NCBI GenBank assembly: GCA_016222815.1
Contig: JACRQE010000002.1
Location: 62,001-126,000 of the forward strand
Source of the DNA: Candidatus Uhrbacteria bacterium
GTDB taxonomy: Bacteria > Patescibacteriota > Patescibacteriia > 2-12-FULL-60-25
Reading direction: 5' to 3'
DNA length: 64,000 nucleotides
Shown in pieces: positions 1 through 64,000 of this stretch (positions are counted from its first letter, which is position 1; every line of letters begins with the position of its first letter). The notes below the pieces were generated by a model. It was not told where the DNA came from. It ran no database searches and worked only from the letters and a program-made list of their open reading frames with translations. A program made the translations under genes and the position numbers.

Positions 1-704
1 CGCCCGACTTCGTGATCGGCAACGTGGAGAATCTGTCGCACGGCCGCGGCATCTCGGCCAAGACGCTGGTGGAGCTGGATGCCCTCGGATTCGACGCTTA
101 TACCTCGGGCAATCATGTTTGGGAAAATGAAGCCGGACTGGCGTGTTTTTCGGATGCGAGATGGAAAGACAGATTGGTGCGGCCGGCCAACATCTTTCCC
201 CACTATCCGGGACGGGGGTTCATGCCCATCATAAAAGGAGACAAGGCATTCTTGCTCGTCAACCTTTCAGGGCAGTTGTTCATGAAGGGAGAGGGAGAAT
301 CTTTGTTCAAGGTCTTTGACCGGATCGCCAAGGAGAGACCGGAACTACCCATCCTGGTTGACCTGCATGCCGAGGCCACGAGCGAAAAGGAGGCATTCAG
401 CCATTACGTGGACGGCAGAGCCCTGGCGGTCTTAGGCACCCACACCCATGTACCGACCGCAGACGCCAAAATCCTGGATGGAGGCACGGCCTACATTACA
501 GACGTGGGAAGGTCCGGGGGTTACGATTCAGTGGTTGGATTCGAGAAAAATGCGGCTGTTAAGCGGTTTTTGGAGACTGATGAGAAGGCTTACGACCCCA
601 CGCCAAAGGGCAGGATTGAGGTCAATGCCGTGCTCCTGACCGCTGACCTTGACACCGGACGCGCCCTGGGACTTGACCATATCCGTAAAATTCTTGATAA
701 TTAA
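1..704 (+). CDS. ymdB: YmdB-family metallophosphoesterase, 5' partial
   Basis: The frame is open from the window edge. The first visible residues, PDFVIGNVENLSHGRG, match an internal stretch of the TIGR00282/YmdB family (DFVIxNxEN followed by GNHxW). About 35 N-terminal residues carrying the first metal ligand should therefore lie outside the window, and the in-frame GTG at 12 is not the start. The metal-binding motifs GNHVW, LVDLHAE and GTHTHVPTAD are all present. Characterised family members are cytosolic phosphodiesterases acting on cyclic nucleotides and have been linked to RNA turnover regulation. The gene ends at TAA 702-704, about 100 bases before the HU gene. Confidence 0.85.
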   Translation, partial: PDFVIGNVENLSHGRGISAKTLVELDALGFDAYTSGNHVWENEAGLACFSDARWKDRLVRPANIFPHYPGRGFMPIIKGDKAFLLVNLSGQLFMKGEGESLFKVFDRIAKERPELPILVDLHAEATSEKEAFSHYVDGRALAVLGTHTHVPTADAKILDGGTAYITDVGRSGGYDSVVGFEKNAAVKRFLETDEKAYDPTPKGRIEVNAVLLTADLDTGRALGLDHIRKILDN

Positions 705-808
705 GCGCTTTTCAGGTATCATATTGGCGTTAAGTTATTATTATCGTCCGTGAAGTTAGTGCGTTCCGTCGTCAGATGGTCCGCCCCAAACTCCACGATT
801 CACGATCT

Positions 809-1144
809 ATGAACAAAGCAGAACTCATTTCTTACTTAGCCGAGAAAGTCGGCGTAACCAAGAAGCAGGCCGAGGACATGGTCGAGGCATTCGTCGAGGT
901 CGTAACCAATACGCTCAAATCGGGCGGAGAGGTCACGATCGCGGGCTTCGGCTCATTCATGGCCAAGACGCGTAAAGGCCGCACGGGCGTGAATCCGCAG
1001 AACACGTCGCAGAAGATCGAAATCCCATCGGTCACGGTGCCCAAGTTCAAGGCTGGCAAAGGCCTGAAGGATGCCCTGAAACGCATCCAGATGCCGTCTG
1101 CCGCTCCGGCCGAGGCGCCGGCGCAAGCAGAGCCACAGGCGTAA
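809..1144 (+). CDS. hup: HU-family DNA-binding protein
   Basis: A small basic nucleoid protein of 111 residues. The sequence starts MNKAELI at 809, the canonical HU start; the longer frame beginning at 776 adds 11 residues unlike HU. The core GFGSFMAKTRKGRTGVNP carries the DNA-wrapping beta arm, followed by the usual IPSVTVPKFKAGKGLKDAL end. The last 18 residues form an Ala/Pro/Glu-rich tail that bacterial HU usually lacks. A strong hairpin terminator follows at 1156, so the gene is probably monocistronic. Confidence 0.93.
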   Translation: MNKAELISYLAEKVGVTKKQAEDMVEAFVEVVTNTLKSGGEVTIAGFGSFMAKTRKGRTGVNPQNTSQKIEIPSVTVPKFKAGKGLKDALKRIQMPSAAPAEAPAQAEPQA

Positions 1145-1155
1145 GATCAGAACAT

Positions 1156-1187
1156 AAAACCACCCCGGTTTCCACTGGGGTGGTTTT
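1156..1187 (+). terminator. Rho-independent terminator after HU
   Basis: A perfect 11-bp stem (aaaaccacccc / ggggtggtttt) ends in four T residues. Confidence 0.8.
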
Positions 1188-1196
1188 GATTTGTGC

Positions 1197-1202
1197 TATC
1201 CT
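1197..1202 (+). promoter_or_regulatory. Extended -10 element of pilT
   Basis: TGC precedes TATCCT, and the pilT ATG is only 11 bases downstream with no Shine-Dalgarno. Transcription from here would give a leader of a few bases at most. Confidence 0.5.
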
Positions 1203-1213
1203 ATGTTTGAAAT

Positions 1214-2269
1214 ATGCCGAACGAAACTTTGTTGCTTGACCAGATTTTCGCCCAAGCCGTGGCTCTCGGCGCGTCAGATGTCCATCTTGCGATGGGTTCG
1301 ACGCCGGTTTTCCGGATAACCGGCAACCTGCAGAAAGGCGAAGGACAACCGGTGACGCGAGAGCTGCTCATCCAAGACCTGCAGAAGATTTTACAGCCCG
1401 AGACTTTCAAACGCTTCACGGTGGACAAACTGGATGCTGACTTCTCGCATTCACTACCGACCAAAGAAAGGTTCCGCGTGGATGTTTATTGGAAGATGGG
1501 CCAGCCGGCATTGGCGGCGCGCTACATCCCGGCGCGCATCCCGACGCTGGAAGAGCTGGATGTGCCGGATGCGGTGTATGATTTCGTTGGCTTGTCGAAC
1601 GGCATCGTGCTCGTGACCGGCCCGACCGGAGCCGGTAAATCCACTTTGCTCGCGGCCATGATAGAGCACATCAACCAAACGGAAAGCGACCATGTCATAA
1701 CGCTCGAGGACCCGGTGGAATTCATGTACGAACCCAAGATGTGCCTGATTTCGCAGCGCGAACTGGGCATAGATTTCCCGGATTTCGCGGCCGGCCTCAA
1801 ACACGTGTTCCGCCAGGATCCGGACGTGGTCTTGATTGGAGAGATGCGCGATCCGGAAACCATCATCACTGCGCTGACCCTGGCCGAGACCGGACATCTT
1901 GTATTCGCGACGTTGCACACCAACGGCGCTGCTTCGACCGTGGAGCGGCTCATCAACTCATTCCCGGCCGTGCAACAACAGCAGATCAGGCTCCAACTCT
2001 CGCTTGTCCTGAAGGCAGTCCTGTCACAGCTCCTCCTGCCGACCGTGGACGGGAAACAGGTCGCGGCGCGTGAAGTCATGATCAACACCGCGGCCGTAAG
2101 CAACATCATCCGCGAAGGCAAAACCGAACAACTGCAGAATGTCATTTTCTCCTCGTCCGCCGACAAGATGATGGATTTGGATCAGGAGCTGTCTTCGCTC
2201 CTCGAGGAAGGAAAAATCACGCAGGAAACGGCGTACGATTACGCCAGAGCCAAGAAGAAGTTCATGTGA
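1214..2269 (+). CDS. pilT: PilT-family type IV pilus retraction ATPase
   Basis: A 351-residue cytosolic hexameric ATPase, close to the usual PilT length. It has the N-terminal PAS-like domain (ALGASDVHL), Walker A GPTGAGKST at about 136-144, Walker B DVVLIGEMRD at about 204-213, and the His box LHTNGA at about 234-239. PilT powers pilus retraction for twitching, adhesion and DNA uptake. Type IV pilus genes are commonly retained in CPR genomes and may serve host attachment; that role is inferred. No other pilus gene is in the window. The start is ATG at 1214, shortly after an extended -10. Confidence 0.93.
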   Translation: MPNETLLLDQIFAQAVALGASDVHLAMGSTPVFRITGNLQKGEGQPVTRELLIQDLQKILQPETFKRFTVDKLDADFSHSLPTKERFRVDVYWKMGQPALAARYIPARIPTLEELDVPDAVYDFVGLSNGIVLVTGPTGAGKSTLLAAMIEHINQTESDHVITLEDPVEFMYEPKMCLISQRELGIDFPDFAAGLKHVFRQDPDVVLIGEMRDPETIITALTLAETGHLVFATLHTNGAASTVERLINSFPAVQQQQIRLQLSLVLKAVLSQLLLPTVDGKQVAAREVMINTAAVSNIIREGKTEQLQNVIFSSSADKMMDLDQELSSLLEEGKITQETAYDYARAKKKFM

Positions 2270-2312
2270 GAAGAGATGTCAGAGGTCATATGTTAGATGT
2301 CAAAGATATTGT

Positions 2313-2337
2313 AAGGCGCGAGGAATCGCGCCTTTTT
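2313..2337 (+). terminator. Terminator after pilT
   Basis: The stem aaggcgcga / tcgcgcctt is followed by a T run. The next gene starts 35 bases later. Confidence 0.7.
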
Positions 2338-2371
2338 GATTAAATTCACGAGGCTTGCTAAGGTCTCAAGC

Positions 2372-2902
2372 ATGGCAAAAATACGCACTTTGTCGAGTGA
2401 GACCGTCCATTCAAATCCCTGGTTCCGCGTTCGCCACGATAGAACCGAACTGCCTGACGGTAGCAACGGGAATTACTTCGTGATCGAACGCGAGCCCTAC
2501 TGCCTCATCGTCGCCGAACACGACAACCGCTTCATGCTGATTGAGGAGGATCGCTACACATCAGGAACGCGCGTCCTGGATTTCCCGGGAGGCTGGATCG
2601 AGCCGGGTGAGGAACCCGGTAAAGCCGCACTGCGCGAGCTCGAAGAGGAAGCCGGGTATCGGGCGGAAGCGCTTCGGCTCCTGACAGCGCCTTATGCGTC
2701 CATCGGCTACAGCAAGGCACGGTGCTACATCTACACCGTAACCGGTAAGCTCGAGCGGGTAGGCCAAAAGCTGGAAGCATCGGAGGAAGGACTCAAGGTG
2801 CTCTGGATGACGCGCCAAGAGATTGCGGAACGGCTTGCCAGGGTTCCGGAGTCGTCAGGCGATGTCCTGAAATGCCTCGCGGCCTACGACATGTTCCGCT
2901 GA
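2372..2902 (+). CDS. Nudix hydrolase, ADP-ribose pyrophosphatase-like
   Basis: A 176-residue protein with a complete Nudix box: GWIEPGEEPG followed by REL-EEEAGY, fitting GX5EX7REUXEEXGU. The N-terminal strand region (SNPWFRVRHDR then ELPDGSNGNYFVIER) is typical of the ADP-ribose/sugar-nucleotide pyrophosphatase subgroup. Likely a cytosolic hydrolase of nucleoside diphosphate derivatives; substrate unproven. ATG 2372 is preferred over the upstream TTG at 2336, which overlaps the pilT terminator. Confidence 0.85.
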   Translation: MAKIRTLSSETVHSNPWFRVRHDRTELPDGSNGNYFVIEREPYCLIVAEHDNRFMLIEEDRYTSGTRVLDFPGGWIEPGEEPGKAALRELEEEAGYRAEALRLLTAPYASIGYSKARCYIYTVTGKLERVGQKLEASEEGLKVLWMTRQEIAERLARVPESSGDVLKCLAAYDMFR

Positions 2903-2906
2903 AAAC

Positions 2907-2929
2907 AAGACCCGCAACTCGCGGGTCTT
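2907..2929. terminator. Bidirectional terminator
   Basis: The stem aagacccgc / gcgggtctt lies between the convergent Nudix and methyltransferase genes, with T-rich sequence on both sides. Confidence 0.7.
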
Positions 2930-3680
2930 ATCTTATTTTTTTCTTGGCGACCACGACTAAATTTTTTCCTTCGAGGATTTTAACCTCGCCTTGGTTGTCC
3001 CAGGCTTCGCATTTTTGGACATCCCATGTTTTCGGATCAAAGAGCGTCTTCAATTCCTTGAGGGTGAAAGCGTGGACATACCGATGCGTATCCGCGCCTT
3101 CGGCTTTCCACGAGACCCAGACATCTCCCCAACCTCCACCGCGGACCATGGGGATGCGCAGCCAGGCGGCGATGAGGATTTTGAGGCGTTCGAACAACGG
3201 TTTGTTTTTGAAAAACCTGGGGCTGCGCGGGTTCCAGACGGTCAGGACGAGTGTGCCACCGGGCTTGAGGATTCGCGCCAGCTCGTTGACCGCGTCCTGG
3301 CGGTTCTCCGGAGTCGGCAGATGGTGCAGGACGGCCAGGCAGGCGGCTGAATCAGCGACGGCGTCATCGAGGAATGTGTCCGGAAAGCCGCCGGCCAGGA
3401 TTTCCTTGTTGGGACGTTGTGCGAGCAATGCTTGGGCAGCGTCACGGAGCTTGGAGGATGGTTCGACGGCGATATATCTGACGTTGTCTGGTATTTCGAG
3501 ACCCAGACGGCCATTGCCGGCGCCGATGTCAACGAGGATGTCGCCCGGTTTGACCGAGTCTTTGACCAATTTCATGACGCCCCACGGCGCGTGGCGCGTG
3601 GATGAGAAAGCGGCGCCGAATTCCTCGTAGAAATCCGCGACCGACCGCGAGAGCTTGTCGGATGGGGCGTTTTGCTTCAT
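2928..3680 (-). CDS. Trm9-like SAM-dependent methyltransferase
   Basis: A 250-residue class I methyltransferase; start ATG at 3680. The N-terminus FYEEFGAAFSSTRHAPW closely follows the Trm9/ABH8 signature (VY..IA.HFS.TR..PW). SAM-binding motif I is VDIGAGNGRL, then LAVLHHLPTPENR, KPGGTLVLTVW, and a C-terminal HRYVHAFTLKEL and LVVVAKKK, again as in Trm9. In eukaryotes Trm9 methylates the carboxymethyl group at wobble uridine that Elongator/Elp3 installs. The gene is divergent from and overlaps the upstream region of elp3, which fits a shared role in U34 modification (inference). A generic methyltransferase remains possible. Confidence 0.75.
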   Translation of the reverse strand: MKQNAPSDKLSRSVADFYEEFGAAFSSTRHAPWGVMKLVKDSVKPGDILVDIGAGNGRLGLEIPDNVRYIAVEPSSKLRDAAQALLAQRPNKEILAGGFPDTFLDDAVADSAACLAVLHHLPTPENRQDAVNELARILKPGGTLVLTVWNPRSPRFFKNKPLFERLKILIAAWLRIPMVRGGGWGDVWVSWKAEGADTHRYVHAFTLKELKTLFDPKTWDVQKCEAWDNQGEVKILEGKNLVVVAKKKIR

Positions 3681-3717
3681 GCTAGAGGACACGTTAGCAT
3701 CCACAGAAGGAAATGTC

Positions 3718-5466
3718 ATGACACAACCCAAACCACCCGCCAGGCTCGTGCAAGACGCCATACTCAAGTTGGCGGTTTTGGAGATGCCGTCGCGGCAGAA
3801 CGTACAGAACGTGATGCGCCAAACATGTTCGGGTACTGATTTTAGATTCCCGAATTCGCAGGAGTTGTGGCTTGCCTATCGCGCATTGCTGACGAAAAAG
3901 AAGGTCAAGAAAAATGAGGCGCTCGAACGCGTCCTGCGGGTCAAGGATGTGAGGACCGACTCCGGAGTCGCGCCGATCACGGTACTGACCAAACCTTGGG
4001 CGTGCCCCGGGAAGTGCGTGTACTGCCCGACCGAAGCGCGCATGCCCAAGAGCTACATCTCGAGCGAACCGGCGGCGGCGCGCGCATTGTCGTTGGACTT
4101 CGACCCGTACGACCAAGTGACGCAACGCGTCGGGGCTTTGGAAAGGAACGGCCATGAAGCCAAGAAAATCGAACTCATAATCAAGGGCGGGACGTGGTCG
4201 AATTATCCGTGGAACTACCGCAAGTGGTTCATCAAGAGGTGTTTTGACGCGGCGAACCATCTGGGCAGTCGTACCGCGTACAACGTACAGCGTACCGGGT
4301 CTGAAGCACGCGGTACGCGGTACGAGGTACGGAAGCGGTATCCGACTCTAGTCGCAAGCCTGAAAGCGAATGAGACAGCCGGTTATCGCATCATCGGTTT
4401 GACCATCGAGACGCGGCCGGATTGGGTGAATGCCGAGGAGATAAAGAGGCTGCGTGAAATCGGTTGTACGCGGGTGGAGCTCGGGGTACAGACGCTGACG
4501 GACAAGATTTTGGAGATTACGAAGCGCGGACACAAAGTCGAGGACGTCATCCGCGCTACGGCCCTGCTCAAGACCGCGGGCTTCAAAGTCGATTACCACA
4601 TCCTTCCCGGCCAGCCCGGGTCAACGCCGAAACGAGACCTCGGAGATTTCCGCCGCGTGTTCGCAGATCCGGATTTTCGGCCGGACATGGTCAAACTTTA
4701 TCCGTGCGTAGTGATGAAAGGTTCTGAACTTTATAAGTGGAATGAGCGCGGGGACTTTAAACCGCTGGAAGGGAAAAAATTGCGTGAACTCCTGATCGAC
4801 ATGAAGACGCTGGTGCCGCGCTATTGCCGCATCTCGCGCATGATCCGCGACTTCCCGGCCAAGGACATCACATCGGGTACCAAAATCACGAATTTGCGCG
4901 ATGAAATCGCCCGCGATATGGAAAAACGCGGCTTAGCCTGCGTCTGTCTGCGCTGCAGAGAAGTCGGTCATGTCGCGTCCCTGAAAGGTTCGGGTTATGA
5001 CCTTAAAACTCGTCTGTTCGAGGAATGGTACGACAATGCCGGAGGACGGGAAGTATTCCTGTCCATCGAGGATAAGGAGCGCAAAGCGGTGTTCGCGTTT
5101 TTGAGATTGAGACTACCACTAATTCGTCGTCCTGAACGAAGCGAAGCGAAGTTGAAGGACCTTTATAAAGATCCCTCGACTGCACTCGGGACGACGCAAA
5201 TTTATGAAGACTTCCCCGTCCTCCGCGATTCCGCCATCGTGCGAGAGCTCCACACCTACGGCACGGCGCTGAATTTGAAACAGACGCGGAGCGACGCGGC
5301 CCAGCACAAAGGCTACGGCAAAATGCTGATGCTGGAAGCGGAGATGATCGCTAAGCGCGAAGGATACGTTAAAGTCGCGGTCATCAGCGGCATCGGCGTC
5401 AGGGAGTATTACAAAATGCTGGGGTACAGGCTGAAGGATACTTACATGGTGAAAAAAATCACTTAA
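3718..5466 (+). CDS. elp3: Elp3-like tRNA uridine(34) acetyltransferase / radical SAM enzyme
   Basis: A 582-residue protein. The radical SAM cluster is CPGKCVYC (Cys at about 96, 100 and 103). It is followed by Elp3 landmarks KIELIIKGGTW, GLTIETRPDW, RVELGVQT, VDYHILPGQPGS and FRPDMVKLYPC. The C-terminal GNAT domain has the acetyl-CoA loop QHKGYGKMLM and ends AVISGIGVREYYKMLGYRL as in Elp3. Elp3 makes cm5U34 in tRNA. ATG 3718 has AGAAGGA a few bases upstream. Two stretches (about residues 184-206 and 470-494) are translated dispersed repeats not expected in Elp3. Divergent from a Trm9-like gene. Confidence 0.9.
   Translation: MTQPKPPARLVQDAILKLAVLEMPSRQNVQNVMRQTCSGTDFRFPNSQELWLAYRALLTKKKVKKNEALERVLRVKDVRTDSGVAPITVLTKPWACPGKCVYCPTEARMPKSYISSEPAAARALSLDFDPYDQVTQRVGALERNGHEAKKIELIIKGGTWSNYPWNYRKWFIKRCFDAANHLGSRTAYNVQRTGSEARGTRYEVRKRYPTLVASLKANETAGYRIIGLTIETRPDWVNAEEIKRLREIGCTRVELGVQTLTDKILEITKRGHKVEDVIRATALLKTAGFKVDYHILPGQPGSTPKRDLGDFRRVFADPDFRPDMVKLYPCVVMKGSELYKWNERGDFKPLEGKKLRELLIDMKTLVPRYCRISRMIRDFPAKDITSGTKITNLRDEIARDMEKRGLACVCLRCREVGHVASLKGSGYDLKTRLFEEWYDNAGGREVFLSIEDKERKAVFAFLRLRLPLIRRPERSEAKLKDLYKDPSTALGTTQIYEDFPVLRDSAIVRELHTYGTALNLKQTRSDAAQHKGYGKMLMLEAEMIAKREGYVKVAVISGIGVREYYKMLGYRLKDTYMVKKIT
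4270..4330 (+). repeat. GTAC-rich palindromic repeat translated inside elp3
   Basis: This stretch contains cgtaccgcgtac and a 23-base unit at 4303-4325 that recurs identically at 43915-43937 between the transketolase genes. A shorter relative is in the 5' end of ileS near 29008-29024. It reads in frame as RTAYNVQRTGSEARGTR in Elp3. Confidence 0.75.
5131..5195 (+). repeat. CTGAACGAAGCGAAG-type dispersed repeat inside elp3
   Basis: It reads in frame as RPERSEAKLKDLYKDPSTAL, the translation of a short hairpin repeat seen in many environmental bacterial genomes. It lies between the radical SAM and GNAT domains. Relatives with the core cttcgacaggctcagg occur at 52248 and 52398. Confidence 0.65.
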
Positions 5467-5497
5467 AAAACTCCCCGGTGTCCACCGGGGAGTTTTT
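5465..5497. terminator. Bidirectional terminator between elp3 and proS
   Basis: The stem aaaaaactccccggt / accggggagtttttt sits between the convergent genes with a T run on both strands. Confidence 0.85.
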
Positions 5498-6766
5498 TTA
5501 TTCTTTCGCGAATGCCTGCACCTCTTCCATCACATCCTGGAGCTTCACCAGCCGCGCTTCTTTCTCGGTGCGCTGTTTCCACTCGACCGAATCTTCTTTA
5601 AGGGTCTTCTCGGAGACAAGCACACGGAGCGGCATGCCGAGCAGGTCGGCATCGGCGAGTTTTTCGCCAGGTGAAGCATCACGGTCGTCCCAGATGACTT
5701 CAATCCCCTCCTTCTTCAAATCTTCGTATAGTGAGGCTGAAGTTTCGAGTATTTGAGCTTGGACATCTGCGTCCTTGGAGTTCAGGTTCACGATATGGAC
5801 TTGGAACGGCGCGACGGATTTGGGCCACATTATGCCGCGCTCGTCATGCATGGCCTCGACGACGGTGCCGACCAGGCGCGTGGTGCCGATACCGTAACAA
5901 CCCATGAGCGCGATCTTGCGTTCGCCATTTTCGTCGGTGAAAGCGACTTTGAAGGCGTCGGAATATTTGGTGCCGAGGTCGAAGATGTTGCCGACTTCCA
6001 CGCCTTTGACGGTCGAGAGGATGCCGCCGCAGTTCGGGCATTTGTCGCCGTCTTTGAGTGTCGCGACTTCGGAGTTTTGGGCGTAAGTGCAGTTGGGGCA
6101 GGCCAGGATGAGGTCTTCGCCGGCCGGGGTCACGACCTGGAACTCGTGCGAGACGTTCTTGGTGAAGATGCCGCCCGAGGCTTCGGCGACTTTGACGTCG
6201 AGACCGCAGCGCTGGAAGACGCGGATGTAGGCTTGGAGGACTTTCTGGTAATACTGCTCGAGATCTTCCTGCGTGGCGTGGAAGGAGTAGAGGTCCTTCA
6301 TGCCGAACTCGCGGCCGCGCAAGACGCCGGACTTGGCGCGTAGTTCGTCGCGGAACTTGGTCTGGATCTGGTAGACTGCGACCGGAAGGTCCTTATACGA
6401 TTTGATGAACGAACCCACGAGCGGAGTCACAAGCTCTTCGTGGCTGCAACCCAGGGCATAATCCTTGTCGGTTTGGCTGTGGAGCTTGAACAGGATATCG
6501 ACGTTGTCCCAGCGGCCCGTGGTCTCCCAATTCTCTTTGGGTTGGAGCGCGGACATGAGTATCTCTTGTCCGTCGATGGCGTTCATCTCTTCGCGGATGA
6601 TGTTCACGACCTTATTGAGGACGCGCAGACCCAGCGGCAGCCAGGAATAGACGCCGGCCATCTCTTGGTGCACGAACGAACCTTGGATCAAGTACTTGGC
6701 ATTTGCCGTATCCGCATCATGCGGAGCGGTCTTGGAGGTCTTGGCGAACAGTTTCGAGAGTTTCAT
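5498..6766 (-). CDS. proS: Prolyl-tRNA synthetase, short form without the INS editing domain
   Basis: Class II aminoacyl-tRNA synthetase charging tRNA-Pro. Motifs seen include GVYSWLPLGLRVLNKV, TKFRDELRAKSGVLRGREF (motif 2), LLACPNCTY with a second CPNCGG, KGVEVGNIFDLGTKYSDAF, and a C-terminal anticodon-binding domain (VIWDDRDASPGEKLADADLLG). Its 422 residues are about 150 fewer than E. coli ProRS. The INS (YbaK-like) editing insertion is absent between motif 2 and the GNIFDLGTKYS segment, as in other short ProRS forms. Misacylated Ala-tRNA-Pro would then need a separate editing protein, none of which is visible here. Confidence 0.93.
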   Translation of the reverse strand: MKLSKLFAKTSKTAPHDADTANAKYLIQGSFVHQEMAGVYSWLPLGLRVLNKVVNIIREEMNAIDGQEILMSALQPKENWETTGRWDNVDILFKLHSQTDKDYALGCSHEELVTPLVGSFIKSYKDLPVAVYQIQTKFRDELRAKSGVLRGREFGMKDLYSFHATQEDLEQYYQKVLQAYIRVFQRCGLDVKVAEASGGIFTKNVSHEFQVVTPAGEDLILACPNCTYAQNSEVATLKDGDKCPNCGGILSTVKGVEVGNIFDLGTKYSDAFKVAFTDENGERKIALMGCYGIGTTRLVGTVVEAMHDERGIMWPKSVAPFQVHIVNLNSKDADVQAQILETSASLYEDLKKEGIEVIWDDRDASPGEKLADADLLGMPLRVLVSEKTLKEDSVEWKQRTEKEARLVKLQDVMEEVQAFAKE

Positions 6767-6885
6767 AATTCGCAGGAACTGTAGCTAAATCGGGTGATTT
6801 TGTAAACCTCGATTGACGCCGATAATCAGCATGCCCCATACTTGAACTTTGAACAGAACGCCCGAAAGATATATCACCCAATCAT

Positions 6886-7413
6886 ATGGATCCTAAACAT
6901 GACAATCCTTTCTCGACTTTGGAGACAGGCGGAATCAGCGAAACAAGGTTCAATGAGGCTGTGATGGGTATGCTGCATCTTAAGCACGACAACCCGGAAA
7001 CTTTCGAGCGGTACGTCACCCAACTACAGGAACGAATCAACGGCGGCACTCCGCCTCTGAAAAAATTTCGCGAGTGGCCAACCGCTGATCTCCAAAGATT
7101 ATTGCGCACACTCGAAGAAGTCGAAAGACTGTCGCGTATCAGCGGCACTCGTGAATCCGCCAGAGGCGCACCAACGCACACGAGCGAAACCATACACGCA
7201 GCCGAAAGCGTAGGCTTGGAAGAAATCGTGAAGAAAGCCGACTATCTGCGGCAGCGAAAGGCAATCAACCCCAGAGAATTCCGTCTCAGCATCCAAGAAA
7301 TCCAGGAAATGGCAGAGGGAGGAAATCCGCAAAACATAAGGCAATTCTACAAGGGATGGACCAACGAAAATTTCACGAGATTGCTTGAAGAGCTGGCTGA
7401 TGAAATAGATTAA
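6886..7413 (+). CDS. Hypothetical protein with internal duplication
   Basis: 175 residues, charged, soluble and helical in appearance; not recognised. Residues about 24-81 and 120-175 look like two copies of one module. The first ends INGGTPPLKKFREWPT then LQRLLRTLEEVE; the second ends AEGGNPQNIRQFYKGWTN then FTRLLEELADEI. No signal peptide or membrane segment is visible. It lies between the divergent proS promoter region and a hairpin at 7423, so it is probably monocistronic. Confidence 0.7.
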   Translation: MDPKHDNPFSTLETGGISETRFNEAVMGMLHLKHDNPETFERYVTQLQERINGGTPPLKKFREWPTADLQRLLRTLEEVERLSRISGTRESARGAPTHTSETIHAAESVGLEEIVKKADYLRQRKAINPREFRLSIQEIQEMAEGGNPQNIRQFYKGWTNENFTRLLEELADEID

Positions 7414-7422
7414 TAAAATTCA

Positions 7423-7452
7423 AAGCCCCAGCCGTGAGAGTTGCTGGGGCTT
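7423..7452. terminator. Convergent hairpin
   Basis: The stem aagccccagc / gctggggctt lies between a plus-strand and a minus-strand gene. The T run is weak. Confidence 0.55.
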
Positions 7453-7461
7453 GGAGAGACT

Positions 7462-7740
7462 TCAGACCGACAGGCCGCGCTTTTTCCGATTCTTCACTTC
7501 GATGGGCGGTTTCAAACCGCGACGCATGTAGCGGCTGTAGCAGGGCATGCAGAACTGGCAAGGCAGGACCGTATAGCTGGAGATGACGGTGTTGCAGATT
7601 GTGCCGTCATCCTTGAGGGCTGTACATTTCAATCCAGCGAACCTCGACTTCGACCGGTCCGTTTTTTCGGCGACGGCCGCAACCACGAGTCTGCCGGTAA
7701 AAAGATTGGAGGCGATACCCGAATGGTCTCCAGATGACAT
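7462..7740 (-). CDS. Small zinc-ribbon-like hypothetical protein
   Basis: 92 residues. Cysteines fall in the pattern RFAGLKCTALKDDGTICNT, then CQFC and CYSRYMRRG, suggesting a Zn site. The start at 7740 is supported by GGGAGAAG just upstream. It lies 21 bases after the 7762-8280 gene on the same strand and shares its core motif (FAGxKCxAxKxDG...C...IS...C..C...R), so the two are probably a paralogous pair in one operon. Function unknown. Confidence 0.65.
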   Translation of the reverse strand: MSSGDHSGIASNLFTGRLVVAAVAEKTDRSKSRFAGLKCTALKDDGTICNTVISSYTVLPCQFCMPCYSRYMRRGLKPPIEVKNRKKRGLSV

Positions 7741-7761
7741 CGCTTCTCCCGTGGCTGAACT

Positions 7762-8280
7762 TCAGCCTGCCGCTTTTTCGGCGACGGAAGGAGTGGTGCC
7801 GGACGCCTCATCGGAGCCTGGTACGGTCGAGGTCTCCCTGACTCCGGAAGGACGGGAAGAAAGCTGCTTGGTTTTTTGCGCAGCTTCGCGCCGAGCCTCA
7901 AGCCTCTTCCAGATCTTTTCGAGATCCGGTGCATGGCCGGATTCCCTGGCCTGGTCACAGAGCCGCGCCGCGCAAGGTTGGCAGACGGGCACGTTGACGT
8001 GCGGATTGCGCGCCGAAATGATGGCGCCGCAGATACCGTCGCCCTTGGGCGCCTGGCACTTCTTGCCCGCGAACTTGTGGCGATCGAACTTGATGGGCGA
8101 GCTGTTGAGGTCGGACAATGACGTGGACGTCATGCCCGATCCGGAAGCCGTCCTAGGACTCGCTTCATTAGGCTGGACCGGCAACGTCGGTAGCTCCCCT
8201 TTCTTCCGGGTTTTGTACCTGAACGCATTGAACTGCCCGGTCTTGCGACCTCCGCTTTCGCCCTTCGATTTGCCCGCCAT
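7762..8280 (-). CDS. Hypothetical protein with Cys-rich core, paralogue of the downstream gene
   Basis: 172 residues from ATG 8280, chosen because GGGAGGAA lies directly upstream; the longer frame to 8397 is not needed. The basic N-terminus (MAGKSKGESGGRK) is followed by a Cys-rich core (FAGKKCQAPKGDGICGAIIS, then CQPCAARLC) and a coiled, charged C-terminal half. The core matches the adjacent 92-residue protein. Function unknown; a nucleic-acid-binding zinc domain is possible. Confidence 0.65.
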   Translation of the reverse strand: MAGKSKGESGGRKTGQFNAFRYKTRKKGELPTLPVQPNEASPRTASGSGMTSTSLSDLNSSPIKFDRHKFAGKKCQAPKGDGICGAIISARNPHVNVPVCQPCAARLCDQARESGHAPDLEKIWKRLEARREAAQKTKQLSSRPSGVRETSTVPGSDEASGTTPSVAEKAAG

Positions 8281-8460
8281 GATTGTTCCTCCCGTGTCTG
8301 CGGCACCCTTGCCGTATAAAGGACAGATGGCAAAAATAACACATCTGGGACAGATGTAAAGGCTTAAGCGCCTGTGATGACAGCGTCTAAAAAGCATAAA
8401 TGCCTAAAAATCCGCTTGAAACAGACATTGCCGAATTAGCTCATCCGACCCTAGCATCGG

Positions 8461-8489
8461 TTGACATATAGGCCGAATCGTGATAGGTT
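8461..8489 (+). promoter_or_regulatory. Consensus-type promoter of the phosphoesterase gene
   Basis: TTGACA, exactly 17 bases, then TAGGTT. The same -35/17/-10 combination recurs before the E2-like gene at 55014. A clear AAAGGAGG Shine-Dalgarno follows. Confidence 0.65.
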
Positions 8490-8512
8490 TATACATCCTA
8501 AAAGGAGGATAG

Positions 8513-9349
8513 ATGCTCTTTATAACCAGCGATCTGCACTACGGCGCGGATCGCCTTGGCGATGCCGCGGTCAGGAAAATGGCGCGGGAAATGGCCAAGA
8601 CCGGACCTGACGACATCTTCGTGGTCGCCGGCGACATCGCCTGCGACGACCTCAGGTTCAAACTGTGCCTCGAACTCTTCCGCGCAGTCCCAGGGAAGAA
8701 ACTGTTCGTCCGCGGCAACCACGAACTCTGGACTGACGGCCGGGAAAAATCCCTGACCAGATTCCATCGTTTGGCCGACGAGGCGGAGCGATACGGCTTC
8801 CTCTGCCTGGACGCAACCAACTCATTCCAAGCCGACGAATATACGCTAGTCGGGGCCATGGGATGGTACGACTACGCGTACCGCGACCACAGCCTGGGCA
8901 TCGGTCTCGACTCATACGAACGCAAGACCTTCCCCGGACACCCATACCCGCTCTGGAACGACGCCCTGATGGTCGACTTGGGCGAAAAGGATGCGGCTTG
9001 GACAAACCGGGAGTTACGCAGGCTGGAAGACAAACTGAAGCTCCTCGAATCCAGGACGCGAGTCGTCGCCATCTTGCATCACGTCCCGGTCGACGGCTTG
9101 CTTCCACCGCCAACCCCGGACATGCCTGAGGATGTCCGCTTCGCTCGGGCATTCCTGGGTTCACCGGAATTCGGGCGCATACTCTGCGGCCATCCGGGCA
9201 CAAAAGCCGTATTCTGCGGCCATGCGCACCTGGAAAACTCGATTCACATCAATGACATACCCTTCACCTGCGTCGGCAGCGACGACGAAAGGAAGATGCT
9301 TCTGGAATACGACGGTTCGGACATCCGCCGCCGTGTATTCCAAACCTGA
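8513..9349 (+). CDS. Calcineurin-like metallophosphoesterase
   Basis: 278 residues with the complete two-metal phosphoesterase set: SDLHYG near the start, VVAGDIA, VRGNHELW, ILHHVPVDG, and FCGHAHLENS near the end. Soluble, no signal peptide. Start 8513 is preceded by AAAGGAGGAT. It is a general phosphoesterase-fold enzyme; the substrate (protein, nucleotide or nucleic acid) cannot be told from the sequence. A terminator follows at 9350. Confidence 0.85.
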   Translation: MLFITSDLHYGADRLGDAAVRKMAREMAKTGPDDIFVVAGDIACDDLRFKLCLELFRAVPGKKLFVRGNHELWTDGREKSLTRFHRLADEAERYGFLCLDATNSFQADEYTLVGAMGWYDYAYRDHSLGIGLDSYERKTFPGHPYPLWNDALMVDLGEKDAAWTNRELRRLEDKLKLLESRTRVVAILHHVPVDGLLPPPTPDMPEDVRFARAFLGSPEFGRILCGHPGTKAVFCGHAHLENSIHINDIPFTCVGSDDERKMLLEYDGSDIRRRVFQT

Positions 9350-9380
9350 AAAGGCGCCCGCAAACGGCGCCTTTCATTTT
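9350..9380 (+). terminator. Terminator after the phosphoesterase gene
   Basis: The stem aaaggcgcc / ggcgccttt is followed by a T-rich run. Confidence 0.75.
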
Positions 9381-9393
9381 TGTCCGGATGCCC

Positions 9394-9399
9394 TATAAT
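9394..9399 (+). promoter_or_regulatory. -10 element TATAAT
   Basis: A perfect TATAAT lies 7 bases before the ATG at 9407, implying a leaderless or near-leaderless transcript. Confidence 0.5.
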
Positions 9400-9406
9400 C
9401 ATCGAT

Positions 9407-9685
9407 ATGAAGACTGAATACATGCAGAAAGCCCTGGTGGATGAGATGAAGGCGCGCATCGACGGGAAGACGCCCGTCGGGGCATTCAAGAAAGCGGCCA
9501 AACAAGCGGTCGAACTTTGCGAAAGATATCCGAGCCACATCCCGAACGAAAAGGTGATCGATCTGTTGAACGAGAACCCGGCGTTTTCCGGATTTTTGAT
9601 GAAAAAAATAAAAGATGAGGAGGCAGAAGGAGAAGATGCCGCGATAAACGAGCTAAGAAAAACCATCAGAGCAAAAAAGATATGA
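9407..9685 (+). CDS. Small hypothetical protein coupled to a Fic-like gene
   Basis: 92 residues, acidic/basic and helical; not recognised. ATG 9407 is preferred to the in-frame TTG at 9380. Its stop overlaps the start of the next gene by four bases (ATGA), so the two are translationally coupled. The position recalls small inhibitors upstream of Fic enzymes, but the inhibitory (S/T)xxxE(G/N) motif is not visible. Confidence 0.65.
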   Translation: MKTEYMQKALVDEMKARIDGKTPVGAFKKAAKQAVELCERYPSHIPNEKVIDLLNENPAFSGFLMKKIKDEEAEGEDAAINELRKTIRAKKI

Positions 9686-10899
9686 ATCTTGAGCAAACTC
9701 GACAAACATCGGAACAACCAATCAAACAACCCGGTAAAAAAAATGAGGCTGTCGAAAATCGAATCGAACGAAGTGACATAAAACGGACCCTGTTGGACGA
9801 AAGCCTAACGCCAGGCCAGAAACTCAAAGCCCTCGGCGGAACAGAAGCCGGCCCGGTAACCGAGACAACTGACGATCGCTTACGCCGGTTATCCTCCATG
9901 CGAGTCGCCATTGAAAACGAGGCGTCGCCGGAGAAGAAAAAAGACGGGCTGCGCCGGCTCATGTCCGAGATGTCAGCATTAGCGCGCGAAATACCGCCGG
10001 AAAAGAGCGGCAATGAAGATGCTTGGCGTCGCCTGACGATCCAGTTCAACAACATCATCATGGACAAGGGCAAGGTCAAGCCTGAGATAAAAAAGATATA
10101 CGACGATGTCCTGGATGAATACAGCCAATTCATTGACTCGGAATTCGTGATGCGGGCCGTAGACGCGGACCGTTACAGCGCATCAAGGCGATCCGTCGAG
10201 GACTTGTCGAATAAAATCTACGGCCGCAGCCCCGAAGATGTCGAGAAACTCAAGGAAAGAAACAGGGCCAAGGCCGTACAAGAGATACTGCGCCTGAAAG
10301 AGGCACCGAGCATAGAACTCGACGACATCCTAAAACTCCACGCGGCGAACAACAGCGGGATCGTGCCGGCGGAACTTTCCCAACTGCGCGACAAGGATGC
10401 GGTCAATTTCGGCAAACAGGTAGGCATCCTGCCCGGAGAAGATTTGAAGATCGAAATGCAGGACCTGATGGACCGGGTAAACGACACCATCAACAAAGCG
10501 AAACTCGAAAACTGGTCCGATGCACGATACGCGGTCGCGGTCGCCAAACTCCAGGCCGAATTCGTCCAGATACACCCTTTCCTGGACCGCAACGGGAGTA
10601 CCGGGCTCCTGCTGGCAGAAGCCATGATGGCCAAACGCGGCTACGAACCATCAACAAAACGCCAGTCTTTCCATGATAATTTACGCGACACATTGGGGTA
10701 TATCGGCAGCGCAGTCTTCCGCGGAAACCTGGAGGATTTCGCGACGCGACGCGGCTATTATCCAGGCCGGACAACCCAGGGCAAAAACCAGCAGATCCTT
10801 TATCAGGCCTACCTTAACGCAAACCTAGGGGCCGAGACGCCGGAAGAAAAGAAACAAAAGAAACCGCTCATAGGCCGGCTAGCATCCATGGTTTCTTGA
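9682..10899 (+). CDS. Fic-fold protein with degenerate catalytic motif
   Basis: 405 residues. A charged helical N-terminal half (about 1-210) precedes a Fic-like domain containing AKLQAEFVQIHPFLDRNGSTG. Canonical Fic AMP transferases have HPFx(D/E)GNGRxxR. Here the His, Phe, Asp and NG remain, but the GNGR arginine is Ser and the final arginine is Leu. This may abolish AMPylation or mark a different activity such as phosphotransfer. No secretion signal. Coupled to the preceding 92-residue gene. The fold assignment rests on the one motif and its helical context. Confidence 0.6.
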   Translation: MNLEQTRQTSEQPIKQPGKKNEAVENRIERSDIKRTLLDESLTPGQKLKALGGTEAGPVTETTDDRLRRLSSMRVAIENEASPEKKKDGLRRLMSEMSALAREIPPEKSGNEDAWRRLTIQFNNIIMDKGKVKPEIKKIYDDVLDEYSQFIDSEFVMRAVDADRYSASRRSVEDLSNKIYGRSPEDVEKLKERNRAKAVQEILRLKEAPSIELDDILKLHAANNSGIVPAELSQLRDKDAVNFGKQVGILPGEDLKIEMQDLMDRVNDTINKAKLENWSDARYAVAVAKLQAEFVQIHPFLDRNGSTGLLLAEAMMAKRGYEPSTKRQSFHDNLRDTLGYIGSAVFRGNLEDFATRRGYYPGRTTQGKNQQILYQAYLNANLGAETPEEKKQKKPLIGRLASMVS

Positions 10900-10921
10900 T
10901 CCCTGGTGCCCGAGGGCAACG

Positions 10922-10945
10922 AAAAATCCCCGGTTGGGGATTTTT
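10922..10945 (+). terminator. Terminator after the Fic-like gene
   Basis: Stem aaaaatcccc / ggggattttt with a GGTT loop. Confidence 0.8.
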
Positions 10946-10949
10946 CGTT

Positions 10950-11025
10950 TGGTGCGACGGCCGGGGCTCGAACCCGGGACCTTGGGCTTAAGAGGCCCCT
11001 GCTCTACCAGCTGAGCTACCGTCGC
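10950..11025 (-). tRNA. tRNA-Lys (CTT)
   Basis: On the minus strand the cloverleaf is complete: acceptor GCGACGG / CCGTCGC, D arm GCTC...GAGC, anticodon loop CTCTTAA (anticodon CTT), T loop TTCGAGC, discriminator A and an encoded CCA. Length is 76 bases. The 27-43 pair is a G-A mismatch. Confidence 0.92.
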
Positions 11026-11144
11026 GCAATCTACTTCTTTGTGGCGTGATATTATCCAACTCCCCCGTTTCAGTCAAGTAAATACGGTGGACCGATGCCG
11101 CTTGATGGAAAGGCCAAAGTCTGCTAATCTCGCCAAGAATCCAA

Positions 11145-11264
11145 GCACCCCTAGCTCCCCGATGTCGCTCCGCTCTTCGGGGCAGGCAGCTGGATAGAGC
11201 GTCCCGGTGGACACCGGGGAGGTCAGACAGCTTGCCCCGAAGAACATCGGGGTTCGAATCGCAG
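11145..11264 (+). pseudogene. tRNA-Arg-like relic invaded by palindromes
   Basis: It begins with the same 13 bases as the intact tRNA-Arg (gcacccctagctc). It continues with agctggatagagcg and ggtcaga and ends in a T-loop-like ttcgaatcg. The D arm and T arm are split by two segments complementary to each other (cccgatgt..cttcggggc and gccccgaagaacatcggg). The anticodon arm is replaced by the hairpin cccggtggacaccgggg. There is no 3' acceptor strand, so it should not make a tRNA. Confidence 0.6.
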
Positions 11265-11282
11265 CTATACAATCACAATCAT

Positions 11283-11359
11283 GCACCCCTAGCTCAGCTG
11301 GATAGAGCGCTTCCCTCCGAAGGAAGAGGTCAGACGTTCGAATCGTCTGGGGTGCACCA
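11283..11359 (+). tRNA. tRNA-Arg (CCG)
   Basis: Complete 77-base cloverleaf with acceptor GCACCCC / GGGGTGC, D arm GCTC...GAGC, anticodon stem CTTCC / GGAAG with loop CTCCGAA (anticodon CCG), T arm AGACG-TTCGAAT-CGTCT, and an encoded CCA. Confidence 0.93.
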
Positions 11360-11361
11360 GA
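11330..11361 (+). repeat. Left copy of a 32-bp direct repeat at the tRNA-Arg 3' end
   Basis: The 3' end of tRNA-Arg, beginning tcagacgttcg, recurs identically at 11702-11733 across the GIY-YIG gene. This looks like an attachment-site duplication. Confidence 0.7.
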
Positions 11362-11420
11362 AACAATATCCCCGACCCGGGGATATTGTTTTTTCTTTCA
11401 AGAAATGATAGCTCTGAAAT

Positions 11421-11675
11421 ATGTCTACATTCTATATCCTATTTTCTAAAAAACTTCAAAAGTACTACATCGGATCCACCGGCAATCTCGAAAGACGAAT
11501 CACGGAGCACAACCGTGGACAAACGACATGGACGAGAACTGGAATGCCCTGGATATGCGTATATACCGAAAGCTACGACGATTCCGGAGAAGCGAGACAG
11601 CGAGAGCTGCAGATCAAGCACTGGAAAAATCCGATGCGGATCAAAGAACTTATACAGAGAAACTCAGCTGGATAG
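11421..11675 (+). CDS. GIY-YIG domain endonuclease-like protein
   Basis: 84 residues making up a single minimal GIY-YIG domain: FYILFSKK, YYIGSTGNLERRITEHN, TTWTRTGMPW, EARQRELQIKHWKN. Proteins of this size (UPF0213/YhbQ-like) are common; some related domains act as homing or repair nucleases. Its last codons and stop (TAG 11673-11675) are supplied by a truncated tRNA-Arg copy. The gene thus sits between a complete tRNA-Arg and a partial duplicate, which fits insertion at the tRNA. Confidence 0.8.
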   Translation: MSTFYILFSKKLQKYYIGSTGNLERRITEHNRGQTTWTRTGMPWICVYTESYDDSGEARQRELQIKHWKNPMRIKELIQRNSAG

Positions 11676-11732
11676 AGCGTCCCGACGCCGCGTCGGGAAA
11701 ATCAGACGTTCGAATCGTCTGGGGTGCACCAG
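11663..11732 (+). pseudogene. Truncated tRNA-Arg copy with hairpin in place of the anticodon arm
   Basis: It carries ctcagctggatagagcg, then a 9-bp palindrome (11680-11698, tcccgacgc / gcgtcggga) where the anticodon arm should be, then the T arm, acceptor 3' strand and CCA identical to the intact gene. The 5' acceptor strand is missing. U33 and a normal loop are absent. Confidence 0.65.
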
Positions 11733-11733
11733 A
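11702..11733 (+). repeat. Right copy of the 32-bp tRNA-Arg 3' direct repeat
   Basis: Identical to 11330-11361; together they bracket the GIY-YIG gene in about 370 bases. Confidence 0.7.
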
Positions 11734-11768
11734 CCGAGAACCCCGAACCTGCGGGGTTTTTGGTTTGG

Positions 11769-11797
11769 TTGACATTTCGGGGGTCCACGATTAAGCT
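11769..11797 (+). promoter_or_regulatory. TTGACA-type promoter
   Basis: TTGACA, 17 bases, TAAGCT, upstream of the gene starting at 11833. Confidence 0.5.
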
Positions 11798-11832
11798 CCC
11801 GCCAACGTTCATTCCAACGACGAGGTGAAGAC

Positions 11833-12723
11833 ATGGCACTATCCATCCCTTCAGGTTCGCGTCTGATGCCCCTGACCAAAGAGCGCTTCGAGGCACTGGT
11901 CGCCAAAAGCGAAACGCCGGGCGTACTCAAGGCAGTCTGCACCAAATTCCTACCGCCACCGATCATGAAAGCGGTCTGCGAGGCAGGCGACAAGACAGGG
12001 GCCTTGCGTGGGGCAACGACTAGAGCCGATTTCCTGCTCCATCCATTGGAACCGGACACGGCCAAGCGCTACGGATCAGGTTTCATAACCTTCTACCACC
12101 ACGCCACACTTATCGAGTGGCTCGTGGACATTTCGGGCAACCATGACTTTTCCCTGACCCTGAACCTGACCGCGGATGATGACGGTTTCCAGGCACGTTG
12201 TACATCCGAGTACCATAAACGTCTCAACGACGTGCGCCTAGGGCACATCCCCTTCGCCGGCGAGGATGAACCGGAGATCAGCTGGGATCAAACGCCACAT
12301 AGTCCGGAGTTCATCGCTCGGACGTTGCCCGTATTGTTCGAGGAAGATGAAGAAGAGTTCACGGGCGTTCACGGTGAATGGACTTGGCACTGGGCTACGA
12401 CTCCGTGCGAAGGGATGTTCATCATGCACGGCGACCAGCGCATGCTGGCTGTGTATAATCCGAGTCGCTTTCCGAACCGGATCAACGGCGCCCGGATACT
12501 GGGAAACAATGCTTTAGCGGTCGATATCTCGCCCAGAGGCAATGAGGATGAGAAAGCTCGGCTGATGGCGGAGATCAACAGATTCCCGAATCTCTATCGC
12601 GACCATCTGGTGGAGTCGCTGACTGGCAGGTATGGCTTCAAACTGCCAGCCATAATCGAAGAGCGCATCTTCTTGTGGCAGCGGTTCCTCGATGCTTCGC
12701 TCACGCCCAAGCGGCTCTGCTGA
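11833..12723 (+). CDS. Hypothetical protein, 296 aa
   Basis: A soluble protein with no recognised motif. The start is supported by AGGTGAAG upstream and by a TTGACA-17-TAAGCT promoter. The composition is ordinary for the lineage-specific genes here: acidic, Trp/His-containing, with a run DEEEFTG. Sequence around IDISGNHDFSLTLNLTADDDG looks beta-rich. Function unknown. Confidence 0.65.
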   Translation: MALSIPSGSRLMPLTKERFEALVAKSETPGVLKAVCTKFLPPPIMKAVCEAGDKTGALRGATTRADFLLHPLEPDTAKRYGSGFITFYHHATLIEWLVDISGNHDFSLTLNLTADDDGFQARCTSEYHKRLNDVRLGHIPFAGEDEPEISWDQTPHSPEFIARTLPVLFEEDEEEFTGVHGEWTWHWATTPCEGMFIMHGDQRMLAVYNPSRFPNRINGARILGNNALAVDISPRGNEDEKARLMAEINRFPNLYRDHLVESLTGRYGFKLPAIIEERIFLWQRFLDASLTPKRLC

Positions 12724-12893
12724 TGATCCTGCAGACTATACAAAATCGCTCCTGAACTAGAACGCCGCCTCTTCTTCTGGCAGACATGCCTCGAAGAGAT
12801 CCGGCGTCCCAACACTCGCCTCTGATCCTACGCAACGCTCCGGTGGACACCGGGGCGTTTTCCGTTGACGACGAAGCCTATCCCCTGACGTGC

Positions 12894-12899
12894 TATCAT
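12894..12899 (+). promoter_or_regulatory. Extended -10 element of engB
   Basis: TGC-TATCAT lies 15 bases before the ATG at 12915; no Shine-Dalgarno is present. Confidence 0.45.
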
Positions 12900-12914
12900 C
12901 AAAGTACACAATTT

Positions 12915-13484
12915 ATGAACGCCACCTTTTTGAAAAGCATCGTCAAAATCGACGATCTGCCCAAGAGCGACAGGCCGCATATCGCTTTTTTGGGGCGTTC
13001 GAACGTCGGGAAATCTTCGCTTTTGAACAGTCTCACGGGACAAAAAGGTCTGGCCAGGGTGAGCGCCACTCCGGGCAGGACGCAGACTATCAACGTGTTC
13101 GACGTGGACAAGCGTTTCTATCTCATTGACCTGCCGGGCTACGGTTATGCTAAAACCTCGAAAGTGAAACGCGTGGCGTTCGAGGGACTTCTCAACCAAT
13201 ATCTGAACAGGACGGAGAACCTTAAGCTGTCGCTGGTCATCATAGACGCGCGATTGGGTCCGACGGATATCGACCGTGAGATGTTCGCTTTCCTCGAAGA
13301 TACGCAAAAGCCTTTCGTGGTCATCGCCAACAAAACAGACAAGCTCAAAAAAACGGAGATTGCGGCTCTGACGAAGATGCTGGCCGACGACTATCCGGGA
13401 GTCACCGTGGTCCTCCACTCCAATGTGACAAACAAGGGCGCAGGAGAAATCAGGCAACTGATTGAACAGGCAATCGCCGAATGA
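12915..13484 (+). CDS. engB: Ribosome biogenesis GTP-binding protein EngB/YihA/YsxC
   Basis: A TRAFAC-class GTPase of 189 residues needed for large-subunit assembly. G1 is GRSNVGKSS, G2 lies in SATPGRTQTINVF, G3 is DLPGYGYA, G4 is NKTDK. ATG 12915 gives the normal family N-terminus (FLKSIVKIDDLPKSDRPHIAFLGRSN); the longer frame from 12786 crosses the promoter. A terminator follows. Confidence 0.93.
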   Translation: MNATFLKSIVKIDDLPKSDRPHIAFLGRSNVGKSSLLNSLTGQKGLARVSATPGRTQTINVFDVDKRFYLIDLPGYGYAKTSKVKRVAFEGLLNQYLNRTENLKLSLVIIDARLGPTDIDREMFAFLEDTQKPFVVIANKTDKLKKTEIAALTKMLADDYPGVTVVLHSNVTNKGAGEIRQLIEQAIAE

Positions 13485-13493
13485 AAATCAAAC

Positions 13494-13516
13494 CCCCGGC
13501 GAACCTGCCGCCGGGG
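13494..13516. terminator. Convergent hairpin after engB
   Basis: The stem ccccggcg / cgccgggg lies between engB and the minus-strand gene ending at 13567. Confidence 0.6.
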
Positions 13517-13566
13517 TAAGGAGAGGGCGCTTGCTTGTTAAGCCAAGACTGCGTTTTTCGTCGGCA

Positions 13567-14139
13567 TCAAGCCGGCTGGAGCTCCAGGCGGCGCATCATG
13601 ATGCGCGCCGTTTGCGTGATATTCAGCCCGCCGAAGCTATTCTCCACATCTTCGACCAGCGCTTCGATGAGAAGGTGTTGCGTGGTCGGAGCTTGCCCAT
13701 CCATGACATCAAACGTCAGGGAGTAGAGCTTGCACAAGCGGATCTCGGGCGGGGCGCTCCAGCCCAGGTCGCCGTGGCTCAAGCAGCGCAGGGAGCGGAT
13801 CATCTCCTGGATGGGCAGGGGCAGGAAGTCTGGCTTGATGCCGGTCTGGGCTTCCAGCTCGTGGTGGAGCAGGACGTCGAAGAGCTTGACCCGCAGTTCG
13901 CCATCGAGCGCAGGCTCGGAGAGGACAGCGAGCGCGCACTGGAGCGGATGGACCGCGAAGGGCGTATGCAGGTCGTGGGAGCGGACACCCTGGCGGAGCG
14001 ACAAAGCTTTTTCCTGGTGGAGCAGGGCGAGATGCATAAGCTTCTTGGCCCAGCACCAGGCCGTGTCAGGCAGGCTGGCAAACTCGAGCGGCGTGAGGCT
14101 GCGGTATCCGGTCGTGACGGTCGCGGCTGTTGTATCCAT
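13567..14139 (-). CDS. Hypothetical protein, possible HD-type hydrolase
   Basis: 190 residues from ATG 14139, chosen for GGAGGGAG upstream. The segment HTPFAVHPLQCALAVL, then KLFDVLLHHELEAQTG, resembles the HP...(A)LLHDxxED pattern of RelA/SpoT-like HD hydrolases. The canonical HD pair is replaced by HH-E, so activity is uncertain. No membrane segment. Monocistronic, flanked by hairpins. Confidence 0.55.
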   Translation of the reverse strand: MDTTAATVTTGYRSLTPLEFASLPDTAWCWAKKLMHLALLHQEKALSLRQGVRSHDLHTPFAVHPLQCALAVLSEPALDGELRVKLFDVLLHHELEAQTGIKPDFLPLPIQEMIRSLRCLSHGDLGWSAPPEIRLCKLYSLTFDVMDGQAPTTQHLLIEALVEDVENSFGGLNITQTARIMMRRLELQPA

Positions 14140-14372
14140 TTTCTTTTCTCCCTCCACGTGGTGATTATCTTGGATGATGAAAGGTGCGTTGCAGGGAAAG
14201 ATACATCCAAACAAAATAATCGTCAGAAGAAATTACGGAAAATGCCGGCGCAGAACAAAAACCGATGGAATTTTAAGACATTTTAGCTGTTTAAAGTTGT
14301 AAACTTTTTTTCCAAAATTGAAATCCCCGGCGACAGAGCCGCCGGGGCAAGATGGGAATGTGACACAAATCA

Positions 14373-14939
14373 TCACTTCGACAAGCTTCCGAACAAAATG
14401 TCGAAGGGGTCCTTTTTTTCCGGCAGTGAGATGGTCTTGAGCACTTGTTTCAGTTTGCAGAAATCGGGTTCGTATCCCCCGAGCCTGGAGCCGCAACCGA
14501 GAAGCAACATACCGCATTTCTGGTTATAGGCGTGGAATTTCGCGAATTCGGCGAATAGCCCGAGAAGTTCATGGACGATATAGCGGTGATGTCGGCTGCA
14601 GTCGCATCGCTGTTCAACACGAGGTTTGAGCGCAGCCAGGACTGAATGCAGGAAATCGTGGATTTCCTGCAGGCGACAGATGTGGCAGTGGGAGCTGTGC
14701 CCGTAGTCTTCGACTTCCTGTCTGAGGATGGCTACGTAATCACATGCCATTCTCCAGGCATCGAACTCTTCGACCGAGTAGACATTGAGCTGTCCCCAGC
14801 CCCAGCATTTGCTGCAGGGAGATCGGCCGCAACATGAGGATGCGACCGGAGGATGTGCGCCTGCACTGACCTCGAGCTGACACTTCAGACAAAGACCGCC
14901 CGTTCCGTGGCATTGGTCGCATGTTACTTTTTCAGGCAT
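14373..14939 (-). CDS. Hypothetical zinc-binding protein with DnaJ-like CxxCxGxG motif
   Basis: 188 residues. The N-terminus has TCDQCHGTGG, CLKC, CCGRSPCSKCWGWG, then a His/Cys group (HSSHCHICRLQ, QRCDCSRHH). The CxxCxGxG element is that of the DnaJ zinc-finger region, but no J domain is present. It overlaps the preceding gene by 8 bases, so the two are translated as an operon. Possibly a zinc-dependent chaperone-like or nucleic-acid-binding factor; function unknown. Confidence 0.65.
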   Translation of the reverse strand: MPEKVTCDQCHGTGGLCLKCQLEVSAGAHPPVASSCCGRSPCSKCWGWGQLNVYSVEEFDAWRMACDYVAILRQEVEDYGHSSHCHICRLQEIHDFLHSVLAALKPRVEQRCDCSRHHRYIVHELLGLFAEFAKFHAYNQKCGMLLLGCGSRLGGYEPDFCKLKQVLKTISLPEKKDPFDILFGSLSK

Positions 14940-15351
14940 TTTTCCACCTCAATATTTCATCGGAAATCAGCAAGGATTCCTTGATTTTCACAATCAGACC
15001 CCCGGCACAATTTTCGCAGCAGTCCTTGATGTGGGTTTTTTCCTCACCTTCATACCAGCCAGCCTCTCCGCAGGCGCAACAGATGACCTGCTTACCCTCT
15101 CCGCGGCAATGGTTGCAGGGACTGAAGTAGCTGTACGGTTCTTCTTCCTGAAAGTATCTGGCTCCGCGCCGGCCGTTACACCTCCCGCAGACCTTGACCT
15201 CGAACTTCGGCCTGCATTCGCCGCCATGCCCTTGGCACACATGGCAGAGGACGCGTTCGTGGCAGAAGCCGGCATCGTCCGCGTAGTAATTGTCGCGATC
15301 GTAGTAGGTGTTCTCGACGTAACCACGGCCATCGCAGACTCGGCATTTCAT
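14932..15351 (-). CDS. Hypothetical zinc-finger protein with four DnaJ-like CxxCxGxG-type motifs
   Basis: 139 residues from ATG 15351. It is almost wholly a DnaJ-type cysteine-rich domain: CRVCDGRG, CHVCQGHG, CGRCNGRRG, CNHCRGEG, then CCACGEAG and CCENCAGG. J and peptide-binding domains are missing. Translationally coupled to the next gene, which carries the same kind of motif; the two products may act together. Compare the stand-alone zinc-finger proteins of plastids (BSD2-like), a fold analogy only. Confidence 0.7.
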   Translation of the reverse strand: MKCRVCDGRGYVENTYYDRDNYYADDAGFCHERVLCHVCQGHGGECRPKFEVKVCGRCNGRRGARYFQEEEPYSYFSPCNHCRGEGKQVICCACGEAGWYEGEEKTHIKDCCENCAGGLIVKIKESLLISDEILRWKNA

Positions 15352-15466
15352 GGTGGGGCCTCTTTGGTTGTAATGTCCGGGTGCGAGCAACATACATGCA
15401 ATTTATCTGACTGTCCTATCTTTTTACAAAATGTGTAATGGTTTTACATATTTATGGTGTTTTCCT

Positions 15467-15495
15467 TTGACATTCTTGGACTTTATGTGTATTTT
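15467..15495 (+). promoter_or_regulatory. Promoter of the TrmB-like regulator gene, flanked by an inverted repeat
   Basis: TTGACA, 17 bases, TATTTT. A 9-bp inverted repeat (tttttacaa at 15421-15429 and ttgtaaaaa at 15500-15508) brackets it and could be an autoregulatory operator. Confidence 0.5.
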
Positions 15496-15519
15496 GATGT
15501 TGTAAAAAATAACTACACT

Positions 15520-16248
15520 ATGACTAAAGAAGAACTCCTGGGAACACTCGGGCTTTCGCGCGAGGAAAGCTCGGCCTACCTGGCGCTGCTTGAGCACGGC
15601 CCGGCAAACGTGTCGGACATCTCGCGGCGGACCAAACTCCACCGTCCCGCGGTCTACCAGGTCCTGCCTAACCTGGTCGAGAAGGGTCTCGTCTCCCTGG
15701 TGCCGCACGGCAAACAGAAGTGGTTCGCGGCCGAACCGCCAGACAAGCTCTCGGGCCTGCTCGAAACGGCGCGCACCGAATTCGAGAAAGTCCTGCCGGA
15801 TCTGGAACGCGCCTTCGCGGTCAACGCCAAGAAACCGGTGGTCAAATCGCTGGATGGGATCCAGGGGATGCGCTTCGTGTACGAGGACCTGCTTCGGACG
15901 CTGAAGCGCGGAGATACTTTTTACCGCTACAGCGCCCAACACGAATTCGCGGAAGGCGAACGCTACCTGCCTCCGCAATATCGCGAAAGACGCGACGCCA
16001 AGGGTCTGCAACGATTCGTGATAACGAGCTCCTCGGTCATGAAAAAGAAGAAGCCGCGCCTGGAACGCGCCATCAAGGTCGTACCTCCTAAATACGGGCT
16101 GTTCGACTTCGGGATAACCCAGCTGGTGTACGGCGACAAGCTGGCGTTCATCGACTACAACACGGACACGGCGACCATCATCGAAAACCCGGTCATCGCC
16201 AAATTCCAAGCGACTTTATTCAAGATTTTGTTCGATCAACTGACATAA
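15520..16248 (+). CDS. TrmB-like transcriptional regulator
   Basis: 242 residues. The N-terminal winged helix (about 1-75) reads LGLSREESSAYLALLEHGPANVSDIS, then PAVYQVLPNLVEKGLV, as in TrmB/sugar-specific regulators. A coiled linker and a TrmB-type C-terminal effector domain follow (FVYEDLLRTLKRGDTFYRYS). TrmB proteins sense sugars or metabolites in archaea and in CPR bacteria. The start is ATG 15520 because the promoter lies inside the longer frame. A second member is at 62929. Confidence 0.8.
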   Translation: MTKEELLGTLGLSREESSAYLALLEHGPANVSDISRRTKLHRPAVYQVLPNLVEKGLVSLVPHGKQKWFAAEPPDKLSGLLETARTEFEKVLPDLERAFAVNAKKPVVKSLDGIQGMRFVYEDLLRTLKRGDTFYRYSAQHEFAEGERYLPPQYRERRDAKGLQRFVITSSSVMKKKKPRLERAIKVVPPKYGLFDFGITQLVYGDKLAFIDYNTDTATIIENPVIAKFQATLFKILFDQLT

Positions 16249-16255
16249 CGAAAGG

Positions 16256-16285
16256 CAGGGCGGACACACGGGTCCGCCCCTACAA
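16256..16285 (+). repeat. Short GGGCGGAC palindromic repeat
   Basis: The hairpin gggcgga / tccgccc ends in the cccctac signature shared with other dispersed palindromes here (for example 46312-46336). Confidence 0.5.
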
Positions 16286-16290
16286 CACAC

Positions 16291-16884
16291 ATGAAAACAC
16301 CACAACCACTCATCCTCGCTTCAAGCTCCCCTCGGCGGCGCGAACTTTTGGAGCGCCTGCATATCCAAATCGAAATCCATCCGGCGGACGTGGATGAGAC
16401 TCCGTTGAAGAACGAAGATGCAAAGGCGATGGTGTTGCGGCTCGCTAAGGACAAAGCAGCGGTCATCGCCAGGCAATTTCCGGGTCGCTGGGTATTAGCT
16501 TCGGATACAACTGTGGCGCAGGACGGAAAACCGATCGGCAAACCGACGAGCGAAGCGGACGCCAGAAGGACGCTGAAGAGGCTCCAAGGTAAAAAACATC
16601 AGGTGTACACCGCCATCTGCCTGCAGAACGGGAAGAAGAAATACGCCCTGGCCGACACGACTGACGTCGTCTTCCGCAAGATGACGGATAAGGAAATCGC
16701 CTGGTACGTGAAGACCGGCGAGCCGATGGATAAAGCCGGATCATACGCCATCCAGGGCATCGGCGGATTGTTCGTGAAAGGCATTAGAGGGAGCTACTCC
16801 AACGTGATGGGCCTGCCGACCGAGAGGCTGGTTGAACTGCTGAAGAAAGCCGGAATCCTTGAAGCACTGCTCTACCGAAAATAA
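16291..16884 (+). CDS. maf: Maf-like nucleotide pyrophosphatase
   Basis: 197 residues. Family landmarks: ILASSSPRRRELLERL at the N-terminus, VLASDTTV with the catalytic Asp, GKPTSEADARRTLKRLQGK, and DKAGSYAIQGIGG then GSYSNVMGLP. Maf proteins hydrolyse non-canonical or modified nucleoside triphosphates (dTTP/UTP-type or m7GTP) in the cytosol, and overexpression arrests septation in some bacteria. The subgroup cannot be assigned with confidence. Terminator at 16922. Confidence 0.92.
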   Translation: MKTPQPLILASSSPRRRELLERLHIQIEIHPADVDETPLKNEDAKAMVLRLAKDKAAVIARQFPGRWVLASDTTVAQDGKPIGKPTSEADARRTLKRLQGKKHQVYTAICLQNGKKKYALADTTDVVFRKMTDKEIAWYVKTGEPMDKAGSYAIQGIGGLFVKGIRGSYSNVMGLPTERLVELLKKAGILEALLYRK

Positions 16885-16921
16885 GATTCCCCGGTTGAAC
16901 CGTGGAATGACAATAAGAAAT

Positions 16922-16949
16922 ACCGCTCCGGAAGTCCGGGGCGGTTTTT
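16922..16949 (+). terminator. Terminator after maf
   Basis: Stem accgctccgg / ccggggcggt with a T run. Confidence 0.75.
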
Positions 16950-16958
16950 AGATAGAGG

Positions 16959-17387
16959 TCAGCGGCGGCAAAGGTGCAGATGGGTTTCGCGGACGGCTTC
17001 CATGACCTTGGCGCAAGCGGCTGGAAAGTGCGGATAGCGGACAGCTGGTACGTCGCCCGGGCTGTAGAGCCTACTCCAGGGCGCGAGATTCACGGCGTGG
17101 AGCAGGACCGGACCGCCGAGCATGGCGACGGGATAGGGATCGATGATGAAATCCATGAACGTGAGCCAGCTATGGTCATACTTCCCCATGAACTGACCGT
17201 CGCGCACCTCGGCCTCGGGATAGATGGCAGCCAGGCCGCGACAGAGCATGTGGCATGAGACCAGGATGGTTTCGCCCAGGGCATCCTGCCCCAGCTCGAC
17301 GTCCGGCATCGCGGATATGAGACGGCACATGGCCGTGAAGAGCACATTCGTCTCCTGATCCACATACCTCATCATGTAAGGCGTCAT
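16959..17387 (-). CDS. Hypothetical protein, 142 aa
   Basis: Start ATG 17387 follows GGAGGAAG. The sequence is helical and mildly hydrophobic, with no motif I recognise. An upstream TTGACG-16-TAAGTT promoter fits the pattern of the other lineage-specific genes. Function unknown. Confidence 0.6.
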   Translation of the reverse strand: MTPYMMRYVDQETNVLFTAMCRLISAMPDVELGQDALGETILVSCHMLCRGLAAIYPEAEVRDGQFMGKYDHSWLTFMDFIIDPYPVAMLGGPVLLHAVNLAPWSRLYSPGDVPAVRYPHFPAACAKVMEAVRETHLHLCRR

Positions 17388-17447
17388 GACTTCCTCCGCG
17401 CCCCAACTTAACACCGGGAAGAATCACGTCAAGGTCCCCGTCCATGC

Positions 17448-17453
17448 TATGAT
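17448..17453 (+). promoter_or_regulatory. Extended -10 element
   Basis: TGC-TATGAT lies 10 bases before the ATG at 17464; no Shine-Dalgarno. Confidence 0.45.
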
Positions 17454-17463
17454 TAAGCAGTAA

Positions 17464-18378
17464 ATGGACGGAATCCGCATCACATTCCCCACCGGGATCC
17501 AGCTACTCGGCCACGCGGCGTTCGCTTTATGGCTGCTTTTGGTGCTCAAGTTGACCTGGCCCATGTATGCGGCGTTCCGGAGAAGGAGAAGCGGTTTCGG
17601 GATGGTATTCAACAGCGTGACAGAGAAACCCGAAGCCTTGGTGACGGTTTCGCTCAAAGATCTGCACGGGCTGACGGTACGGACTACGGTCTCGGATAAG
17701 GACGGCCGATACCGCTTGCTGGCGCCCAAAGGCGAATACACGGTCGAAGTGAGCAAACACGGCTACACTTTTCCGTCGCGCTATGTGACCAAGGAGAGGA
17801 ACGACACATTGTTCGAGAACATCCTGCCGGCGCCGCACATCATCATCAAGGACTTCGGCGCCATCACCAAAAACATCCCGATTGACCCGCCAGCCGGAAC
17901 GCGCAGGCCGTCTTTTTTCTCGGCCAGGTTCCACTTGAGCAAAAAGGTGATGAGCGCCGTGTCTTTGTCCGGTCCTTTGATCGGGGCCGCGGTGGTTTGG
18001 GCGGAACGGGATTCATATATCGCCTGGTCGCTATACATATGTTATCTGCTGGTGATGGGAGGGCGATTGTTTTCATACAAACCTCCGGAACCGCCTTTCG
18101 GTACGGTCATGGACGCGATGAGCAAGAAACCGCTCGAAAAGGCCGTGGTGCGCGTGTTCGACAACCGGTTCAACAAGCTGATGGAAACGCAGGTCACGTC
18201 AGCCAAAGGACGCTACGCTTTCATCGTAAACCGCGGATCGTATAAGATCTACGTCAAACGGGATGGCTACAGGAGTGTGATGATTAAATTCCCGAACGTA
18301 GACAAGGACGGCACGCTTCTGGTCAAAGACGTGAAACTCAAACGATTGGATAAGAAAATCCCCACACCGGTCCGTTGA
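17464..18378 (+). CDS. Membrane protein with two carboxypeptidase-regulatory-like domains
   Basis: 304 residues. An N-terminal membrane segment (LLGHAAFALWLLLVLKL) is followed by a beta-sandwich of the carboxypeptidase regulatory/peptidase-associated type (VSDKDGRYRLLAPKGEYTVEVSKHGY). Two membrane segments near 155-200 come next, then a second, similar sandwich (TSAKGRYAFIVNRGSYKIYVKRDGY). The sandwiches are probably extracellular or mediate assembly. Related CPR proteins are usually annotated only by this domain. Function unknown. Confidence 0.75.
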   Translation: MDGIRITFPTGIQLLGHAAFALWLLLVLKLTWPMYAAFRRRRSGFGMVFNSVTEKPEALVTVSLKDLHGLTVRTTVSDKDGRYRLLAPKGEYTVEVSKHGYTFPSRYVTKERNDTLFENILPAPHIIIKDFGAITKNIPIDPPAGTRRPSFFSARFHLSKKVMSAVSLSGPLIGAAVVWAERDSYIAWSLYICYLLVMGGRLFSYKPPEPPFGTVMDAMSKKPLEKAVVRVFDNRFNKLMETQVTSAKGRYAFIVNRGSYKIYVKRDGYRSVMIKFPNVDKDGTLLVKDVKLKRLDKKIPTPVR

Positions 18379-18402
18379 AAGCGGATGATGTGGGGATGAG
18401 GG

Positions 18403-20145
18403 TCAGGACTTGGATTCGACTGCCGCGAGTTCTTCGCGGAGTCTGGTGAGAACGGCTTCGAGCTCCGCCGCCTGCTTGCGCTTGATGGCCGCGGTCTGTT
18501 CCAGTTCGACCGCTTCGCTGACCACGACGCTGAACTTGAACTGGTTATCGGCGATTTCGCCCTTCAGCCGATCAACCTTCTCGGTCCGTCGGCGAACCAA
18601 CACCTGCTGGGCCATCTCGTGCATGCGGCGCCATTCTGCAAGCTTGGTTTCGAGCTCGTCGTCGCCCATGGCTTCGATACTGGCCGGGATGGCCGCCGGC
18701 GCGGGGATGGCTTGATCGACCTGGACGACCGGGGGCGCTTGACCAGGCTCGGCCGGGACATCGACCTCGGCGACGCGTGAGGGCATGGTCGTGTGTTCGG
18801 GCGGAAACAGGCTTGGGACTTCGACGGGGATCGGGGCGTCCGCCGGCGTACCGTCGATGACGGTCACCGCGACCTGCGCCGCTACCTTGGGCTCGGGTAC
18901 GGCTTCGACCGGAGCAGGCGAAGGCAGGGTTATGCTCACTGGCGGATCAGCGGAGACGGGCATTCCGGCTGGCGCAGGAGCGGGAACGGTCTCGCTTGGG
19001 GCAGGAGGCGGATTGACGACCGGCATATCTTCCCGGGAGCGGAAGTCATACGCCTCGAAGCCCGGAATGCTCATATAGGTCTCGACCTCTCCCAGCTTGG
19101 GACGGCCCTGATGGGCGCCCTTGCGGAACATGACGCCCAAGCTCCTGGTCATATCCCCGGGTCGGTAACCGATGTACTTCAGCCTGAAGTTGCTGAAGCT
19201 CATGACCGGCCCTTTCCAGCCTTTGCCGGGAGTAAGGCGCTGGGCGAGCCAGGCTTCCAGAGCCGGCTGCAGATACTCGCCGTGCGGGATCTGGAATTCG
19301 GACTGGACAATCCGAACCATGTCGAGGTCAGCGCTTGGGATGGCCAGTACGTGGCGCTTCTCGATGTCGACCAGGTGATAGGCGAACGGATGGCGCGTGA
19401 AGCGGAAGACCGCATGGCCCTCCGCCATTCGGATCGTGTCCAAAACCTTGGCCAGGACGAAGCGCTGGACGATGCAGACATACTCGGTCTCGCCGCATGA
19501 CAACGACTGCTGGACCCACTTGCAGCGATCACTGCAGGGCTCCCAGGGCATCCTGGACTGCACGCCGTCTGGGGTCTCTTCGGCCTCATTGAACAGAGCC
19601 GTCCAGACTTCCTTCTCGAGCGAAGTCAGGTACAGGACGTGCGTCACGAGCGGATTCGGATTGGGCTGCACCGATGGCGCCTCGACCGACTGGGTCGCTG
19701 GCGCTTGGCCGGATCCAGATGCTCCGTGCGACTGACGCAATTGTTCGACCGGACTCTCGGCGTCGGTTTCCGCCAAGCCGAATCTGATCTTGATGCGCTG
19801 GAGACGGATCGCGTCCGCCTCTGCCGGTCCCGGTTCACGACCCTGGTCGCAGCAATCTAGCACGACCGCAGCGCGGGCCGCGTCGTAGAACAACCGGTCA
19901 TCCCCCGCCTCGGGCGATTCGATGAGGACGCCGGTATTCTTGAGGAAGTTGACTACCTCGTTAGCGCGGTTGACGTTGTCGTACTCGCGGTCACCCCTGG
20001 CGCAAGCGGACTGGGCGACGCCCTTGTTGGGGACGTAACCCTTGTTGCGGACGGCTTTGGCGAATTGCGCCAGGACCTGCTTGAGGTGCGGCGGACGCTT
20101 GCCGGAACAGTGGTAGCGGGAGAGGCGTTGTGAGTTGTCAGGCAT
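18403..20145 (-). CDS. Hypothetical multidomain protein with Pro/Ala linker and coiled coil
   Basis: 580 residues. An N-terminal helical domain (about 1-120), a central globular domain (about 165-370, with Cys at DRCKWVQQSLSCGETEYVC), a long Pro/Ala/Val linker (about 375-485), and a C-terminal coiled coil rich in Glu/Arg/Lys. The start is supported by AGGAG and a TTGACG-17-TAAGTA promoter. Not recognised. Its layout resembles the frameshifted protein at 59848-61706: globular N-terminus, acidic/Pro linker, helical end. Confidence 0.65.
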   Translation of the reverse strand: MPDNSQRLSRYHCSGKRPPHLKQVLAQFAKAVRNKGYVPNKGVAQSACARGDREYDNVNRANEVVNFLKNTGVLIESPEAGDDRLFYDAARAAVVLDCCDQGREPGPAEADAIRLQRIKIRFGLAETDAESPVEQLRQSHGASGSGQAPATQSVEAPSVQPNPNPLVTHVLYLTSLEKEVWTALFNEAEETPDGVQSRMPWEPCSDRCKWVQQSLSCGETEYVCIVQRFVLAKVLDTIRMAEGHAVFRFTRHPFAYHLVDIEKRHVLAIPSADLDMVRIVQSEFQIPHGEYLQPALEAWLAQRLTPGKGWKGPVMSFSNFRLKYIGYRPGDMTRSLGVMFRKGAHQGRPKLGEVETYMSIPGFEAYDFRSREDMPVVNPPPAPSETVPAPAPAGMPVSADPPVSITLPSPAPVEAVPEPKVAAQVAVTVIDGTPADAPIPVEVPSLFPPEHTTMPSRVAEVDVPAEPGQAPPVVQVDQAIPAPAAIPASIEAMGDDELETKLAEWRRMHEMAQQVLVRRRTEKVDRLKGEIADNQFKFSVVVSEAVELEQTAAIKRKQAAELEAVLTRLREELAAVESKS

Positions 20146-20233
20146 CTCTACTCCTAGGTTTTTCAGCTCAAAAGAGCGATATATCTACTTATCAAAAATC
20201 TCGCCGGACGTCAATGGTATGACCTGATATGAA

Positions 20234-20261
20234 ACGCCCCAGCAGATTTTCGCTGGGGCGT
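20234..20261 (-). terminator. Terminator after the gene at 20269-21423
   Basis: Stem acgccccagc / gctggggcgt. Confidence 0.6.
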
Positions 20262-20268
20262 GAGGAAT

Positions 20269-21423
20269 TCAACCGACGATCGTCTGGGTGCCGCCGGGCA
20301 ATTCGCCTGGGGCGAGGCGGTCGCGCCGGACCATGTGCGGGCGGACCCAGACGCTCCAATCCGCCGTCGGATCATCGCCTTTGCCAGGCGGCCGGCGCCA
20401 GTGGCCGCGGCGGAAGTGGGCGCAGAGTTCGAAGGTTCCGTGCTTGCTCCGCTTATGTTCTTCGAGAAGCTTATGTTCTTCGGGCGTGAGCCTGTAGATG
20501 CTCGAGACCGTACAGATCTCGGCGTCGTTGGTCACGGCTTTCGCATCCTGGTGACGCTGGCTGCGCGACAGGCCGCGTACAGGAGAGATTTGCGGCGCGC
20601 CGGAAGGGAGGCTGTTCAGGTAAAGGCACAGACCGGCGACCAAACGGTTGGTCAGGGTAATCTCGATCTGGTTGTCCCCGTCGTAGGATATCCAACCTTC
20701 AGGCATTTCCTGGATCGGAAGCCCCTTGATGAGTTCGAAGGGCGTGGAGAAGACCGTGCTCTCGAGGGCCGGATCGGTCCGCTGCATGACGCTCTCGATG
20801 GCGACGGCGGCCTTGCGCTGGCAGTTCGGGATATCCCCCCTGGCCCACAGTTCCTTGTACTTCCGCCTCTCCACGTCGCTGAAGAAAACACGCAAGTACG
20901 CAGTCTCGGAAAACAGGTAGGCCTGCAACTGCTTCCCGATCGGCGCAGGATAGTCCACGACACCGACCAGCACGCAGTCGTAATAGCATTTCCCGTCAGC
21001 CGAAATGAGCGGACTGTCCTCAAACGTGAGGACGAGCGTTTCGAAGGGCCACTTGATCTCGCCCCAGGTAACACCATCGAGCGAGGTCTGGAGAAGCAGA
21101 TTGGTCAGGTCGCGGTCGAGCGAAAAAACGCGGCGCGACTTGCCCATCCAGCTCGCAAGCAGAGGGGCGAAATAGGCGTCCAGCAAATGGTTGCCATCGA
21201 CACCGAACATCCCGCCGTCGTCGAAGAAACGTTTGAAGTCGAATGGTCCGCCGCGATAACTGCGCAGGTATTGCCTAAAGCCGGCATAGCTGCGCAAAAG
21301 GTTGTGCTTGGGTTCGTATTTGTCCGGATAGATCTCAAGAGCTCTCTTGAGATTGCCGAGCATAAGGGTATCTTCCCAGCGGACCAAGGCGGTTTCGAGC
21401 TGATGGACAGGGTGGCGTTTCAT
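20269..21423 (-). CDS. Hypothetical protein, 384 aa
   Basis: A soluble protein. The C-terminal segment HFRRGHWRRPPGKG, then WSVWVRPHMVRRD, resembles a tail found in many phage/plasmid-associated and actinobacterial hypotheticals (RGHWR...W..PH.R), whose function is not known to me. Its leader and that of the next gene (18403-20145) share a TTTTTGATA-nnn-AGATATATCG element, suggesting co-regulation. No catalytic motif recognised. Confidence 0.6.
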   Translation of the reverse strand: MKRHPVHQLETALVRWEDTLMLGNLKRALEIYPDKYEPKHNLLRSYAGFRQYLRSYRGGPFDFKRFFDDGGMFGVDGNHLLDAYFAPLLASWMGKSRRVFSLDRDLTNLLLQTSLDGVTWGEIKWPFETLVLTFEDSPLISADGKCYYDCVLVGVVDYPAPIGKQLQAYLFSETAYLRVFFSDVERRKYKELWARGDIPNCQRKAAVAIESVMQRTDPALESTVFSTPFELIKGLPIQEMPEGWISYDGDNQIEITLTNRLVAGLCLYLNSLPSGAPQISPVRGLSRSQRHQDAKAVTNDAEICTVSSIYRLTPEEHKLLEEHKRSKHGTFELCAHFRRGHWRRPPGKGDDPTADWSVWVRPHMVRRDRLAPGELPGGTQTIVG

Positions 21424-21526
21424 CCGAAATACCCATTTTGTTTGGAATGACCGACGATCCGACCATCGGACCGATATATCTGGGTATCAAAAAACCGACC
21501 GAGTGTCAACCGGTCGGCCGCCTCAC

Positions 21527-22555
21527 TCAACCCCTGAAGAATTGTTTGATGAAAGCCAGTCGGTAAAGGAAAACGTTGAACGGCAAGTCCCAGGTGCCGA
21601 CCAGATCGAATTGGCGGCCGCCCCAGCCGCGTTTGAAGCGGGTCACGCCGTCCCACGACGGTTTGTAATAATACATGGCCTTGGATAACGGATTGGCGCC
21701 CCAAAAATCGTAAAGCTTGAAACCGCGGCGGCGCGCTTCCTGGATGGCGACCCAATGGAGGGCGAAGGGAGCCATGACGTTGCGGTTTTCGGATGAGGAG
21801 GCGCCGTGCAGATAGGTGACCGTGTCGCCGAACGAGAGCTCCATGTTGGCGCACAGGACTTTTCCCTGGAGTTCGGCCAGCCTGATTTCGGCTTGGCCGT
21901 TGGCGTGCATGACCGAGTAGGTGTCTTTGAGGTGCTGGCGCGGATATTGGACGAAGCCGTCGCGGCGCGAAGTCTCTTCGGCCAGGTCGAGGAACGCTTC
22001 GACGTCGCGGGCATCCTTGGCCAGGCGCACAGTCACGCCGCGCTTGGCCGCCAGGCGGATGTTGTAGCGCGTCTTTTCGTGCATGTCCTTGAGGAGATTG
22101 TCTTCGGATTTATCCAAATCCAGGATAATGGTCGAGGTCGGGTCGCCGGCTTTAGAACGGCGGAACGAGAGAGGAACCAAACCTTCGGGATTCGAAAGTT
22201 CGGACACGGGTTCAAAGCGCCAGAAGAGCGCCTGTTTCTTAAGATCCTTTACCATGAGCAAGCCTTCGCAGAGCGAGAGCATGAGGTCAGGACGTTTTTC
22301 TGGATTGATTTTCGATGAGAAAACCGGACCGCGCGGCGCATACCAGTAACCGAGGCCGAATTTCTTTTTGCGGTATTCGAGCTGGAGTGCGGCGAGCCAC
22401 TCCCCTGCCCCATCACGCAAAGCGTAACGGCGGACCTTGGAGCCGCGCGATTCGCGGAACTCGCCCCAAGCCCAGGATTGCAAAAATTGCGCGTAGGTCT
22501 GCGCGCTTTGCCAATCGTCCCATTCGGGACGCGAGGTGATTTCGAGGAGGTCCAT
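21527..22555 (-). CDS. FemAB/FemX-family peptidyltransferase
   Basis: 342 residues with the double-GNAT architecture of peptidoglycan interpeptide-bridge enzymes: FLQSWAWGEFRESRG near the N-terminus, KTRYNIRLAAKRGV, TVTYLHGASSSENRNVMAPFAL, and FKLYDFWGANP. These enzymes use aminoacyl-tRNA to add residues to the lipid II stem peptide at the membrane face. The gene directly abuts ruvA (stop and start adjacent at 22555/22556) and is probably co-transcribed with it. Confidence 0.85.
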   Translation of the reverse strand: MDLLEITSRPEWDDWQSAQTYAQFLQSWAWGEFRESRGSKVRRYALRDGAGEWLAALQLEYRKKKFGLGYWYAPRGPVFSSKINPEKRPDLMLSLCEGLLMVKDLKKQALFWRFEPVSELSNPEGLVPLSFRRSKAGDPTSTIILDLDKSEDNLLKDMHEKTRYNIRLAAKRGVTVRLAKDARDVEAFLDLAEETSRRDGFVQYPRQHLKDTYSVMHANGQAEIRLAELQGKVLCANMELSFGDTVTYLHGASSSENRNVMAPFALHWVAIQEARRRGFKLYDFWGANPLSKAMYYYKPSWDGVTRFKRGWGGRQFDLVGTWDLPFNVFLYRLAFIKQFFRG

Positions 22556-23113
22556 TTACTTTCCCAAATATTTCAGCGCTTCCCTGATGCGTTCCGGGAT
22601 GCCGGTCGTGGTGTTCGGAAGGAGTTTGAGAGTTTCGCGGACTTGCTGGGACGAATAACCGAGGGAGACGAGCGCGTCCACGACTTCGGAATCTCCGGGC
22701 ACAGCATCTTCAATCTCGACGAGCTGGCCTTTGAGTTCGAGCACGATCTTCTGCGCCGTCTTCTTGCCCACGCCTGGGACGGAAGTGAGGAGCGCCAAGT
22801 CGCCTTGCATGACCGCGGTTTTGACTTGACCAATGGAACCGGAAGACATGAGGGTCAACGCGACTTTGGGACCCACGCCGGAGACGTTCAGGAGTTTCTC
22901 AAAGAATTCCTGCTCAGACCAGGAATTAAAACCGTAGAGTTCGCGGGAATCTTCGCGGACGTGGTCGTGGATGTAAAAAAGGCGCTCGTCGCCGGCCTGG
23001 ACCGAAGACAGAACCGAGGACGAGGCTTTGACCGCATAACCCACGCCACCGACTTCGAGGATGAAAAAAACGGCATGGACTTCGAGTACGCGGCCGCGGA
23101 GCGTTCCGATCAT
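22556..23113 (-). CDS. ruvA: Holliday junction branch migration protein RuvA
   Basis: 185 residues starting MIGTLRGRV at 23113, the canonical RuvA start; the longer frame is not needed. The OB fold is followed by two helix-hairpin-helix motifs (LLNVSGVGPKVALTLM and LTSVPGVGKKTAQKIV) and a C-terminal three-helix domain that contacts RuvB (VDALVSLGYSSQQVRETL). RuvA tetramers hold the four-way junction while RuvB drives migration. RuvB and RuvC are not in the window. Confidence 0.95.
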   Translation of the reverse strand: MIGTLRGRVLEVHAVFFILEVGGVGYAVKASSSVLSSVQAGDERLFYIHDHVREDSRELYGFNSWSEQEFFEKLLNVSGVGPKVALTLMSSGSIGQVKTAVMQGDLALLTSVPGVGKKTAQKIVLELKGQLVEIEDAVPGDSEVVDALVSLGYSSQQVRETLKLLPNTTTGIPERIREALKYLGK

Positions 23114-23171
23114 AGGTAGGGACAGGGTAACTGGAGGAGAGACGATAGACAATAGACGATAGACTGTAGGT

Positions 23172-23207
23172 TATAAAAAGAAGACCTCCCCTTGGGACAA
23201 GGGGAGG
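23172..23207 (-). terminator. Terminator after the gene at 23246-23635
   Basis: Stem cctcccctt / aaggggagg with a T-rich tract on the minus strand. Confidence 0.6.
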
Positions 23208-23245
23208 CTGGAGGGGTTACGAGTTCTGGGTGGGAACTGCATCCA

Positions 23246-23635
23246 CTACACGGGTTTGATGAGGCAGGCGTCCTCGCCGGCTGTGAAGTAGATGCACTCT
23301 TCGCCGACGACCGCGGCGATGCGGGCGAGCATGCCCATGAGAAGCGGGATGCGGTCCTGGCCGACGAAGGAGACCTCGTAGCGCATGCTGCGGTCGCAGA
23401 TGAGATCCCTCTCGTGGTTGCGCCACAGGCCGACGTACGGAAGTTCGGTCACCGAGAAGGCGCCGAACTCCTTGAGCAAGATATCCTTGAGATGCTCTTC
23501 GACGGTGGTACCGCTGGGCAGCGCAACCTTGAGTTTCGCGCCGGGGATCAGGAAGGCGGCCGGCCGGCCCAGGTCGATGACTTCGTACTCGTGTCCAGCG
23601 AACTTGGCCAAAGGGCCTTTGCCGTTCTGTTGCAT
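23246..23635 (-). CDS. Hypothetical protein, 129 aa
   Basis: Start 23635 follows AAGGAGAAG. A compact alpha/beta protein (YEVIDLGRPAAFLIPGAKLKV then MRYEVSFVGQDRIPLLMGMLARIAAVVG). The C-terminal half could be ACT-like or another ferredoxin-like fold, which is only an impression. The promoter TTGACA-17-TATGTT lies upstream. Function unknown. Confidence 0.6.
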   Translation of the reverse strand: MQQNGKGPLAKFAGHEYEVIDLGRPAAFLIPGAKLKVALPSGTTVEEHLKDILLKEFGAFSVTELPYVGLWRNHERDLICDRSMRYEVSFVGQDRIPLLMGMLARIAAVVGEECIYFTAGEDACLIKPV

Positions 23636-23726
23636 AATGCTTCTCCTTGGAAGGTACTGGAATCGGGAAACATATGTGATTCCGGGCATTTTGTCAAGAC
23701 GTCGACCTAATTTTGGGTAAGATTAA

Positions 23727-23757
23727 ACCCCCACACCTGACGGTCAGATGTGGGGGT
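23727..23757 (-). terminator. Terminator after the gene at 23763-24143
   Basis: Stem acccccacacctga / tcagatgtgggggt (one mismatch). Confidence 0.65.
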
Positions 23758-23762
23758 GAGAT

Positions 23763-24143
23763 TCAAGGCGATGGCGGCTCGAAAGCTTCCTTGAAGGCGC
23801 AGAGTTGCTTGAGGTAGTCGGCCACGGCTTCGCGGTACTGCTGGCCGGCCATGGGCGACATGCCGAAGGCGCCGTCATCAGCCTCGCGGCCTAACCATGA
23901 CTTGAGGGATTCGGCCGAACGCTCGATGTTGACCAGGGCGGCGAACAACCTGCCGAGTTCGGTCAGGATACGTTTGTCCACCCGCGTCTTCATGACCGTG
24001 TCGGCGAGCGAGCGGCGGATGGCCTGCACGGTCTGGATGAGCACCGTGAAAGTCTCGGGTTGGGTTGCGCTCACATCCAGCCTGCCGTCGAGCGGCTTGA
24101 GGGCAGCCAGTACAGTGTCGCGGAAGACCAAGATTTCGCTCAT
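23763..24143 (-). CDS. Hypothetical helical protein downstream of a Ser/Thr kinase
   Basis: 126 residues, all-helical in appearance, with no motif recognised. Its start (24143) has AAGGAGG that overlaps the end of the kinase gene (stop at 24158), so the two are probably co-translated. It could be a substrate or adaptor of the kinase (inference from position). Confidence 0.6.
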   Translation of the reverse strand: MSEILVFRDTVLAALKPLDGRLDVSATQPETFTVLIQTVQAIRRSLADTVMKTRVDKRILTELGRLFAALVNIERSAESLKSWLGREADDGAFGMSPMAGQQYREAVADYLKQLCAFKEAFEPPSP

Positions 24144-24157
24144 GTCGTCAACCTCCT

Positions 24158-25885
24158 TCACTCCAGGATCTTGGCGGCTTCGGGCGGGAGTGGGTCCACG
24201 CCTTCGAAGCTCCGGTACTTGCGATAGTTCCTGCGCGCCTCCTCCAGGTCACCGGACTTCCGCGCGCAGTCGCCGAGAATGCGGTACGGCTTGGGGAAAG
24301 CCGGGAAGGCGGCCAGGACGGCATACATCTGGCTCACCGCGTGGCGGCAGTTGCTGCTGCGTGCCGCGGCTTCACCGCTTTGGTAGATGGTATAGGCGCG
24401 GGAACCCGGCGCGGGACCGACGTCAGGACGAAGTTTCTCGGCCATGACTGACGGTGATATTGCCGGAGGCGACTGAACGGCCATCCGCGGACTGCCCGTG
24501 TTCGCTTGGATCGCGGATGGCTGGGCGCTTGGATGGCTGAATGTCCACCAGATGACCGCACCGCAGACGCTTGCGAGCACGAGAGGCGCCACGATCCAGA
24601 GACTGGAGAACGCGGGTTTGGAGACCTGCGAGGCAGGAACATTGGCGACGGTTTCCGTTTCATCTTTGACGGTGATGGACACCTGGCCGTTGCCGCTGAC
24701 CTGACCTTGGGGCGGGACCGAATCCAACTGGGTCGGCGCCAGCGACATCTCCGACGCGGCACTCATGCTCAAGAGCGTGGAGATCTTACGCTGGTCTGGC
24801 GGAGCATCAGTCTTAGCTTCGTAGGCTTCTACCTGCTCCAGGACCTCGAGCAGGACATCGCAGCTTGCCGGCCGGTCCCAAGGACCTTTGGACATGCAGG
24901 CTTCGATGAGCGTGACCATGATGGGATTGGGGTCCACCAGGTGTTCGGCGAGCGGTTTGGGCTGATAACTGTCTGACACGACCCGGCCCAGGATGAGCGA
25001 GGCGAGGAGCTGGGCTTGGGTCTGGGTGTTGGGCCTGGCCCCGCCCGTCTGCTTGATTTCGCTCACATCGGCGTCAAACGGCTGGGCGCCGGCCATGAGC
25101 TCGTAACACATGATCCCGAAGGACCAGATATCCGAGCGCTGACCCACGAACCAGTTCTTGCCATGGGGGTCCACCCGGCAACCGCAAGCGGCTTCGGGAG
25201 AGACATAGTAGGGCGTACCCACGACCCGTCCCTGGGTGGTGAGCGCGGGATCCTTATCCAGATCCAAACTCTTGGAGATGCCGAAGTCGGTGAGCTTCAC
25301 GACCCCGTCCTTGGTGATGAGCACATTGTCCGGCTTGATGTCGCGGTGCACGATACCCTTGTTGTGGACTTCGCGCAGGGCGAGCAGGAACTGCCGCAGG
25401 ATGGGGACGAGCTCGGCGAGCGGGATGAGCGAACCCACGATCTTACCCGTAGCCGGATTGCGGCCTGAGGTCTGACGACGATACGCATGGATGTCGCGCA
25501 GGGTCGCGAGGCTCTGGGCGTTCTCGACCAGCTCCATGGCCAGGAAGGGAATGCCTTCCTGGTCGATGCCCAGGCTGTGGATGCGCACCACGTTGGGATG
25601 GCGGACGCTCTGCAGCATGAGCGCTTCGCGGACGAAACGCTTGAGTGCCTCGTCCGAATATTGCATGACGTGGCGGTGAAGGTATTTCACGGCCACGATG
25701 CGCGGCGCATCACCGTGCTTGGCGATGTAGGCCTCGGGCGGGTTCAGGTGCTTGGCGCGGTAGACCGTGCCCATGCCTCCTGAACCGAGTTCGTCCAGGA
25801 GTTCATACACCAGGACCTGCTCTCCGCCCTGGCCGTCAGGCAGACGACTCTGGATATAGCAAGGCAAACTGTTGCGGATTGACAT
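24158..25885 (-). CDS. Membrane-anchored eukaryotic-like Ser/Thr protein kinase with C-terminal TPR-like region
   Basis: 575 residues. All kinase subdomains are present: glycine loop LGSGGMGTVYRA, VAVKYLHRH lysine, IVHRDIKPDNVL catalytic loop, KLTDFGISKS, and YYVSPEA. A single membrane helix near 427-450 (LWIVAPLVLASVCGAVIWW) separates it from an outer segment ending in a TPR-like hairpin (YRILGDCARKSGDLEEARRNYRKY). ATG 25885 follows GGGAGGT. Architecture is as in PknB-like kinases but with TPR instead of PASTA repeats. The first of a likely two-gene unit. Confidence 0.88.
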   Translation of the reverse strand: MSIRNSLPCYIQSRLPDGQGGEQVLVYELLDELGSGGMGTVYRAKHLNPPEAYIAKHGDAPRIVAVKYLHRHVMQYSDEALKRFVREALMLQSVRHPNVVRIHSLGIDQEGIPFLAMELVENAQSLATLRDIHAYRRQTSGRNPATGKIVGSLIPLAELVPILRQFLLALREVHNKGIVHRDIKPDNVLITKDGVVKLTDFGISKSLDLDKDPALTTQGRVVGTPYYVSPEAACGCRVDPHGKNWFVGQRSDIWSFGIMCYELMAGAQPFDADVSEIKQTGGARPNTQTQAQLLASLILGRVVSDSYQPKPLAEHLVDPNPIMVTLIEACMSKGPWDRPASCDVLLEVLEQVEAYEAKTDAPPDQRKISTLLSMSAASEMSLAPTQLDSVPPQGQVSGNGQVSITVKDETETVANVPASQVSKPAFSSLWIVAPLVLASVCGAVIWWTFSHPSAQPSAIQANTGSPRMAVQSPPAISPSVMAEKLRPDVGPAPGSRAYTIYQSGEAAARSSNCRHAVSQMYAVLAAFPAFPKPYRILGDCARKSGDLEEARRNYRKYRSFEGVDPLPPEAAKILE

Positions 25886-25947
25886 GGTCTGGACCTCCCA
25901 GAATTTTTGTCGAAGTTGCATCCTGGAACCCTTTCCAGGAATAGCTG

Positions 25948-25976
25948 AACTTAGCCGAAAAAGACCGTTTTGTCAA
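25948..25976 (-). promoter_or_regulatory. Promoter of the Ser/Thr kinase gene
   Basis: On the minus strand TTGACA, 17 bases, TAAGTT. Confidence 0.6.
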
Positions 25977-25988
25977 GGGTTTGGCGAC

Positions 25989-26014
25989 GAAAAAACGGCC
26001 GCAGGGGCCGTCTT
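25989..26014 (-). terminator. Terminator after ileS
   Basis: Stem around aaacggcc / ggccgtctt with a T run on the minus strand. Confidence 0.6.
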
Positions 26015-26029
26015 TCGGGTTATTTAAGC

Positions 26030-29000
26030 TTAAACCTTGGAGATTCCGATGGAGATTTCCTGCTCATCCAGCCTCACGTTCTCGGCCATATCCATGCCTT
26101 CCGGCAAGACCTCGCCTACTCCGTGAGCTGTGGCATGGAACGAATCCACGATGCCGGGCAGGAATGCTTCGATAGTGTCGCGCAATCCGAGATCGGACGA
26201 GGCAACGTTGAGGCTGATGCCGTCCTTGGGGGTCAGGCCGAGTTTCTTGCGCAGGTTCATGACGTGGCGCGAGAGTTCGCGGGCCAAACCTTTTTTCTTG
26301 AGTTCGGGCGTGATGACCGTATCCAGTTCGGCGATCCAAGGCTGGTCGCCGACTTCGGAGCCGCCTTTGACCAGGACCTGTTCGACGTTCAGTTCGTCGC
26401 GGATGAGGTTCGTGAGTTCGGTCCGCGACGTCAGGCGCGCGGCCAGGGAAGCATCGCGCATATTGACCGTGAGCGCAGCGAGCGCCTGGCGCACCGGGAT
26501 CTTGTGGCGTGCACGCAGTTCCTGACCGGCGGCCGCGACTTCGCGCACCCATTCCATGTCCTTGAGGAGCTGCTCGTCGGAGATGCGTTCGTCGACTTTG
26601 GGCCACTTGTCCAGATGGACAGACATCTTGGGGCCGCCGACTTCCTGGTACAGCTTATCGGCGAAGAACGGGGTGAACGGCGCCATGAGCTTGGCTGTTT
26701 CGAGGAGCGCTTCGCGCAGGGTGCGCAGGGCATCCTGGCGGTCGTACTGGTCGGCGCCTTTCATGCGTTCGCGCGAACGGCGCAGCCACCAAGTCGAGAG
26801 GTCATCGACCCAAGCGCGGAGAGGACGGGAAGCGCCGACCAGGTCGTAGCCTTCCATGCCGGCCGTCATCTCGCGGGTGACCTGGGCCAAGCGGGAAGCG
26901 AGCCAGCGGTCCAGGGCATGCATGCTGCGCGGCTTAACGATCTCGGGATGGCCTTCGGCCGCGTAAAGTTTGTAGAAAGCGAGGATGTTCCAGAGCGTGC
27001 CGAAGAGCGTGCGCTGGATGATGGCACAGTCCTTTTCGGAAAAATTGACGCTGTCGGCCTGGAGCACGGGCGAGGAGAGGAGATAGAAACGCAACGTATC
27101 GGCGCCGAGCCTCTGCATGAGATCCCACGGGTCGGGATAATTCTTGAGGCTCTTTGACATCTTCTTGCCGTCCTCGGCCAGGATCATGCCGGTCACGATG
27201 ACGTTCTTGAACGCAGGCTTGTTGAAGAGCGCACTGGAGAGGACGTGCAAGGTGTAGAACCAACCGCGGGTCTGGTCCTGGGCTTCGGCGATGAAGTCGG
27301 CCGGGTAGTTGTCCTCGAACCACTGTTTGTTCTCCTGCGGATAATGGACCGAAGCGTACGGCATACTGCCCGACTCGAACCAGCAATCGAAGACTTCGGG
27401 GATGCGACGCATGGTCTGGCCGCAGGCGCAGGGCACCGTGATCTCGTCGATATAGGGACGATGCAGGTCGAGTTTCCCGCCCTCGCCGAGTTTTTGGCCC
27501 GAAGCATGTTCGAGTTCGGCGACCGAACCGAAGACGCGCTTTTCGCCGCATGCATCGCAGACCCAAACGGGCAGAGGCGAACCCCAGTAGCGGGTGCGCG
27601 AGATGTTCCAGTCCGGTGCGGTCTCGAGACCGTTGCCGAAACGTCCGGTCTTGAACGTCTCCGGGTACCAGCCGATCTTTTTGGCCGTCTCGAGCATCTT
27701 GGGCTTGATCTTGGTCACGTTAACGAACCAGGCGGGTTGGGCTTTGTAGAACAGGAGAGTATTGCAGCGCCAACAAGCCGGGACGCTGTGCTCGATTTCT
27801 TCTTCGCGATACAGGAGACCGCGGGCGCGCAGGTCTTCTGTGACCGGGGCGTTGGAATCCTTGATGTACATGCCGGCGAATTTTCCGGTCTCGGGTTTTT
27901 GCTTGCCCTCTTCGTCCACAGTGACCACGACCGGCAGGTCATGCGTCTTGGAAGCCAAAAAGTCTTCTTCGCCGAAGGCCGGTGCCGTGTGCACGATACC
28001 TGTGCCGTCGGAGGTGGTGACATAACCCATGGCCACGACCGTGTAGATATTCTTGCCGGCGCGGGCCGTGAGTTTTTCCAGGGCTTCGGGCGAGAGGTCG
28101 AAGAGCGGTTCGTATTTGAGGCCTTCAAGGGACGAGCCTTTGACCTTTTCCAGGACTTCGAACGACGGGTCGTTGTCGGACAGCGGATAGTATTGTTTCA
28201 GGACCGACTCCATCAGACTCTCGGCCATGATGAAGATTTCGCCCGTCTCCTCCATCTTGACCCGGACATACATCTCATCCGGATTGACGGCTAAGGCGAC
28301 GTTGGCGAGCAGGGTCCAGGGCGTGGTGGTCCAAGCCAGGAAATAGGTCTTGTCTTCGCCTTTGAGCTTGAACTTGAGGGTGACGGCCGGGTCCTTGGCG
28401 TCGAGATACGAGTTCTGCATGGCAATCTCGAAGCTGGAGAGCGGCGTGGAACAGCGCGGACAGTAGAGGGAGACACGCAGGTCGCGATAAACCAGGTCCT
28501 TTTTCCAGAGTTCGGAGAAAGCCCACCAGACGGATTCGGTATAGCTGGCGTCCATGGTCTTGTAGGCGTTGTCGAACTCGACCCAGCGGCCGACGCGGTC
28601 CACGTATTTCTTCCACTCGCCTGCGTATTGCATGACCGAAGTGGCGCAAGCCTGGTTGAACTTGTCGATCCCGTAGGTTTCGATGTCGCGGCGCGAATTG
28701 AGCTTGAGCGTCTTCTCGACCAGGTTCTCGGCCGGCAAGCCATGGCAATCCCAACCCCAACGGCGCGGCACGCGGAAACCCTGCATGGTCCAGTAGCGCG
28801 GAACGCAGTCCTTGATGATGGACTGGAGGAGGTGGCCGTAATGCGGCAGTCCGTTGGCGAACGGCGGGCCGTCGTAAAAAACATAAGTCTTATTCTCGGG
28901 ACGCTCCTCGATGGAGCGCTCGAAAATCCGCTCCTTTTGCCAGAAGGCCAAGATCTCCTCTTCCATCTGCGGGAAGTTGGGGCGGGAAGAATCCCGTTCC

Positions 29001-29038
29001 GCATTCTGCGTACCGCGTGCTTCGTTATCGTTCGACAT
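26030..29038 (-). CDS. ileS: Isoleucyl-tRNA synthetase, archaeal/eukaryotic (IleS2) type
   Basis: A class I synthetase of about 1002 residues. The HIGH motif is HYGH (about 66-69) after YDGPPFANGLP. The editing-domain segment is LAWTTTPWTLLAN. The second signature GKKMSKSLKNYPDPW is near 625. A C-terminal anticodon region and two Cys pairs (CDACG, CACG) are present. The length and GWDCHGLPAENLVEK context fit the eukaryote-like IleRS clade associated with mupirocin resistance. ATG 29038 is preferred because a TTGACG-17-CATGAT promoter lies just upstream. Residues about 6-16 (NEARGTQNAERD) look like a translated repeat. Confidence 0.93.
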   Translation of the reverse strand: MSNDNEARGTQNAERDSSRPNFPQMEEEILAFWQKERIFERSIEERPENKTYVFYDGPPFANGLPHYGHLLQSIIKDCVPRYWTMQGFRVPRRWGWDCHGLPAENLVEKTLKLNSRRDIETYGIDKFNQACATSVMQYAGEWKKYVDRVGRWVEFDNAYKTMDASYTESVWWAFSELWKKDLVYRDLRVSLYCPRCSTPLSSFEIAMQNSYLDAKDPAVTLKFKLKGEDKTYFLAWTTTPWTLLANVALAVNPDEMYVRVKMEETGEIFIMAESLMESVLKQYYPLSDNDPSFEVLEKVKGSSLEGLKYEPLFDLSPEALEKLTARAGKNIYTVVAMGYVTTSDGTGIVHTAPAFGEEDFLASKTHDLPVVVTVDEEGKQKPETGKFAGMYIKDSNAPVTEDLRARGLLYREEEIEHSVPACWRCNTLLFYKAQPAWFVNVTKIKPKMLETAKKIGWYPETFKTGRFGNGLETAPDWNISRTRYWGSPLPVWVCDACGEKRVFGSVAELEHASGQKLGEGGKLDLHRPYIDEITVPCACGQTMRRIPEVFDCWFESGSMPYASVHYPQENKQWFEDNYPADFIAEAQDQTRGWFYTLHVLSSALFNKPAFKNVIVTGMILAEDGKKMSKSLKNYPDPWDLMQRLGADTLRFYLLSSPVLQADSVNFSEKDCAIIQRTLFGTLWNILAFYKLYAAEGHPEIVKPRSMHALDRWLASRLAQVTREMTAGMEGYDLVGASRPLRAWVDDLSTWWLRRSRERMKGADQYDRQDALRTLREALLETAKLMAPFTPFFADKLYQEVGGPKMSVHLDKWPKVDERISDEQLLKDMEWVREVAAAGQELRARHKIPVRQALAALTVNMRDASLAARLTSRTELTNLIRDELNVEQVLVKGGSEVGDQPWIAELDTVITPELKKKGLARELSRHVMNLRKKLGLTPKDGISLNVASSDLGLRDTIEAFLPGIVDSFHATAHGVGEVLPEGMDMAENVRLDEQEISIGISKV
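29008..29024 (-). repeat. GTAC-rich repeat fragment at the ileS 5' end
   Basis: The 17-base unit cgaagcacgcggtacgc (minus strand) is shared with the copies at 4270-4330 and 43862-43937. Confidence 0.6.
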
Positions 29039-29161
29039 ATTGAGTGCGTCTATCATGCGGTTGATGGACGTTTCCGTCAAGATATGGGCATGGTTTTGGC
29101 AGGAAAAATACAGACCCCGGACAAGCCGAGGTCAGTATCTGTAATGGTTCGTATCTCAAGA

Positions 29162-29287
29162 TCACTTCTTTACCAGATATTTCACGAGTGCGGCGATTCC
29201 GAGGCCCATCAGGACCCAAAGAGCCAAGAGCGTGAACGACCCCACACCCGACCCATAGCCCATCATGCCGTAAAAAGAATTCATCAT
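29162..29287 (-). CDS. Small single-pass membrane protein, 41 aa
   Basis: The sequence begins MMNSFYGMMGYGSG and continues with one hydrophobic helix (LLALWVLMGLGIAALV) and a basic end (KYLVKK). It is the last gene of the copper block, five bases after the 91-residue membrane protein gene. Met-rich small membrane proteins often accompany copper ATPases; a metal role is inferred. Confidence 0.6.
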   Translation of the reverse strand: MMNSFYGMMGYGSGVGSFTLLALWVLMGLGIAALVKYLVKK

Positions 29288-29291
29288 ATGA

Positions 29292-29567
29292 TTATTTCTT
29301 CATACTACAGCAATTGCAATTCGCATGCAGGCCGTGGAAGATCAAAGAGATAATGAGGCCATAAACGAAACTCATGACACCGCCATAAATCACGCTGCCG
29401 GCGTCAAAACCGCTGAAGCCGGGGAAAGCCGTCTTCAGGGAGAGGAGATGGAACTGCATGACTGATGGATCGGTCATGGTGAAGCGCCACAACAGACAGG
29501 CGGCATAAAGGAACACGGCGAAGACGCCGATCATAACTGCGTGCTTAAGGAGATATTCGTTTTTCAT
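29292..29567 (-). CDS. Small membrane protein, possibly DUF5676-like
   Basis: 91 residues with two hydrophobic segments (MIGVFAVFLYAACLLW and GGVMSFVYGLIISLIF) and a Cys-rich end HANCNCCSMKK that could bind metal. DUF5676-like two-helix proteins commonly lie beside heavy-metal ATPases; the family match is a judgement from layout. Part of the copper block. Confidence 0.6.
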   Translation of the reverse strand: MKNEYLLKHAVMIGVFAVFLYAACLLWRFTMTDPSVMQFHLLSLKTAFPGFSGFDAGSVIYGGVMSFVYGLIISLIFHGLHANCNCCSMKK

Positions 29568-29612
29568 AATGTACTGAAGAAACTTAATGAATTATGTCGT
29601 AGATAGTTAAGT

Positions 29613-30311
29613 TTAACGAAGCGGCCGATCAAAACCATATTCACCTTCGATCCTCTGGTAACGTCCGCGGCTGTACTCGTAAACCAGAGGTTTCGCTTCG
29701 GGCAGGTCTACGTAGGAGATGTCCTGGTCGGAAATACCTTCAAGATGTTTTATCGCCGCTCGGAGCGTGTTCCCGTGGGCCGTGACGAGGACGGTCTCAC
29801 CGCGCCGAACCTTGGGTAGAATGTTCCGCACCAGATACGGATGCATCCTGGCATGCGCTTCCTCAAGACTTTCCCCGTGCGGAGGTTTGTCCGCATATCC
29901 CCGGCGCCAAGCCTTGACCTTGTCTTTGCCGTATTTCCGTTCTGCCGCTGTCTTATCCATCCCCTGCAACATTCCATAATAACGTTCGTTCAATGCGGAG
30001 CTGGAAAAAATCGGGATGTCGTCCCCGACGCGGCGGTTGGAGTTGCGGATCCAGCCGGAATATCTCGTATCATCCGCATGCTGGAAAATACCGGTCCGCG
30101 CCTGACCGGACAGGATAATCAACAGCGTTTCTTGGGCACGGGTCAACGTAGAGGTGTAGGCCGCTGAATAATCGAAATCCTTGCAGTGGACGGCACAACG
30201 CCCCGCTTCTTTGATGCCGTTCTCGCTCAAGGGAATATCAATCCAGCCTGTAAACCGGTTGCTTAGGTTCCAGCGTGATTCTCCGTGACGGACAAGGACG
30301 AGTTTGCCCAT
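29613..30311 (-). CDS. gpmA: 2,3-bisphosphoglycerate-dependent phosphoglycerate mutase
   Basis: 232 residues starting MGKLVLVRHGESRWN (RHGE with the catalytic His). Also present are FTGWIDIPLSENGIKEA, TSTLTRAQETL, LNERYYGMLQGMDK, PPHGESLEEAHAR and VTAHGNTLRA. It interconverts 3- and 2-phosphoglycerate in lower glycolysis. It follows the copB-like gene by five bases, so it is probably in the same transcript as the copper genes, an odd partnership. ATG 30311 replaces the much longer frame. Confidence 0.92.
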   Translation of the reverse strand: MGKLVLVRHGESRWNLSNRFTGWIDIPLSENGIKEAGRCAVHCKDFDYSAAYTSTLTRAQETLLIILSGQARTGIFQHADDTRYSGWIRNSNRRVGDDIPIFSSSALNERYYGMLQGMDKTAAERKYGKDKVKAWRRGYADKPPHGESLEEAHARMHPYLVRNILPKVRRGETVLVTAHGNTLRAAIKHLEGISDQDISYVDLPEAKPLVYEYSRGRYQRIEGEYGFDRPLR

Positions 30312-30316
30312 AGGTT

Positions 30317-32431
30317 TCAATCTGTCAGATGCTTCTCCACCCGTTTCAGCAACACCGCGTTCGTCGCGACGATGATGGATGAGGCGGACATGAGGAGCGC
30401 GGAGACTTCCGGCCGCAGGACCCAGCCGAAAGACGTGTAGAAAGCGCCGGCCGCGACCGGGATGGCCAGGACGTTGTAGATGGCGGCCCAAAAAAGATTC
30501 TGTTTCATCTTCACGACCGTAGCTTTGGAGAGTTTGATCGCGGCCAGGATATCAGCTGGATCGGATTTCATGAGCACGATATTGGCCGTCTCGATGGCCA
30601 CGTCCGTGCCCGCGCCGATGGCGATGCCGATGTCAGCTTGGGCCAGGGCGGGCGCGTCGTTGATGCCATCACCGACCATGGCCACGAACTTACCCTCTGC
30701 CTGGAGCTTCTTGACGTATTTCGCCTTGTCCTCGGGCAGAACCTGGGAGAAGACCCGCTTAATACCGAGTTCTTTGGCCACAGATTGCGCAACTTGTTCA
30801 TGGTCGCCGGTTATCATGGCGACTTCCAACCCCAACATTTGCATGCCTGCAACAGCTTTTTTTGCCGTCGGTTTGATCCGATCTGCGACGCCGATGGCTC
30901 CGGCAACCACACCATCAATGGCGATGATGCTGATGGTATTCCCTGACGACAGCAACCGGTCGATCTCTGACTGGAGCGGAGCTAACGAAATTTTCTGGTC
31001 GTCCATCAGTTTTTCCGTTCCTGCGAGAATCTGCCTGGCACCAACTACGGCGCGGATGCCGTGACCCCCAATAGCTTCGAAACCAGAGACGTTTTCATCG
31101 ACGCCGACTCCTCGCTTTTCAGCTTCGTCCACGATAGCCTTGCTGATAGGATGGTTGGATTTTTTTTCGGCCGAGGCTGCGGCGCCGAGCACGTCGTTGT
31201 CCGAGAATCCTCTGACGTGCACGATCTCCGTGACTTTGGGTTTACCTTCGGTGAGAGTCCCGGTTTTGTCCAAGACAATGGCTTGGATTTTCGATGCTTG
31301 TTCGAGGGTCGTCGCATCCTTGATAAGGATGTTGTGCTTGGCACCAATGCCCGTTCCGACGGCGACAGCAGTAGGAGTCGCAAGACCGAGAGCATCTGGG
31401 CACGCGATTACGATGGCAGAGACCGCGAACGTCAGAGCCGTGATGAAGGAAGCTTGGCCCAGGAAGAACCAGCTGAAGAACGTGATTATACCCACGGAAA
31501 TGGCGACAATGACCAGGATGGCCGCGGCTTTATCCGCGATGCGCTGGCCTGGGGCTTTGGAGTTCTGCGCGGTCTCCACGAGTTTGATGATTTGCGCCAG
31601 GGCCGTCTCGCCGCCGACCTTGGTGGCACGGAATCGGAGCGAGCCGTTCTGGTTGATCGAACCGCCGATGACGCGGTCGCCGATATTCTTCAGCACCGGG
31701 ATCGATTCGCCGGTCACGAGCGATTCATCAATCGAGCTGCTTCCCTCGATGACCTCGCCGTCCACGGCGATTTTGTCACCGGGACGGATGACCACGACGT
31801 CGCCCTTGATGATCTCCGCGCTGGGGATCGTGACCTCTTTCTCCTGCCGCAAGACCGTGGCTTGCGGAGGCACGAGGTCGAAGAGAGCGCGCAGAGCGTC
31901 GGACGTGCCGCGCCTGGATTTCATCTCCATCCAATGGCCGAAGAGCACGAAGGTGACGAGGAGCGCCGCAGCTTCGTAGAAAGTCTCGCCTCCGACCGTG
32001 AAGGTGAGGAGGACGCTGAAGAGATAGGCGGCGAGGACACCCGTCGCAATCAGCACGGACATGTTCAGCTTCCGGCTTTTCAGGGAATAGTACGACCCGG
32101 TGATGAAGATGGAACCGCTCCAAAAGACGACCGGCGTCGTGAGCACGAACAAGAGCCAGTTGACCGGGATGAACGCCTGAAGTCCGCTGCCGATGATCGA
32201 TTCGCCGACGGGAGAAAAGAGGAAAATCGGGATGGAGAGAAGAAAGGCTGACCAAAAGCGCAGCCGCATATCAGCCTCCATCTCTTTGGCCATCTGCGGA
32301 TTGGTCATGGCCGCCTCATGATCCATATGGCTCATCTTGGACATGTCGTGAGCTGCGGGGGCACCTCCATCTTTAGGCTGCTCCGCGTGGTCGTCGGGAT
32401 GGTGCATCATTTGGTGATGGTCATGGTCCAT
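30317..32431 (-). CDS. CopB-like P1B-type ATPase with unusual CPD motif
   Basis: 704 residues. The N-terminus is His/Met-rich (MDHDHHQMMHHPDDHAEQ, DMSKMSHMDH) instead of an HMA domain, as in CopB-type exporters. Actuator loop VTGESIP, phosphorylation site DKTGTLTEGKP (about 385), and hinge [16 protein letters not shown] are intact. The transmembrane metal site reads VIACPDALG (about 342), with Asp where CPC or CPH is usual. Likely moves Cu or another soft/transition metal out of the cytosol; the CPD motif makes metal choice uncertain. It lies 91 bases after copA with a hairpin between. Confidence 0.9.
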   Translation of the reverse strand: MDHDHHQMMHHPDDHAEQPKDGGAPAAHDMSKMSHMDHEAAMTNPQMAKEMEADMRLRFWSAFLLSIPIFLFSPVGESIIGSGLQAFIPVNWLLFVLTTPVVFWSGSIFITGSYYSLKSRKLNMSVLIATGVLAAYLFSVLLTFTVGGETFYEAAALLVTFVLFGHWMEMKSRRGTSDALRALFDLVPPQATVLRQEKEVTIPSAEIIKGDVVVIRPGDKIAVDGEVIEGSSSIDESLVTGESIPVLKNIGDRVIGGSINQNGSLRFRATKVGGETALAQIIKLVETAQNSKAPGQRIADKAAAILVIVAISVGIITFFSWFFLGQASFITALTFAVSAIVIACPDALGLATPTAVAVGTGIGAKHNILIKDATTLEQASKIQAIVLDKTGTLTEGKPKVTEIVHVRGFSDNDVLGAAASAEKKSNHPISKAIVDEAEKRGVGVDENVSGFEAIGGHGIRAVVGARQILAGTEKLMDDQKISLAPLQSEIDRLLSSGNTISIIAIDGVVAGAIGVADRIKPTAKKAVAGMQMLGLEVAMITGDHEQVAQSVAKELGIKRVFSQVLPEDKAKYVKKLQAEGKFVAMVGDGINDAPALAQADIGIAIGAGTDVAIETANIVLMKSDPADILAAIKLSKATVVKMKQNLFWAAIYNVLAIPVAAGAFYTSFGWVLRPEVSALLMSASSIIVATNAVLLKRVEKHLTD

Positions 32432-32476
32432 AAATTTACTTTATAGATTAAGTATACCTTTGGCAGACGGATAACG

Positions 32477-32511
32477 AAAATACCGGCCCTTTCATCGGTA
32501 GCCGGTATTTT
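32477..32511 (-). terminator. Hairpin between copA and the copB-like gene
   Basis: Stem aaaataccggc / gccggtatttt with a T run on the minus strand; could attenuate read-through from copA. Confidence 0.65.
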
Positions 32512-32522
32512 TCGCAAGTCTT

Positions 32523-35426
32523 TTACCTTACGGTCGAGCCCATGAACGAACTCAACTGAGCGAACTTGAAGAACAGGAAAGAGAAAGCGATAACCATGAC
32601 TATTGGCGCCGCCAGCGACAGGTAGTTCCTGCGTTCCGGGTCAAAGGTGCGAAGCGTCAATGAGTTGGCGACCACTGATACGGAACTCAACGCCATGGCT
32701 AAGCCGGCCAATTCCGGTTTGAGGATGAGGCCTAAACCCACGAAGACGCGCGCCGCAATCGGGATGCCTATAATGTTGTAGAACAATGAGAAGAACAGGT
32801 TTTGCTTCACCTTGCCGAGGGTCTCGCGGCTCAATTTGATGGCTTTCACGACGTCTGCAAGATCGCTTTTCATGAGCACGATGCCGCCGGTCTCCATGGC
32901 CACGTCCGTCCCGCTGCCCATGGCGATGCCGAGATCGGCTTGGGCCAAAGCCGGAGCGTCGTTGATGCCATCGCCGACCATGGCGACTTTGATTTTCGTT
33001 CCCTGGAGTTTCTTGATCTCATCCGCTTTGCCATCGGGCAAGACCTCGGCTAACACATTCGTGATGCCGGCCTGTTTGGCGATGGCTTGCGCGGTCCGTT
33101 CGTTGTCGCCCGTCAGCATGTAGACCGCGATGCCCATCTTCTGGAGCGCGGCAACGGTCTGCGCGGAAGAATCCTTGAGCGTGTCGGCGACCGCGATGAT
33201 GCCGAGGATGTCGGTCTCGTTGGCCAGGATCATGGCCGTCTTGCCCGCTTCTTCCAGCTTCTTCATTTTCCGTTCGACGGATTTCACGTCCAGCCCGAGG
33301 ATGTCGGTCATCAGGCGGCGGTTGCCGAAATAGTAGACCGTCCCGTCGATCCTGCCCTGCACGCCGTGTCCGGAGATGGCATTGAAGTCCGCGACCTCGG
33401 CCGTATCGATACCTTCTTCCTCGGCGTAGCGGCAGATGGCTTCGGCCAACGGGTGCTCGGATTTGGCTTCGAGCGAAGCGGCAAGCTCCAACAATTCCGC
33501 TTCATCCGACAATCCTGCGCCGACCACGTCGGTCACTTCGGGCTTGCCTTTGGTCAACGTGCCGGTCTTGTCGAAGACCACAGCTTTGATTTTACAGGCC
33601 GCTTCGAGCGGTTCGCCGCCTTTGATCAAAATGCCGTGCTCCGCTCCCTTGCCGGTGCTGACCATGATTGCCGTCGGCGTGGCCAACCCGAGGGCGCAGG
33701 GACAAGCGATGACGATGACGGCGGTGAACGCCATGAGCGAAAACGCCAGTGACGCGTTCAGCACGAAGAACCAGATCAGGAAGGTCAAGATCGCGAGGGC
33801 GATGACGATGGGCACGAACCAGGCGGAGATGCGGTCGGCGAAGCCCTGGATGGGGGCGCGCGAACCTTGGGCATCTTCGATCAAGCGGATGATTTGGGCC
33901 AAGACGGTCTCGTTGCCGACGTGGTTGGCCGTGAATTCGAAACTGCCGGTCTTGTTGAGGGTCGCGCCGATGACCTTGTCGCCGACTTTCTTTTCGACCG
34001 GCAAGCTTTCTCCGGTCAGCATGGATTCGTCCACGGCGGACGAACCTTTGGTGAGGGTGCCGTCGACCGGGATTTTTTCTCCGGGGCGCACGACCAGCGT
34101 ATCACCAGCCACGACCTGCTCGAACGGGATGTCCGACGTGACGCCTTGGCGGATGACGCGCGCCGTCTTGGCCTGCAACCCCATGAGTTTCTTGACCGCC
34201 TCGGAGGTCCGGCCTTTTGCTTTGCTTTCCAACCATTTTCCCAGCACGACGAACGTGATCAAGAAGACCGACGTCTCGAAATACAGTTCGGGTATCTTCA
34301 TGCCGTCCAAGCCCGTGATGCTCCGGTTGGCTATGGCATAGAGGATGAAATTGACGAGACTGTAGATGAACGCCGTCGAGGTGCCGATGGCGATCAGCGA
34401 ATCCATGTTGAAGGTCCTCATCCGCAGACTCGACCACATGCCCTTGTAGAAGTCAGCACCGATGATGAACTGCACCGGGATGGTCAGGATGAGCGAGATG
34501 AGTCCGACCCACGGGAGCAAGACCGCGCGGAACGGCATGAAGCCGAAGAAATCGAGCAGCATGAAGTACACGAGAGGCAGACTGAACGCCAAACCGAACA
34601 GGAATTTGTTGCGATAACCCTTCATCTCTTTGGACCGTCGGGTGCGTTCCTCTTCAGGATCCGCTTTATCGGCCAATATCGCGCCATAACCTGCCTTCTT
34701 TATGCGGTTGATGATTTCCTGTTCGTTCGTCTGGACGACGTCGAAGGTGACGCGCGCTTTTTCGGCGGCAAAATTGACGTTCACATCTTTCACTCCTTTG
34801 GCTTTCTTAAGGTTGCGTTCGATGAGACCGGCGCAGGAGGAACAATGCATGCCATTCAAGATGAAGACGGCCCGCTTATCACCGCTTTCGGGAGTGACTA
34901 CAGCGGCTTCAATCCCGAGTACCGGCAGTCCACGGATGGACGAAACAGTTGGCGCCGGGTTGGCGTTTTCGAAGGTGTTGCCCAACTCCAAGACGCGAGA
35001 GAAATGAGATATTATTTTCTCCACATCCTCGGCGCCGCGCGGGTATTCCAGCGTGCCGGTCTTGTGCGTTCTGATATTGCCTTCGAAATACGGCGTCCCT
35101 TTTTCATCCAGCCTGACACTGCCCTCGGCATCGGTGTGCATTTTATATTGCAGCTTGAACGGTCCGTCTTGCTTAGATTCCTTCACGTCGATATCTGGGG
35201 TGACAGGAACGGAACCATCTTTTACGGTCTCCGCTTTGTATCCGAGACCGACTATGACGTCGACGATGGCTTGTCCCTCCGTAGTGCCGTCAGTCGTCAC
35301 GACGCAATCGCCTGTCGGATAATCGACTTTGACGGATTGCACGCCCGGCAATTCGCCGACGGCCGAGCTGATGAGCGTCTCGCAGGATTTGCAGTGCATT
35401 CCGGTTATTTTGAGGCTTATGTCCAT
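32523..35426 (-). CDS. copA: CopA-like Cu(I) P1B-1 ATPase with two HMA domains
   Basis: 967 residues, longer than most. HMA 1 ([11 protein letters not shown], about 8-18), an inserted region of about 100 residues with no recognised motif, HMA 2 ([14 protein letters not shown]), then eight predicted membrane segments. The metal motif is CPCALG (about 574), the phosphorylation site is [11 protein letters not shown] (about 618), the actuator is LTGESLP, and [16 protein letters not shown] is intact. Pumps Cu(I) from the cytosol. Starts four bases after the CopZ-like gene. Confidence 0.93.
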
Positions 35427-35430
35427 AGAG

Positions 35431-35637
35431 TTATTTTGTTACTGCCGTATAGCCCTGATCCTTCAAGGCTCCCAGCACCAAGATCATATCCAACGGTCGG
35501 TTAGAGACGATTTTCGTCAATCCGTCAGGCCGGATGTCGACGGATTCTACGCCTTTGAACTTCTTGATGATCATGGCACAGACTTTGCCGCAGGCGGCGC
35601 AGTTCAGGTTGGTTAGTGTGAATGTATATTCGTGCAT
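35431..35637 (-). CDS. copZ: CopZ-like HMA-domain copper chaperone
   Basis: 68 residues forming one HMA fold. The metal loop reads [11 protein letters not shown], with an extra Cys four residues after the CxxC. It should deliver Cu(I) to the CopA HMA domains. Tightly packed between copA and the 588-residue fusion gene. Confidence 0.82.
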
Positions 35638-35641
35638 ATGT

Positions 35642-37408
35642 TTATTTTACGTGGATAGTCGCCCGCCACATGCCCATGGGGCAGGTTATGTCGTAATCTC
35701 CGGCTTTGGTGGGCGTGAATTCGATGACAGTCGGCTTTGGATAGGACTCGTCGATGGCGATTCCCAAGTCGTAGTTGACGAATGCGACCATGCAGCCGGC
35801 AGGAGATGCATCCGCGGTGATCGTCCATTCGACGGCTTTCCCGGCTTTGACGGTAAATTCATTAGGCGAGAGTCCGCGGCTGTCACGCGAAGAGATTTTC
35901 TGGACGCCCGAGGCATCGGTTTTGACGGAATCATCTGTCGGCGCGGTTACGAGCTTACGCGGGGTTCCACCACCGCAACCTCCGCAACCGCCGCCCGATC
36001 CGCAGGAGCCTCCCACTGCGGCGAGAGGCGGAGCGCTGGACACGGCAGTCGAAACGACGCCATCAACATCCGTACCGTCGACAACATTGAAGACGCCGCG
36101 GTACATACCCATGGAACAGCTGAATGGCAACTGCTCCGTTTGCGTCGGGGTGAATTCGATGATGTTTTCGCCGGCTTTTAGATTTTGTTGGATACCCATG
36201 GATGGCATGTAGATCGAGGCCGCGCAGGAATACGGGGCTTCGGACGTGATGATCCATTTAACCGGAATGTCTTTCTTGACCGTGAAGCTGTTCGGGGAAT
36301 AACCGGCATTTTTTTGCGTCATCCGCACAATCTGCTTGCCATCGACGATTTCGGCCGAACTGACCGATGAGCCGACAGACGCCGCTGGAGAACCGAAACC
36401 GACGAGAGCCAGCGCGTTATTCACATTGAAGATGCCAAAGATAAGTACAGCTAAACCGACGATGGCGTAAAAGCGCCGCGCGACCGCGCCTTTGATAATC
36501 GAGGTCAAGCCGCCGATCGAGAGCAGGGCCGGAGCCGTGCCGAGTGCGAAGAAGCCCATGATCAAGGCGCCGCTCGCGAAACTCCCGAATCCGATGGACG
36601 CGACCTGCATAGCCTGGGTGAAGCCGCAGGGCAGGAAGAAGGTCAACGCCCCGGAGACCACCGCGGACTTGTGGCTGTATTCCTTTTGGTGACGATTTAA
36701 ACCGAGGAACTTGGCCAACGAAGCCGGCAAGGTCAAAGAAGTTTCTTTCAGGCGCGGCGAGATTCCGGTGAGCTTCAGACCAAGGACGACCATGACGGCG
36801 CCCACAGCCAGGGTGAGGAGCGCTTGGAAAGTCCCGGATATTTTCAGGAAACTCCCCAGCGTCCCGAGCGCTCCACCGAGCAAGGCATAACCGCCGACGC
36901 GACCCAGATTGAAGTAGAGATGCGGGCGGAATTTTTGCCACGAGGTCGCCTCCGGATGGAGCTCCGCATGGCGGGCCGAGATGCCCATGATCAAACCACC
37001 GACGATTGCCATACAGGTGGAGATACCGGCCACGAGACCGATGACGAAGGCAAAGGAATAGGTGACGTCACTGGTCTGGAGCGAGATGTCGAACAACCCG
37101 AAACTCCGGGCCAGGAGATACAGGACGGTCAGTGTGAGACCGGCGGCCACAAGTTCGCGGTAGTCCGCGTAACTTCTTGATAACCAAGACAATGGCTCGC
37201 GCTGTCCAACTTCATAGCCGGCATCACGCACCGCTTGTTCGAGATCCTTATGACTCGGATAATCGGAAACATAACTGATTTCCGCCGATCCGTTCGGGTA
37301 CGAGACTCTGACGGACGAGACGTGCCGAACATCCTTCAGCTTCCCTTCCAACAATATTTCGCAGGAACGGCAATGCATTCCCTTGATAGGTAATTTAAGA
37401 TGACCCAT
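35642..37408 (-). CDS. HMA - TauE/SafE-like membrane domain - two cupredoxin-like domains fusion
   Basis: 588 residues. HMA domain (GMHCRSCEILL, 1-70). A polytopic UreH/SafE-like domain with GLVAGISTCMAIVGGLIMG and FFLPCGFTQAMQVAS (about 85-345). Two cupredoxin-like beta-sandwiches (about 360-455 and 500-588) each end in a Cys-Met loop (CSMGMYRG, CPMGMWRA), joined by a GSCGSGGGCGGCGGG linker. The parts suggest copper pick-up, membrane passage and handling outside. Members of this family are annotated as sulfite exporters, but the attached domains argue for copper. Confidence 0.85.
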   Translation of the reverse strand: MGHLKLPIKGMHCRSCEILLEGKLKDVRHVSSVRVSYPNGSAEISYVSDYPSHKDLEQAVRDAGYEVGQREPLSWLSRSYADYRELVAAGLTLTVLYLLARSFGLFDISLQTSDVTYSFAFVIGLVAGISTCMAIVGGLIMGISARHAELHPEATSWQKFRPHLYFNLGRVGGYALLGGALGTLGSFLKISGTFQALLTLAVGAVMVVLGLKLTGISPRLKETSLTLPASLAKFLGLNRHQKEYSHKSAVVSGALTFFLPCGFTQAMQVASIGFGSFASGALIMGFFALGTAPALLSIGGLTSIIKGAVARRFYAIVGLAVLIFGIFNVNNALALVGFGSPAASVGSSVSSAEIVDGKQIVRMTQKNAGYSPNSFTVKKDIPVKWIITSEAPYSCAASIYMPSMGIQQNLKAGENIIEFTPTQTEQLPFSCSMGMYRGVFNVVDGTDVDGVVSTAVSSAPPLAAVGGSCGSGGGCGGCGGGTPRKLVTAPTDDSVKTDASGVQKISSRDSRGLSPNEFTVKAGKAVEWTITADASPAGCMVAFVNYDLGIAIDESYPKPTVIEFTPTKAGDYDITCPMGMWRATIHVK

Positions 37409-37463
37409 AAGATGATTTTAAGATTAAGCCAACCGATACCAAACAAGGCAGAATCTTATGGGT

Positions 37464-37919
37464 TTATTCGCGTTTTATGACGCAATCTGTGAGAAAATTT
37501 TCTTTTTGGGGAAAAAACCTTAAAAATCCAAGATTGGACGCTCGACTTGAGGATTCGGCGCGGAACGAAAGCATCGGCAAGATAGCTGGAGCAGTCAGGC
37601 TCAACTTGGATTGCCGCGCATTGTTCTCGAAAGCAGCATTCTCGGATGCAGATGCACAGTTATGGTCGGCATGAGCAGTCATTCCCTGATGGATGCCCGA
37701 CAACCCAACTTGCGCATCCATCATGACGACTGATTCTGTCTTCGATAAAGCAGTCGGTTTTTGGTAGTCGGCGCAGTCTTGGCTTTGGTCCATGCCACTT
37801 TCGATAGTGGCTGAAGCAGCGTAAACAGGAGCGGCCTGCAGCAGACATGCCAAACAACTCGCACCTAGGATCACCGGGGCTAAAATATATGTGGCGATTT
37901 TTGATGCGATATTATTCAT
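37464..37919 (-). CDS. Secreted hypothetical protein in the copper block
   Basis: 151 residues from ATG 37919. The signal peptide (ILAPVILGASCLACLLQAAPVYA) contains Cys, so lipoprotein processing is conceivable. The mature part has scattered His, Met and Cys (GIHQGMTAHADHNC) that might bind metal. It is two bases after csoR, so it is co-transcribed. Family not recognised. Confidence 0.6.
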   Translation of the reverse strand: MNNIASKIATYILAPVILGASCLACLLQAAPVYAASATIESGMDQSQDCADYQKPTALSKTESVVMMDAQVGLSGIHQGMTAHADHNCASASENAAFENNARQSKLSLTAPAILPMLSFRAESSSRASNLGFLRFFPQKENFLTDCVIKRE

Positions 37920-37920
37920 A

Positions 37921-38199
37921 TCATCCCCTTCGTTGGGAGACGTTACAGGCACGGAGGATTTCTTGGATGAATTTTTCCCTTACTTCCGGATCGGTGGACG
38001 CCAACTTCGCGCCGCACGTCTCCAGATGGCTCTCGAGGATGATGTTCTTGGTCTGCTGCATGATGCCCGTGATGGCGTTGCATTGCTGGATGATATCCAT
38101 GCAATAGCGCTGGTCTTCAGCCATCTTCAGGACAGTATCCATAAGGCCCCGCGCTTTCTGCAGGTTACGGATGGCTTTGCCGGCATGTGGTTCTTTCAT
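37921..38199 (-). CDS. csoR: CsoR-family copper-sensing repressor
   Basis: 92 residues, the usual size of CsoR/RcnR (DUF156) proteins. The Cu(I) ligands fit the Cys-His-Cys set: RYCMDIIQQ for the first Cys and ESHLETC for the His-x3-Cys. ATG 38199 is chosen; the longer frame crosses the promoter. It is first in the minus-strand copper block, and a palindrome overlaps its own -10, so it should repress the block until Cu(I) binds. Confidence 0.88.
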   Translation of the reverse strand: MKEPHAGKAIRNLQKARGLMDTVLKMAEDQRYCMDIIQQCNAITGIMQQTKNIILESHLETCGAKLASTDPEVREKFIQEILRACNVSQRRG

Positions 38200-38206
38200 G
38201 AGGGGA

Positions 38207-38221
38207 ACTATACCATAGGTA
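38207..38221 (-). promoter_or_regulatory. csoR promoter -10 with overlapping candidate CsoR operator
   Basis: On the minus strand TGG-TATAGT lies 7 bases before the csoR ATG. It overlaps the palindrome taccataggta (38211-38221), reminiscent of GTAC-ended CsoR operators. Confidence 0.5.
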
Positions 38222-38291
38222 CAGGTTCCAGGCAAGAGAGGGGTCCAACCCAGCCAAATCCCTGCTGTTTGGTCGGTTGCCCAAGGTCGTG

Positions 38292-38297
38292 TATCCT
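38292..38297 (+). promoter_or_regulatory. -10 element of rpiB
   Basis: TG-TATCCT lies 10 bases before the ATG at 38308; no Shine-Dalgarno. Confidence 0.4.
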
Positions 38298-38307
38298 GTA
38301 GCGAGAT

Positions 38308-38751
38308 ATGAAATGCAAAAACATCTTCATCGGCGCAGACCACGCAGGATTCAAGCTGAAAAAGGAAATCCGAGAAACGCTGGATAAAAGACCCGCAACC
38401 TCCGTGGTCATGGACCTTTCTCCAAAGTTAATCGAGGGCGACGATTATCCCGAAATCGCCACCCAAGTCGCCAAGCTTGTGGCCGGGACACCAGGATCGC
38501 GCGGCGTCTTAATCTGCGGCAGCGGCGTGGGCGTGACCATGGCGGCCAATAGGATAAAGGGCGTTAGAGCTTTCGACGCTTATGACGCCGAGACCGTCAA
38601 ACTGGCACGGGAGCATAATGACGCCAACGTGATCGCTCTCTCGGGCTGGAGGCAGTCGGCGGCGGACGCGAAAAAATTGCTCAAGATATTCTTCGCAACG
38701 GAATTCTCGAAAACGCCGCGGCATCATCGCCGCGTGAAGATGCTCGGATGA
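38308..38751 (+). CDS. rpiB: Ribose-5-phosphate isomerase B (RpiB/LacAB family)
   Basis: 147 residues. IGADHAGFKLKKEI at the N-terminus, VLICGSGVGVTMAANRIKGVRA with the catalytic Cys, and REHNDANVIALSGW. Interconverts ribose-5-P and ribulose-5-P. It lies close to an epimerase gene and, some kilobases on, both halves of transketolase, together covering the non-oxidative pentose phosphate route. Confidence 0.92.
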   Translation: MKCKNIFIGADHAGFKLKKEIRETLDKRPATSVVMDLSPKLIEGDDYPEIATQVAKLVAGTPGSRGVLICGSGVGVTMAANRIKGVRAFDAYDAETVKLAREHNDANVIALSGWRQSAADAKKLLKIFFATEFSKTPRHHRRVKMLG

Positions 38752-38841
38752 ATCTTACTGTCGTCCCACGGCTTGACCGGGGGACCTTACCGACAGAGAT
38801 TCCCCGGTTGAACCGTGGAATGACAAAAAGAGAACAGAGGA

Positions 38842-39492
38842 ATGACAATCAAGAAATATATGAACGAAATCATACCTGCTATCCTCGCCCAAGACGAAAA
38901 GACATTCCGGGAGCGTTTAAAGGCCGTGAAGGATTTGGCGCCAATGGTTCAAATCGACGTGCTGGACGGCACGCTTTTCCGCGAGACAAGCTGGTTCGAC
39001 GTCGCGGCGATAAAGGCCATGGAAATCAAAGCGGATCTGGAACTTCACCTGATGGTCAGCCAGCCCAAGAAATACATCGAGGCTTGCCGCGTCCTGCCGA
39101 ACGTCAAGCGGGTCATCTGGCACATCGAGGCGCACATCGACCACGCGGAACTCATCATCCTGTGCGAGGAATATGGCTTGAAAACAGGTTTAGCCATCGC
39201 GCCCAAGACTCCGCTGGACGAGATAGAACCATTCGCGGATATGGTCGAAGAGATTTTGGTGCTGGGCGTGGAGCCAGGGAAATCAGGGCAGAACCTCATC
39301 AACGAGACAATCGACAAAGCCCGGACAATCGCCTTGGCATGGCCGAACGCGGTCACCGGATTCGATGGTGGAATCGCCCAATGGAACCTGGAACGCCTGC
39401 GCGACGCCGGCGTCACCCGTTTTTGCGTGGCCAGCGGGATCTTCGGAGCGACGGACCCGAAAGAGGCGCTGATGAAATTTCAGAATTTGTGA
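38842..39492 (+). CDS. rpe: Ribulose-phosphate 3-epimerase-like protein
   Basis: 216 residues (or 210 from ATG 38860, which gives the cleaner family N-terminus MNEIIPAILAQD). TIM-barrel landmarks are IPAILA, VQIDVLDG, LELHLMVSQP, GLAIAPKTP, LGVEPGKSGQ and TGFDGGI. The usual DGHF histidine is replaced (DGTLF), so activity should be confirmed. The ATG at 38842 sits in a GGAATGACAA motif that also ends the repeat just upstream. Co-oriented with rpiB. Confidence 0.8.
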   Translation: MTIKKYMNEIIPAILAQDEKTFRERLKAVKDLAPMVQIDVLDGTLFRETSWFDVAAIKAMEIKADLELHLMVSQPKKYIEACRVLPNVKRVIWHIEAHIDHAELIILCEEYGLKTGLAIAPKTPLDEIEPFADMVEEILVLGVEPGKSGQNLINETIDKARTIALAWPNAVTGFDGGIAQWNLERLRDAGVTRFCVASGIFGATDPKEALMKFQNL

Positions 39493-39496
39493 ACGT

Positions 39497-39979
39497 ATGC
39501 AAAAAATCCAACCTTTGTTGTTCGATACGTTCATGGCTGTCATCCAAGGCGCCCCAGGTTCGAAGATGTTCGGCCGGGCTTATGCTTTGGTGGACGGCAA
39601 AAAGAAAGAGGTGACGGAAAAAGGGAATCTGTCGTGCGCCCTATTCCCGTCTTTCGTGTTGAAGTATTTTAATTTGATAAAAAAGGGACACTACACGGTC
39701 ACCGGCCTGGTCCGCGACTTGGAGGAATCTGGTTGGAAAAAGATCAAGAAACCTAAGCTCGGGTGCATCCTGGTCTGGGGTGTTCAGGACGATAAGAAAA
39801 ATAAAAACTATACTTTCGGACACAAGCATATCGGTTTCTACGTGGGGAACGGGAAAGCCGTGAGCAACATGTCGTCAAAAGGATGCCCGGGGAAACACCA
39901 TTGGACATTCGGGACCCGAAACATGAAACCTGTGAGAAAAGTCGAGGCTATGTATTGGAATGAGCGAATTGAAACGTAG
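39497..39979 (+). CDS. Hypothetical protein, possible NlpC/P60-like cysteine peptidase
   Basis: 160 residues, four bases after rpe. The order GNLSCALFPSFVL, then LGCILVWG, then HKHIGFYVGNGKAVSN resembles the Cys-His layout of NlpC/P60-type amidases (DCSGFV, GD(L/I)xxF, HVGIYxG). No signal peptide is visible. The assignment is tentative. Confidence 0.55.
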   Translation: MQKIQPLLFDTFMAVIQGAPGSKMFGRAYALVDGKKKEVTEKGNLSCALFPSFVLKYFNLIKKGHYTVTGLVRDLEESGWKKIKKPKLGCILVWGVQDDKKNKNYTFGHKHIGFYVGNGKAVSNMSSKGCPGKHHWTFGTRNMKPVRKVEAMYWNERIET

Positions 39980-40023
39980 GGGCGACGCATGCGTCGCCCG
40001 GGCAAGGCGTGCCTTGCCCCTAC
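39976..40023 (+). repeat. Composite palindromic repeat, copy D (inverted)
   Basis: gtaggggcgacgcatgcgtc and ggcaaggcgtgccttgcccc form two adjacent hairpins. It is the same element as at 48108, 48821 and 50502 but in the opposite orientation and without the leading hairpin. Confidence 0.75.
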
Positions 40024-40096
40024 AAAAACACGAAACGCCGACATATCGCCAAAGATGGATAAACTTGGTATTCTTGGATAGATAAACAACAAAACT

Positions 40097-41518
40097 ATGT
40101 TGAAAAACTCTTTCTTAGCAATGTTGGCGATCGTGGCCGGGCTCGGATTGGCCGCGTCTGCCCAAGCATTATCGGTAAGCCCAGGCGATCTGCTCAAAGG
40201 TCCGGGCGATACCGTCTATTACTACAGCACAGACGGCATGCGCCACGTGTTCCCCAACCTGAAGACATACCAGACCTGGTATCCGGATTTCTCGACCGTG
40301 AAATCCGTCCCCTTATCAGAGCTGCAAGCCATCACATTGAATGGGAAGAACGTGACCTATAAACCGGGTGTGCGGTTGGTCAAGATAACGACCGACCCGA
40401 AGGTCTACGCCGTGGGCGCGCAAGCAACACTGCGCTGGGTGCAGACCGAGGCAGTCGCGACGGCCTTGTACGGCGCGGATTGGAACAAGAAGATAGACGA
40501 TGTGCCGGATGCCTTTTTCATCAATTATAAAGTCGGCTCCCCCATCACCTCGACCGGTGACTATTCGCCAACGGCAGAGACCGCGGCCGCGATCAACATC
40601 GACACGGAACTGAAGGTGACGACGCCGACTCCCCCGACGACGCCGACTGCGACTTCCACCACACCCACCGCAACCACGACTTCGGACATCACATTCACGA
40701 CATCCAAAGCCGAAATCCAGGCCGGTGACGTAGTGACTTTGATTGCCCAAGCCCAGGATCCGACAGGGATATACAAAGTGGACCTGTACTTCGACGGCCA
40801 GCTCGTCAGGACCTGTTTCTCATCTTCATGCTCAGGCGAGGCTACGGTACCGACATCGGGCACAAAGACGAGCTATGTGGCCGAAGGACGCGCCACCACG
40901 GTGAACCAACAAGTCTTGAGCAAAACAATCACCTTACCTATCAAACAGGACGGATCAGCAAAAATCTCTGTCCGCGTCGGCCAAGTGCAGATCACACCGG
41001 ACATGTTGGCTTCGGTGATTGCGGATGTGGATACGAGCGTAGCCATCCAGCGCATCGACATCTACGTGGACGGACAGATCGTCAAAGGCTGCGCAACCGG
41101 GGCGAGGCAGTGCCAGTGGACCGATTACCTGCTGAACAAGACGATCGGCTCGGTCCATCCGGTCAAAGCCACGGTGTCGGATACCTTGGGACGCGTATAT
41201 ACATCAAGCGAACTGACCATCACAGTCTCGACCACGGATGCGCCGGCCGTGATGGTTACTCCGGCCAAGGATCTGATCTACACCGGAGAGACGCTGGACG
41301 TCACGGTCTCGGCTTCGGATAATGACGGCATCACATCCATCGACGTGATGAAAGACGGTGCGGTGATCAAGCATTGCGACGGTGCCACGCCATGCACGGT
41401 CACGACCGGACCCTGGAACACGGTCGGGACCATGGTCTTCACCGGCCGCTCATATGACACGAAAAACGTGATGGGCAGCGGAACCTCGACAGGCGTCACG
41501 GTTACGGCCAGGCCGTAA
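40097..41518 (+). CDS. Secreted CPR surface-domain protein with Ig-like domains
   Basis: 473 residues. Signal peptide (SFLAMLAIVAGLGLAASAQA). Then a domain of about 140 residues beginning LSVSPGDLLKGPGDTVYYYS and containing MRHVFPNLKTYQTWY, VTYKPGVRLVKITTDPK and DDVPDAFFINY. It is shared with the next gene and recurrent in CPR secreted proteins. A Thr/Pro linker (about 175-198) and three Ig-like repeats follow (each with a VDLYFDGQ/IDIYVDGQ/IDVMKDGA strand and a Cys pair). Probably attached to or part of the cell surface; no enzymatic motif. Confidence 0.8.
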   Translation: MLKNSFLAMLAIVAGLGLAASAQALSVSPGDLLKGPGDTVYYYSTDGMRHVFPNLKTYQTWYPDFSTVKSVPLSELQAITLNGKNVTYKPGVRLVKITTDPKVYAVGAQATLRWVQTEAVATALYGADWNKKIDDVPDAFFINYKVGSPITSTGDYSPTAETAAAINIDTELKVTTPTPPTTPTATSTTPTATTTSDITFTTSKAEIQAGDVVTLIAQAQDPTGIYKVDLYFDGQLVRTCFSSSCSGEATVPTSGTKTSYVAEGRATTVNQQVLSKTITLPIKQDGSAKISVRVGQVQITPDMLASVIADVDTSVAIQRIDIYVDGQIVKGCATGARQCQWTDYLLNKTIGSVHPVKATVSDTLGRVYTSSELTITVSTTDAPAVMVTPAKDLIYTGETLDVTVSASDNDGITSIDVMKDGAVIKHCDGATPCTVTTGPWNTVGTMVFTGRSYDTKNVMGSGTSTGVTVTARP

Positions 41519-41627
41519 CATCAGCAAGACTAGAAGTTCGAAACAGGTCAATTTCGGGCGTTGACCGGTCCAAGACCGTATACTAAAATCAATTCACGCT
41601 TCATTCTTAACATCACAGAGATATCCT

Positions 41628-42425
41628 ATGCGCTTCAGCAAACTCTCTAGTGCGTTGACGATGGCGGCCACGTTGGCCATGTCGTTCGCGCCCTTAGCCA
41701 GCCATGCCGCAGTCACTACGGCTTTCGGCCCTGGCGACCTGATCAAAGGTTCAGGCGATACAGTCTATTATTTAGCCACCGACGGACACCGCTACGTGTT
41801 CCCGAATTCCAAGACCTACTTCACCTGGTTCACGGATTTCTCGGGCGTGAAGCAGATCCCTGACGGCATGCTATCGACCATGCCTCTGGCCCGCAATAAC
41901 GTCACATACCGGCCGGGCGTAAAGATGGTCAAAGTCACGACCGATCCCAAGACATATGTGGTTGACCAAGGCGGGATCCTGCGCCACGTGGCATCTGAAC
42001 AATTGGCCGAAACGCTCTACGGCTTGGCCTGGCAGAGCCGCATCGATGACATCCCGGATGCCTACTTCGCCAACTATCGCGTAGGTACGCCGATCCAGAC
42101 GGCTTCGGATTACAAGCCGGCGGACGTCACGACCCTTACGCCAACGATCGCCATCGATAAGCAGTTGGATAACACCCGGGTGACCATCACGATCGGTTCA
42201 GTGAACAACGGTTTCGTGCCTCCGACCGTCACGGTCAAGAAGGGCACGAACGTGACCTGGACCAACAACGACGGCGCACAGCACTCGGTCGTCGGAGGCT
42301 GGGGCCAGTCGCAACCCCTGAACTACCAGGGAACGTATGAGCATGTCTTCAATACCGTGGGCTCATTCGACTACCACTGCGGCATCCACACGGTGATGCA
42401 GGGCACGATCAACGTAGTTCCATAA
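41628..42425 (+). CDS. Secreted CPR surface-domain protein with plastocyanin-like copper domain
   Basis: 265 residues. Signal peptide (LTMAATLAMSFAPLASHAA). The same N-terminal surface domain as the previous gene (DLIKGSGDTVYYLATDG, RYVFPNSKTYFTWF, DDIPDAYFANYRVG). Then a blue-copper domain (about 180-265) with ligands in GAQHSVVGG and DYHCGIHTVM. Likely an extracellular electron carrier or copper binder on the surface. The paired genes probably arose by duplication of the shared domain. Confidence 0.85.
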   Translation: MRFSKLSSALTMAATLAMSFAPLASHAAVTTAFGPGDLIKGSGDTVYYLATDGHRYVFPNSKTYFTWFTDFSGVKQIPDGMLSTMPLARNNVTYRPGVKMVKVTTDPKTYVVDQGGILRHVASEQLAETLYGLAWQSRIDDIPDAYFANYRVGTPIQTASDYKPADVTTLTPTIAIDKQLDNTRVTITIGSVNNGFVPPTVTVKKGTNVTWTNNDGAQHSVVGGWGQSQPLNYQGTYEHVFNTVGSFDYHCGIHTVMQGTINVVP

Positions 42426-42442
42426 AGACAGACGACAGAATG

Positions 42443-42477
42443 TAGGGGCGTCCCGGTGTCCACCGGGGCGCCCTTTT
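42443..42477 (+). repeat. GTAGGGGCG palindromic element, terminator-like
   Basis: ggggcgtcccggtg / caccggggcgccc followed by TTTT. It shares its core with the hairpins at 5465 and 11202. Confidence 0.6.
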
Positions 42478-42545
42478 GGTTTGCAAAGTTACGGCTCTTG
42501 ATTTTTCTTGGAATTCAGGATTAAGTGCGGGTCGGAGGTGAGACG

Positions 42546-42866
42546 ATGGAAATGACGATACTCCGCAACATCCTACTCCTTGCCCTGGCCAAAGCGTACG
42601 ACGGCCAAAAAAACGCGTACATCATGCTCGAAGACATCGCCCCGGCCATCCTCTACCTGGAACAGGTGACACCCGAGCTCCACGGAGGCCACTCGAGCCG
42701 TGCCACTGGCGCACTCATCACGCTTGAAAGCCAGAAACTCGTGCGCATGGAACGCGGACGAGTTTACCTGACTGCTGCGGGCATCAATGCCTGCCAAGGC
42801 TCGGAACTCCCGCCGGGGTGGTCAGCCCTGCCGAACGAACTCAAGAAAAGGGTCAAGACAAAGTAA
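42546..42866 (+). CDS. Small hypothetical protein, possible winged-helix
   Basis: 106 residues from ATG 42546 (GGAGGTGAGACG upstream). Helical, with a C-terminal LVRMERGRVYLTAAGINACQ that resembles the wing and last helix of winged-helix proteins. May be a DNA-binding regulator; not established. Confidence 0.55.
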   Translation: MEMTILRNILLLALAKAYDGQKNAYIMLEDIAPAILYLEQVTPELHGGHSSRATGALITLESQKLVRMERGRVYLTAAGINACQGSELPPGWSALPNELKKRVKTK

Positions 42867-42943
42867 GCCCTGGACGGCAATGCCCTGTTGTCCGTCCGAC
42901 ATCTTCCGGGTGCGCACTCCGCACCCGGTTTTCTGTATTGGTG

Positions 42944-42949
42944 TACAAT
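42944..42949 (+). promoter_or_regulatory. -10 element of the transketolase N gene
   Basis: TG-TACAAT lies 6 bases before the ATG at 42956; no Shine-Dalgarno. Confidence 0.45.
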
Positions 42950-42955
42950 ATCCCC

Positions 42956-43855
42956 ATGATCACAGATAAACGTATCGCGGAGCTGGAAAAGACCGCGAAC
43001 CAGATACGACAGGACATCATCGAGATGCTGTTGATGGCGAAAAGCGGACATTCAGCCGGGCCGCTGGGTATGGCTGACGTGTTCACGGCGCTGTATTTCG
43101 AGATTGCGAATATAACGCCGGAGACGCGCGGGGAACCGGACCGCGACCGGGTCGTGCTCTCGAACGCGCACATCTGCCCGGTGCTGTATGCGACCCTGGC
43201 GAACCGCGGATATTTTCCACGCGAGGAGCTGAAGACGTTGCGCAAACTCGGGACGCGGCTACAGGGACATTCAAACAACCACTTTGGACCCGATCTGCCC
43301 ATCGAAACATCGGGCGGACCGTTGGGACAAGGCTCGTCACAAGCCGTGGGTATGGCGATTGCAGCGAGAGCGAACGCGAAACGAAACGATGTACGGGCGA
43401 ATGGTGATTCGCCCCTCCCCGTCTGGCATACTTGGGCCCTGCTTTCGGATGGCGAATTGGACGAAGGACAGAGTTGGGAGGCGATTGCATTGGCCGGCAA
43501 ACTCAACTTGCGCGAACTCACGGCATTCGTGGACCGCAACAACATCCAAATCGACGGCTTCACCGAAGACATCATGCCGCTCGAGCCTTTGGCCGATAAA
43601 TTTAAAGCCTTCAACTGGAGCGTCGTGGAGATTGATGGGCATAACATCCAAGAGATCGTGGCGGCGGCGGACAAGGCACGGGCCATCGCCGAGAATCCGA
43701 CGGTCATCATCTGCCACACCATCCCGGGCAAAGGTGTGGATTTCATGGAAAACAAATTCGAATGGCACGGCAAACCGCCAAATGTTGCGGAAGCGGAAGC
43801 CGCGCTCCGGGAGCTGCGCACGCTCGGCGGGCAGATAATGTCAGAGCATGAATAA
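42956..43855 (+). CDS. tktN: Transketolase, N-terminal (TPP pyrophosphate-binding) subunit
   Basis: 299 residues starting MITDKRIAELEK. Contains KSGHSAGPLGMADVFTALY, SNAHICPVLYATLANRGYF, SGGPLGQGSSQAVGMA, the TPP/Mg motif LSDGELDEGQSWEA followed by FVDRNNIQIDG, and ICHTIPGKGVDFMENKFEWHGKPP. Works with the separately encoded C-terminal half in the pentose phosphate pathway. The split form is common in CPR, archaea and some other bacteria. Confidence 0.93.
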   Translation: MITDKRIAELEKTANQIRQDIIEMLLMAKSGHSAGPLGMADVFTALYFEIANITPETRGEPDRDRVVLSNAHICPVLYATLANRGYFPREELKTLRKLGTRLQGHSNNHFGPDLPIETSGGPLGQGSSQAVGMAIAARANAKRNDVRANGDSPLPVWHTWALLSDGELDEGQSWEAIALAGKLNLRELTAFVDRNNIQIDGFTEDIMPLEPLADKFKAFNWSVVEIDGHNIQEIVAAADKARAIAENPTVIICHTIPGKGVDFMENKFEWHGKPPNVAEAEAALRELRTLGGQIMSEHE

Positions 43856-43861
43856 AAACAA

Positions 43862-43937
43862 CGTACCGCGTACCTCGTACCGCGTACAAAATACAATGAT
43901 GACATCGGTCGTACGAAGCACGCGGTACGCGGTACGA
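43862..43937 (+). repeat. GTAC-rich palindromic repeat between the transketolase genes
   Basis: Contains cgtaccgcgtac twice on the left and a 23-base unit at 43915-43937 identical to 4303-4325 in elp3. The two sides are complementary and would fold into a hairpin directly before the second gene's ATG. Confidence 0.8.
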
Positions 43938-44926
43938 TGAAATATATGTTAAACCCCACATTGAACCCCCAAATCTACGCCGCGGATGTCGAGAAGATCC
44001 CGACGCGCAACGGCTACGGTGATGCCTTGGTCGAACTTGGAGAAAAAAATCCTGACATATTCGTGCTGACCGGAGATCTGGCGGAATCGACGCGCGTGCT
44101 GGCGTTCCAGAAGAAATTCCCGCAACAATTCGTGGAATGCGGCGTGGCCGAGCAGAATATGATGGGCGTGGCCGCGGGACTGGCTTTGGCCGGGAAGATT
44201 CCGTTCGTCTCGTCATACGCCGTGTTCGTGCCGGGTCGCTGTTGGGACCAGTTGCGGGTCTCGGTCTGTTATTCGAATTCAAACGTGAAAATCGCGGGCG
44301 CCCATTCCGGAATTTCGGTAGGACCGGACGGAGCCACGCACCAGGCGTTGGAGGATATCGCCATCACGCGCGTCCTGCCGAACCTGACGGTCGTGGTGCC
44401 GTGTGATGCGGAGGAGACGCGGAAGTGCACGCATGCCGTGGCCGAGAAGGTCGGGCCGTGTTATTTCCGCTTTGCGCGGGAGAAGACGCCGGTCATCACA
44501 ACCAAAGAAACGCCGTTCGAGATCGGGAAGGCGCTGGTCGGCCGGGAGGGAAAAGATGCGACCATCGCGGCTTGCGGTCCCCTGTTGCATGAAGCTCTGC
44601 TCGCGGCGCGGGAATTGGAGAAGGAAGGCGTGGAGGTCGAAGTCTTGAATTGCCACACCCTTAAGCCGTTTGACGTCGAAACTCTCGTCGCAAGCGTGAA
44701 GAAAACGGGTTGTTGCGTCACGGTTGAGGAACATCAAATCACCGGTGGGCTTTATGGCGCAGTGGCCGAATGCCTGGGACGGAACTTGCCGGCGCCACTC
44801 GAAGCCGTCGGCATGCCGGACCACTTCGGGGAATCGGGAGAGCCGGACGAACTGTTGGAAAAATACGGGATGAAGGCTAAGCATATCGTCGCGGCTGTGA
44901 AGAAAGCGATGGGGAGAAAAAAATAA
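43937..44926 (+). CDS. tktC: Transketolase, C-terminal subunit
   Basis: 329 residues. Pyrimidine-binding domain with LTGDLAESTRVLAFQKKFP, ECGVAEQNMMGVAAGLALAG, GAHSGISVGPDGATHQALED; C-terminal transketolase domain with VEVEVLNCHTLKPFD and VTVEEHQITGGLYGAVAE. Forms the active enzyme with the upstream subunit. The start (ATG 43937 or 43946) directly abuts the palindromic repeat. Confidence 0.92.
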   Translation: MKYMLNPTLNPQIYAADVEKIPTRNGYGDALVELGEKNPDIFVLTGDLAESTRVLAFQKKFPQQFVECGVAEQNMMGVAAGLALAGKIPFVSSYAVFVPGRCWDQLRVSVCYSNSNVKIAGAHSGISVGPDGATHQALEDIAITRVLPNLTVVVPCDAEETRKCTHAVAEKVGPCYFRFAREKTPVITTKETPFEIGKALVGREGKDATIAACGPLLHEALLAARELEKEGVEVEVLNCHTLKPFDVETLVASVKKTGCCVTVEEHQITGGLYGAVAECLGRNLPAPLEAVGMPDHFGESGEPDELLEKYGMKAKHIVAAVKKAMGRKK

Positions 44927-44933
44927 GAATTTG

Positions 44934-44962
44934 AAAACGGCAGCCGGGGGGCTGCCGTTCAG
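44934..44962. terminator. Convergent terminator after tktC
   Basis: Stem aacggcagcc / ggctgccgtt between convergent genes. Confidence 0.65.
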
Positions 44963-44978
44963 AAATGACCCAAACGAA

Positions 44979-45452
44979 TCAGGAGCTGGCACTGTTGGAG
45001 GAAGAAGCGAGCGACTTCCTCTTGGTGCAATCAAGCGAATCAATGAAGGAATACAGACCGGCCCGGAATCGTTTTGAGGAGTGGATCTCCTGAACGTCTT
45101 CCGGAGACATCCCCTCCAGAATCATGAAGAACAGACCGTACAGATCCAGGATCCGCTGAAGACAGTTGCAGCACGAAGCCAGATGTTCTATCTCACCGCC
45201 GTTGGGGTCGCAGGCCAGGAGCAGGTCAACGACGTGGGCGGGGGTGACATCCGGCGTATCCGGGTCGAAGAGCAGCTGTTTGTCGGCAGTCGCGTAATCC
45301 GCAAGGGTTTTGATCGCCAGTGCGAATCTCTCGCGGTTGAAAAGCGGATCGAGAAGCAAGCCTTTCTTCATGGTCAGCTTGGACCCAAGACGAGCTTCCA
45401 GTTCGACCAGGCAGGCGTTGGCGAAATCTTCGAGAAGAAAATATCCAGCCAT
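44979..45452 (-). CDS. Hypothetical protein, paralogue of the next gene upstream
   Basis: 157 residues from ATG 45452 (GGAGGAGG upstream). Helical, not recognised. A shared segment with the product of 45557-46225 includes D(V/I)(T/S)PxH at one end and LEGM(S/E)P at the other, with a Cys pair between (SCCNCLQRI here). It has its own promoter (45482-45510). Confidence 0.65.
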   Translation of the reverse strand: MAGYFLLEDFANACLVELEARLGSKLTMKKGLLLDPLFNRERFALAIKTLADYATADKQLLFDPDTPDVTPAHVVDLLLACDPNGGEIEHLASCCNCLQRILDLYGLFFMILEGMSPEDVQEIHSSKRFRAGLYSFIDSLDCTKRKSLASSSNSASS

Positions 45453-45481
45453 CAGTCCTCCTCCTTGCAAAGGGCGCTACA

Positions 45482-45510
45482 GCTATAATATTTCTAAGCA
45501 TAAAAGTCAA
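45482..45510 (-). promoter_or_regulatory. Promoter whose -35 overlaps the upstream terminator
   Basis: Minus strand TTGACT, 17 bases, TATAGC. The -35 lies in the stem of the hairpin 45509-45532. Confidence 0.6.
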
Positions 45511-45535
45511 CGGCAGCCGAGGGGCTGCCGTTTTG
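45501..45535 (-). repeat. 35-bp terminator/promoter junction repeat, copy 1
   Basis: Identical over 35 bases to 46276-46310; contains the stem aacggcagcc / ggctgccgtt and the -35 hexamer of the following gene. Confidence 0.8.
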
Positions 45536-45556
45536 TAGAGGCGGGAGTGGTGCGGG

Positions 45557-46225
45557 CTACTTCTCGGAGCAGGCGATGATGTAGTCCCGCGTGTTGCGCA
45601 GGATGTCGCGGAAGCGGTCGGCGTCGGGGCGCTTGGACGAGTTGTTCACGACCATGAAGGCCGTGCGCAGGATGGCCTTGCCTTGTTCAGGCGGCAGGCC
45701 TTCCACGGCGCGGGCCGCGTAGGTGAGGTACGGCGGGTCGAACATGAGCTCGATCCATCTGATGTAGGACTTGGCGTACGCCGCGGCTTCGATCGCGGCC
45801 GTGAGCAGCGCATCGTCCAGACTTTCGCCTTCGTCCGCTTCGTCCATCTTGTGCAGAGCCACATCTGGTTCCATGCCTTCGAGGATATCGAAACACATGG
45901 TGGTCATGTTGCGCGCGGTCTCGAGATAACTTGCGCATTGCGCGAAGTACTCGAATTGCTTGGGATCTTCACCGATAACACCCAGGCACGCGCCGATCAT
46001 GGAGGTGAAATGGGTGGGTGAGATGTCCCCATTGATTTCGAAGTGCTTGGGGTCCGCTTCCGGCGCCAGCCGCTGAAGGGCTTGGCTGGCGAGCAGGTAG
46101 CGCATGGGATCGAGGACGTCGATCTTCGGCTCGCGCCCCGGTCGCATGACCATGACGACGTTGAATCGCTTGGCGATCTCGGTGAGGCACTGCTCCATGA
46201 ATGTCTTGAGCTTGATTTCGGTCAT
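45557..46225 (-). CDS. Hypothetical protein, paralogue of the gene at 44979
   Basis: 222 residues from ATG 46225; the neighbouring ATG at 46231 is too close to AAGGAGGG. Largely helical, acidic in the middle (KMDEADEGESLDDA). The shared segment has ISPTHFTSMIGACLG, DPKQFEYFAQCASYL and FDILEGMEPD. Function unknown; monocistronic. Confidence 0.65.
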   Translation of the reverse strand: MTEIKLKTFMEQCLTEIAKRFNVVMVMRPGREPKIDVLDPMRYLLASQALQRLAPEADPKHFEINGDISPTHFTSMIGACLGVIGEDPKQFEYFAQCASYLETARNMTTMCFDILEGMEPDVALHKMDEADEGESLDDALLTAAIEAAAYAKSYIRWIELMFDPPYLTYAARAVEGLPPEQGKAILRTAFMVVNNSSKRPDADRFRDILRNTRDYIIACSEK

Positions 46226-46256
46226 CTCCATCCCTCCTTGGTGAATGAACCGCTCT

Positions 46257-46285
46257 CTTTTAACGTATTTTCGGATAAAAGTCAA
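46257..46285 (-). promoter_or_regulatory. Promoter whose -35 overlaps the upstream terminator
   Basis: Minus strand TTGACT, 17 bases, TAAAAG, overlapping the hairpin 46284-46307. Confidence 0.55.
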
Positions 46286-46310
46286 CGGCAGCCGAGGGGC
46301 TGCCGTTTTG
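46276..46310 (-). repeat. 35-bp terminator/promoter junction repeat, copy 2
   Basis: Identical to 45501-45535. Confidence 0.8.
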
Positions 46311-46335
46311 GGAGGGGCGGACCGATGTGTCCGCC

Positions 46336-46989
46336 CTAATTCATGATCCGCGGTTCGCGCAGTTTACGGATGAGCAAACGGAGCGCGTCGTCATCCGGGA
46401 TTTCCTTCAGGCCGACCGCGGCGGCCAGGATGCGGAAATACCATGTGCGGTATTCGTCAGGCTTCACGGTGCGCAGGAACTCGGACACGATCTCGAACCG
46501 GTTCGGTTCGAGGATGATGGCGGTCCAACGCAGCATGGCGGCGCGGCTGACGAAGATGCCGCGGTCCGAGAACCTGACTTCGATCTCGCCCATGCCATCT
46601 TCCGCTTCGGGCTTCTCATCAGCCTGGTCGTAGCGGTCGAAGGTCAGGAGATGGACGAAGTAGACGAAGATGCTCTTGCGGACGAAAAGGAGCATTTCGC
46701 GATCCATGACGACCGGCGCACCGCGCGGCGTCACGCGGGAACGATCGGCCAGGTCAGACAAGATGCGAGCGGCTTCGCGCACCGTGACCACTCCTTTGGG
46801 GAGCAGTTTGGGCACATATTCCGGGTCGACCGAATCCACGATGATATGGGCCAGGACGCGATACGGCCGACCCGGGTCCGTGACGCGGATGAGCTTGGGA
46901 CGCCGCTCCTCCACGATCCGGGCAAGGCCGATTTCGTGGTCGCGGTCCATGACGCGAGCTAGTCCACGAGCGAAATCATAGCTGTCCAA
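46336..46989 (-). CDS. Hypothetical protein with TTG start
   Basis: 217 residues. The start is placed at TTG 46989 (LDSYDFARGL), because AGAGGAGG lies five bases upstream and a TTGACG-17-TATTTT promoter lies before that; the longer frame to 47142 would cross both. Soluble, alpha/beta, not recognised (LIRVTDPGRPYRVLAHIIVDS, FVRKSIFVYFVHLL). Downstream it ends in a GGGCGGAC palindrome. Confidence 0.6.
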   Translation of the reverse strand: MDSYDFARGLARVMDRDHEIGLARIVEERRPKLIRVTDPGRPYRVLAHIIVDSVDPEYVPKLLPKGVVTVREAARILSDLADRSRVTPRGAPVVMDREMLLFVRKSIFVYFVHLLTFDRYDQADEKPEAEDGMGEIEVRFSDRGIFVSRAAMLRWTAIILEPNRFEIVSEFLRTVKPDEYRTWYFRILAAAVGLKEIPDDDALRLLIRKLREPRIMN

Positions 46990-47060
46990 GGTGCCTCCTC
47001 TGTTTGCAGGATGAACGAAAATAGCGCGATTCGCGCATTTCGTCAAGTGTCGACACATGC

Positions 47061-47066
47061 TATCCT
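47061..47066 (+). promoter_or_regulatory. Extended -10 element of the PfkB-type kinase gene
   Basis: TGC-TATCCT lies 7 bases before the ATG at 47074; no Shine-Dalgarno. Confidence 0.5.
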
Positions 47067-47073
47067 GTCGCAT

Positions 47074-48072
47074 ATGGCTACCAAAACCAAGATTTTCGAC
47101 ATCGTGGCTGTGGGCGAATCCCAACGCGACATTTTTTACCATATTGACGAAGCGACCTTGAGCTGCCAGATAAACAAAGAAAGATGCCTGCTGTGCCTGG
47201 AATACGCGGATAAGATTCCGGTCAGGTACGTGGTCAAGGTCCCGGCGGCCGGAAATTCAGCTAACGCGGCAGTCGGAGCTTCGCGGTTAGGATTGAAAAG
47301 CGCGCTCCTGTCGTGGATCGGGAATGATTTCGCTGGACGGCATCTGCGCGAAGCATTGAAGGTGGAGAAAGTGGACCTCCGGCATTTGGTGACGGACATG
47401 AAACATCCGACGAGCGAGGCGACCATCATCAATTACCAGGGTGAGAAAACCCAGCTCGTATATTTCCAACCGCGGGTCCATAAATTCCCCACCCTTTCGC
47501 CGTCGCGCTGTCTGTATTACTCGGCTGTGGGCTTGAAGCACGAGGCGTGCGATGCGCACGTCAGAGCGTACCTGAAGACATATCCAAAAGCTTTTTTCGT
47601 GTTCCAGCCGGGCACGACGCATATCCGTACGGGACTGGAGCCGAACCGGCCGTTCATCGCAAGGAGCGACGTGTTCATCCTGAACAAGCAGGAAGCGCAT
47701 CAGCTTTTAGGCGACGGGGAACGGACGATTTGCAGCCTGCTTGATGGGTTCCATAAAATCGGTGCGAAGATCGCGATTGTGACGGACGGCAAGAACGGCG
47801 CTGATGCGTACGATGGAACCACACACTGGCACGTCCCGGCATTCGACGGTACGCCCGTGGAGACGACCGGTGCGGGAGACAGCTTTGCCATCGGCGCGGT
47901 CGTGGCTTTGCTTAAAAAAAGACCTCTTGAAGAAGCGCTGCGCTGGGGCTCGGCCAATGCCTGGAGCGTAATCCAAGAAATCGGACCGCAAAAAGGGTTG
48001 TTGGATGCAAAAGGGATGAAGAAGACGCTGAAGAAGTTTTCAAAGATTAAAGCGACGGTGCATAAGCATTAG
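47074..48072 (+). CDS. PfkB/ribokinase-family carbohydrate kinase
   Basis: 332 residues from ATG 47074. FDIVAVGESQRDIF at the N-terminus, VPAAGNSANAAVGASRLGLKSALLSWIGND (signature 1 region, shown here in two parts: AAGNSANAAVGASRLG and WIGNDFAG). The C-terminal anion-hole/catalytic motif is ETTGAGDSFAIGAVVA. Phosphorylates a sugar, sugar phosphate or nucleoside; the substrate is not evident. An insertion with Cys (NKERCLLCLEY, about 30-40) is unusual. Next to other sugar-phosphate genes. Confidence 0.85.
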   Translation: MATKTKIFDIVAVGESQRDIFYHIDEATLSCQINKERCLLCLEYADKIPVRYVVKVPAAGNSANAAVGASRLGLKSALLSWIGNDFAGRHLREALKVEKVDLRHLVTDMKHPTSEATIINYQGEKTQLVYFQPRVHKFPTLSPSRCLYYSAVGLKHEACDAHVRAYLKTYPKAFFVFQPGTTHIRTGLEPNRPFIARSDVFILNKQEAHQLLGDGERTICSLLDGFHKIGAKIAIVTDGKNGADAYDGTTHWHVPAFDGTPVETTGAGDSFAIGAVVALLKKRPLEEALRWGSANAWSVIQEIGPQKGLLDAKGMKKTLKKFSKIKATVHKH

Positions 48073-48107
48073 GTTAGACGATAGACCGTAGACGATAGCC
48101 AAAATTT

Positions 48108-48195
48108 AAAACGCCGCATGCAGGTTGCACGCGGCGTTTATGTTGCGTAGGGGCAAGGCAAGCCTTGCCCAGGGCGACGCATGCGTCGCCCCTAC
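48108..48195 (-). repeat. Composite palindromic repeat, copy A
   Basis: The hairpin aaacgccgcatg...gcggcgttt is followed by the GTAGGGGCAAGGC / GCCTTGCCC and GCGACGCATGCGTCGC palindromes. It ends just before the stop of the gene at 48199, acting as its terminator. Confidence 0.8.
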
Positions 48196-48198
48196 CGA

Positions 48199-48717
48199 TT
48201 AATCCGCGACCAGGATGAGGAGATTCCCCTCCTCGTCGAAGCCGAGGGGGAAGTTGCCAGCGACGAAGAGGTTGAGGAGTGGCTTGAACTTGGCGGCTTC
48301 GTCGGGTTTGCCGGCAAGGATGTAACCGCAAGCAAAGAAGAGCGATTCCCAAAGCGGATCATAGTCCCAGTTCACATCCGGCAAAATGAGCGAGTCCGCG
48401 AGCGAGTACGCGAGCGAGTTCCAGAGCGAGTCCGCGAGCGAGTCGTGGAGCGAGTGGTGGAGCGAATTCCGGAGCGACCTAACAAGCGAGTTGTGGAGCG
48501 AGTCGTGGAGCGAGTACCAACCTTTGAATATCCTCACGCCTTGAATTTCTCTCCAGTGGATTGCGCTCTTGGCCTGCTCTTCCACATCGGGCAAGACAGG
48601 TTTGCGCTCTTCTTTCCAACCGTAGAATGGCTGGAGGATTTCCATCAGAGTCGCGCCCTTACCCGGGAAGCGCTCCTCCCAGAAAGCCAAGTGCTTCTCG
48701 AATCCCACGTCTTCCAT
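48199..48717 (-). CDS. GNxPxGFD-family hypothetical protein with SLxx tetrapeptide array
   Basis: 172 residues. The N-terminus LAFWEERFPGKGATLMEIL and the C-terminus AGNFPLGFDEEGNLLILVAD are shared with three nearby genes. The middle carries about eleven tandem four-residue units of the form S-L-x-x (SLHDSLHNSLVRSLRNSL and on). These make a 12-base DNA periodicity. ATG 48717 has AAAGGAG upstream. Function unknown; the repeat may form an amphipathic helix or solenoid. Confidence 0.75.
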   Translation of the reverse strand: MEDVGFEKHLAFWEERFPGKGATLMEILQPFYGWKEERKPVLPDVEEQAKSAIHWREIQGVRIFKGWYSLHDSLHNSLVRSLRNSLHHSLHDSLADSLWNSLAYSLADSLILPDVNWDYDPLWESLFFACGYILAGKPDEAAKFKPLLNLFVAGNFPLGFDEEGNLLILVAD

Positions 48718-48777
48718 GGTACGAACTCCTTTTTACCGCGAACCTCGCGGACGGATGCGTCGAAATGACGATTTGGG

Positions 48778-48806
48778 AATCTACCACATTTTGGCCATTT
48801 CGTCAA
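48778..48806 (-). promoter_or_regulatory. Promoter of the gene at 48199, duplicated at 50459
   Basis: Minus strand TTGACG, 17 bases, TAGATT. The whole leader down to AAAAAGGAGTTCGTACC-ATG closely matches that of 49847-50398. Confidence 0.65.
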
Positions 48807-48820
48807 TCCCCACGGTGCGA

Positions 48821-48908
48821 AAAACGCCGCATGTAGGTCGCACGCGGCGTTTGTGTTTCGTAGGGGCAAGGCACGCCTTGCCCAGGGCGACGCATGCGTC
48901 GCCCCTAC
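48821..48908 (-). repeat. Composite palindromic repeat, copy B
   Basis: Same two-part element as 48108-48195; immediately downstream of the gene at 48912. Confidence 0.8.
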
Positions 48909-48911
48909 CGG

Positions 48912-49634
48912 TCAATCCGCGACCAGGACGAGGAGATTCCCATCCCGGTCGAACCCGACAGGCAAATTTCCGGCGAGCCAGAGCTCAAAGAACGGCCTGA
49001 ACTTGGCAGCTTCTTTCCCATTCCCCGCAATCGCGAAACTGCAGGCATGAACAAGAGTAAATTGTAGCGAATCAAGGAGCGGGAAGCTGAGTGAATCCGA
49101 ATAGTGGGTATATATCGAGCGGTAGAGCAAGCTCCACACCAGATCGCGAACGACATCTTCGAGCGCTCCCCGGTAGGAGTCATGGGGCAGTTCCTGAAGC
49201 GTGTCCTTGAGCGAGTCGCTCAACGAATCCCTGACCGAGTGGTTGAACTTTTCCCGAAGCGAAAAAACGATGCACCTGATCCCTTTGAACTTCCTCCAGA
49301 AGACAGCGTCCTTGGCACGTTTTTCCAAGTCAGGCAACGCCGGCTTGAGCTCGGGTCGCCAACTGCATAGAGGTCCGACGACCTCCATGAGCGCTGCGCC
49401 CTTGCCGAAAAATAGCTTTTCCCAGAAAGCGAGATCCTTACCCGCCGCTGGTGAGGGAGGTGGAGACGGTTCTTCTGGTTCTTGCGTCACTACCTCTTCT
49501 TTCGGTGCTCGGGCCGTCTTCTTCTTGCCGTACTTCCGGATGATGGCTTGCGCTTCATCGAAGTCGATCTGGCGCGAGACCAACATGGAGACGATGCGTC
49601 CGATCTGGTCTTGGGTGGCTCTTTTCCTTGTCAT
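48912..49634 (-). CDS. GNxPxGFD-family hypothetical protein with N-terminal extension
   Basis: 240 residues from ATG 49634. An N-terminal region (1-45) looks like a small helical domain (ATQDQIGRIVSMLVSRQ) and is followed by a Pro/Glu linker. The family core is LAFWEKLFFGKGAALMEVV, a degenerate SLxx array (HSVRDSLSDSLKDTL) and AGNLPVGFDRDGNLLVLVAD. Function unknown. Confidence 0.7.
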   Translation of the reverse strand: MTRKRATQDQIGRIVSMLVSRQIDFDEAQAIIRKYGKKKTARAPKEEVVTQEPEEPSPPPSPAAGKDLAFWEKLFFGKGAALMEVVGPLCSWRPELKPALPDLEKRAKDAVFWRKFKGIRCIVFSLREKFNHSVRDSLSDSLKDTLQELPHDSYRGALEDVVRDLVWSLLYRSIYTHYSDSLSFPLLDSLQFTLVHACSFAIAGNGKEAAKFRPFFELWLAGNLPVGFDRDGNLLVLVAD

Positions 49635-49846
49635 GGTGCGATCTCCATTGTTCCGCCAGGACAATCCGCTGTGGCCATTGGCCGAGGCTTGATTTGCGTC
49701 TTGGCAGGTGGAGCTTCCGCGTTCCGCGCGGCCGGTTCGGCGGAAAGCCGATAATTCTACTTACAGCAAAAAGATAGTCCGGTCAATTCTCTGATACGCA
49801 AACGCCGTGGCGAAGAAACCACGGCGTAGGAGACAGAAAACGAACA

Positions 49847-50398
49847 TCAATCCGCGACCAGGACGAGGGAATTATCGTATCCCTTGTCGAACAGGATCGG
49901 ACAGTTGCCCGCGCGCCAAAGTTCGAAAAGCGTCGCGTATTTCGCGGCCTGCTCCGGCTCCCCGAGGAGGATATGGGAACAGGGATACATGAGGATGGAA
50001 CCGAGCGGCCCAAATCCTTCCGAGTCGAAAAACGTCTCACCGAACGCTTCATCACATGCTTCGCCGAGGGCATCTCCGAACGTGAGTTTCATCGATGCTC
50101 CTGACCAGCCCTTGAGACTCAGGGGAGTGTCATCCAGCGCGCCATCGAGCGAATCGTAGTACAGGTCCCACAACTCCTTATCGCGCGATTTCGGAAATGC
50201 CTTCACGCCGAAACCGTGGTTGAACCAAGGCGACAATGCCGCCCTGACCCGCGCTTCCAGATCCGGCAACGCCGGTTTGAGCTCCGGCTTCCAGCCGTAG
50301 AACGGTCCGAGGATATCCAGCAGGGCGGCGCCCTTGCCAGGGAAACGCTTTTCCCAGAAGGCCAAACGCCCGGCGAAATCTTGGTCTGTGCTTTCCAT
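49847..50398 (-). CDS. GNxPxGFD-family hypothetical protein
   Basis: 183 residues. Family core LAFWEKRFPGKGAALLDIL and GWKPELKPALPDLE; the C-terminus has AGNCPILFDKGYDNSLVLVAD. The SLxx region has decayed to SLDGALDDTPLSL. ATG 50398 shares leader and Shine-Dalgarno with 48199-48717, pointing to a recent duplication that included the promoter. Confidence 0.7.
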   Translation of the reverse strand: MESTDQDFAGRLAFWEKRFPGKGAALLDILGPFYGWKPELKPALPDLEARVRAALSPWFNHGFGVKAFPKSRDKELWDLYYDSLDGALDDTPLSLKGWSGASMKLTFGDALGEACDEAFGETFFDSEGFGPLGSILMYPCSHILLGEPEQAAKYATLFELWRAGNCPILFDKGYDNSLVLVAD

Positions 50399-50458
50399 GG
50401 TACGAACTCCTTTTTACCGCGCGCCGCGCGGCCGGATGCGTCGAATTGACGATTGACG

Positions 50459-50487
50459 AATCTATCACATTCAGACCATTTCGTCAA
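50459..50487 (-). promoter_or_regulatory. Promoter of the gene at 49847
   Basis: Minus strand TTGACG, 17 bases, TAGATT; a near-copy of 48778-48806. Confidence 0.65.
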
Positions 50488-50501
50488 TCCTGGAGGTACT
50501 G

Positions 50502-50589
50502 AAAACGCCGCATGCAGGATGCACGCGGCGTTTGTGTTTCGTAGGGGCAAGGCACGCCTTGCCCAGGGCGACGCATGCGTCGCCCCTAC
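50502..50589 (-). repeat. Composite palindromic repeat, copy C
   Basis: Same element as copies A and B; immediately downstream of the gene at 50593. Confidence 0.8.
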
Positions 50590-50592
50590 CGG

Positions 50593-51147
50593 TCAATCCG
50601 CGACCAGGACGAGGATGTTCCTCTCCTCCTTGTTGAAGCCGACCGGGAAGTTGCCGACGAGGAAAAGGTCGAGGAACGGCTTGTACTTAAGGGCTGCATC
50701 CAGCCGCTCTTCCGAAAAGATATCCTGACAAGCCCAGAAGAGCACGTCCAACAACGACCACCTGACGAAGGAGTGCGTGTCAGGGAGCAAGCCCCAGGCT
50801 GTCTTCTTTTCAAGATCACTCCTGATCAGGCTCTCGATCCTGTCGTCAGGCGCATCCCAGATGGAACCGCCACGCAGCCTCAGGCCGAGATCGCCCTCGC
50901 CACTCAGAGCTGACACCTCGTCGACTGTGTGGACCAGGTGGATGCCCTTGGCCCAGTGCAGTTCCCGCAGTTCCCGTGTTCGCTGTTCCAGGTCGGGCGA
51001 CGCCGGTTTGCATTGGGTGTTGCATTCATAGTAGGGCCAGAGGAACTCCAACAACCTGGCTCCATCTATCGTGTTGTCCCACAATTCCTTGCTCACACTC
51101 TCCCAACTAGCCAAAAGCTCCAGATAGCGAGGATTTCTGTTCTCCAT
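50593..51147 (-). CDS. Divergent GNxPxGFD-family hypothetical protein
   Basis: 184 residues from ATG 51147 (AAGGAAGG upstream). It keeps the ends of the family (LLASWESVSKEL, CKPASPDLEQRTREL, and VGNFPVGFNKEERNILVLVAD), but the middle lacks the SLxx array. Own promoter TTGACA-16-TATCTT. Function unknown. Confidence 0.65.
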   Translation of the reverse strand: MENRNPRYLELLASWESVSKELWDNTIDGARLLEFLWPYYECNTQCKPASPDLEQRTRELRELHWAKGIHLVHTVDEVSALSGEGDLGLRLRGGSIWDAPDDRIESLIRSDLEKKTAWGLLPDTHSFVRWSLLDVLFWACQDIFSEERLDAALKYKPFLDLFLVGNFPVGFNKEERNILVLVAD

Positions 51148-51262
51148 GATGCGCACCTTCCTTGTTGGAGGTATTGTCTGTGGACTGACCCGATGCGGAT
51201 GTCAAAGAACCGATGGATGAAGATAGCATGCCCCCCCATTTTGTCAAGCCTGACGGGGCTGA

Positions 51263-51268
51263 TATGAT
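51263..51268 (+). promoter_or_regulatory. Extended -10 element of fba
   Basis: TGA-TATGAT lies 9 bases before ATG 51278; no Shine-Dalgarno. Confidence 0.45.
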
Positions 51269-51277
51269 GTGGACCGT

Positions 51278-52195
51278 ATGCTCGTCACCACCAAAAAACT
51301 GCTCGTGCCGGCGCGGGCCAAGAAATACGCGGTCCCGGCGTTCAACGTCAACGATTTGGAGTTTTTGAAAGCCGTGATGTCGGCGGCAGAGAAAATGAAG
51401 TCGCCGGTCATCGTGCAGACTTCGGAAGGCGCCATCGAATATGCCGGATTGGATTATCTTGTTGCCATGATTCGCGTGGCGGCAAAGGGAAAAATCCCGG
51501 TGGCCATGCATGTTGACCACGGCAAGGATCTGAAGACCATCAAAGCCGCGCTCGACGCCGGATATTCTTCCGCCATGTTCGACGGTTCGTCGCTCCCCTA
51601 TGCCGAAAATGTGAAGAAGACACAACAGGTCGTGAAATGGGCGCGGGCCAAGGGAGCGTCGGTGGAAGCGGAGATCGGGGCGATTGCAGGTATCGAGGAT
51701 TTCGTGAGCGTGGAAGAGAAGGATGCGCATTTGACGAATCCGGCGCAAGCGCTCGAGTTCGCGAAAGAGACGGGATGTGACGCTTTGGCCATCGCCATCG
51801 GCACGGCGCACGGCGCGTACAAGTTCAAGGGAAAAACCCACTTAGACATCGACCGATTGAAGAAAATCGCCAAACTCGTGAAGGTGCCGCTCGTGCTTCA
51901 CGGCGCATCGGGAGTATTGGAGGACGTGGTTAAAATTGCGGAACATCATGGCGCCAAGCTCGGTTCAGCGCGCGGAGTATTGGACTCGGACATCAAGCAA
52001 GCAATCAAATACGGAGTAGCAAAAATAAACATCGACACGGATTTGCGCCTGGCGTTCACGGCCGGCATCCGCGAGGCGGTGGATGAGATGCCGAAAGTCA
52101 TAGACCCGCGAAAGTTGATGGAGCCGGCCAATCTTTTGATGAGGGAAGTCGCGATGCGGAAGATGAAACTTTTCGGGAGCGCCGGACGGGCTTAA
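51278..52195 (+). CDS. fba: Class II fructose-bisphosphate aldolase
   Basis: 305 residues. YAVPAFNVNDLEFLKAV, AMHVDHGKDLKTIKAALDAGYSS (shown as AMHVDHGKDL), MFDGSSLPYAENV, the zinc-binding EAEIGAIAG, IGTAHGAYK, LVLHGASG and INIDTDLRLAF are all class II signatures. Zn-dependent cleavage or synthesis of fructose-1,6-bisphosphate or a related ketose bisphosphate. ATG 51278 is preferred over GTG 51269. Confidence 0.93.
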   Translation: MLVTTKKLLVPARAKKYAVPAFNVNDLEFLKAVMSAAEKMKSPVIVQTSEGAIEYAGLDYLVAMIRVAAKGKIPVAMHVDHGKDLKTIKAALDAGYSSAMFDGSSLPYAENVKKTQQVVKWARAKGASVEAEIGAIAGIEDFVSVEEKDAHLTNPAQALEFAKETGCDALAIAIGTAHGAYKFKGKTHLDIDRLKKIAKLVKVPLVLHGASGVLEDVVKIAEHHGAKLGSARGVLDSDIKQAIKYGVAKINIDTDLRLAFTAGIREAVDEMPKVIDPRKLMEPANLLMREVAMRKMKLFGSAGRA

Positions 52196-52200
52196 ACATA

Positions 52201-52440
52201 GGTCCCCCGGTTGAACCGGGGGATGACACATGTGCTAGGGAATCCTTCGACAAGCTCAGGAATTATCAGTCCCTGAATTTGTCGAGAGTTTTTTATTTCG
52301 CGTTCGTCACATTTCATTACACATTTTACCCGCTTGCCTTGACAAAGCCCACAAAACGGGCTTAATTATAGGACTTCGTCAATTTCTACGTAGGTAGCCC
52401 TTCGACAGGCTCAGGGAATAGCAATTCCCGAATTTGACGA
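52201..52440 (+). repeat. Intergenic cluster of dispersed short repeats
   Basis: It holds cccccggttgaaccggggga (52203 on; relatives at 16888 and near 38801), and two cttcgaca(a/g)gctcagg units (52247 and 52397). An imperfect inverted repeat (ggacttcgtcaatttc near 52371 and gaatttgacgaaggcc near 52431) could fold the leader of the downstream operon. Confidence 0.6.
52339..52367 (+). promoter_or_regulatory. Promoter of the JAB-E1-Ubl operon
   Basis: TTGACA, 17 bases, TTAATT. The spacer contains the inverted repeat agccc / gggct. A leader of about 100 bases with a strong potential hairpin precedes AAGGAG and the ATG at 52471. Confidence 0.65.
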
Positions 52441-52470
52441 AGGCCCTTTGGACAATAAGGAGAAAAGCTG

Positions 52471-53697
52471 ATGGGCGAACCCACGTTGTTCATCTACCGC
52501 GACGCCGATGACCCGCTGCCCAAGGACCCGGATTGCGTGATTCTGGGCCGCAACGGCGCTTTCCGCCATACCGCTACCGGCCTGTTCAGCCGATTCGAAA
52601 AGGCCGACGAAATACCCACGCTGGCCGAACAGGCCATGGAGGCCGTGTACCTTCTGCCTCCCCTGCCGGCGGCCATGACTCAGCAGGTGCTCAACTTCTT
52701 CCGCGAAGTGTACCGGCGCTACCACAGCGAAGCGATCGTGCTCTTGGCCTACAACCAAGCGACACAGGAGTTCGCGATCGTGGCGCCCAAGCAGGATGTG
52801 TCAGCCGGCCACTGCAAATACGAACCCAACACGGCGGTACCGAACGGCTTCATGCTGGTCGGTACGATCCACAGCCACGGCAGTTTCGGCGCCCACCATT
52901 CGGGGACCGACGTGCACGACGAAGAGTCTTTCGACGGCGTACACGTGACCTACGGCGACGTGGGTTCGGAACTCATCTCGGTCGTGGCGTCGCTCGCCGT
53001 ATCCGGTTGCCGCTTCCAGCTGGAGCCGGAACGGGTACTCGGCGGCCTGCGTTTCGTCAAAACAGAGGAACCGGAGACCGGGAAAGACACCGAGCCGGCC
53101 AAGCGAGAACCGCGTACGGGCATTGCCTTCGGGATCTGGCAGACGATCCTGGAGGGATTCGGCATCTGGAAGCCGCAGATCGAGGCGAAGAGCCGCATCC
53201 TCAATTACGCGAGTTCGGGATATGCCGTGGACTTGCCGGAAGAAGACGCCAAGCGCGCAGAACCGGATGAGGAGTGGTACAAACTCGTCACTGACGGTCG
53301 GCCTGCCATGGTGTACCACAGCACGATCTACGGCTATCCAGGCTACTTGAACCGGGACTATATCGATGACGACGACCTCGGCATCCGTATCCCCGGCCAC
53401 ATGCAGCCCCAGCCCGGCCGCAAGACAAAGAGAACCGCAATCAGGCGCACCATGGATTTGGCCGCACCTCCCGACACGACACCGCAATTCGAATCCGACG
53501 GGTACGGCGGACTGTTCCCGGATGACTGCATGGAGAGGTTCGTGGTGGCCAGGCGAAGTTTGGGCGAGACAGGAAGCGTGGAAGCCGAAAAAATGCGTAA
53601 TCCTGCGACACTCAAACCCTTGACTGGCGGGCCGGAGACTGGTAAGGAAAAAGCAGAACCTTTGACACCGGCCAACAAGGCCACAGAGGAGGACTGA
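52471..53697 (+). CDS. JAB/JAMM-domain metallopeptidase, PRTRC protein A-like
   Basis: 408 residues. An N-terminal domain (about 1-80: CVILGRNGAFRH, LLPPLPAAMTQQVLNFF) precedes a JAB domain with a complete JAMM zinc site, H134-S-H136, Ser144 and Asp147 (TIHSHGSFGAHHSGTD), then DGVHVTYGDVG. JAMM peptidases remove or mature ubiquitin-like tails. The layout, including LPPLP and a Q.....Y.P strand before the zinc site, matches PRTRC protein A. A 200-residue C-terminal extension has no recognised motif. First gene of an operon; the E1 gene starts three bases after its stop. Confidence 0.85.
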   Translation: MGEPTLFIYRDADDPLPKDPDCVILGRNGAFRHTATGLFSRFEKADEIPTLAEQAMEAVYLLPPLPAAMTQQVLNFFREVYRRYHSEAIVLLAYNQATQEFAIVAPKQDVSAGHCKYEPNTAVPNGFMLVGTIHSHGSFGAHHSGTDVHDEESFDGVHVTYGDVGSELISVVASLAVSGCRFQLEPERVLGGLRFVKTEEPETGKDTEPAKREPRTGIAFGIWQTILEGFGIWKPQIEAKSRILNYASSGYAVDLPEEDAKRAEPDEEWYKLVTDGRPAMVYHSTIYGYPGYLNRDYIDDDDLGIRIPGHMQPQPGRKTKRTAIRRTMDLAAPPDTTPQFESDGYGGLFPDDCMERFVVARRSLGETGSVEAEKMRNPATLKPLTGGPETGKEKAEPLTPANKATEED

Positions 53698-53700
53698 CGC

Positions 53701-54438
53701 ATGCAGGCCATCATCATCGGCTGCGGCGGCATCGGAAGCCACTTGGCAGGGCCACTCGCCCGCTACCTCGAATCGCTCGGTCCCGGACACAAACTGACGC
53801 TCGTGGACGGCGACAACTTCGAGGACCGCAACAAGACGCGGCAGGTCTTTGACCGGCCGGGCAACAAAGCCCAATCCGTGGCGGCCAAGCTGGCCGAAAG
53901 CCACCCCGGACTCACGGTCGACGCGGTGCCCGAGTTCATCAAACCGGACAACGCCGAGTTCATCCTGGACGAAGGCGTTTACGTGATGCTGTGCGTGGAC
54001 AACCATCCGACGCGCAAGCTGGTGTCCGAAGCGGCGGCAAGCTACCAGGACATCGCGGTCATCTCGGGAGGCAACGAGCTCGAGGACGGCATGGTCCAAA
54101 TCTACGTCCGCAAGGGCGGCGTGGACGCTACCCCGCCCCTGACCCACGACCATCCGGAAATCGCGGACCCTAAAGGCAAGGCGCCGTACGAAATGAGCTG
54201 CGAAGAACTGGCCAAGGCCGGCACGCCGCAGATCATCTTCGCCAACCTGACGGCAGCCGTGCTCATGGCCAACGCCTTTTGGCGCTTGAGCACGGATCCC
54301 GAAGGATTCCTGACGAAAACGATCGGCAAAGGCGAGTTCGCACTCGAGACCGCCTACACCGAAGTCGCATTCAACATCGGGCTGAACAAAGTCCGTCCGC
54401 GCCGGACGGCAGTGACCACAGGAGGTGATGCAGCATGA
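53701..54438 (+). CDS. E1/ThiF-like adenylating enzyme, PRTRC ThiF-type
   Basis: 245 residues. Rossmann nucleotide loop AIIIGCGGIGSHLAG, LTLVDGDNFEDRNKTRQVF with the conserved Asp/Asn/Arg, LCVDNHPTRKLV, and a candidate thioester Cys in PYEMSCEELAKAGTPQ, followed by the FANLTAAVLMANAFW helix. It should adenylate the C-terminus of the ubiquitin-like protein encoded next, whose start overlaps its stop by four bases. The terminal GGDAA is encoded by the next gene's Shine-Dalgarno and is not a ubiquitin-like tail. Confidence 0.88.
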   Translation: MQAIIIGCGGIGSHLAGPLARYLESLGPGHKLTLVDGDNFEDRNKTRQVFDRPGNKAQSVAAKLAESHPGLTVDAVPEFIKPDNAEFILDEGVYVMLCVDNHPTRKLVSEAAASYQDIAVISGGNELEDGMVQIYVRKGGVDATPPLTHDHPEIADPKGKAPYEMSCEELAKAGTPQIIFANLTAAVLMANAFWRLSTDPEGFLTKTIGKGEFALETAYTEVAFNIGLNKVRPRRTAVTTGGDAA

Positions 54439-54866
54439 ACAGAAAGTACACCCGACAGGAACTCAAGGATCTGGGTCCGACAGGCCTCTACAAGCTCGGC
54501 AAGGATGAGCTGAAGATCCCGGGCCTCGCGTCCATGAGCGACGAAGAGATCGCCAACACGGTGGTCGCGCACCTGGATGCGAAGGGCCTGCTCCTCCAAG
54601 ACGCAGCTCCGCAGACCGCCGCGGCTACAGCGGCTGTCCCGATCCCGGCCGAGGTCAACGTCTCGTACCCGCCGTACGAGACGTCCGGCAACTACGCGGG
54701 CAAGAGCTTGGCCGAGATCTACGACCAGCTGCGCGAGCCGTGGAGCATGGCCAACAACGTCCGCTGTTTCATCAACGGACAAACGGCCAACATCTCGCAT
54801 GCCACCATGCTCAAGGCCGGCGACCGAGTGGAGTTCGGCAAGCCCGCGGGCGAGAAGGGCGACTGA
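54435..54866 (+). CDS. Ubiquitin-like protein with N-terminal helical domain, PRTRC protein C-like
   Basis: 143 residues. Residues 1-52 form a small helical domain (TRQELKDLGPTGLYKLGKDE, MSDEEIANTVVAHL), reminiscent of Rho-N/SAP/LEM folds. An Ala/Pro linker leads to a beta-grasp-sized C-terminal domain (about 88-143) with SLAEIYDQLREPWSMANNV, FINGQT and LKAGDRVEFGKPAGEKGD. PRTRC C proteins end in G-x-KG. Here one extra Asp follows EKG, so JAB trimming may be needed before E1 activation. No GG tail. Confidence 0.72.
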   Translation: MNRKYTRQELKDLGPTGLYKLGKDELKIPGLASMSDEEIANTVVAHLDAKGLLLQDAAPQTAAATAAVPIPAEVNVSYPPYETSGNYAGKSLAEIYDQLREPWSMANNVRCFINGQTANISHATMLKAGDRVEFGKPAGEKGD

Positions 54867-54899
54867 CAGCGCGGGAGCCACGCCCGCATCCTTGAACCA

Positions 54900-54932
54900 C
54901 AACCCCCGATCCAACCTGGATCGGGGGTTTTC
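54900..54932 (+). terminator. Terminator of the JAB-E1-Ubl operon
   Basis: 13-bp stem aacccccgatcca / tggatcgggggtt followed by TT. Confidence 0.85.
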
Positions 54933-55013
54933 TGTTGCTGGAGGCGTCAGTTCATGAGTATATCGAAGGATTTCCGGCGTGTCCTTGGATTACACATTTT
55001 TGGGCCAAAAGGC

Positions 55014-55042
55014 TTGACAACATGGGTTATTTGCACTAGGTT
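55014..55042 (+). promoter_or_regulatory. Promoter of the E2-like/pseudo-JAB unit
   Basis: TTGACA, 17 bases, TAGGTT. The hexamers and spacing equal those at 8461-8489. Confidence 0.65.
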
Positions 55043-55113
55043 AACCCATCCTGCGGACGCGATTTGCGCCCAACCAGGACGGACATCGAAAATTGAGAAA
55101 GAGGAGACAGAAG

Positions 55114-58086
55114 ATGGCGAAAGAAGAAACACGCAACATCATCCTGGCCCAGGACGGCACGGCGACATACGAACGTCGGCTCCGGGTGAACGGAAAACCG
55201 GACCAACCGGCGCGCGAACGGGTCATGGAGACCAAACGCGTGGATGCGGCGGCACTCATCCCGGATTACGGCGAACTCATGGTCTTGCCGACCAACTGCC
55301 GCTTCATGCGGAGCGAGGAAGGTACGGCCGTGTTCGTCACCGAAGAACCGCCGGCATTGAGGACCGTGACCTGGCATACCGATGTCGGGGACACGGATTA
55401 CTACGAAGCGATCCGCGAACGGCTGCGCCGGAGCCAACACCATCGCCTGCTCGGCTTGAGCAAGCAGGAATTCGGCAGGCTGCTCAAAACCCAGCAGACG
55501 TTCCGGCTGGCGTTCCCCTACATCATCAAGATCTACGTCTTCAACCAAAGGTTCTTCAAGGGAGGCTGGCTGTATTTCAGGACCCAGCCGCTCACGAGCG
55601 AGCGGGACGGACTCCTGGTCTCCTGCTTGCCCAACCTGCAGGTGAACGACGGTCACATGTGCCTGACCGACCGGGTCCGCGCCATGGCCATGGGCGACAT
55701 GAATTACGCCCAGTACGTGGATGCCGTGGAGCTGGAATTCTGGTCAAGCCCGTGGAACGACCACTGGATCGAGACATTCCACGATTACGCGAAGCGCGTG
55801 CCTGAAATCGCTTCGCCGTGGGAATGGGAATACAACTCACGTGTGGACTCGAGCTTCATCCTGCGCTTGCCCTGGAGAGGCTGGGAGACGACGGTCGGCG
55901 AGCAGGTGCGGATCAGACTGGCCAACAGAGCAGAGGATACCGACACGTTCAAGTACTTCGAGACCCGCGTCAGGACAGCCGAGGCGTATGAGATCAAGCC
56001 GGCGGTGACCGTAGGCGCGACAAAACCGAGTCCGCTCCAGCGCCTGTTCCTGAACGATGGCGTAATCCTGGCCATCGGCGACCAGATATCGTTCCGGCGC
56101 AGGACGTTCGACAGCATCGCGACTGACAGGAAGTACGAGATCGAATGGTTCGGCCGGATGGATCGCAACGGCAACCGCAACGTGAAACTCAAAGACGTGG
56201 AAAAGCCCTTGCCGCTCGTGACCGACGGCTTACTGCACAGCGTGGTTCAGATCGCTCCCCCGGCGGCGCCGCCTCCGATGGAACTGACCGAGGGTGTGAT
56301 GCTCGGACAAGGTTCGATCCTGCGCTTCAAGTCCAACAACGACTGGGGCGACCTGGAGAACCGCTACTTCGCCATCGAAGAAGCGCGACGAGGCCCGCGC
56401 GGCGTCATCCTGGTCAGGCTCGCAGGAAAGAAAGAGCCGATTCCGGTGGGTGAGTTCGAGGAACTCTACCCGGGCGTCAGACTGCTTGCCGGAAAGAACG
56501 GCGAAGAGCAGACGATCGAGCTGGATGACGGAACCGTGCTCGCGGTCGGCGACGAACTCGCCTACTACGACGGTCGGACGTACGCGGAATCGATAATCAA
56601 GTCCTTCACGCCCGTGGGAAACGGCGTCAAAAGGCGCATACTGGTCATGGAAAACGGGAGGGAGCTGGAAGCCGAAACGGACAAAGGTACGTTCGGCAAC
56701 TGGTTCGCCAAGACGGCAGACTGCCGGAAGACCGAGATTACGGTCGGAAAGACGGTCATCCGACCGGGCGACAGCTTCAAGTGGCCCGAAGGGAACCTGA
56801 CGATCGATGCATTGGCGCAGTTCGGGCCGGACCGATCAGTCTTCGGCCTCAAGGGCAACAAGACATGGATCATGTTGGCCATGAACGGAAAGTTCGTCCA
56901 GGGCGTCAAACCCGTCATCAAGCCCAAGCTCGACGGCGCCAACCTGGTCATTGGCCACGAGACCTACGAACCTGGATACGCGTTCTTCGACAAGGAAGCG
57001 TGCCGGGTACGTGTGGCCGCATCTTACGGCATCCGCATTTGGTCTTCGGTCGCACTGGTGGAAGCCAACGGCAAAGAAATCGAATTCGCCAAAGACGGCG
57101 AGATGGTCAACCACCTCGAACGTGTCGACCTGACGCTCCAACTGCCTGACGGCCGGGAGATCCACCGCGGACAAAGACTGCGTCTCACGACCGACATCCA
57201 GGACTTCAAGGCCGGCAAGCGATTCGCAGTCTCGCACATCCAGCGAGACGGGAAGAAACTGGTCGTCCTGTCCGAAGGCCTGGGCTTCGAAGCCACGGCC
57301 GAGAACCTGACGTACTTCGAAGAACGGCGGGGAACCGAGTGGCGGTTGCTGGCAGACCTGCCAGAGAAACCGGCGCCCAAGCCACGAAAGAAAGTCCATC
57401 CGAAGTTTGGCGAGCGCTGCGCGGTTAGGTACTTGGGCGGCGACGCGTCGAACAGGTTCATCGAACTGGGCAGTGAAGAGACGGCCAAGACCCTGCCGGC
57501 AAAAATCGTGGACTGGAGATCGGAGGATCTCGCCAAGGTCGATTTCGGACAACGCTTTCCCGGAACGCACTGCGGTAATTGCGGAAACTGCGGCGGAAGC
57601 TGCGCTTGGATCAGCACGAAGTACCTGGTGAAGAACCTGGGAGGCTTGGATGGTCCGGCCCTCATGGAACTCGAGCGGGTATTTTACAAGCACGGCGGGG
57701 GCGCGCGATTTGTCCAATCCGTCGGGATGATCGTGGCCAGGGATGCGGGAGAGACGCCAATCCGCATAGGCGACCGGGTGAAAATCAGAAATATCGGCAA
57801 TCCGAGAGGGCTGCCGAACAGTGAGGTCGAAGGCCGGTACGAGAAGGGCCAAAGGAAGTTTTTGGCCGGTGCGGCATTCACGGTGGTCCATGCCGGCGAC
57901 AACTCGGCCGGGACATGGCTTTACCTGGATGCAGGCGAAGATGTCGGGTCGCCAGACAGAAGCCGGGATGACTTGATCGGATTGGGCGAAATCCCGAGTG
58001 AACTCCGGCAGGATAAAACGTGGTGGGCCAGACTGATCTACGTCCTGTCCCACTGCGTAGTCGTTGAACAAAGCAAGGGAGGCTGA
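55114..58086 (+). CDS. Giant E2-like protein with repeated beta modules and a Cys cluster
   Basis: 990 residues from ATG 55114, where GAGGAG is seven bases upstream; the TTG at 55093 is rejected. Residues about 90-250 look like a prokaryotic E2: a hydrophobic IIKIYVFNQRF strand, SCLPNLQVNDGHMCL with a candidate active Cys183, then ELEFWSSPWNDHW. This matches the PxxN...DGxxC...W...S pattern of PRTRC B/Prok-E2 families. About six tandem modules of 65-78 residues follow (313-740), each opening like DGVxLxxGDxxxF and probably forming small beta barrels. A C-x2-C-x2-C-x3-C cluster (CGNCGNCGGSC, about 820-830) precedes a last module (IRIGDRVKIRN). Confidence 0.65.
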   Translation: MAKEETRNIILAQDGTATYERRLRVNGKPDQPARERVMETKRVDAAALIPDYGELMVLPTNCRFMRSEEGTAVFVTEEPPALRTVTWHTDVGDTDYYEAIRERLRRSQHHRLLGLSKQEFGRLLKTQQTFRLAFPYIIKIYVFNQRFFKGGWLYFRTQPLTSERDGLLVSCLPNLQVNDGHMCLTDRVRAMAMGDMNYAQYVDAVELEFWSSPWNDHWIETFHDYAKRVPEIASPWEWEYNSRVDSSFILRLPWRGWETTVGEQVRIRLANRAEDTDTFKYFETRVRTAEAYEIKPAVTVGATKPSPLQRLFLNDGVILAIGDQISFRRRTFDSIATDRKYEIEWFGRMDRNGNRNVKLKDVEKPLPLVTDGLLHSVVQIAPPAAPPPMELTEGVMLGQGSILRFKSNNDWGDLENRYFAIEEARRGPRGVILVRLAGKKEPIPVGEFEELYPGVRLLAGKNGEEQTIELDDGTVLAVGDELAYYDGRTYAESIIKSFTPVGNGVKRRILVMENGRELEAETDKGTFGNWFAKTADCRKTEITVGKTVIRPGDSFKWPEGNLTIDALAQFGPDRSVFGLKGNKTWIMLAMNGKFVQGVKPVIKPKLDGANLVIGHETYEPGYAFFDKEACRVRVAASYGIRIWSSVALVEANGKEIEFAKDGEMVNHLERVDLTLQLPDGREIHRGQRLRLTTDIQDFKAGKRFAVSHIQRDGKKLVVLSEGLGFEATAENLTYFEERRGTEWRLLADLPEKPAPKPRKKVHPKFGERCAVRYLGGDASNRFIELGSEETAKTLPAKIVDWRSEDLAKVDFGQRFPGTHCGNCGNCGGSCAWISTKYLVKNLGGLDGPALMELERVFYKHGGGARFVQSVGMIVARDAGETPIRIGDRVKIRNIGNPRGLPNSEVEGRYEKGQRKFLAGAAFTVVHAGDNSAGTWLYLDAGEDVGSPDRSRDDLIGLGEIPSELRQDKTWWARLIYVLSHCVVVEQSKGG

Positions 58087-58091
58087 CCAAG

Positions 58092-58946
58092 ATGTTCCCT
58101 CTGCAACTCAAACGGACGACTGACCAGCCGGCACCGACGGGACAGATAACCTACATCGCGGCCAAGAACGGCATCTTCATGCACAAGCGCACGGCCGTGT
58201 TCGCGGCTACGGTCAGGGCCAAGGAATTGCCCATGCTGTTGACGGTGCCGTCGGGGCTGGAGTTCAACCTCCCGCCCCTGCCGGCAGTGCATGCGGCCTA
58301 CCTGCTGGACTTCTTCCAGCAGGCGAGGAACCTGACCGAATGCACACCCGTGGTCATGCTCTGGCACAAGGCGGGCAAGGGTTACCAAATCCAAATCCCG
58401 ATACAGACTTCGGGCTACAACAGGACGACGCTGGCGTACGAGCCGAACTTCAAAGCCTTCGAAGAACAGGATGTCAGCTTCGTCGGCATCGCGACGGCAA
58501 TACCCTACTACCGGAACGCGACATCAGCGGTCGACGAACTGGTAGCCAAGCTGCCGAAGCCGCTGCTCATCCTGGCCTACCGCCTAGACAGCCCGAACAA
58601 ACTCAACCTGGAAGCGCTAGTCCAGGTCGAGAGCCAAGGACTTCTGCACATCAGAGCGCAGAAAGTCGTCAGCGGATTGGTCGAGGTCAAGGAAGGCGCG
58701 GGCGGACCAGGAACTTTCGTGTCAGTGAACCACGCCAGGACCCACGACCGCATCGTCCTGCCGAAAGAACATGCGGACGCCGTGATCAAGGCGCCGCACA
58801 AGTGGCTCGAGCGGGTCCGGGTGAACCGCTGGGACTCACGGGTCGGCCGCATGGCCGACGTTCCGATCACCGAGATCCCAAGCCTGTACAGCTACAGCGG
58901 ACCGCCGAAGTTCGTTGCACGGTACTGCACCAAGCCTCACAAGTGA
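58092..58946 (+). CDS. JAB-like protein lacking the JAMM zinc ligands (pseudo-JAB)
   Basis: 284 residues, five bases after the E2-like gene. It aligns along its first 160 residues with the active JAB at 52471: NGIFMHKRTAVF to NGAFRHTATGLF, NLPPLPAVHAAYLLDFF to LLPPLPAAMTQQVLNFF, LAYEPN to CKYEPN. At the zinc site VGIATAIPYY replaces VGTIHSHGSF, so both His are lost, and the Ser/Asp pair is also gone. It is probably a non-catalytic binder of the ubiquitin-like protein or partner of the active JAB. The C-terminal half is not recognised. Confidence 0.72.
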   Translation: MFPLQLKRTTDQPAPTGQITYIAAKNGIFMHKRTAVFAATVRAKELPMLLTVPSGLEFNLPPLPAVHAAYLLDFFQQARNLTECTPVVMLWHKAGKGYQIQIPIQTSGYNRTTLAYEPNFKAFEEQDVSFVGIATAIPYYRNATSAVDELVAKLPKPLLILAYRLDSPNKLNLEALVQVESQGLLHIRAQKVVSGLVEVKEGAGGPGTFVSVNHARTHDRIVLPKEHADAVIKAPHKWLERVRVNRWDSRVGRMADVPITEIPSLYSYSGPPKFVARYCTKPHK

Positions 58947-58963
58947 CCGCACCTTAGACTCTT

Positions 58964-58997
58964 ACCCCCACGCCTATCGGAAAGGCGTGGGGGTTTC
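58964..58997 (+). terminator. Terminator of the E2-like/pseudo-JAB unit
   Basis: 12-bp stem acccccacgcct / aggcgtgggggt followed by TT and more T-rich sequence. Confidence 0.85.
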
Positions 58998-59076
58998 TTA
59001 TTCAGGAAAAAACTTGGCAGTCTGGAAAGCGCGTGTTACTTTCGGCCAAGCACTTTCATCAGATACGGAGAAGGAA

Positions 59077-59712
59077 ATGGGTAAGGAAGCTCCAAGACCA
59101 AGAAGCTTGTGCAGGGCCAAACAGGAACTCGAGCGGCTGGCAGCCGAATATCCGACCGGCGGTAAAGCCCGGACGCGGGTGCGCTACTTTGCGGCCGCGG
59201 TCAGACGCGGCATGAAGATCCACGCGGCATACGGATCCGACAAGCCGGAGCTGTTCGGAAAAATCGGCCTTTCGGTCGGCGTCTCGGCGGAACTGCTGGA
59301 GACTTGGACCAAACCCACAAGCCGCGTGCATCGCGATTTCCATTTCGCAGTACTGATGTGCCAAGCGAGCCTGATGAACGAACACGTCTTCGCGTGCACC
59401 AAGGTCATGGAACATCTGAGGCTCCATCTGAATGCCGACGACTGGCGAGGCGAACTCGGGGCCTTTGTCCATCTGCGCAAGATCGGCCTCAAGGCTTTGA
59501 TCCGCTACGGCGGAGCCGGGACCGTGGAGTTGATCGAGGAACTGCGCGCCGTGGAAGAGGATGAGCCCGCGGACACTCCGATCGAGAGCCGGAGGCTGAT
59601 CCTGACTTTGATGGCCGATGCCCTGCAGGAAGCGATCGGGACACCGGAGGAAAGGTATGGCGAAGAAATCGGCACCGAATTGACCGGTGCGAGACCCGAA
59701 CTACTGAATTAG
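59077..59712 (+). CDS. Hypothetical helical protein, 211 aa
   Basis: Start ATG 59077 follows GGAGAAGG, and a TTGGCA-17-TACTTT promoter lies upstream, within the longer frame to 58915. Basic N-terminus, mostly helical, C-terminal acidic stretch (VEEDEPADTP). No motif recognised. It follows the ubiquitin-like cassette on the same strand but has its own promoter, so a link is only positional. Confidence 0.62.
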   Translation: MGKEAPRPRSLCRAKQELERLAAEYPTGGKARTRVRYFAAAVRRGMKIHAAYGSDKPELFGKIGLSVGVSAELLETWTKPTSRVHRDFHFAVLMCQASLMNEHVFACTKVMEHLRLHLNADDWRGELGAFVHLRKIGLKALIRYGGAGTVELIEELRAVEEDEPADTPIESRRLILTLMADALQEAIGTPEERYGEEIGTELTGARPELLN

Positions 59713-59847
59713 TCCCCAAGCCCGGAAGCAAACTGCATTCCGGGCTTTTCCTTTTTGGATGCATTGACAAAAATCGCAAAATCTGGAAAATTAACCTATC
59801 GCCCTTTGCCATAAGAATTTTGCTCAACCAAGCCGAGGAAAAAGGAC

Positions 59848-60696
59848 ATGAACGAGAGCACTGCTCTGACCCACGCCGAAACCGACAGCAAGTCCGACGA
59901 AGCGCTGGCCGAGGAGGCGAAAGCCCACCTGGCACAGCACCCCGAACTGCAGACCGTGGTCGAGTTCATCCAGGTCATCCGGAATGTCGACCTGACGGAG
60001 CTCAATGCCGAAAAGCGACGGGCCCTGTTGCCCGCTACCGAACGCATGCATGCGCTGACCCAGCGGAGGGATCTGCGGGGAACGGCGACGTCGGTCCTGA
60101 CCCGCGTCCCCGAGGACGCGGCTTACGGGATGTCCCCGGACTTCCAGGCTTCGCTCATCAACCAGGTGGTGGACGCCTGCAAGACGACCGAGGACTTCGA
60201 CAAGGCGTTCGCGCCCGAAGACCTGGCGGTCTACGTGGACGGAGCGCTCCTCATGCACAGCCACTGGGCGCAGTTCCGCTGGGAGCAGGATGATGATCCG
60301 CACCGCGACGTGGTGGCGAGCTTCATCGAATCCCTCCTGGCCGACCGTGAGGGGTACGTCCTGGACGGGAAGTCCGTGGAACTCGAGTCCATCCTGAAGC
60401 CCTGGGATGTCCTGAACGTGATCGACGTGGACGTGCTGCTCGACTGCTTGCCGCGCGAGATCCAGAAGAAGCTGTTCAAGGCGTGGCACACCTGGGAAGC
60501 GCAGCACGTGGACGAGGCATGGCACGCCCTGGACTACATCGATATCGCGACGCCGCGGATCTTGGTCCAGCACATCAAGCTGGCGGACCTGAAGGGCGTG
60601 GTGATGCTCGGGATGGAGCGCATGGGTTTCGTGCCGAAGCAGAAACCGGCGGAAGACAAGCCGGCGGAAGCGGAAGAGCAAAACCCAAAAGCATAG
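59848..60696 (+). CDS. Hypothetical protein (zero-frame product), possible frameshift partner
   Basis: 282 residues; start supported by AAAAAGGAC. Acidic and helical, with a Trp/His-rich middle (ALLMHSHWAQFRWEQDDD) and a charged Lys/Pro/Glu tail (KQKPAEDKPAEAEEQNPKA) at the stop. The last codons contain CCCAAAA (60684-60690) in the phase C-CCA-AAA, two codons before TAG. A -1 shift there would join it to the next frame, giving about 619 residues. Confidence 0.65.
   Translation: MNESTALTHAETDSKSDEALAEEAKAHLAQHPELQTVVEFIQVIRNVDLTELNAEKRRALLPATERMHALTQRRDLRGTATSVLTRVPEDAAYGMSPDFQASLINQVVDACKTTEDFDKAFAPEDLAVYVDGALLMHSHWAQFRWEQDDDPHRDVVASFIESLLADREGYVLDGKSVELESILKPWDVLNVIDVDVLLDCLPREIQKKLFKAWHTWEAQHVDEAWHALDYIDIATPRILVQHIKLADLKGVVMLGMERMGFVPKQKPAEDKPAEAEEQNPKA
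60684..60690 (+). promoter_or_regulatory. Candidate -1 ribosomal frameshift heptamer
   Basis: CCCAAAA fits X-XXY-YYZ exactly in the zero frame and is followed by GCA-TAG. GC-rich sequence able to pair lies a few bases downstream (gtccggggg...). Confidence 0.5.
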
Positions 60697-61706
60697 AAGC
60701 GTCCGGGGGTATCGAAACCGGTCCGCCCGAAGTGGCGGCCGGCCAAGCGCCCCAGGACGCCGATGCGCTACCTTCCGCAGAACTCGGCGACGACGACCTG
60801 GAATGGGTCGACGGAGAGAAAGGGAATGACCTTGCCGAGACGGTCAGGCCTGAAGCCCTGCCGACAGACGGACCGGCATCACCTGACGCAACCCAACCGG
60901 CGGCAGACGCAAGCCTGGTCAGCAATGACTGGGCGAGCCCTCCGATCAAGGATGAGCTGAGCGAAGTCCAGGCGACAGGCTCATCCCGCGACTTGCCGGG
61001 CGTGGATCCCGAGGCCAGCGCGGTGGTGGAACTCGCGTTCGAAGAGATGACGAAGAAACCTGCACCGGAGTCGCCGGACTTGAGCGCCACGATCACCGTG
61101 GAAGAGGCGGATGGCGACGAGGTCGACGATGACAGCCAGTTCGAAGACTCGCCCCAAACGCCGAGCGATCAGACTACCGCTGGTGGCGAGGGTACCAACC
61201 TCTCCAAAGAGATTCCGGAACGCGAGAAGAGCGACCCGGCGACTCTCCAAGTCAGGGAGGCGAGCTGCATTCCGATCAGCGACTTCGACAACGCACCGCG
61301 TGCGCCCGGAGCCAGCGTGCCGCCGCCGGACGAGAAGAGGTCGGCACAATCGCTCATGGCCATCTCGACGCTGATCAAGCTCGCGGACATGGTCGGGCAT
61401 CAGCTCTCGGAAGAGAATCAGTCCATGGACGACGCCCATGTTGCGGCGCTCAAGACCCTGCTCATCGACGGCAAGTGGCCGGAGGACGAAGACTTGGCAC
61501 GCGGCGCCATCATCGCCCTGATGATCGAAATGCATCCCTTCTACGCCAAACAGCGCAAGAAGTGGCCTGATAAGCCGTTCGCGGAGCTGCGCAGATTGCT
61601 CCTCGACGAGCTGGGCAAGAGCAAGATTCCGCCGCTCAAGCGGTTGGCCAAGGTCCTTTCCGCAGTCCCGCCGCCCATACCCAAGAGCGTGCGGCCCAAC
61701 AAGTAG
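60690..61706 (+). CDS. Hypothetical protein in the -1 frame, no start codon of its own
   Basis: 338 codons to TAG 61704-61706. The frame continues the acidic, Pro/Ala/Glu/Asp-rich character of the preceding tail. It ends in a compact helical domain (about the last 110 residues: LMAISTLIKLADMVGHQL, GAIIALMIEMHPFYAKQR, FAELRRLLLDELGKS). There is no ATG near the junction; the first clear in-frame ATG is near 61047. It is either made by -1 frameshifting or reflects a sequencing error joining one gene. Confidence 0.55.
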   Translation, partial: SIEASGGIETGPPEVAAGQAPQDADALPSAELGDDDLEWVDGEKGNDLAETVRPEALPTDGPASPDATQPAADASLVSNDWASPPIKDELSEVQATGSSRDLPGVDPEASAVVELAFEEMTKKPAPESPDLSATITVEEADGDEVDDDSQFEDSPQTPSDQTTAGGEGTNLSKEIPEREKSDPATLQVREASCIPISDFDNAPRAPGASVPPPDEKRSAQSLMAISTLIKLADMVGHQLSEENQSMDDAHVAALKTLLIDGKWPEDEDLARGAIIALMIEMHPFYAKQRKKWPDKPFAELRRLLLDELGKSKIPPLKRLAKVLSAVPPPIPKSVRPNK

Positions 61707-61802
61707 GGGCGAGGTAACCTCGCCCACCCCACCAAGCCCCGAAGGCAATCTCGCCGACGGGGCTTTTCCATAAGCAAAGACCCGACGGATGTCGGGTCGA
61801 GG

Positions 61803-62216
61803 TCAAAGGAGCAGACGGATGGCTTCGAAGTGGTCAAAGCCGATTTCATGCTCCGAGAGAGAAGAGAGGCGGCGCCAGTGGAGCGAAGCGGCGTCACTGC
61901 CGGCGCGACAGAGATGAGCCTCGTCCGCTGAAGAAAGTTCCGCGATGAAGACGACGGAGACGCGGCGTCCGGGGCGCGGGTCGCGATCCGGAGCGTCGAG
62001 CGTCGTGAGCTTCCGCAGACTGGAGGGATCGATCCGCAGACCGACCTCCTCCTCGAGTTCACGCGCCGCGGCAGAAAGAAGATTCTCCCCTGCCTCGACG
62101 TGGCCTCCGGGCAGGACCAGCTTGTCCATGAACGGAGCCTTTGTCCGTTTGATGAGCAGGATGGAACCGCGGAACGTGACCGCAATGTCGACCGTGCGGA
62201 TAATTTTCCCGTTCAT
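61803..62216 (-). CDS. Nudix hydrolase
   Basis: 137 residues. Nudix box GGHVEAGENLLSAA followed by REL-EEEVGL is complete. Start MNGKIIRTVDIAV at 62216; its first bases overlap the end of the preceding gene by four, so the two are coupled. Likely a nucleoside triphosphate or sugar-nucleotide pyrophosphohydrolase; substrate unknown. Confidence 0.85.
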   Translation of the reverse strand: MNGKIIRTVDIAVTFRGSILLIKRTKAPFMDKLVLPGGHVEAGENLLSAAARELEEEVGLRIDPSSLRKLTTLDAPDRDPRPGRRVSVVFIAELSSADEAHLCRAGSDAASLHWRRLSSLSEHEIGFDHFEAIRLLL

Positions 62217-62479
62217 GACTGTCCCCTTTGGTTGCGTCGCGACTTCACCACCTCGAGCGGTCCGTCGCCGATTTGCCAGCGCGGGTAGAGTTTCTGCCCG
62301 CAGGACGGACAGATGACCCAGAATGACCAGTCCCCTTCGTAATCGCGGTAAGATTCGATGTCGTCCAGACCGATCTCGATCAGGGCGAAATATCCATCCA
62401 CCCGGCCTCCACCGTACACAGACTGGGCACAGCGGATAACTGCTGACCACTCGCTCGGACCTTCAATAATTTTAGCCAT
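62213..62479 (-). CDS. Hypothetical protein with one CxxC
   Basis: 88 residues. A beta-rich N-terminus (YFALIEIGLDDIESY) and WVICPSCGQKLYPRW, a half zinc-ribbon that may pair by dimerisation or bind no metal. Upstream of and coupled to the Nudix gene. Function unknown. Confidence 0.6.
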   Translation of the reverse strand: MAKIIEGPSEWSAVIRCAQSVYGGGRVDGYFALIEIGLDDIESYRDYEGDWSFWVICPSCGQKLYPRWQIGDGPLEVVKSRRNQRGQS

Positions 62480-62491
62480 GATATCCTCCGT

Positions 62492-62746
62492 TTAATCTTG
62501 ATTCCGTGAACGCCGTTGCAAGTCGTAACCGTGGAATGGCGTACCCTCCGCATCCGTCTCCACGCCGCACACCGGACAGCAGAACGTCACAAAATAATCC
62601 GTGCCACCTCCGTAGTCCGAATGGGACGTCTGATACAGGTCACCTTTTTCCACCAAAAGCTTGGAACCGCAACCCGCGCCGCCATTACCCTTACCCGTGC
62701 AGACACATTCCACTGACCAACCCGGTCCCTTTTCCAAGATCCTCAT
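62492..62746 (-). CDS. Small zinc-ribbon hypothetical protein
   Basis: 84 residues from ATG 62746, with AGAGAGG upstream; the TTG at 62770 is not needed. MRILEKGPGWSVECVCTGKG, then GAGCGSKLLVEKGDLYQT and FCCPVCGVET form a two-knuckle zinc ribbon (C-C-C...C-C-C). Similar small proteins with the opening MRIL-x-PGWS...CTGxGNGGxGCG occur widely and are uncharacterised. Starts a three-gene minus-strand unit. Confidence 0.68.
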   Translation of the reverse strand: MRILEKGPGWSVECVCTGKGNGGAGCGSKLLVEKGDLYQTSHSDYGGGTDYFVTFCCPVCGVETDAEGTPFHGYDLQRRSRNQD

Positions 62747-62916
62747 GTTCGCCTCTCTTCTTTTGTCCAAGGAACTTTGTGGGAGAGGGACATCCCCGCC
62801 TCACGAGACCAGAATGCCAAACATCTATGGAAAGGCACATGAAAAATCGTCTAAATTTTCATGAAAAAGAGGATATTGGCTAAAAGATGGGACTTTGTGT
62901 TATATTTTAACTACGA

Positions 62917-62930
62917 GAATCTTCGTAAAT
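62917..62930 (+). promoter_or_regulatory. Possible operator before the second TrmB-like gene
   Basis: The near-palindrome acgagaatcttcgt lies between a TTATATTTT -10-like stretch and the ATG at 62929. Confidence 0.35.
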
Positions 62931-63699
62931 GAATATGACTAGCGACCAGAAACAGGAAATCACCGAGATATTGGAGCAATTCGGCTTGGGTGCGAAAGAC
63001 CGCGAGGCGTATCTCGCGCTGTTACGCCGCGGGCAAACGACCATCTCCCCGCTCGCATCGGATTTGCGCGTGCCGCCGACCACGGCCCAGTCCGTGATAC
63101 AGCGTCTGATAAAACTCGGGCTCGTGGAAGTCACGAAAAGGAAGTCGCGCAGCGTATATGCGGCGCATGACCCGATCCGCCTCAAGCGGCTGGTCGAGAA
63201 ACAGCTGCAGGAAGTGTCGCGTATCGTGCCGTGGCTCCAGGAGTTGCGAGGCGGTGCTGGCGGGACGTCCAAGATCCGCGTCTATTACCGCGAACGCATG
63301 ACCGACATCTTCCAACAGGCGCTGGCGGCAAAATCGAAACAGGTTTTCGAGATCGTGGCGGCCAAGGACTTGCAGGATATCCTGGGCGAAAAGTTCCATT
63401 TCACCAAGCGACGCGTAGTTGCCGGCGTGAGGCTCAAAAGCCTGCGCATCGAGGCACATGAGATAAAGAAATATTCGCGCTCTGCCCACGTCCGCGAACT
63501 GCGCGAAGCCAGATTCCTGCCGCGCGAGATGGATTTCCGCTGCTCCGTCATGTTCTGGGACGACACGGTCGCATTTTTCACGACAAAAACCGAAGGGCTG
63601 GCCTGGACCGTCTGGAGTCCGGAACTCCGGAAAATGCTGGAACAGATATTCGGGATGATGTGGAGTGTGAGCCGCAAGATGGAGACAGCTGGTGAATAA
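62929..63699 (+). CDS. TrmB-like transcriptional regulator
   Basis: 256 residues. The winged helix reads FGLGAKDREAYLALLRRGQ, then LRVPPTTAQSVIQRLIKLGLVEV, followed by a TrmB-type effector domain (IRVYYRERMTDIFQQALAAKS). Same family as the protein at 15520 and similar in length, but diverged. Likely senses a metabolite; targets unknown. Start at 62929 or 62935 (second Met). Confidence 0.8.
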   Translation: MNMTSDQKQEITEILEQFGLGAKDREAYLALLRRGQTTISPLASDLRVPPTTAQSVIQRLIKLGLVEVTKRKSRSVYAAHDPIRLKRLVEKQLQEVSRIVPWLQELRGGAGGTSKIRVYYRERMTDIFQQALAAKSKQVFEIVAAKDLQDILGEKFHFTKRRVVAGVRLKSLRIEAHEIKKYSRSAHVRELREARFLPREMDFRCSVMFWDDTVAFFTTKTEGLAWTVWSPELRKMLEQIFGMMWSVSRKMETAGE

Positions 63700-63709
63700 T
63701 TGTTCGCAC

Positions 63710-64000
63710 CTACCAACTGCCGCCTCCGCCGCCACCACCGCCTCCGCCGGAGCCGCCGCCGGAGAAACCGGAACCGCCGGAGCCGGCTGATGACGGCGGG
63801 GAAAAGGATGAAGAAGACGCCGTGGAGTGGAGCGAGTTCAAGCTTGAGGCGAGCATGATCGTATTCATGTGGCCGACATTACCCGTGGCCCAATCCGGCG
63901 GCGGGACGTTCATGGACGCGAACTGGGCCGCCCACTTGTTCTCGACGCCGAACACGATGGCATAGGGCAGAAGAGCCTGGAATTGTTCCGGGGTGCGTTC
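63710..64000 (-). CDS. DUF2207-like membrane protein, C-terminal fragment
   Basis: The frame runs off the window; the visible end begins ERTPEQFQALLPYAIVFGVENKW. The LPYAIVFGVE..WA..F pattern and the Gly-rich GGGSGGGG...SW tail are typical of the C-terminus of DUF2207 predicted membrane proteins. Only about 96 residues are seen; the membrane segments would lie upstream, beyond 64000. Convergent with the TrmB-like gene, 10 bases apart. Confidence 0.8.
   Translation of the reverse strand, partial: ERTPEQFQALLPYAIVFGVENKWAAQFASMNVPPPDWATGNVGHMNTIMLASSLNSLHSTASSSSFSPPSSAGSGGSGFSGGGSGGGGGGGGGGSW

Follow-up and report, generated by a model that had tools for sequence, protein, structure and literature searches.

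The DNA analysed here, called the window throughout, is a stretch of 64,000 nucleotides from Candidatus Uhrbacteria bacterium (assembly GCA_016222815.1, contig JACRQE010000002.1, positions 62,001-126,000 of the forward strand); all positions are window coordinates. Open reading frames were called with a codon-usage caller. Five ORFs were confirmed between 52471 and 58946, encoding a JAMM peptidase, an E1, a ubiquitin-like protein (Ubl), a 990-aa E2 giant and a second JAB-related protein. The tight JAB-E1-Ubl operon of the original prediction was found exactly as described, with a 3-base gap between JAB and E1 and a 4-base overlap between E1 and Ubl; 5 bases separate the E2 and the JAB-like gene. 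The features of the locus are as follows.

51278-52195: aldolase gene, resident left flank; the resident right flank consists of 265-aa, 282-aa and 395-aa ORFs
52196-58995, + strand: inserted island, delimited by the cassette-free site in three genomes of the same genus (G008, G006, G007)
52338-52372, + strand: promoter-like TTGACA...TTAATTATA, 5' of unit 1, identified by reading the sequence (absent from the consensus-scan output)
52471-53697, + strand: JAB/JAMM metallopeptidase, 408 aa, identified by profiles and the catalytic motif HSHGSFGAHHSGTD at 52870-52911
53701-54438, + strand: E1, ThiF-type adenylating enzyme, 245 aa, identified by Pfam ThiF, with the invariant Cys167 at 54199-54201
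54435-54866, + strand: Ubl, assigned by AlphaFold2 and Foldseek and by tail conservation
54453-54581, 54654-54839 and 54849-54863: Rho_N-like two-helix N-terminal domain, predicted beta-grasp and tail GEKGD of the Ubl
54901-54929, + strand: terminator-like hairpin ending unit 1, 13-pair stem
55013-55046, + strand: weak promoter-like site of unit 2 (TTGACA-17-TAGGTT), identified by reading the sequence (absent from the scan output)
55114-58086, + strand: E2 giant, 990 aa, assigned by conserved residues, profile matches of homologues, AlphaFold2 and Foldseek
58092-58946, + strand: pseudo-JAB (JAB-derived, without zinc site), 284 aa, homologous to JAB aa 6-120
58964-58994, + strand: terminator-like hairpin ending unit 2 and the island, 12-pair stem

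Both strong hairpins (54901-54929 and 58964-58994) are followed by T runs; overall, the number of terminator-like sites was only slightly above the shuffled background (12 vs a mean of 9.1). Since the hairpins close the end of the Ubl gene and the end of the last gene, the locus fits two transcription units. An RBS-like AGAGGAG precedes the E2 ORF. The second unit had been predicted to possess its own consensus promoter. The hairpins are consistent with a separate unit, but the promoter-like site, whose two elements lie within 55014-55042, has a good -35 and a poor -10 element, thus matches half of the consensus only, and was missed by the consensus scan, so that the term "consensus promoter" was too strong.

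The encoded proteins

The window JAB is a distant homologue of PRTRC_A (TIGR03735; 1.5e-8, 34.4 bits, below the cut-off of 101.8) and matches Pfam Prok-JAB below the cut-off (3.6e-5). PRTRC_A is matched by 26 of 28 JAB family members, with a best value of 2e-12. The JAMM motif HxHx7SxxD, located at aa 134-147, is kept in 115 of 116 JAB homologues, and the sole exception is the second JAB-like protein of the window. This protein shares 30% identity over 119 aa with the N-terminal half of the JAB (E 4e-10), and as judged from the alignment it is a true JAB homologue that lost the metal site. Its inclusion in the set for removal of the modifier was thus correct with respect to ancestry but not with respect to activity: as the catalytic site is lost, it does not appear to be another removal enzyme. 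It probably acts as a non-catalytic (structural or regulatory) partner, and we propose a pairing with the JAB analogous to that of eukaryotic MPN- subunits with MPN+ subunits.

The window E1 matches Pfam ThiF with 2.8e-20 and PRTRC_ThiF with 7.5e-11 (41.8 bits, below the cut-off of 144.75). GxGG, DGD, N44, R47, K56, D100 and Cys167 are conserved in the family, the latter in 86 of 87 members of the E1 clade, and the protein thus combines the ATP-binding motif and the conserved Cys that characterize the E1 of a conjugation system. Its best curated matches include MoeB/ThiF, and no rhodanese fusion was found on it.

Profile searches with the window Ubl gave no match above the cut-off and a weak match to ThiS. 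In the AlphaFold2 model (pLDDT 89.4) a two-helix N-terminal domain is joined by a linker to a beta-grasp. The best Foldseek matches of the model are MoaD, ubiquitin and SUMO, also NEDD8, with probabilities mostly of 0.94-1.00, TM scores by target mostly of 0.5-0.65 and E about 0.01; the top match is a MoaD-type subunit of molybdopterin synthase. The model thus predicts the beta-grasp fold expected of this 143-residue protein. The Rho_N profile was matched by 27 of 59 Ubl homologues (best 8.6e-10), the window Ubl itself not being significant. The tail does not contain GG. Instead, the motif [GAS]xK[GA] is present in 76 of 78 homologues; it is the end of the protein in 52 and is followed by 1-8 further residues in 24, in which the extra residues would need removal. 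The window Ubl ends with GEKGD, one Asp beyond G-x-K-G, and PRTRC_C of plasmid pMOL28 has RAAGAKG-AYAQI at the corresponding position. In the literature searched no demonstration of conjugation through G-x-K-G was found for any member.

A Pfam search with the window 990-aa E2 yielded no significant match. Homologues of its N-terminal domain are encoded in almost all of the cassettes. Although the window E2 itself is matched by neither model, Prok-E2_D was matched by 13 of 40 E2 homologues (best 2.5e-8) and PRTRC_B by five of the 40 (best 4.6e-7), and the E2 family profile matched the annotated "prokaryotic E2 ligase family D" of a Cytobacillus plasmid with 3e-16. The Prok-E2_D-like domain spans about aa 59-270 and includes PN173-174 and Cys183 (55660-55662); of 102 homologues, 98 have retained the Cys183 and 93 the Asn174. 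Eukaryotic E2s carry an HPN...C motif, and the layout of the window motif LPNLQVNDGHMCL is comparable; PRTRC_B of pMOL28 has FNTWDHGRICIG at the same place. The AlphaFold2 model contains a helix (117-126), four strands (129-134, 136-144, 147-156 and 166-168), the PN pair and the Cys, followed by helices 198-211, 220-228 and 235-244, an order that would fit a UBC core. Since a Foldseek search of the model against the PDB returned no E2/UBC match, we infer the fold from the matches of the homologues to Prok-E2_D and PRTRC_B, the near-invariant PN...C motif and the predicted topology, on which the E2 assignment as a whole is based. When the PDB was searched with a profile of the E2 alignment, chance matches only were obtained. 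The E2 fold foreseen for the N-terminus of the protein is supported by the family's relationship to Prok-E2_D, but not by a structural match in the PDB.

The remainder of the giant, from about aa 305 to 990, is predicted by AlphaFold2 to fold into many small beta barrels. This part of the model is of moderate confidence, with large parts below pLDDT 50. Its only Foldseek match against the PDB below 0.001 is the KOW region of chain Z of the matched entry, which we take to be SPT5 (E 2.7e-5, probability 0.96); HERC2, the KOW domain of KIN17 and tandem Tudor domains were weaker matches. A few columns of the array, including two GD pairs (322-323 and 886-887), are nearly invariant across the CPR and phage giants, which suggests that the fusion of E2 and array is old. 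In three Uhrbacteria loci of the window's class (L015, L016, L018) a second E2 giant, which does not have the catalytic Cys, lies downstream. Taken together with the pseudo-JAB of the window, this shows that several CPR versions carry a dead paralogue after the active E2.

The similarity of the E1 to MoeB/ThiF, the weak ThiS match of the Ubl and the MoaD-type subunit as its top structural match could also be explained by sulfur transfer of the ThiF/ThiS kind instead of protein tagging. The linked E2-like protein with its near-invariant Cys, the JAB peptidase and the receptor-like array on the E2 argue against this, and no thiamine, molybdopterin (Moco), rhodanese, ThiG/MoaE or other cofactor genes were found among the genes scanned beside the cassette. 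Sulfur transfer is thus very improbable. Judged from the profiles and conserved catalytic residues, the locus appears to encode the full E1/E2/Ubl/JAB set for activation, conjugation and removal of a modifier that had been proposed.

Distribution, insertion and phage carriers

Used directly as a query, the window 990-aa E2 had no match among plasmids, phages and viral contigs, nor in the 40 other family genomes; the CPR relatives were reached through E1, not E2. E1 relatives were detected in nine of 380 other genomes of the class (about 2%) and in four of 379 other genomes of the phylum. The carriers belong to Uhrbacteria, Falkowbacteria and Moraniibacteriota, and the source of the window, which had been described as a CPR-type genome, falls in the same class as the Uhrbacteria and Falkowbacteria MAGs. 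In ten of the 13 other CPR loci E2, JAB and Ubl are encoded beside E1, and the genes do co-occur in related genomes. The three incomplete loci comprise one with two tandem E2-JAB-E1 copies and a broken Ubl (L029), one with E2, E1 and Ubl in which no JAB was found (L031), and one at a contig edge.

In one genome of the same genus (G008) a homologue of the 282-aa ORF begins 145 bases after the aldolase, and in two others (G006, G007) the aldolase is followed by a gene of 207-209 aa and the homologue of the 282-aa ORF; none of the three has the cassette there. The five genes are therefore best regarded as an insertion between the aldolase and the 265-aa ORF; three losses would explain the pattern less simply. 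The 265-aa ORF was considered as a member of the cassette and was rejected, as its 209-aa homologue adjoins the aldolase in G007 (E 1e-6), which makes it part of the resident flank. The possibility that the CPR copy is a provirus was also rejected: no terminase match was found on the contig that carries the cassette in the window genome (C6), so that no provirus can be recognised there. The contigs bearing the cassette in the other CPR genomes gave no terminase match either, except for a weak one on a single contig (G669:C18; 17 bits, E 5.3e-4). A housekeeping role is unlikely, given that the insertion is lacking in three relatives of the same genus and that a search of the 40 other family genomes did not detect the E2. 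The choice between an anti-phage, a conflict and a housekeeping role, which had been left open, is narrowed in this respect.

A scan of viral contigs with the single E1 protein found no relatives. In contrast to this, a search of IMG/VR with the E1 alignment identified 71 contigs. All four parts are present on 62 of these, in the order E2-JAB-E1-Ubl in 60, where JAB and E1 overlap by 4 bases in the median, and most of the remaining loci are cut near a contig end. A terminase match was obtained in 41 of the 46 phage records tested, mostly to an ORF of 550-630 aa with E near 1e-35; as the profile also matches 11 of 14 control bacteria, single weak terminase matches are not proof. A conserved neighbourhood is common to 54 phage loci, in which sharing of gene families was scored. 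The neighbours, whose identities were read in one representative (L098), are SbcD, SbcC, a radical SAM protein, a second ThiF protein, RNAP beta', RNAP beta and FolE2. The cassette thus occurs in dozens of genomes of uncultured tailed phages, for the most part in a single lineage in which it lies next to the phage RNA polymerase genes. Among 50,697 deposited phage records the E2 giant of the phage lineage had no tblastn match, and its E1 had two matches only at E below 1e-8, with about 31% identity. The cassette is chiefly a tailed-phage module, an aspect that was absent from the earlier sequence-only reading.

A tree of the E1s unites those of CPR and phages in one clade (100/97) that is distinct from the E1s of PRTRC and of Gram-positive plasmids and phages; the nearest relative of the window E1 is L013 (100/99). 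The CPR members do not form one clade (8 changes, at least 2 of them forced by starred branches), hence a single acquisition by CPR is not favoured. The tree is midpoint-rooted and compatible with transfer from phage to CPR or the reverse. These observations suggest that phages operate a ubiquitin-like system of their own and have it in common with bacteria; if the system works as proposed, the bacteria with which they exchange it are among the smallest.

The homology of the four core proteins to PRTRC A, B, C and ThiF could indicate a PRTRC-type plasmid maintenance system that was relocated to the chromosome. We regard this as highly unlikely: the E1 belongs to the separate clade described above, and the neighbours are phage or chromosomal genes. 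ParB, E and F were not found among the neighbours, and the sole ParB-like match in the window genome is on another contig (C8) and below the cut-off. PRTRC_F had no match in the genome, in a search that gave no match in its controls either.

Proposed function

The cassette is probably a complete module for Ubl conjugation and deconjugation, of the PRTRC core kind and of a separate lineage common to tailed phages and CPR chromosomes. This reading is founded on the gene set, homology, the conserved catalytic residues, the predicted Ubl fold, co-occurrence, the insertion and the linkage to phages. The reactions and the sequence in which they occur, as well as the parts played by the array as a receptor and by the pseudo-JAB, are put forward as a model, in which the JAB would trim the residue(s) that follow G-x-K-G in the Ubl tail, a single Asp in the window Ubl, and the E1 would adenylate the new C-terminus and then carry the Ubl on Cys167. 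The thioester would move from the E1 to Cys183 of the E2 domain, while the barrel array fused to the E2 would hold or present the substrate, so that a separate E3 may not be needed. Finally, the JAB would take the tag off again. The best reading is that the cassette moves laterally, is common to phages, and that its E2 brings along its own substrate-receptor array. If this is true, an E2 with a fused substrate receptor would be a naturally occurring shortcut between E2 and target.

Two explanations of the benefit to the carrier are in the lead, namely defence and a phage-type role that was retained and acts on the transcription or repair machinery. In the former case, a cassette captured from phages or plasmids would tag phage proteins, as in Bil, and protect the CPR cell. 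Its sporadic presence in the class, the empty locus in relatives and the polyphyly of the CPR members are what would be expected of accessory defence or of other mobile cargo. Precedents exist in the Ubl systems of Bil, which tag virion proteins, and of CBASS (PMC10097602; Hor et al. 2024, cited in PMC12660748). On the other hand, curated defence profiles (PADLOC) gave no match except the generic ThiF similarity of the E1 to CBASS E1-E2, the flanks of 12 CPR loci contain housekeeping-like genes or generic ATPases and no clear defence island, and the commonest carriers are the phages themselves. We therefore consider defence a possible, if tentative, explanation.

In the latter case, the phage module would modify host or viral transcription or replication machinery, and the CPR copies would regulate RNAP or nucleic-acid enzymes. 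This is suggested by the SbcC, SbcD, RNAP beta', RNAP beta and FolE2 families shared by the phage neighbourhoods, the resemblance of the E2 array to the SPT5 KOW region and the Rho_N-like domain on many of the Ubls. However, adjacency of genes in phages may reflect mere common expression timing, an RNAP gene was not noticed beside the CPR copies, and the KOW/Tudor matches come from a model of moderate confidence and say little about specificity; such a role appears unlikely. A broader scenario, that a lineage of uncultured large tailed phages, with the pathway as a conserved module beside its RNA polymerase genes, tags transcription or repair proteins by means of the receptor-array E2 and repeatedly exchanged the pathway with CPR, the inactive paralogues (pseudo-JAB in the window and Cys-less E2 in three related genomes) having become regulators, is rather doubtful. 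If the cassette works as proposed, the dead paralogues would provide matched cases for the origin of MPN-/UEV-like partners.

Comparison with known systems

Previous records of full prokaryotic E1-E2-Ubl-JAB sets come from plasmids, mobile elements and defence loci. No description of such a set as a module conserved within a phage lineage was found in the literature searched, which included few subscription papers, and an overview of 224 jumbo phages does not mention JAB or E1-like sets. Among the papers naming PRTRC, mostly non-subscription literature, none is by its title or abstract on the PRTRC mechanism.

Bil (bacterial ISG15-like) and type II CBASS with Cap2/Cap3 resemble the cassette in conjugating and removing a Ubl by means of E1, E2 and peptidase. 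Their E1 and E2 belong to other families and have different partners (a CD-NTase in CBASS); in agreement with the original prediction, no CD-NTase was found among the genes scanned beside the cassette. The use of JAMM peptidases against Ubl tags by large mobile elements is also known from the deSAMPylases of Borgs, but Borgs were described with expanded removal enzymes (PMC12660748), whereas the elements studied here carry the entire tagging pathway, as known from their genes.

The E2_D-JAB-ThiF sets of Bacillus/Cytobacillus plasmids and Bacillus phage KLEB27-3 (L104, L107, L112), all three of which are matched by the cassette profiles, share the E2-JAB-E1 order. They differ by a small E2 (about 250-270 aa) without array, an E1 outside the phage/CPR clade and a Ubl that is weakly recognised.

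The closest likeness is to the PRTRC core, e.g. that of plasmid pMOL28, which also combines an N-terminally extended JAB, a ThiF-type E1, a small Ubl with a G-x-K-G tail and an E2 with a conserved Cys; the E2 of the cassette would belong to the same family D, to judge from the profile matches of its homologues. The operon in row 6d of Iyer et al. 2006 (PMC1779556), the fourth operon type of that paper, encodes JAB-N+JAB, E1, Ubl, a helical protein and a Cys-containing E2, and is probably of the PRTRC kind. The prediction of a PRTRC-like layout with different fusions, from which the other PRTRC genes are absent, was supported, the likeness lying in the four core proteins. In contrast to PRTRC, the E2 of the cassette is a fusion of 860-1000 aa with a barrel array, the Ubl has an added Rho_N-like domain, the E1 is in a separate clade, ParB, E and F are missing beside it, and the carriers are phages and CPR chromosomes. 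As far as sequence comparison can tell, the cassette is a divergent relative of PRTRC, with a homologous core that scores below the PRTRC cut-offs and with domains added to its E2 and Ubl.

Genes and repeats flanking the insertion

Three features of the window lie near the five-gene cassette or at its edge:

48199-51147, minus strand: four paralogues in tandem, 172-240 aa each
52244-52260 and 52399-52415: copies of CCTTCGACA(A/G)GCTCAGG
59848-61706: a pair of resident ORFs of 282 aa and 395 aa

Both repeat copies sit at the insertion's left edge, one on either side of the island promoter, and they were the only two found in the 64-kb window by a search allowing up to 2 mismatches. To the left of the resident aldolase gene, the tandem paralogues share 25-44% mutual identity, a common C-terminal end (LVLVAD) and repeat-rich central regions (e.g. 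SLHDSLHNSL). Among the loci compared, their sole match beyond one another was to repeat-type stretches of one ORF of the phage locus L072. The two resident ORFs on the right are neighbours of the aldolase throughout the genus. Their identity across the genus is about 30-35%, as against 90-92% for the aldolase; they are evolving unusually fast relative to it.

Variation of the cassette in other genomes

In a single CPR genome (locus L029, contig C2 of G483) the E2-JAB-E1 cassette occurs twice in tandem; the Ubl is missing after the first copy and apparently broken after the second.

In 54 phage loci with RNAP neighbours, a second ThiF-like protein of about 290 aa follows the Ubl (11844-12704 in the representative, L098). 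Its resemblance to E1 is limited to the first 100 residues; it may be either a second subunit of the E1 or a different adenylating enzyme.

Another phage group (L085, L089, L091, L093 and L094), with no RNAP neighbourhood on the stretch read, has three or four separate E2-like genes surrounding a single JAB-E1-Ubl core, an arrangement that looks like diversification of the E2 for several substrates.

Follow-up and report, generated by a model that had tools for sequence, protein, structure and literature searches.

The Ubl cassette and its final gene

The window, a 64,000-nucleotide stretch of the Candidatus Uhrbacteria bacterium contig JACRQE010000002.1 (positions 62,001 to 126,000), contains a same-strand cassette in the order JAB-E1-Ubl-E2-dJAB, where Ubl is a ubiquitin-like protein and dJAB a candidate dead JAB/JAMM paralogue, with a GGAG-type ribosome site before each of the five genes. 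The first (52471-53697, + strand) encodes a PRTRC_A-like JAB/JAMM peptidase of 408 residues, predicted to be active, with E87, H134, H136, S144 and D147 present, which matches PRTRC_A at E=1.5e-8 (below cut-off) and Prok-JAB at 3.6e-5 (just below cut-off). It is followed by an E1-like ThiF protein (53701-54438, +; 245 residues) bearing GxGGxG, R47-Q48, K56, D100 and Cys167, the latter invariant in 50 of 50 relatives and the other motif residues nearly all so. The Ubl (54435-54866, +; 143 residues) ends in ...EFGKPAGEKG-D, its relatives share a K(P/A/S)(A/S)GxKG end with usually zero or few residues past the Gly, and this C-terminus would suit maturation by the JAB. The E2-like protein (55114-58086, +; 997 residues) is related to Prok-E2_D, which is matched weakly by one of its relatives, and has an LPN...GHMCL catalytic Cys motif in its N-terminal E2 domain; in the non-redundant set, five E2-like domains are without the catalytic Cys, which all the others have. 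Its C-terminal region of ~650 residues contains a CGNCGNCGGSC (CxxCxxCxxxC) cluster near the end. Judged by these residues, the cassette is complete, the E1, E2, Ubl and JAB all having their catalytic residues or terminal Gly.

The final gene, dJAB (58092-58946, +; 284 residues from an ATG start), starts 5 bp beyond the E2 stop codon, the active JAB lying 4.4 kb upstream. It has a strong Shine-Dalgarno site (GGGAGG), a positional G+C (0.61/0.42/0.81) equal to that of the neighbouring genes, and neither stops nor frameshifts in 284 codons. The open frame, ribosome site and normal codon pattern show that the gene is real, in agreement with the preliminary description of a 284-residue protein, and support the view that a long, uninterrupted coding frame has been kept. 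That dJAB is kept next to the active copy was accurate in that both lie in one operon-like cassette, but the two are not adjacent, with E1, Ubl and E2 in between. Its occurrence in one genome only could suggest that a sequencing error, a compensated frameshift or mis-assembly made an active JAB look dead. This is very improbable, however, as dJAB differs from the window JAB along its entire length (23% identity), the ORF that overlaps it in another frame has no HSH motif, and the flanks are continuous.

Relationship to JAB and loss of catalytic residues

In BLASTP, residues 4-119 of dJAB aligned with the active JAB at 30% identity (E=1e-12), and HHalign against a 41-member JAB profile matched residues 1-108 (98.6%, E=5e-16) with the alignment ending there, as the HMMER match likewise did at residue ~108. 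The NG.F, LPPLP...FF and YEPN landmarks of JAB, previously noted as shared, are indeed present. For residues 109-284 there was no significant ordinary sequence similarity to JAB (HHalign, profile alignment), and profile alignments of the C-terminal half (109-215), whether free-end or anchored, scored at chance level, because the catalytic columns dominate the JAB profile. Residues 130-202 align almost gaplessly, with length preserved, to JAB residues 129-196. Under ordinary scoring, this alignment was matched by 15 of 1000 shuffles and 26 of 1000 real segments (p about 0.02); under masked scoring, with the catalytic and structural motif columns of the JAB profile set to zero, it reached z=4.3 when compared with shuffles and z=4.1 when compared with unrelated real segments, and none of 2000 in either set attained it, values somewhat flattered by the choice of stretch ends and masked columns after inspection of the alignment. 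On the sequence alignment, residues 1-108 would correspond to the N-terminal region plus the first part of the MPN fold, and 130-202 to its second part. dJAB is a homologue of the JAB/MPN domain whose second half is recognisable only with the catalytic columns masked, and the proposed correspondence to the first 200 residues of JAB is significant for residues ~1-120, that of 130-202 being weak unless the masking is applied.

The zinc-site stretches of JAB and dJAB, VGTIHSHGSFGAHHSGTD and VGIATAIPYYRNATSAVD, align without gaps. Whereas E87, H134, H136, S144 and D147 of the window JAB are invariant in 41 of 41 family members, the JAMM residues E87, H134 and H136 are replaced in register in dJAB by T85, T135 and I137. 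Further in-register substitutions are S135 to A136, H143 to T144, D150 to V151, E151 to A152, H158 to L159, T160 to L161 and G162 to Y163, and most other family-invariant positions are also lost. Kept in the gapless register are Q105, G132, S145 and D148, the last two being the motif Ser and Asp, so that the earlier view of the Ser/Asp ligands as gone has to be corrected; the change from VGTIHSHGSF to VGIATAIPYY was correctly described, with both His gone. The E-x(n)-H-S/T-H-x7-S-x2-D motif, complete in the upstream JAB, is unmatched in dJAB. A JAMM site without its Glu base and two His ligands cannot work, according to established JAMM chemistry. Because dJAB has neither the Glu that acts as general base nor two of the three zinc ligands, it would be unable to bind the catalytic zinc or activate water, and family homology together with these losses supports its designation as a catalytically dead JAB paralogue.

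The evidence that dJAB has preserved the MPN core despite losing the active site is good, though indirect. Alternatively, the C-terminal two thirds of dJAB may no longer be MPN, a JAB-type N-terminal docking region having been joined to a replaced or refolded effector part, as could be surmised from where the HHalign and HMMER matches end and from the chance-level profile alignment of residues 109-215. We consider this quite unlikely in view of the masked alignment of residues 130-202, which beats 2000 of 2000 shuffles and as many real segments, and of the Ser and Asp kept in register.

Distribution, insertion and gene order

Members of the JAB family occur in nine other genomes of the class, on 11 GTDB contigs (partly from the same genomes) and on 34 IMG/VR contigs, with two in genome G482. 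HxHx7SxxD is intact in all ~50 other members, which come from Patescibacteria and IMG/VR contigs; the L030 JAB and both L070 JABs have the motif in the FHSH form and are active-type. An orthologue of dJAB was sought in 96 relatives, in 379 genomes of the phylum and 41 of the order, and among plasmids and viral contigs, and none was found. dJAB is so far known from a single genome, and its ligand loss from that one sequence.

To the left of the cassette lies a class II fructose-bisphosphate aldolase gene (51269-52195, +), 90-92% identical in same-genus genomes without the cassette, and to the right three genes beginning at 59077, 59848 and 60666 (59077-61706, +), whose homologues directly follow the aldolase in same-genus genomes. 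In two of these, G001 and G003, the aldolase is followed by homologues of 59848 and 60666 (that of 59077 being detected in G001 only), and JAB, E1, Ubl, E2 and dJAB are all undetectable in the interval between the aldolase and the right flank. The cassette is inserted in the source genome and is absent from the rest of its order. Since the whole order is without dJAB, its gain by transfer into the source genome is the simplest reading. Among the IMG/VR loci (L034-L067), complete or near-complete E2-JAB-E1-Ubl cassettes occur on viral-classed contigs of up to 527 kb, for example at L039 7551-12259, where the genes that come next match phage multisubunit RNA polymerase families, and at L064 7405-12219, with a second ThiF-family protein encoded downstream of the Ubl gene (12868-13755). 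An E2-JAB-E1 cassette of the same family is also present in a Heimdallarchaeota-labelled MAG (L024); the contig is 4.9 kb long, and its placement in an Asgard archaeon bin may be a binning error.

The commonest gene order is E2-JAB-E1-Ubl (27 of 49 loci), and an E2 is followed by a JAB within 300 bp in 39 cases in the 49 loci, the E2-dJAB pair of the window included; dJAB fills the slot behind E2 where the active JAB usually stands. Phylogenetically, the window JAB groups with that of L014 (support 98/94), whereas dJAB is unplaced, with an end branch of 4.8 changes per column, and its position as sister to the window JAB was not rejected (AU p 0.24). L014, the nearest relative of the window JAB, has two E2s; as to one old E2 duplication common to the window and L014, pairwise scores put the two L014 E2s nearest to each other, and the tree does not decide the branching among the three. 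In G482, an intact tandem, E2-JAB-E1-E2-JAB-E1, occupies L070 2-5871, with all JABs and E2s of the active type and no clear Ubl gene found beside it. Given this intact tandem, dJAB may have been the second JAB in an old tandem cassette from which other parts have since gone.

Such an origin raises the alternative that dJAB is a remnant of a tandem cassette duplication (E2-JAB-E1-Ubl-E2-JAB...) that has no selected function and is drifting towards loss. The G482 tandem, the two E2s of L014, and the singleton status and very long branch of dJAB all fit this account, but we regard it as unlikely on account of the 284 codons free of stops or frameshifts, the strong Shine-Dalgarno site, the neighbour-like codon pattern, and a protein similarity that is recognisable after large divergence and confined mostly to one region. 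That this similarity is still detectable on a branch of 4.8 changes argues against a decaying pseudogene.

Possible role of dJAB and comparison with known systems

We propose that dJAB is probably a non-catalytic JAMM pseudoenzyme within a complete, horizontally acquired Ubl cassette, binding the Ubl/E2 and/or the JAB. In the pathway envisaged, the JAB would mature the Ubl by removing the residue past its terminal Gly and/or deconjugate it, the E1 would activate it and the E2 transfer it. dJAB, as a second and strongly diverged JAB copy that has kept the N-terminal region and, by inference, the MPN core, could dock through that N-terminal region on the usual partner of the JAB family, namely the E2-like protein encoded upstream and/or the active JAB, while its MPN surface would hold the Ubl or Ubl-E2 without cleavage. 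It might then act as a scaffold for conjugation, a receptor of tagged proteins or a competitor of the active JAB. Because a JAB normally stands directly behind E2 and dJAB occupies that slot, gene order favours the E2-like protein (or Ubl-E2) as partner at least as much as the JAB.

In the heterodimer suggested by the preliminary description, by analogy with Rpn11-Rpn8, dJAB would chiefly serve as partner of the active JAB, keeping it in an active or regulated state. The two are paralogues encoded in one cassette on one strand, conservation in dJAB is highest in the N-terminal region common to JAB, and Rpn8 provides a eukaryotic precedent for an inactive homologue (PMC6043591). This arrangement nonetheless seems somewhat improbable, given that the ~50 other family JABs have no detectable dead JAB partner, that gene order indicates E2 rather than JAB, and that the archaeal CsRpn11 works by itself and is a monomer in solution (PMC6043591).

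The case for dJAB as a pseudoenzyme is strengthened by a parallel among the E2s. In Uhrbacteria family f46, whose cassette order is JAB-E1-Ubl-E2-E2, the first E2 has the catalytic Cys and the second does not, the Cys being replaced by F in L015 (2351-4456, - strand), by V in L017 (1852-4857, -), L020 (14951-17671, +) and L030 (14423-17116, +), and by S in L091 (5718-8453, -). These Cys-less E2s cluster as a single group (SH-aLRT 91) whose lineages are separated by more than one change per column, and the predicted catalytic loss is conserved across at least four divergent Uhrbacteria genomes, unlike that of the singleton dJAB. They are possible bacterial counterparts of UEV/Mms2. Tentatively, and with more doubt than confidence, we suggest that in the Ubl cassettes of Patescibacteria a dead paralogue has repeatedly come to accompany an active enzyme as a working non-catalytic subunit, yielding independently arisen counterparts of Rpn8 and Mms2/UEV. 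Were both the active and dead JABs and the active and dead E2s of its relatives true pairs, such pairs would evolve easily as soon as a Ubl pathway is in place, and if the pseudoenzyme reading is true, the window cassette would offer a five-protein system for probing the role of a dead JAB.

None of the named anti-phage systems fits the cassette, the E1 alone matching PADLOC E1-E2 models, weakly. Like the PRTRC cassette (TIGR03735/03736) and the row 6d Ubl-JAB-E1-E2 operon (PMC1779556; Iyer et al., 2006), it brings together a PRTRC_A-like JAB, a ThiF-type E1, a Ubl and a Prok-E2_D-type E2, but it differs from both by the long C-terminal region of its E2 and the extra dead JAB. Its JAB (34.4 bits against a cut-off of 101.8) and E1 (41.8 against 144.75) are distant relatives of the PRTRC proteins, and no model for the PRTRC ParB-related protein or proteins B, C, E and F matched among the seven proteins scanned (52.4-60.7 kb), so that neither by cut-offs nor by partner proteins within this interval does it qualify as a PRTRC system. 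The Ub/E1/E2/JAMM set of the prokaryotic operon in Caldiarchaeum subterraneum is likewise comparable, its JAMM, CsRpn11, maturing and removing the modifier but acting alone, and active/inactive MPN pairing was stated in 2018 as not known in archaea (PMC6043591). Similar in having a non-catalytic pathway enzyme in a bacterial Ubl operon are the row 6e polyUbl operons, with inactive E2-like (RWD-like) domains thought to bind Ubl (PMC1779556); there the dead fold is an E2, in another operon type, whereas in the window it is a JAB.

The openly licensed literature yielded no description of a bacterial Ubl operon with a dead JAB, and a working/dead JAB pair in a prokaryote has apparently been unreported before. 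The pairing of active and inactive MPN proteins is a hallmark of the proteasome lid, the COP9 signalosome and eIF3, and is usually considered to have arisen in eukaryotes. Rpn11-Rpn8, CSN5-CSN6 and eIF3h-eIF3f are paralogous MPN pairs in which at least one member is without the zinc site. The two JAB proteins of the window resemble them as paralogous JAB/MPN proteins in one complex or pathway, but differ in belonging to a bacterial E1-E2-Ubl operon in one genome, in being at most a putative heterodimer, and in dJAB having no Rpn8-specific sequence relation.
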